A stretch of DNA of 13,222 nt from an uncultured Pseudomonadota bacterium. Its GTDB lineage: Bacteria; Pseudomonadota; Gammaproteobacteria; Burkholderiales; SG8-39. Below, in pieces: positions 1-13,222 of this stretch (its first letter is position 1; each line of letters starts with the position of its first letter). The translations under genes were made by a program, and so were the position numbers. The DNA lies in NCBI GenBank assembly GCA_903909415.1, contig CAIVVS010000210.1:1-13222 (forward strand), written 5' to 3'. Below the pieces are notes generated by a model that saw only the letters and a program-made list of their open reading frames with translations, was not told the DNA's origin and did not search any database.

Positions 1-118
1 CGACGATGCGCGTCCATTATGCGGTCTCTGCCCCCCCGGAATGTGCTCCCGCAGCCTACCGCCCTGATTCCCGTGGCGCAACCATTTCGTTTGCCGCGCC
101 GCACGGGCGGCCGGCTGG

Positions 119-580
119 TCAGGTCCTGATGAAGGCCGCGAGCACCGGGTCCGCGCGCAACTGCGCGAGCGCCCCGGCGTCCGGCAGCTGCGGCCGGTCG
201 CGCTCGGCGTTCACCATGCAGAGGAAGCCGAAGGGCGCGTCGTCCGGCGCGCGGAACTGGTGCCAGGCCATCGCCGGGATGTGCACCAGGTCGTGCCCGC
301 CGACATCGAACACGCTGGCGCCCACCATGACGCGGCCGCTGCCGCGCAGGATCACCACCGCATGCGCGTGCTCGTGGCGCTCCAGCGTCGAGTAGCCGCC
401 GGCCTGCATCTCGAAGTAGCGCAGCTCGCAGCCCAGCGCCGGCTCATGGAACAGCAGCTGGCGGGTGATGTCCCTGAAAGGCGCGCTGCCCTCGGCCTTG
501 TAGACCAGCTGTTCCACGCCGTCCCAGCGGCGCGTGTCGCGCTCGTGCCGGACGTGCGGTGCGGGGTGCTTGTCGTCCAT
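119..580 (-). CDS. Cupin-domain protein A, downstream of the RuBisCO-like protein
   Basis: Small cytosolic single-domain cupin of 153 residues with no signal peptide or membrane segment. The metal-site region is visible: a glycine-rich turn at residues 61-62, then H69, H71 and H73 (motif ERHEHAHAVVILRG). The second cupin motif (HDLVHIPAMAWHQF, residues 96-109) supplies H107. The usual glutamate ligand of cupin motif 1 is not at its normal place, and the third histidine may substitute. I chose the ATG at 578-580 because the sequence from there on reads as a normal cupin N-terminus and it lies 8 bp after the RLP stop. The longer reading frame upstream is only an out-of-frame shadow of the RLP gene. 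No clear Shine-Dalgarno is present, so translation is probably coupled to the RLP. It is the last visible gene of the leftward operon. Reaction unknown; a cupin next to an RLP recalls the Rhodospirillum rubrum RLP/cupin pair, where the cupin is a methylsulfurylase, but that analogy is inference only. Confidence 0.85.
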   Translation of the reverse strand: MDDKHPAPHVRHERDTRRWDGVEQLVYKAEGSAPFRDITRQLLFHEPALGCELRYFEMQAGGYSTLERHEHAHAVVILRGSGRVMVGASVFDVGGHDLVHIPAMAWHQFRAPDDAPFGFLCMVNAERDRPQLPDAGALAQLRADPVLAAFIRT

Positions 581-588
581 GCGCAATG

Positions 589-1728
589 CTACCGCGCGCC
601 CGCCGGTTCCTGCGCGGCCGCCTCGGTGAAGGCGCGCGTCCGTGCCAGCAGCGCGGGCGCGAGTGGCGGCGAGCCATCGCCCGCCTCCAGCAGCGAGCCG
701 CCGATCAGCAGCATCACGTCGCGGCCGTAGAAGCGCAGCATCTCCGGCACGCGTTCCACCGTCATCCCGCCGGCCGGCACCGGCAGGATGGGCGCCAGGC
801 CCTGCCAGGGCGCCAGCGCCGCCCCGGCGATCGCGCGGCACAGCGCCTCGGAGTAGGCGAAGCGCCCGCCATGGTTGGGGTAGATCACCGCGTCCGCGCC
901 CAGCAGCCGGAACAGTTTCCCGAGCAGCAGGGGCGGCGCGACCCGCGCCGCGCCGGCGTAGGCGGGATGGGCCAGCACCGGCACGCGGATCTCTTCCTGC
1001 ACCAGTTCATGGAAGGCGGGCATGCCGACCAGCGCCGGGGCGAGCAGCACCGCGCCCACGCCTTCCTCGCGCACGATGCGCGCCTGCCCGGCGAGCGCGC
1101 GCGGCGCGCCCACCATGCTCGGGGCGTAGAGCGCGCGGCGCCCGGTCTCGCGGCAGGCCCGCTCGACCGCGCGCTGGCAGGCCGCCACGCGCGCGGCGAA
1201 GGGGGCATAGGACTGGTCGGCCATGCCGTGGTCGTCCTTGATGATGTCCACGCCGCCGCGCACGAGTACCTCGCACAGCGCGGCGAGTTTCCCGACCGGC
1301 AGGCCCTGCGGCTTGATCGCCGAGCAGGTCAGCGCGCGCGCGGGGGCATCCAGCAACCGGCGCAGGCCGGCGACGCCGTAGCGCGGCCCGGCGAAGTGCC
1401 GCGCGTGGCCCCCGGGCAGTTCCACGTCGAGCAGCTCGACCTTGTCATGCAGCGAGCTGTTGCCGAACAGCATGTTGATGGTCTGGGCGGCGTCGAAACC
1501 CGTTCCCGTGCCCATGGTGACGTCGGCCAGCGCGATTCGCGCGAGGAAGGCGCCGTCGCCCGACTCCGATACCGACTCCACGCGTCCGACCACCTCGTCG
1601 CGGATCCAGTCCTCGCGCACCGCGGCCATGGGCACCTCGACGCTCTGCTCCAGCGCGATCGACTGGGCGAAGGCATCGGCCTGCACGCGTTCGCAGCGCA
1701 TCCGGTAGGTGGCGATCAGGCGCGGCAT
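589..1728 (-). CDS. RuBisCO-like protein (form IV RuBisCO large-subunit homologue)
   Basis: Protein of 379 residues, shorter than true RuBisCO large subunits (about 460-475), with the N-terminal domain reduced. RuBisCO landmarks can be followed in order: EQSVEVP (27-33), MLFGNSSL (86-93), IKPQGL (138-143, the K175/K177 region), GGVDIIKDDHG (158-168, the carbamylated-Lys K201/D203/E204 region), VLAHPA (251-256, H294 region), PNHGGRF (284-290, loop 6/K334 region), PAGG (318-321, S379 region) and IGGSL (342-346, phosphate-binding GG). The K175 and K201 equivalents (K139, K164), D203 (D166) and H294 (H254) are kept. K177 is Q141, E204 is H167, K334 is R289 and S379 is A319. Loss of these residues rules out CO2 fixation; known RLPs are enolases, isomerases, or decarboxylases/transcarboxylases on phosphorylated sugars. 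The substrate cannot be read from sequence. It is third in the operon, 16 bp after cupin B and 8 bp before cupin A, with only a weak GGACGG-like ribosome site. Confidence 0.92.
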   Translation of the reverse strand: MPRLIATYRMRCERVQADAFAQSIALEQSVEVPMAAVREDWIRDEVVGRVESVSESGDGAFLARIALADVTMGTGTGFDAAQTINMLFGNSSLHDKVELLDVELPGGHARHFAGPRYGVAGLRRLLDAPARALTCSAIKPQGLPVGKLAALCEVLVRGGVDIIKDDHGMADQSYAPFAARVAACQRAVERACRETGRRALYAPSMVGAPRALAGQARIVREEGVGAVLLAPALVGMPAFHELVQEEIRVPVLAHPAYAGAARVAPPLLLGKLFRLLGADAVIYPNHGGRFAYSEALCRAIAGAALAPWQGLAPILPVPAGGMTVERVPEMLRFYGRDVMLLIGGSLLEAGDGSPPLAPALLARTRAFTEAAAQEPAGAR

Positions 1729-1740
1729 GCCCGTCCGTCG

Positions 1741-1755
1741 CGGGTCAGTGACCCG
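1741..1755. repeat. Perfect inverted repeat over the cupin B stop codon
   Basis: CGGGTCA and TGACCCG are separated by a single G. The repeat covers the TGA stop of cupin B and ends in the short gap before the RLP start. In mRNA it could form a six-pair stem with a three-base loop. It might tune RLP translation or partly stop transcription; there is no U-run, so a true terminator is unlikely. It may also be chance in GC-rich DNA. Confidence 0.4.
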
Positions 1756-2341
1756 GGAGCTTTGCCGCCAGTTCCGGCTCGAACTCGCCGTCCAGCAGCA
1801 CGAAGGCGATCACGCAGGGCTCCTTGGAGCGGTTGCTCCAGGCGTGGTTGGTGCCGACCTGCACCAGCACGTCGCCGGCATTCAGCACCACCTCGCTGTC
1901 GTCCAGCAGCATGGTCACTGTGCCCGAGAGCACGATCGCGTAGTCGATGGTCTCGGTCCGGTGCATCATCGGGTGGCGCTTGTTGGCCGCGAACGTGGAG
2001 GCCGAGGCGTTGCCCAGCGCCGCGAACACTGCCTTGGCCTGCTCGCCGTCGAGGTTGAGCAGGGCCTCGGAGTCGGGGGCGAGCGTGTTGATTCGCAGCA
2101 CGCTGCCGCGCTTGGCCGGCAGCTGGCGGCGCGGGCCCGGCGTCGGGTCTTCGGCCTGGGCGACGATGGGCGCCGGCGTCCCGCCGGTGCGCCAGATGTC
2201 GGTGGATGCATAGCCGGGCCGCATTGCCGCGGTGTGCACGAAGGGCGCGGGGCCGTCGGAGATGACGATGGCCTTCCCGTCGGCATCGTGTCCCGTCACT
2301 ACCCGGCGCACGTAGCCGGGCTGTCCCTTTTCCAGTGCCAT
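1745..2341 (-). CDS. Cupin-domain protein B, between binding protein and RLP
   Basis: Cytosolic protein of 198 residues: an N-terminal part of about 115 residues followed by a C-terminal cupin barrel. Cupin motif 1 is seen as KRHPMMHRTETIDYAIVLSG (121-140), with H123, H127, and E130 or D133 as likely metal ligands. Motif 2 is GDVLVQVGTNHAWSN (156-170), matching G(X)5PXG(X)2H(X)3N except that the proline is valine; H166 is the ligand. The N-terminal part has a conserved-looking TDIWRTGGTPAPI segment (47-59). The ATG at 2339-2341 lies only 4 bp after the stop of the binding-protein gene, and its AGGAG ribosome site overlaps the end of that gene, so the two are translationally coupled. Cupins of this HRTxTxDY type are common beside catabolic genes in Burkholderiales, with mostly unknown reactions. 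Its family differs from that of cupin A, so the two are unlikely to be simple duplicates. Confidence 0.88.
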   Translation of the reverse strand: MALEKGQPGYVRRVVTGHDADGKAIVISDGPAPFVHTAAMRPGYASTDIWRTGGTPAPIVAQAEDPTPGPRRQLPAKRGSVLRINTLAPDSEALLNLDGEQAKAVFAALGNASASTFAANKRHPMMHRTETIDYAIVLSGTVTMLLDDSEVVLNAGDVLVQVGTNHAWSNRSKEPCVIAFVLLDGEFEPELAAKLPGH

Positions 2342-2345
2342 CGCC

Positions 2346-3350
2346 TTACTCCTGTTTGATGCCGGAGGCCGCCGCCACCCGCTTGTAGCGCTCGATGTCG
2401 TTGCGCAGGATGGCCGTCGAATCCGCGGGGGACAGCAGGAACAGGTCCAGCCCCGCGCCGGCCAGCTTCTTCACCGTGTCCTGGTTGGCCAGCACCTTGC
2501 GGATGTCGCCCTCGATCTTCGAGACGATCTCGCGCGGCGTGCCGGCCGGGGCGAGGAATCCGTAGTAGTTGTCCACCGCGAAGTCCTTCAGTTCCGGCAC
2601 GCCGGACTCGCGGATGGTGGGGATGTCCGGCGCGGTGGGCGAGCGCTCGCGGCTGGTGAGCGCGATCGCGCGCAGGCGTCCCTGGCGCACGTAGGGCAGG
2701 GCGGCGGGCAGCGTCACCGCGACCACGTCCAGCTGGCCGCCGACCGCGTCCGACACCGCGCCGGCGCAGCCGCGGTGCGGGATGTGCAGCGCGAAGGTCT
2801 TGGTCTCGAACTTGAACAGCTCCAGCGCGAAATGGTGGGTGGTCGCGATGCCGCAGGTGGCGTAGTCGAACTTGCCCGGCGATGCGCGCAGCAGCGCCGT
2901 GAACTCGCGCATGTTGGCCGCCTTGACCCGCGGGTTGACGGCGAGCAGCACCGGCGAGGACGTGGTGATCGCGATCGGGGCGAAGTCCTTGAGCAGGTCG
3001 AACGAGGGCTTGGCGAACAGCGCCGCGTTCACCGCATGGGAGCTGGCCACCAGCAGCAGGGTGTAGCCGTCCGGGGCGGAACGGTAGACCATCTCCGCGC
3101 CCACGTTGCCGCCGCCGCCGACGCGGTTCTCCACCACCACCTGCTGGCGCCACAGGTCGGACAGCCGGTCGCCGATGAAGCGCGCGGTCAGGTCCGCGCC
3201 GCCGCCGGGGGTGAAGGTGGCGACCACCTTGACCGGTTTGGAGGGGTATTCCTGGGCGGCGGCGGGCAGCGCCGTGCCCAGGGCGGCGCCCAACGCGGCC
3301 GCCAGGGCCTTGGCGGCGGCGAAGGCCCCTGAAAATTGCTTGTGCGGCAT
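2346..3350 (-). CDS. Tripartite tricarboxylate transporter substrate-binding protein (Bug/TctC family)
   Basis: Periplasmic solute-binding protein of 334 residues, the usual length for the family. It has a Sec signal peptide (basic N-terminus MPHK, a long Ala/Leu core, likely cleavage after Ala32 at PAAAQE). The mature start YPSKPVKVVATFTPGGGADL is the typical Bug opening whose backbone contacts a ligand carboxylate. Further family signs are VVENRVGGGGNVGAEMV, a DGYTLLL strand and an ATCGIATTHHFALELF segment. I chose the ATG at 3348-3350 because it has a perfect AAGGAGG ribosome site five bases upstream and gives a proper signal peptide; earlier in-frame starts lack both. It is first in the leftward operon. 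No TctA/TctB membrane genes are visible, which is common for Bug proteins in Burkholderiales. The ligand is unknown, probably a carboxylate or aromatic acid related to the pathway of the neighbours. Confidence 0.95.
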   Translation of the reverse strand: MPHKQFSGAFAAAKALAAALGAALGTALPAAAQEYPSKPVKVVATFTPGGGADLTARFIGDRLSDLWRQQVVVENRVGGGGNVGAEMVYRSAPDGYTLLLVASSHAVNAALFAKPSFDLLKDFAPIAITTSSPVLLAVNPRVKAANMREFTALLRASPGKFDYATCGIATTHHFALELFKFETKTFALHIPHRGCAGAVSDAVGGQLDVVAVTLPAALPYVRQGRLRAIALTSRERSPTAPDIPTIRESGVPELKDFAVDNYYGFLAPAGTPREIVSKIEGDIRKVLANQDTVKKLAGAGLDLFLLSPADSTAILRNDIERYKRVAAASGIKQE

Positions 3351-3355
3351 GCGAT

Positions 3356-3362
3356 CCTCCTT
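3356..3362 (-). promoter_or_regulatory. Strong ribosome binding site of the Bug/TctC gene
   Basis: On the minus strand this reads AAGGAGG, a perfect Shine-Dalgarno match, five bases before the ATG at 3348-3350. It decides the start of the binding-protein gene against earlier in-frame starts. Confidence 0.85.
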
Positions 3363-3430
3363 GTTTTGCATAGTGTACATTCGCAATCCTGCGTCGCCGG
3401 TCCGGCGCCGCATTTAGCTTGCGATTCGCA

Positions 3431-3435
3431 AAGGA
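3431..3435 (+). promoter_or_regulatory. Ribosome binding site fixing the GTG start of the FAD subunit
   Basis: AAGGA lies five bases before the GTG at 3441-3443. A nearby ATG at 3436-3438 is in another frame and runs straight into a stop, so the GTG is the start. The site overlaps the end of the TTGCGA-T-TCGCAA palindrome. Confidence 0.75.
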
Positions 3436-3440
3436 ATGAC

Positions 3441-4325
3441 GTGAAACCTTCCGCATTCACCTATCACGCCCCGCGCACGCTCGATGAAGCGCTGCAGCTG
3501 GTGGCCGGCAACCCGAACGCGCGCGTGCTGGCCGGCGGCCAGTCGCTCATGCCCATGCTCAACATGCGCCTGGCCGCGCCCGACCACCTGGTGGACCTGG
3601 GCCGCGTCGCCGGCCTGTCCGGCATCGCGGAGAAGGACGGCGCCATCACGTTCGGTGCGATGACCCGCCAGCGCGACATCGAGTTCTCGCCGCTGGTGGC
3701 GAAGCGCCTGCCGCTGCTGGCCGAGGCCATCACCTGGGTCGGCCACCGCCAGACGCGCAACCGCGGCACCATCGGCGGGAGCCTGTGCCACCTCGACCCG
3801 TCCGCCGAGCTGCCGACCATCGCGATGGCGATGGACGCGACGCTGCGCATCGCGCGCCCCGGCGGCGAGCGCGTCATCCCGATAGGCGAGTTCGCGGCCG
3901 ACATGATGACCACCGCGCTCGCCGAGGGCGAGATCCTCGCCGAGGTGCGCATCCAGCCCTGGGCGCCCGGCCACGGCTGGGCATTCCTCGAGTTCGCGCG
4001 CCGGCACGGTGACTTCGCCATCGTGTCGGTGGCGGTGCTGCTGGAAGCAGGCAAGGATGGCGGCATCACGCGCGCCTCGCTTACCCTGGGTGGCGTCGGC
4101 CCGGTGCCGTTCCGCCTGCCCGCCGCCGAGGCGCTGCTGGCCGGCGGCAAGCCCGACGGGGCGCGCATCGACGCCGCCGCGGCGCTGTGCGGCGAAGTCG
4201 AGGCGCTGGAAGACCCGCAGGCCCCGGCCTGGTACCGGCAGCGCCTGGCCCGCACCCTCGCCGGCCGTGCGATCCGCACCGCGCTGTCGCGCGTGGGCAG
4301 CGTCCCTCCCGGCATCGGCAAATGA
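3441..4325 (+). CDS. Molybdenum hydroxylase FAD-binding subunit (CoxM/XdhB-type)
   Basis: Medium subunit of a xanthine-dehydrogenase-family molybdenum hydroxylase, 294 residues, the usual CoxM length. It holds the FAD that passes electrons from the iron-sulfur subunit to an acceptor. The N-terminal FAD domain has both family signatures: VLAGGQSLMPMLNMRLA (29-45) and RNRGTIGGSLCHLDPSAELP (106-125). The C-terminal CO-dehydrogenase flavoprotein domain follows, with a LTLGGVGPVPFRL segment (215-227). Translation starts at a GTG behind AAGGA; the longer open frame upstream crosses the divergent promoter and lacks a ribosome site. It is the first gene of the rightward M-S-L operon, and its TGA overlaps the next gene's ATG. 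The substrate is set by the large subunit, not by this protein. Confidence 0.95.
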   Translation: MKPSAFTYHAPRTLDEALQLVAGNPNARVLAGGQSLMPMLNMRLAAPDHLVDLGRVAGLSGIAEKDGAITFGAMTRQRDIEFSPLVAKRLPLLAEAITWVGHRQTRNRGTIGGSLCHLDPSAELPTIAMAMDATLRIARPGGERVIPIGEFAADMMTTALAEGEILAEVRIQPWAPGHGWAFLEFARRHGDFAIVSVAVLLEAGKDGGITRASLTLGGVGPVPFRLPAAEALLAGGKPDGARIDAAAALCGEVEALEDPQAPAWYRQRLARTLAGRAIRTALSRVGSVPPGIGK

Positions 4326-4861
4326 GCAACCCCACCATGAACGGCAAAGCCATGAACGAGAACGCCCACGAGGCGATGCGCGCCATCACCGTGACGGTGA
4401 ACGGCGAGAAGCGCGAATGCAACGTGCCCCAGCGCAAGATGCTGGCGGACTTCCTGCGCCAGGACCTGGGCCTGACCGGCACGCACCTCGGTTGCGAGCA
4501 CGGCGTGTGCGGCGCCTGCACCGTGCTGGTGGACGGGGTGAGCGCGCGCAGCTGCCTGATGCTGGCGGTGCAGTCCGACGGCTGCGAGGTGCGCACGGTC
4601 GAGAGCCTCGCCCCCGCAGGAAAGGGCGGCGAGGGCATGGACGCCCTGCAGCAGGCCTTCTGGAACCGCCACGGCCTGCAGTGCGGCTACTGCACGCCGG
4701 GCATCCTGATGTCGCTCACCGAGCTGCTGCGCGACAACCCGGATCCGACGGAAGAGGAAGTGCGCCTGGTGCTGTCCGGGCACCTTTGCCGCTGCACCGG
4801 CTACCAGAACATCGTGGCCGCCGCGTTGGATGCGGCGCGCGCGCTGCGGGAGGGAAAATAG
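4322..4861 (+). CDS. Molybdenum hydroxylase 2Fe-2S subunit (CoxS/XdhA-type)
   Basis: Small electron-transfer subunit of 179 residues carrying two [2Fe-2S] clusters. The plant-ferredoxin-like N-terminal cluster uses C58, C63, C66 and C78 (motif GCEHGVCGACTVLVDG). The C-terminal helical domain binds the second cluster, near the molybdenum cofactor, through C121, C124, C156 and C158 (CGYCTPG and CRCTGYQNI). All eight cysteines are present. The first ATG overlaps the FAD-subunit stop as ATGA, and I prefer it for coupling. In-frame ATGs at 4337 and 4352 are also possible, because the first 20 residues are not conserved in the family and would be an N-terminal extension. The stop is followed directly by the large-subunit ATG. 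Confidence 0.95.
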   Translation: MSNPTMNGKAMNENAHEAMRAITVTVNGEKRECNVPQRKMLADFLRQDLGLTGTHLGCEHGVCGACTVLVDGVSARSCLMLAVQSDGCEVRTVESLAPAGKGGEGMDALQQAFWNRHGLQCGYCTPGILMSLTELLRDNPDPTEEEVRLVLSGHLCRCTGYQNIVAAALDAARALREGK

Positions 4862-7219
4862 ATGAACGCCCCCGAGCAGAAGTTCCGCGTCGTCGGCAAC
4901 AAGGCGCGCCGCATCGAGGACCCCGCGCTGCTGCGCGGCCAGGGCCATTACCTGGATGACGTGGTCGTGGATGGCGTGCTGCACGCCGCCTTCGTGCGCA
5001 GCCCGCACGCCCACGCGAAGGTGCGGTCGGTGAACTTCAGCGCCGCGCGCGCCGTGCCCGGCCTGGTCGCGGTGTATGACGCGCAGGCGATGTCGGCCCA
5101 CGTGTCCACCATGCGCCTGCCGCTGGGCTTCCCGTCGGCCACGCTGCAGAAGGACATCACGCCCTGGGTGCTGTCGGGCAAGGAAGTGGCCTTCGCCGGC
5201 GAGGCGGTCGCCATGGTGGTGGCGCATTCGCGCTACGCCGCCGAGGACGCCGCGGCGCTGGTCGAGGTGGATTACGACCCGCTGCCGGCGGTAGCCGACT
5301 GCCGCGACGCGATGAAGCCCGACTCGCCCAAGGTGCGTTCGGACGCCGCGTCCAACCTCGCCGAGCAGGTGCGCATGGCCTACGGCGACGGCGCGGCGGC
5401 CTTCGCCAAGGCGAAGCACGTGTTCCGCGAACAGCTGTTCGTGCATCGCGGCGGCGCGCATTCCATGGAAGGCCGGGGCGTGATGGCGCGCTTTGACCAG
5501 GCGAGCGGGGAGCTCACCGTCTGGTCGTCCACGCAGATGTCGCACGAGCTGCTGCACGCGCTGGCCGAACTGCTGTCGCTGGACGAGCACCACATCCGCG
5601 TGATCGCGCCGGACGTGGGCGGCGGCTTCGGCGCCAAGTTCCTGGTCTACCCGGAGGAGATCGCGGTGGCCGCCTCGGCGCGCGACCTCGGCCGCCCGGT
5701 GAAGTGGGTGGAGGACCGGCGCGAGCACTTCCTCTCGGCGATCCAGGAGCGCGACCAGTTCTGGGACGTGGAGATCGCCGTGGACGCGGACGCGAAGGTG
5801 CTGGGCGTTCGCGGCAAGCTGGTGCACGACCAGGGCGCCTACACGCCGCAGGGGATCAACTGCGCGTTCAACGCGGCGTCCTCGGTGACCGGCCCGTACA
5901 TCGTGCCCTGCTACGAGATGGACATCTTCGTGATGCAGACCAACAAGCCCTCGGTGGTGCCGGTGCGCGGCGCCGGCTATCCGCAGGCGGCCTTCGTGAT
6001 GGAGCGCCTGCTGGACCGCGTGGCGCGCGAGCTGGGGCTGGACCGCACCGAGGTGCGCGCGCGCAACTTCATCCCCGCGGAGAAGATGCCCTACGCCAAG
6101 CAGCTGAAGAACCGCGCCGGCGTGGTGTCGGTGGTGGACAGCGGCGACTACCTCGCCTGCCAGGAAAAGGCCAAGGCGGCGATCGACTACGCCGGCTTCC
6201 CGGCGCGCAAGGCCGCGGCGCTGAAGGAAGGCCGCTACCTCGGGCTGGGCTTCGCCAACTGCGTGAAGCCCACCGGGCGCGGGCCGTTCGAGTCGGCGCT
6301 GGTGCGCGTGTCTCCCGCCGGCCGCATCACCATCTACACCGGCGCGCTGGCGATGGGCCAGGGCATCAAGACCGCGCTGGCGCAGGTCTGTGCCGAGCAG
6401 CTGGGCGTGGAGCCCGGGGACATCGAGGTGACCGCGGGCGACACCGGCTTCCTGTCCATGGGACTGGGCGGCTTCGCCAGCCGGCAGGCGGTGATGGCCG
6501 GTTCGGCCACGCACATGGCGGCCTCCGAGGTGCGCGACAAGGCCCTCAAGGCGGCCGCCAGCATGCTCGAGGCCTCCGAGAAGGACCTGGTGCTGAGGAA
6601 CGGCCGCGTCGAGGTGAACGGCGCGCCCGGCTCGGGCGTGACGCTGGGCCAGATCGCGAAGAAGATGAAGGGCGCGCCCGGCTACCAGATCCCCGGCGGC
6701 ATGACGCCGGGCCTGGAGGCGACCTCCATGTTCCAGTGCGACACGCAGGCGCATGCCAACGCCTGCCATGCGGTGGAACTGGAAGTGGACATCGGCACCG
6801 GCGCGGTGAAGCTGCTGCGCTACGTGGCGGTGCAGGACAGCGGCCGGCTGATCAACCCGATGGTGGCCGAGGGCCAGGTGCATGGCGCGATCGTGCACGG
6901 CATCGGCAACGCGCTGTTCGAGAAGATGGGCTACGACGAACAGGCACAGCCGATCTCCACCACCTTCGCCGACTACCTGCTGGTCACGGCGACCGAGCTG
7001 CCGCACATCGAGGTGCTGTTCAACGAGTCGCCCTCGCCGACCAACCCGCTCGGGGTGAAGGGCATCGGCGAGACCGGCACCATTCCGGTGGCGCCGGCCA
7101 TCATCTCCGGCATCGAGGACGCGCTCTCGCCCTTCGGCGTGCGCGTGTCCGAGGCGCCGGTGTCGCCGGTGCGCGTGCTGGAATTGCTGGATGCGGCCCA
7201 AAAAGTGCCGAAAACATGA
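4862..7219 (+). CDS. Molybdenum hydroxylase large, molybdopterin-binding subunit (CoxL/XdhC-family catalytic subunit)
   Basis: Catalytic subunit of 785 residues, full length for the family. The N-terminal a/b-hammerhead domain begins near RRIEDPALLRGQGHYLDD (16-33). The cofactor-binding part shows GGGFGAKF (253-260), WVEDRREHFLSAIQERDQ (282-299), MGQG (498-501), GLGGFASRQAVMAGSA (534-549) and GVKGIGETGT (731-740), in which E737 is the catalytic base glutamate. The active-site loop reads PVRGAGYPQA (367-376). It is neither the AYxCSFR motif of true CO dehydrogenase nor the usual AYRGAGR of form-II relatives, since a tyrosine replaces the second arginine. It therefore hydroxylates or oxidises some other, unknown substrate, perhaps an N-heterocycle, aromatic or aldehyde. 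It starts directly after the 2Fe-2S gene stop, behind a GGAGGG ribosome site. The CoxD/E/F- or XdhC-type maturation genes do not follow it here. Confidence 0.95.
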   Translation: MNAPEQKFRVVGNKARRIEDPALLRGQGHYLDDVVVDGVLHAAFVRSPHAHAKVRSVNFSAARAVPGLVAVYDAQAMSAHVSTMRLPLGFPSATLQKDITPWVLSGKEVAFAGEAVAMVVAHSRYAAEDAAALVEVDYDPLPAVADCRDAMKPDSPKVRSDAASNLAEQVRMAYGDGAAAFAKAKHVFREQLFVHRGGAHSMEGRGVMARFDQASGELTVWSSTQMSHELLHALAELLSLDEHHIRVIAPDVGGGFGAKFLVYPEEIAVAASARDLGRPVKWVEDRREHFLSAIQERDQFWDVEIAVDADAKVLGVRGKLVHDQGAYTPQGINCAFNAASSVTGPYIVPCYEMDIFVMQTNKPSVVPVRGAGYPQAAFVMERLLDRVARELGLDRTEVRARNFIPAEKMPYAKQLKNRAGVVSVVDSGDYLACQEKAKAAIDYAGFPARKAAALKEGRYLGLGFANCVKPTGRGPFESALVRVSPAGRITIYTGALAMGQGIKTALAQVCAEQLGVEPGDIEVTAGDTGFLSMGLGGFASRQAVMAGSATHMAASEVRDKALKAAASMLEASEKDLVLRNGRVEVNGAPGSGVTLGQIAKKMKGAPGYQIPGGMTPGLEATSMFQCDTQAHANACHAVELEVDIGTGAVKLLRYVAVQDSGRLINPMVAEGQVHGAIVHGIGNALFEKMGYDEQAQPISTTFADYLLVTATELPHIEVLFNESPSPTNPLGVKGIGETGTIPVAPAIISGIEDALSPFGVRVSEAPVSPVRVLELLDAAQKVPKT

Positions 7220-7224
7220 TAAGT

Positions 7225-7250
7225 GGCTGATTTAATTAACTAATTCAGCC
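7225..7250. terminator. AT-rich hairpin just after the Mo-hydroxylase operon
   Basis: Five bases after the large-subunit stop, GGCTGA (7225-7230) pairs with TCAGCC (7245-7250), extended inward by three more A-T pairs after one mismatch. The loop is six bases. This is a rare AT-rich island (it contains TTAATTAA) in very GC-rich DNA. It could be a terminator or 3'-end stabiliser; there is no U-run after the stem. Confidence 0.4.
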
Positions 7251-7252
7251 TT

Positions 7253-7285
7253 CGGGCCGGTGGCGCATTCTGCGCTCCCGGCCCG
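7253..7285 (+). terminator. GC-rich hairpin, probable terminator of the CoxM-S-L operon
   Basis: CGGGCCGG (7253-7260) and CCGGCCCG (7278-7285) form a perfect eight-pair stem. The 17-base loop has its own inner GCGC/GCGC pairing. The following bases TCGTGTTT are only weakly T-rich. It lies immediately after the first hairpin, between a gene end and the next gene start, which suits a terminator. Confidence 0.5.
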
Positions 7286-7420
7286 TCGTGTTTCGGCCGC
7301 AGCCATCTGGAACGCGAATTGCACGAATGCGGACTCCATTGCGACAATGCGCGCCGCCCAGCCGTTCCACGCAGGCAACCGGCCGCATCCGACACCAACG
7401 CCAACAGGAAGAAGCCATAC
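7286..7420 (+). promoter_or_regulatory. Upstream region of the phospholipase gene
   Basis: No gene is visible here; the reading frame that extends the phospholipase gene upstream has no supporting start site. A weak sigma-70-like pair, TTGCAC (7319-7324) and GACAAT (7343-7348) with an 18-base spacer, is the best promoter candidate I can see. An AGGAAGAAG ribosome site lies shortly before the ATG at 7421. Confidence 0.25.
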
Positions 7421-8482
7421 ATGAACGCCGCCACCACGGTACTGCGGTTGCTTGCCGGGCTGCTGCCCCTGATCGCCTGCGCGACCGCCGGCGCGCAGGG
7501 CCACGATTGCGCCCGTCACGAGGACCGCAACCTGCGGCTGGACTGCTATGACAAGGCTTTCGGCCAGCCCGGTGCGCCGGGCGCCGCACCGTCCGCCGCC
7601 ACGCCGTCGCGCCCCGGCGAACCGGTCGAGGCCGCGGTAGCTGCGCGCCGCGCCGAGCAGGCCCGCGGCACCAGGACGCTTGCGCAGTCCTGGGACCTGG
7701 ACGCGAAGGATCCGCGCGCGCCGTTCGAGCTGCGCACCTACAAGCCGATGTACCTGCTGGCGGCTACGCACACCAACCGCACCAACGCGCAGCCCGCGTC
7801 GCAGAACCCGGCCAACGTGCAGGTCGCGCCGCTGCCCATCGACGCCACCGAGGCGCAGTTCCAGCTCAGCTTCAAGACCAAGGTCTGGGACCGGATCCTC
7901 GGCGACACCGGCAGCCTTTGGATGGGCTACACGCAGAGCTCACGCTGGCAGGTCTACAACAGCGCCGCATCGCGTCCGTTCCGCGAGACCAACTACGAGC
8001 CCGAGGCGATGTTCGTGATGGATGCGCCGGGCGAGTTCCTGGGCTGGAAGTCGGTGATGACGGGCGTGAGCATCAACCACCAGTCCAACGGCCGGGCGCG
8101 GCCGCTGTCGCGCAGCTGGAACCGCCTGATCGCGCAGTGGGGCCTGGAAAAGGGCGACTCCATGATCCTGCTGCGCCCCTGGTGGCGCATCCCGGAGCGC
8201 GCGGCCGACGACGACAACCCGCGCATCCAGGACTATGTCGGGCGCGCCGAGGTGATCTTCGCGCACCGCTTCGGCGGGCACGTGGTCTCGGTGCAGGGGC
8301 GCCACTCGCTGCGCACCGGGGACAATTCGCGCGGCTCGATGAAGCTGGAATGGTCGATCCCGCTGTCGGGCTACCTCAAGGCCCACCTGTCGCTGTTCTC
8401 CGGCTACGGCGAGAGCCTGATCGACTTCAACCACCGCCAGACGGTGTTCGGCGCGGGCGTGTCGCTGGTGGAGTGGCGCTGA
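7421..8482 (+). CDS. pldA: Outer-membrane phospholipase A (OMPLA family)
   Basis: Calcium-dependent outer-membrane phospholipase A1/A2, a 12-stranded barrel that dimerises and hydrolyses phospholipids misplaced in the outer leaflet. The active-site motif is SINHQSNGRARPLSRSWNRL (218-237): H220, S222 and N234 keep exactly the spacing of E. coli H142, S144 and N156. Barrel strands run from about residue 105 to the end (EWR). At 353 residues it is longer than E. coli PldA (289). The extra part is an N-terminal region of about 75 residues after the signal peptide, with a C-x11-C pair (C30 and C42, in a RLDCYDKAF context) followed by an Ala/Pro-rich linker. The leader could be cleaved after Ala25 (AGAQ), but LIAC at 17-20 also looks like a lipobox. 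The ATG at 7421 is chosen for its ribosome site and signal peptide. It is a single gene, convergent with the next block. Confidence 0.93.
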   Translation: MNAATTVLRLLAGLLPLIACATAGAQGHDCARHEDRNLRLDCYDKAFGQPGAPGAAPSAATPSRPGEPVEAAVAARRAEQARGTRTLAQSWDLDAKDPRAPFELRTYKPMYLLAATHTNRTNAQPASQNPANVQVAPLPIDATEAQFQLSFKTKVWDRILGDTGSLWMGYTQSSRWQVYNSAASRPFRETNYEPEAMFVMDAPGEFLGWKSVMTGVSINHQSNGRARPLSRSWNRLIAQWGLEKGDSMILLRPWWRIPERAADDDNPRIQDYVGRAEVIFAHRFGGHVVSVQGRHSLRTGDNSRGSMKLEWSIPLSGYLKAHLSLFSGYGESLIDFNHRQTVFGAGVSLVEWR

Positions 8483-8502
8483 GCCCGTCGCTGATCGTGG
8501 CG

Positions 8503-8518
8503 GCCGGCTGAGGCCGGC
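8503..8518. terminator. Short GC hairpin between convergent genes
   Basis: GCCGGC, loop TGAG, GCCGGC, placed between the stop of the phospholipase gene and the stop of the DUF6152-like gene. A third CCGG-rich copy follows at about 8522-8527, so alternative pairings exist. The position suits a two-way terminator, but there is no T-run and such repeats arise easily in GC-rich DNA. Confidence 0.4.
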
Positions 8519-9016
8519 TCAGGCCGGGTTGGACCGCAGGCCGTACATCGCCTCGCCGATGATCAGGTACTCGACGCGGGCGAAGTGCCGGCCCTCGTAC
8601 AGCGCCTCGTTGCGGAACGTGTAGGCGACGGCGGCCACGGTGTCGCCCAGCCTGGGTTGGGGCACCTTCCAGTTCTCCACCCGGTTCAGCGGCGACAACT
8701 CCAGCGTCCAGTCTCCGCGGGCCGTGGGCAGCACGGCGCCGGCCAGCACCCTGGCCCCGTCCACGCGCTGGGTCTGGGCGGGCGGCACGCGGCGCGCGAG
8801 GCCCGCGGGCAACGCCATGGCCTCGGGGACGGTCACCACGATCTCGACATGCGGGTTCTGCCACTTGGCGGACTTCACGCGGCCCTCCAGGTAGATCGGG
8901 CGCGACTCGTCGAAACTCGACCAGCCGTGGTGGGCGAGGAGGCGGGGTGCGTGCGCAACCAGTCCGGTGGCGAGTGCGGCGGCGGGAACGGTGGTGATGA
9001 AGCGGCGTCGGTCCAT
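8519..9016 (-). CDS. Exported protein resembling DUF6152
   Basis: Protein of 165 residues that begins with a twin-arginine-like leader: RRRFI at residues 3-7, then an Ala/Leu core to about residue 28. It may thus be exported folded by Tat or by Sec. The mature part opens AHHGWSSFDESRPIYLEGRV (28-47), followed by KWQNPHVEI, a small beta-rich domain. This AHHGWS...GxV...WxNPH pattern is what I recognise as the DUF6152 family, whose function is unknown. The histidines in the AHHGW and NPH motifs could bind a metal, but that is inference. The ATG has a GGGAGGA ribosome site very close upstream. It is last in a leftward group of three, 18 bp after the membrane-protein gene. Confidence 0.8.
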   Translation of the reverse strand: MDRRRFITTVPAAALATGLVAHAPRLLAHHGWSSFDESRPIYLEGRVKSAKWQNPHVEIVVTVPEAMALPAGLARRVPPAQTQRVDGARVLAGAVLPTARGDWTLELSPLNRVENWKVPQPRLGDTVAAVAYTFRNEALYEGRHFARVEYLIIGEAMYGLRSNPA

Positions 9017-9034
9017 GAATCCTCCCGGTTGGGG

Positions 9035-9511
9035 TCAGAGGTAGGCAATCCAGCGGCCGCAGAAGATTACCGCCATCCAGGCCACTATCGACAGGCCCGC
9101 CTGCAGGCGGGTCGCCGCTGACGCGGGGTCCAGCGCCCCGCGGGCATGCAGCAGCGCGGCATTGGTGCCGGCGGCGAACAGCAGGGCCACCTTGGCGACG
9201 AAGGCGGTGTTGTCCACCATTTCCGCGGCGCGCATGGCGAACATCGCCGAACCGGAGGCGGCGGCCAGCGCGAATGCGGCGATCGTCCATGGCAGCACCG
9301 CCGATGCGAGCGCGCGCGGATCCAGCCGGCGCATCATCCCGAGCAGGCGCAGGTCCACCACCAGTACGCTGCCGAAGGTCGCGGCCAGCCCCAACAGGTG
9401 CGCAAACTCCAGCAGCGGGTAGGCCAGCGAGTTGGCCCTGAGCGCCGCGACCGGGCCCCAGCCCGACAGAAGGGCGAGCGCGCCGGCAGCGGGCGGTATG
9501 GCGGCGTCCAT
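9035..9511 (-). CDS. Four-helix integral membrane protein resembling DUF6644
   Basis: Hydrophobic protein of 158 residues with four likely transmembrane helices at about 30-57, 71-93, 103-122 and 136-157. The motif YPLLEFAHLLGLAATFGSVL (31-50) followed by VDLRLLG, and the segment FVAKVALLFAAGTNAALLH (104-122), fit the DUF6644-type membrane family. Histidines H38 and H122 sit within or at the end of helices and could bind a haem or metal, which is speculation. The function is unknown. It lies between two exported proteins, with gaps of 31 bp upstream and 18 bp downstream, and so is probably co-transcribed with the DUF6152-like gene. The ribosome site is poor, so the exact start (ATG at 9509-9511) is less certain; a later start would cut into the first part before helix 1. 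Confidence 0.78.
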   Translation of the reverse strand: MDAAIPPAAGALALLSGWGPVAALRANSLAYPLLEFAHLLGLAATFGSVLVVDLRLLGMMRRLDPRALASAVLPWTIAAFALAAASGSAMFAMRAAEMVDNTAFVAKVALLFAAGTNAALLHARGALDPASAATRLQAGLSIVAWMAVIFCGRWIAYL

Positions 9512-9542
9512 GCGCGGTCTGCGCGGCGTCGCGGTACGGCGC

Positions 9543-10274
9543 TCAGCCGCCGACGATCAGCGCGTCGGGGATGAGGTAGGTCTCGTCGCCCGCCTGCACG
9601 CGCCAGTTGTCTTCCTCGCGCGCCGAGGTGGCGGGCGAGCCGTCCGCCGCGCTGACGACCCCGGCGGCAAAGCGCAGCACCCGCTGGCGCGGCCGGCCCT
9701 CGCCGGGCGGCACCTCGATCCAGACCTCGGCGGTGCGTGCTCCATGGTCGCGCAGCACGCGGAACGCGCATTCGTCCTGCGCCGCGCCCACCGCGCAACG
9801 CACCCGGCCGTTTGCGTGGTAGTGGGTCGGGCCGGTGCGGGCCGGGTCCGCCTCGCCGTCCAGCTTCAGCGCCAGCGTGTAGCTGCCGCGCTCGTCGCGG
9901 CGCGCCGCGTTGCGCATCAGGTACACGCGCACCGTGACCTCGCCGTCCTTCGGCATCACGCCGCGGTAGCGCTCGCCCGAGGTGGAGCCGACGAACAGCG
10001 CATCCCCGCCGCCGGGCGGCAGCACGTTGAAGAACGCGAACCGGTTGGTCGCCTTGAGGGTCACCATCAGGTCCTGTCCGGTGGCGGCGCGCAGCCGGTA
10101 GTCCACGGTCTCGCGGCCACGCAGGCTGCCCTTGAGCGAACTGGTGCCCGGCCGCACGGCGATGACGCGGATGTCCGCCTTGGCGTCTTCCCGGGCGCTT
10201 GCCTGGGCGAAGGCGTCCCCGGTGAATGCAGCGAGCAATCCGGTGACAACTGCAAGCAGGGTGGGTATGAGCAT
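9543..10274 (-). CDS. Secreted protein resembling PliI/PliG-type lysozyme inhibitors
   Basis: Exported protein of 243 residues. The signal peptide is LIPTLLAVVTGLLAAF with likely cleavage after Ala23 (AFAQA). The middle (about 50-138) has GRETVDYRLRAATGQDLMVT, FFNVLPPG (81-88) and EVTVRVYLMRNAARR (112-126), a pattern I associate with periplasmic inhibitors of invertebrate- and goose-type lysozymes; similar proteins are sometimes labelled 'DNA breaking-rejoining protein' without good cause. The C-terminal part (about 155-243) has two cysteines, C160 and C169, probably a disulfide, and ends ETYLIPDALIVGG. The lysozyme-inhibitor assignment is tentative. I chose the ATG at 10272-10274 because it gives a clean signal peptide; an in-frame ATG 26 codons upstream would bury it. 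No strong ribosome site is seen. First gene of the leftward three-gene group. Confidence 0.75.
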   Translation of the reverse strand: MLIPTLLAVVTGLLAAFTGDAFAQASAREDAKADIRVIAVRPGTSSLKGSLRGRETVDYRLRAATGQDLMVTLKATNRFAFFNVLPPGGGDALFVGSTSGERYRGVMPKDGEVTVRVYLMRNAARRDERGSYTLALKLDGEADPARTGPTHYHANGRVRCAVGAAQDECAFRVLRDHGARTAEVWIEVPPGEGRPRQRVLRFAAGVVSAADGSPATSAREEDNWRVQAGDETYLIPDALIVGG

Positions 10275-10415
10275 GGCCTGAGTGTCTGGTTCCGGACGGA
10301 AGACTGCGACGCTACCACGGCGCGGGTCCGGTATCGCCATCGTCGTTGTGTATGCTTGCGGCCTGCGAATCTCCCCGATTGTCCGCCTTACTGTCTGCCT
10401 CCCCGGAGCCACCCC
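10275..10415. promoter_or_regulatory. Divergent intergenic region before the second Bug gene
   Basis: This 141-bp space lies between the divergent lysozyme-inhibitor-like gene and the second Bug/TctC gene, so both promoters should be here. I see no convincing -35/-10 pair; TATGCT at 10351-10356 is a possible -10 without a matching -35. GGAG at 10405-10408 is the ribosome site for the ATG at 10416. No clear operator palindrome is seen. Confidence 0.4.
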
Positions 10416-11417
10416 ATGAAGCCATCCACCCTCCGCCCGGCCAAGGCGGCGCTAGCCGCCGCGCTGGCGCTCCTGGCCGCCGCGCCCGCGGCCGCGCAGG
10501 ACGCCGCCGCCTGGCCCGCCAAGCTCGTGCGCCTGGTCGTGCCGTACCCGACCGGCGGGCTGCCCGACACGCTGGCGCGGGTGCTGGCGCAGCGCATGGG
10601 CGAGAGCGCGGCCATGAACGGCGCGCAGGTGCTGGTGGAGAACAAGCCCGGGGCCGGCGGCATCCTCGGCACCGAGTTCGTCGCGCGCTCGGCGTCCGAC
10701 GGCTACACCGTGCTCATCGCCGACCTCGGGCAGACCGCGATCAACCTGGCGCTGCACCCGAAGCTGTCCTACGACACGCTGCGCGACTTCGCGCCGGTGT
10801 CCATGATCGGCACCTCGCCGTTCTTCCTCGCCGTGCACCAGTCCTCCGGCATCCACACGGTGGCCGAGCTGGTCGCGCAGGCCAGGGCCAGGCCCGGCCA
10901 GCTGTCCTACGGGTCCTCGGGTCCGGGCAGCCCGCACCACCTGGCGATGGAGACCTTCAAGGCGCGCACCGGCACCGACATCCTGCACGTGCCCTACAAG
11001 GGCAGCGGCCAGTCGACGCCGGCGTTGATAGGCGGGCAGATCCCGATGCTGTTCACCGTGCTGTCCACGGTGACCGCGCACGTGAAGACCGGCACGGTGC
11101 GCCTGGTCGCGGTGGCGAGCCCCACGCGCACGCCGCAGGCGCCCGATGTGCCCACCTTCGCCGAGCTGGGCGTGCGCGACATGCTGTTCCTGCCCTCGGT
11201 GGCGGCGCTCGCCCCGGCCGGCACGCCGGCGCCCGTCGTCGCCAAGATATCGGGCGAGGTGGCGCGGGCGGTGCGCCACCCGGACTCGCTCAAGCGCTTC
11301 GAGAGCCTGGGCATCGACCCGGTGGGCAACACCCCGGCCGAGTACGCGGCGCAGCTGCGCGCCGACATCGCGTTCTATGCGCAGGCGGTCAGGCTGTCCG
11401 GGGCGAAGGCGGAGTAG
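10416..11417 (+). CDS. Second tripartite tricarboxylate transporter substrate-binding protein (Bug/TctC family)
   Basis: Periplasmic binding protein of 333 residues. The signal peptide is basic (MKPSTLRPAK) with an Ala/Leu core and likely cleavage after Ala27 (AAAQD). The family opening LVRLVVPYPTGGLPDTLARV (37-56) is present, then VLVENKPGAGGILGTEFV, DGYTVLIAD, YGSSGPGSPHHLAMETF and the middle segment HVPYKGSGQSTPALIGGQI. These are textbook Bug features, and this protein is closer to the family norm than the binding protein in the RLP operon. The two differ clearly in sequence, so they are not a recent duplication. It stands alone: divergent from the gene before, convergent with the gene after, with no TctA/TctB nearby. 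The ligand is unknown. The long open frame reaching back to 9432 is antisense to the genes before it and has no start signal. Confidence 0.95.
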   Translation: MKPSTLRPAKAALAAALALLAAAPAAAQDAAAWPAKLVRLVVPYPTGGLPDTLARVLAQRMGESAAMNGAQVLVENKPGAGGILGTEFVARSASDGYTVLIADLGQTAINLALHPKLSYDTLRDFAPVSMIGTSPFFLAVHQSSGIHTVAELVAQARARPGQLSYGSSGPGSPHHLAMETFKARTGTDILHVPYKGSGQSTPALIGGQIPMLFTVLSTVTAHVKTGTVRLVAVASPTRTPQAPDVPTFAELGVRDMLFLPSVAALAPAGTPAPVVAKISGEVARAVRHPDSLKRFESLGIDPVGNTPAEYAAQLRADIAFYAQAVRLSGAKAE

Positions 11418-11454
11418 GTCCGGGGCGGAGGCGGAACGAGCGCCGGCCGCGCAA

Positions 11455-11479
11455 GCCCGCCGCCCCGCAGTCGGCGGGC
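11455..11479. terminator. GC hairpin between convergent genes, likely two-way terminator
   Basis: GCCCGCCG (11455-11462) and CGGCGGGC (11472-11479) form a perfect eight-pair stem with a nine-base loop. It lies between the stop of the Bug gene and the stop of the decarboxylase gene, so it could end both transcripts. No T-run follows on either strand, so termination would have to be inefficient or helped by Rho. Confidence 0.5.
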
Positions 11480-11487
11480 ATCCGCCT

Positions 11488-11521
11488 CAGGGCGGCGGTA
11501 CCTTCAGAGCGGCGGCACCTT
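11488..11521. repeat. 17-bp tandem duplication across the decarboxylase stop codon
   Basis: Read on the minus strand, AAGGTGCCGCCGCTCTG (11505-11521) is followed directly by AAGGTACCGCCGCCCTG (11488-11504), two units matching at 15 of 17 positions. The TGA stop of the decarboxylase is formed at the junction of the two units. Because 17 is not a multiple of three, the second copy would be read in another frame. Confidence 0.75.
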
Positions 11522-13222
11522 GTCCGCGCGCACGCAGTCGACGTAGTAGTGCATCTCGTGGCCCACCTCCTCCTCGACCAGGCCGTGGACGTCGGTCTCC
11601 AGGCCGGGGAACTGGGCGTTGAACTTGCGCGCGAACTGCAGGTACTGGACGATGCGCTCGTTGAAGCGCTCCCCCGGGATCAGCAGCGGGATGCCCGGCG
11701 GGTAGGGCGTGACCAGCATGGCGGTGACGCGGCCCAGCAGCTTGTCGATCTCCACGCGCTCGATCTCGCGGTGCGCCAGGCACGAGAAGGCGTCCGAGGG
11801 CTTCATCGCCGGGCTGAGTTCGGACAGGTACATCTCGGTGGTCAGGCGCGCGACGTCGTTGGCGCGGTAGGTCTCGTGGATCTGCTGGCACAGGTCCTTC
11901 AGGCCGGTGCGCTCGTAGCGCGGGTGCGCGGCGCAGAACTCGGGCATCACGCGCCACAGCGGCTGGTTGCGGTCGTAGTCGTCCTTGAACTGCTGCAGCG
12001 AGGCCACCAGCGTGTTCCAGCGGCCCTTGGTGATGCCGATGGTGAACATGATGAAGAAGGAGTACAGGCCGGTCTTCTCGACGATCACGCCGTGCTCGGC
12101 CAGGTAGCGCGTCACCATCGACGCCGGGATGCCGGTCTTGGCGAACTTTCCCGACACGTCCAGGCCCGGGGTGACCAGGGTCGCCTTGATCGGGTCCAGC
12201 ATGTTGAAGCCCGGGGCAAGGTCGGAGAAGCCGTGCCACTTCTCGTTGCCGCGCAGGATCCATTCCTCGCGGCTGCCCATGCCTTCCTTGCTGGTGGCGC
12301 CCGGGCCCCAGACCTTGAACCACCAGTCCTTGCCCCACTCGTCGTCCACCTTCTTCATCGCGCGGCGGAAGTCCAGCGCCTCGATGATGGATTCCTCCAC
12401 CAGCGCCGTGCCCCCGGGCGGCTCCATCATCGCCGCGGCGACGTCGCACGAGGCGATGATCGCGTACTGCGGGCTGGTGGAGGTGTGCATCAGGTAGGCC
12501 TCGTTGAACACGTGGCGGTCGAGCTTGCGGGTCTGCGACTCCTGCACCAGGATCTGCGAGGCCTGCGAGATGCCCGCCAGCAGCTTGTGCGTGGAGTGGG
12601 TCGCGAAGATCAGCGAGTCCTTGGACGGCGGGCGGTCGCGGCCGATGGCGTGCATGTCCTTGTAGAAGTCGTGGAAGGTGGCGTGCGGCAGCCAGGCCTC
12701 GTCGAAGTGCAGCGTGTCCACGTACGAACCCAGCGTCTCCTTGAGCATCTCCACGTTGTAGAGCACGCCGTCGTAGGTCGACTGGGTGATGGTGAGGATG
12801 CGCGGGGTCTTGTTGGCCGCCTTGCTGGCGAAGGGGTGCGCCTCGATGCGCTTCCTGATGTTGTCCGGGTGGAACTCGGACAGCGGGATCGGCCCGATGA
12901 TGCCCAGGTGGTTGCGCGTGGGCGTGAGGAACACCGGGATCGCGCCGGTCATGGTGATCGCGTGCAGGATGGACTTGTGGCAGTTGCGGTCCACCACCAC
13001 CACGTCCCCCGGGGCGACGGTGGAGTGCCACACCATCTTGTTGGAGGTGGAGGTGCCGTTGGTCACGAAGAAGCAGTGGTCGGCGTTGAAGATGCGCGCC
13101 GCGTTGCGCTCGGCCGCGGCCACCGGGCCGGTGTGGTCCAGCAGCTGGCCGAGTTCGTCCACCGCGTTGCACACGTCGGCGCGCAGCATGTTCTCGCCGA
13201 AGAACTGGTGGAACATCTGCCC
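11504..13222 (-). CDS. Orn/Lys/Arg decarboxylase, PLP-dependent (class III, aspartate-aminotransferase fold); 5' end outside window
   Basis: Removes the alpha-carboxyl group of a basic amino acid to give a polyamine precursor (agmatine, cadaverine or putrescine). About 572 codons are visible. The family's full length is about 715-755, so the N-terminal wing domain and the start lie beyond the right edge; the ATG at 13214-13216 is internal, since the frame stays open and joins the FFGENMLRADV...LLDHTGP segment that normally follows the wing. Seen in order: VTNGTSTSNK, DRNCHKS, LHFDEAW (PLP-ring aspartate), FATHSTHKLLAGISQAS (Schiff-base Lys codon at 12584-12586), FNEAYLMHTSTSPQYAI, EKWHGF, and a C-terminal domain with PYPPGIPLLIPGE. 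TQSTYDGVLYN and ITKGRWNTLV resemble E. coli arginine decarboxylase AdiA, while GVIVEKTG resembles lysine decarboxylase, so the substrate stays open; arginine or lysine is more likely than ornithine. It ends at a TGA within a tandem repeat. Confidence 0.93.
   Translation of the reverse strand, partial: GQMFHQFFGENMLRADVCNAVDELGQLLDHTGPVAAAERNAARIFNADHCFFVTNGTSTSNKMVWHSTVAPGDVVVVDRNCHKSILHAITMTGAIPVFLTPTRNHLGIIGPIPLSEFHPDNIRKRIEAHPFASKAANKTPRILTITQSTYDGVLYNVEMLKETLGSYVDTLHFDEAWLPHATFHDFYKDMHAIGRDRPPSKDSLIFATHSTHKLLAGISQASQILVQESQTRKLDRHVFNEAYLMHTSTSPQYAIIASCDVAAAMMEPPGGTALVEESIIEALDFRRAMKKVDDEWGKDWWFKVWGPGATSKEGMGSREEWILRGNEKWHGFSDLAPGFNMLDPIKATLVTPGLDVSGKFAKTGIPASMVTRYLAEHGVIVEKTGLYSFFIMFTIGITKGRWNTLVASLQQFKDDYDRNQPLWRVMPEFCAAHPRYERTGLKDLCQQIHETYRANDVARLTTEMYLSELSPAMKPSDAFSCLAHREIERVEIDKLLGRVTAMLVTPYPPGIPLLIPGERFNERIVQYLQFARKFNAQFPGLETDVHGLVEEEVGHEMHYYVDCVRADKVPPL

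Follow-up and report, generated by a model that had tools for sequence, protein, structure and literature searches.

A divergent bacterial locus uniting a RuBisCO-like protein, two cupins, a Bug protein, and a molybdenum hydroxylase probably combines two functionally separate units

The stretch of DNA analyzed here, 13,222 nucleotides in length and referred to below as the window, carries two divergent sets of genes on either side of a short intergenic region.

119-580, minus strand: cupin A, Cupin_2 (Pfam)
589-1728, minus strand: RLP (RuBisCO-like protein), RuBisCO_large, 1.2e-20 (Pfam)
1745-2341, minus strand: cupin B, Cupin_2 (Pfam)
2346-3350, minus strand: Bug (TctC-like periplasmic binding protein), TctC, 8.5e-59 (Pfam)
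3351-3440, no strand: divergent control region of 90 bp between the Bug and CoxM genes
3441-4325, plus strand: CoxM-type FAD subunit, FAD_binding_5 and CO_deh_flav_C (Pfam)
4322-4861, plus strand: CoxS-type 2Fe-2S subunit, Fer2_2 and Fer2 (Pfam)
4862-7219, plus strand: CoxL-type molybdenum subunit, MoCoBD_1/2 (Pfam), with a VRGAGY loop

All seven genes of the original prediction are present, and the coordinates bear out both its leftward run of Bug, cupin B, RLP, and cupin A, with gaps of 4, 16, and 8 bp, and the divergence of coxM-S-L from that run across 90 bp. From gaps of this size, co-transcription of the four leftward genes is predicted, and it is the layout that argues for co-regulation of both operons. 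The 90-bp region contains a palindrome, TTGCGA-T-TCGCAA, at 3419-3431, as well as direct repeats of ATTCGCAA. A promoter scan of positions 3200-3600 returned no sigma-70-like site and is uninformative, as the scan expectation was also nil.

The RLP is 51.8% identical to 3QFW, which we take to be R. palustris RLP1, versus 33.5% to the MtnW structure 2OEK. It shares with 3QFW the active-site motifs KPQ and KDDH, whereas MtnW 2OEK has KGM and KDDE. Across 80 RLP loci, KPQ is found in 75 and KDDH in all 80, the latter count being partly circular because KDDH was one of two patterns used to find these loci; the looser motifs PNxGGRF and GG[SA]L occur in 46 and 45 of them, respectively. In our reading, KPQ together with KDDH marks the DeepYkr clade, and the RLP is predicted from its sequence to be a DeepYkr-type 5-methylthioribulose-1-phosphate 1,3-isomerase. 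Other assignments were rejected on model scores, including MtnW (DK-MTP-1P enolase; 137.1 bits against a TIGR03332 cut-off of 513.6), OiaX (71 bits against an NF042437 cut-off of 700), and true RuBisCO, for which the score is again under the curated cut-off. The RLPs found in a plasmid search are at most 46.8% identical to that of the window.

Cupin A is similarly close to a characterized group, with 62.7% identity to 3JZV (Rru_A2000) and 60.3% to 3KGZ, and is predicted to be a 1-methylthioxylulose-5-phosphate methylsulfurylase of the Rru_A2000 type. The motifs HxHxH, WHQF, and FLC, which probably have a catalytic role, are conserved in 69, 68, and 67 of 70 cupin A relatives and are carried by cupin A itself; a fourth pattern, V[NT][AR]xRD, is found in 39 of the 70. 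The gene for cupin A directly follows that for the RLP in 69 of the 80 RLP loci, just as it does, 8 bp away, in the window. The gene mtnA, whose product makes the substrate of the RLP, occurs in 28 of 30 genomes chosen because they have an RLP or cupin A; in a hand-picked set of 30 controls that lack a cupin A match, it occurs in 16 (Fisher p 0.0009). MTA phosphorylase shows no such difference, with 27/30 in the chosen genomes and 26/30 in the controls.

These properties are those of the MTA-isoprenoid shunt, represented by Rru_A1998/Rru_A2000 of Rhodospirillum rubrum and RPA2169/RPA2170 of Rhodopseudomonas palustris, in which an RLP likewise neighbors an Rru_A2000-type cupin and both proteins have high identity to, and motifs in common with, those of the window. 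The portions of the literature drawn on come from PMC5893883, PMC4958253, and PMC11452294; according to passages of the first of these, the RLPs of R. palustris and R. rubrum are 53% identical to each other and the cupins 56%, and the window proteins lie close to this spread of tested pairs. The kcat given there for R. palustris RLP1 is 1.3 per second. Unlike the shunt loci, however, the window pair follows Bug and cupin B within a single run, a position found in 0/80 RLP loci. This unusual placement, along with the variety of substrates in the RLP family (MtnW and OiaX are distinct models), could be taken to mean that the pair keeps its chemistry and acts on some other phosphorylated ketose, for instance a product of the neighboring genes. 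We consider this quite unlikely, as motifs and identity group the RLP and cupin A with the tested pair and mtnA accompanies them in nearly all of the genomes chosen for either. Most likely, then, the RLP and cupin A represent the known sulfur-salvage (methylthio-sugar) gene pair of the MTA-isoprenoid shunt. Since both are close homologues of R. rubrum and R. palustris enzymes that have been assayed, the RLP would isomerize 5-methylthioribulose-1-phosphate to 1-methylthioxylulose-5-phosphate, which cupin A would split into methanethiol and 1-deoxyxylulose-5-phosphate.

The rightward operon encodes a hydroxylase of three subunits, with FAD, 2Fe-2S, and Mo-cofactor domains (Pfam, CoxM-S-L). This domain layout is shared with aerobic CO dehydrogenase (CoxMSL) and with the quinoline and pyridine Mo hydroxylases; the best PDB matches are 8UEM, 7DQX, and 1T3Q. 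The usual substrates of Mo hydroxylases of the CoxMSL type are N-heterocycles or aldehydes. CoxL has a VRGAGY active-site loop, which sets it apart from aerobic CO dehydrogenase with its AYxCSFR loop, and a KGIGE motif, presumably the position of the catalytic glutamate. It scores under the curated cut-off of every NCBIfam model matched; as CO dehydrogenase was among the candidates tried, its rejection can be given in numbers (745.7 bits where the large-subunit cut-off is 950, and 513.2 where it is 991.15).

Matches to CoxL at 62-69% identity were found in 20 genomes. A sample of 399 genomes has 20 with a CoxL match at E 1e-200, of which 13 at 63% identity or more were counted as orthologues, and a family of 98 genomes has 14 with a match, of which nine at 62-64% were so counted; with G015 and G197 in both samples, this gives 20 distinct orthologue genomes. 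Larger regions were read for 19 of them (G347 was left out), and the VRGAGY loop is retained in all 19 orthologue loci, L168 and L171 being listed twice. The protein at L177 is a paralogue of 54% identity in which the loop is VRGAGH. One contig, that of G374, has no Bug, leaving 18 loci for comparison of their binding proteins.

For the window Bug, the best PDB match is Bug27 (111 of 297 residues identical, 37%). Bug27 and Bug69 are described in passages of PMC11452294 as quinolinate-binding proteins of Bordetella, and the pocket residues compared here were taken from those passages, with Phe12, the second position 74 (Asn), and Asn228 assumed to correspond to printed-chain residues F16, N78, and N227. 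Seven of the ten compared positions are kept in the window protein, among them both cysteines (Cys136/Cys165) that it has in common with Bug27/Bug69. It departs from that pocket at T22A, Q142H, and N227D, the last of which depends on the alignment, so that, unlike Bug27/Bug69, it has Thr22, Gln142, and probably Asn227 replaced. As three of the ten positions differ, its ligand may not be quinolinate. The window Bug is also linked to a Mo hydroxylase, whereas the passages on Bug27/Bug69 in PMC11452294 name no hydroxylase and the word “dehydrogenase” is absent from the main text of that paper.

Genome comparison nevertheless shows that the link between Bug and hydroxylase is real. Relatives of the window Bug at 56-68% identity adjoin CoxL orthologues, and a Bug with the Bug27-type cysteine pair is present in 14 of the 18 CoxL-orthologue loci having a Bug, versus 1 of 68 other Bugs. 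Counted by protein, after removal of identical sequences had reduced 126 stretches to 104, cysteine-pair Bugs make up 22/36 of those near CoxL versus 1/68 elsewhere. The abundance of Bug genes together with general catabolic islands might by itself generate such an association: many loci have several Bugs, 4 of the 18 have only Bugs of other types, and cupin B also lies near many unrelated Bugs. That explanation is unlikely, given that a single Bug type is enriched and that 14 genomes place it close to their CoxL orthologue, in several different arrangements, although the genomes behind these counts, and behind those that follow, are related to each other.

Genes accompanying Bug and CoxMSL in these relatives hint at a role in the breakdown of pyridine or other aromatic acids. 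In eight genomes the arrangement is nadC-bug(-bug)-coxMSL. All eight also have nadA, fragmented in one, and one nadC each, which makes the nadC at the Bugs the ordinary biosynthetic copy, weakens it as evidence of quinolinate salvage, and means that its placement beside the Bugs may be due to chance. Six genomes have a relative of 4,5-dihydroxyphthalate decarboxylase between the Bug and Cox genes, a name that depends on one PDB record: for two copies compared with the PDB, 9JP7 was the sole match (E 5e-109 and 6e-102), Pfam gave weak NMT1/THI5-like matches, and no NCBIfam model scored over its cut-off. Neither the decarboxylase relative nor nadC is found in the window.

We propose that Bug and CoxMSL serve to take up a dicarboxylate, either a pyridine or an aromatic one, and to hydroxylate its ring. 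Quinolinate (pyridine-2,3-dicarboxylate), or a compound closely related to it, is the best guess for the substrate, since most of the Bug27/Bug69 pocket is retained in the Bug and related loci add nadC or the decarboxylase relative. A non-pyridine aromatic acid, such as a hydroxylated phthalate or benzoate, is a real possibility, if one short of an even chance; the match of the decarboxylase relative in six genomes to 4,5-dihydroxyphthalate decarboxylase and the three altered pocket positions speak for it, and against it stand the cysteine pair common to Bug27 and rare in other Bugs (1/68) and the preference of CoxMSL-type enzymes for N-heterocycles and aldehydes. A full quinolinate route of an undescribed kind, with Bug27-like capture, ring hydroxylation by the Mo enzyme, and decarboxylation of the hydroxylated dicarboxylate, is suggested only tentatively and is somewhat doubtful. 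Quinolinate is the aza-analogue of phthalate, and the six related genomes have the decarboxylase relative. The picolinate (pic) degradation cluster of Bordetella (PMC10142695) can be likened to the Bug-CoxMSL unit as a described pyridine-carboxylate route in which PicC decarboxylates a hydroxylated pyridine acid. Among the matches listed, no open PMC paper connects quinolinate with both a Mo hydroxylase and a Bug.

Cupin B, a Cupin_2 protein related to 3ES1 by sequence match to the PDB, has homologues in 46 of the 399 genomes. Its neighborhoods are varied and rich in Bugs, with a Bug nearby for 19 of the 22 sequences inspected, a total that includes the window; across these neighborhoods it has no constant partner. 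The word FdeH is absent from the papers among the matches listed.

Whether all of these genes form one dedicated pathway, as originally predicted, can be judged from how they are distributed elsewhere. In that scheme the Bug would bring in an acid or heterocycle for oxidation by the Mo enzyme, and the RLP and cupins would perform later steps. The tight operon and shared control region favor it, as does the excess of RLPs among CoxL carriers of the 98-genome family (five of nine carriers versus 11 of 89 other genomes; p 0.005 by Fisher test, with no control for phylogeny); in the 399-genome sample the two occur together in two genomes versus 0.5 expected, again with phylogeny uncontrolled. Gene order is not conserved, however, with a CoxL orthologue or cupin B in the examined flank of 0/80 RLP loci; in all five genomes of the family that have both RLP and CoxL orthologue they lie on different contigs; and for both the RLP and cupin A there are matching enzymes whose function is known. 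Nor is the RLP clade tied to the hydroxylase, since 11 of 16 RLP genomes in the family are without a CoxL orthologue. Four CoxL carriers of the family (G438, G439, G482, and G483) have no RLP match, and the carriers G030, G078, and G122 are without a cupin A match and without mtnA. A search of the open PMC literature for a RubisCO-like protein together with a molybdenum hydroxylase gave no match. The single dedicated pathway is thus disfavored, and we regard it as highly improbable. What stands of it, by virtue of the 14 genomes, is the idea of a joint action of Bug and Mo hydroxylase on an imported acid or heterocycle; the RLP and cupin A are better read as the salvage pair than as later steps for such a compound.

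The fused layout seems to be common to the window and one sister contig. Relatives of the RLP (92% identity), cupin B (95%), and CoxM (94%) are each listed from a contig in ENA that measures 4,980 bases, and the equal size and source of the three listed proteins point to one contig with the same block. An assembly artefact as the origin of the layout was therefore set aside as unlikely, and the apparent retention of the block is a further point for a single pathway. Together with the tight gaps and the co-occurrence of RLP and CoxL above chance, it sits uneasily with a division into two units. Beyond the window and this apparent sister, the layout was seen nowhere else. A 97% identical CoxM relative, P0241, lies on an NCBI contig of 91,859 bases, from which no RLP or cupin B appears among the best 120 matches listed, an absence that is ambiguous because these matches stand for 90% clusters. 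A lineage-specific rearrangement, we infer, brought the RLP and cupin A to their place behind Bug.

The reading we favor, and hold to be probable, is that one divergent locus contains two functionally separate units, the salvage pair and Bug with CoxM-S-L, along with cupin B as an accessory. In the second unit, the periplasmic Bug would capture a carboxylate with an aromatic or heteroaromatic ring, which CoxM-S-L would then hydroxylate; the association of this unit is shown by genome comparison, and its substrate and order of steps are what we infer. For RLPs, the outcome is the removal of a likely false lead, that of a new catabolic pathway with an RLP, while the known RLP-cupin salvage pair gains members. 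For one branch of the Bug proteins and the CoxL-like hydroxylases, large families with few known substrates, it offers a substrate hypothesis.

Two of the four genes in the leftward operon, those for the RuBisCO-like protein (RLP) and cupin A, resemble a characterized pair of enzymes. Among PDB entries the RLP is most similar to 3QFW (E 1e-102, 177 of 342 positions identical), with the MtnW entry 2OEK (116 of 346) behind it, and in the alignment KPQ and KDDH are common to the RLP and 3QFW where 2OEK has KGM and KDDE instead. Cupin A shares 62.7% identity with 3JZV, named Rru_A2000 in the PDB, and 60.3% with 3KGZ. As described in parts of PMC5893883 and PMC4958253, Rru_A1998 and Rru_A2000 account for 5-methylthioribulose-1-phosphate 1,3-isomerase and 1-methylthioxylulose-5-phosphate methylsulfurylase, RPA2169 and RPA2170 have the same two activities, and the R. 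palustris and R. rubrum proteins of the pair are 53% and 56% identical. Judged by identity, the window RLP and cupin A lie near or within this spread, and with high confidence we assign them to the known pair, whose activities are predicted for them. MtnW, RuBisCO and OiaX were rejected as identities of the RLP, which falls below the curated cut-off of each model.

Cupin A is directly downstream of the RLP in 69 of the best 80 RLP loci from a scan of genome contigs (the true number is at least 80) and 3.3 kb away in one; it was not found in 10 of the 80, among them L077, L039 and L002, which end within 0.8, 2.2 and 4.1 kb. Loci L006, L011, L017, L019, L025, L065 and L070 hold a same-clade RLP with no cupin A match within 10 kb downstream. 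When ORFs within 8 kb of the RLP were clustered and antisense frames of the RLP and cupin A set aside, every partner apart from cupin A was confined to at most 12 of the best 80 loci. Of 30 genomes selected for having RLP or cupin A, 28 have mtnA (three of these matches being fragments below cut-off), versus 16 of 30 hand-picked controls lacking a cupin A match (Fisher p 0.0009); in G002, G006 and G011 of the selected genomes the RLP has no adjacent cupin A. MTA phosphorylase was not discriminating (27 of 30 versus 26 of 30).

The original prediction joined RLP, cupins, Bug (a TctC-like periplasmic binding protein) and the molybdenum hydroxylase CoxMSL in one pathway for an imported acid or heterocycle. 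Within the flanks scanned, which reach the full 10 kb on both sides in only 33 of the best 80 RLP loci, neither a cupin B match nor a CoxL orthologue (62-69% identity to the window CoxL) was found in any of the 80. Remote Cox-family matches occur at L015 (CoxL 24%, CoxS 38%) and L076 (CoxS 33%), and Bugs, 29-38% identical to that of the window, in 10 of the 80. Across a 399-genome sample of one order, a CoxL match of at least 63% is present in 13 and cupin A in 15, with both in two (G015 and G197, on different contigs; chance expectation 0.5). Among the 98 genomes, mostly draft contigs, of the family that includes G010 and G014, 16 carry the RLP, nine a CoxL orthologue and five both (G015, G197, G440, G441, G445), always on different contigs; this co-occurrence is above chance at a p of 0.005 that ignores phylogeny. 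A single pathway for the whole locus is disfavored, RLP and cupin A being a known pair, and the part of the proposal that stands is the association of Bug with CoxMSL. Of the 399 genomes, 46 have a cupin B homologue, and a Bug is nearby for 19 of 22 sequences examined.

Other genes of the window are as follows.
7421-8482: outer-membrane phospholipase A1, downstream of CoxL (PF02253, E 4e-95)
8519-9511: adjacent DUF6152 and DUF6644 genes (Pfam domain matches)
10416-11417: a second Bug, lacking the cysteine pair discussed below (nearest PDB match 2DVZ)
11504-13222: a decarboxylase-like gene of the Orn/Lys/Arg type, truncated at the window edge; among 60 genomes searched, closest in G010 (89%, partial) and in G014 and G015 (85%), a match that served to place the window

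Bug and CoxMSL do belong together as a unit. CoxL orthologues were found in 20 distinct genomes, and VRGAGY is kept in all 19 loci whose regions were read. In eight genomes (L160-L167) the genes run nadC-bug(-bug)-coxM-coxS-coxL, all on the same strand, and the Bugs share 59-68% identity with that of the window; L161 has a single Bug, L163 ends inside nadC, and the nadC of L164 passes its curated cut-off. In six further loci (L224 in G439, L226 in G482, L227 in G438, L228 in G483, L229 in G445 and L168 in G015), which differ in CoxM/CoxS order and presence, one protein family sits between the Bug and Cox genes. In the PDB its L226 and L224 copies have a single match, 9JP7, named 4,5-dihydroxyphthalate decarboxylase, and the remaining four copies share 62-96% identity with that of L226; Pfam gave only weak NMT1/THI5-like matches and NCBIfam none above cut-off. 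Three of the best 80 RLP loci also have, 1.4-1.6 kb upstream of the RLP, a gene related to the L226 family at 34-35% identity (L017 7533-8516, L019 7586-8569, L044 7391-8374).

The ligand pocket of the binding protein bears on the substrate. According to PMC11452294, which gives the pocket residues, Bug27 and Bug69 bind quinolinate, and the window Bug keeps seven of the 10 pocket positions compared, including both cysteines. Among 104 distinct Bugs from the loci, 22 of the 36 located near a CoxL orthologue have both cysteines versus one of 68 others, that one (L178) lying some 6 kb from a CoxL paralogue of 58% identity; the p of 4e-12 overstates independence because the genomes are related. 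Of 18 CoxL loci having a Bug, 14 include one with the cysteine pair and four do not (L140 in G198, L171 in G197, L202 in G441, L204 in G440). With low to moderate confidence, our leading guess for the substrate is quinolinate or a related aromatic dicarboxylate.

All eight nadC-type genomes have nadA, fragmented in one, and it was found in none of the nine genomes with a CoxL orthologue in the 98-genome family (G439, G482, G438, G483, G015, G445, G440, G441, G197), in four of which nadC was not found either. Three of 13 other genomes searched also lack nadA (G374, G115, G020). These absences could reflect reliance on imported pyridines for NAD, as described for Bordetella in part of PMC11452294, or incomplete genomes.

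The layout of the seven genes, with their strands, gaps of 8, 16 and 4 bp and 90-bp divergent region, is as originally described, and Pfam bears out their domain content. The divergent region contains a palindrome, TTGCGA-T-TCGCAA (3419-3431), and two copies of ATTCGCAA (3379-3386 and 3424-3431), a possible operator. Because relatives of the RLP (92%), cupin B (95%) and CoxM (94%) each come from a 4,980-base ENA contig in a sequence search, the divergent block probably also exists in a sister population. We read the fused layout as a lineage-specific rearrangement that put the salvage pair behind Bug.
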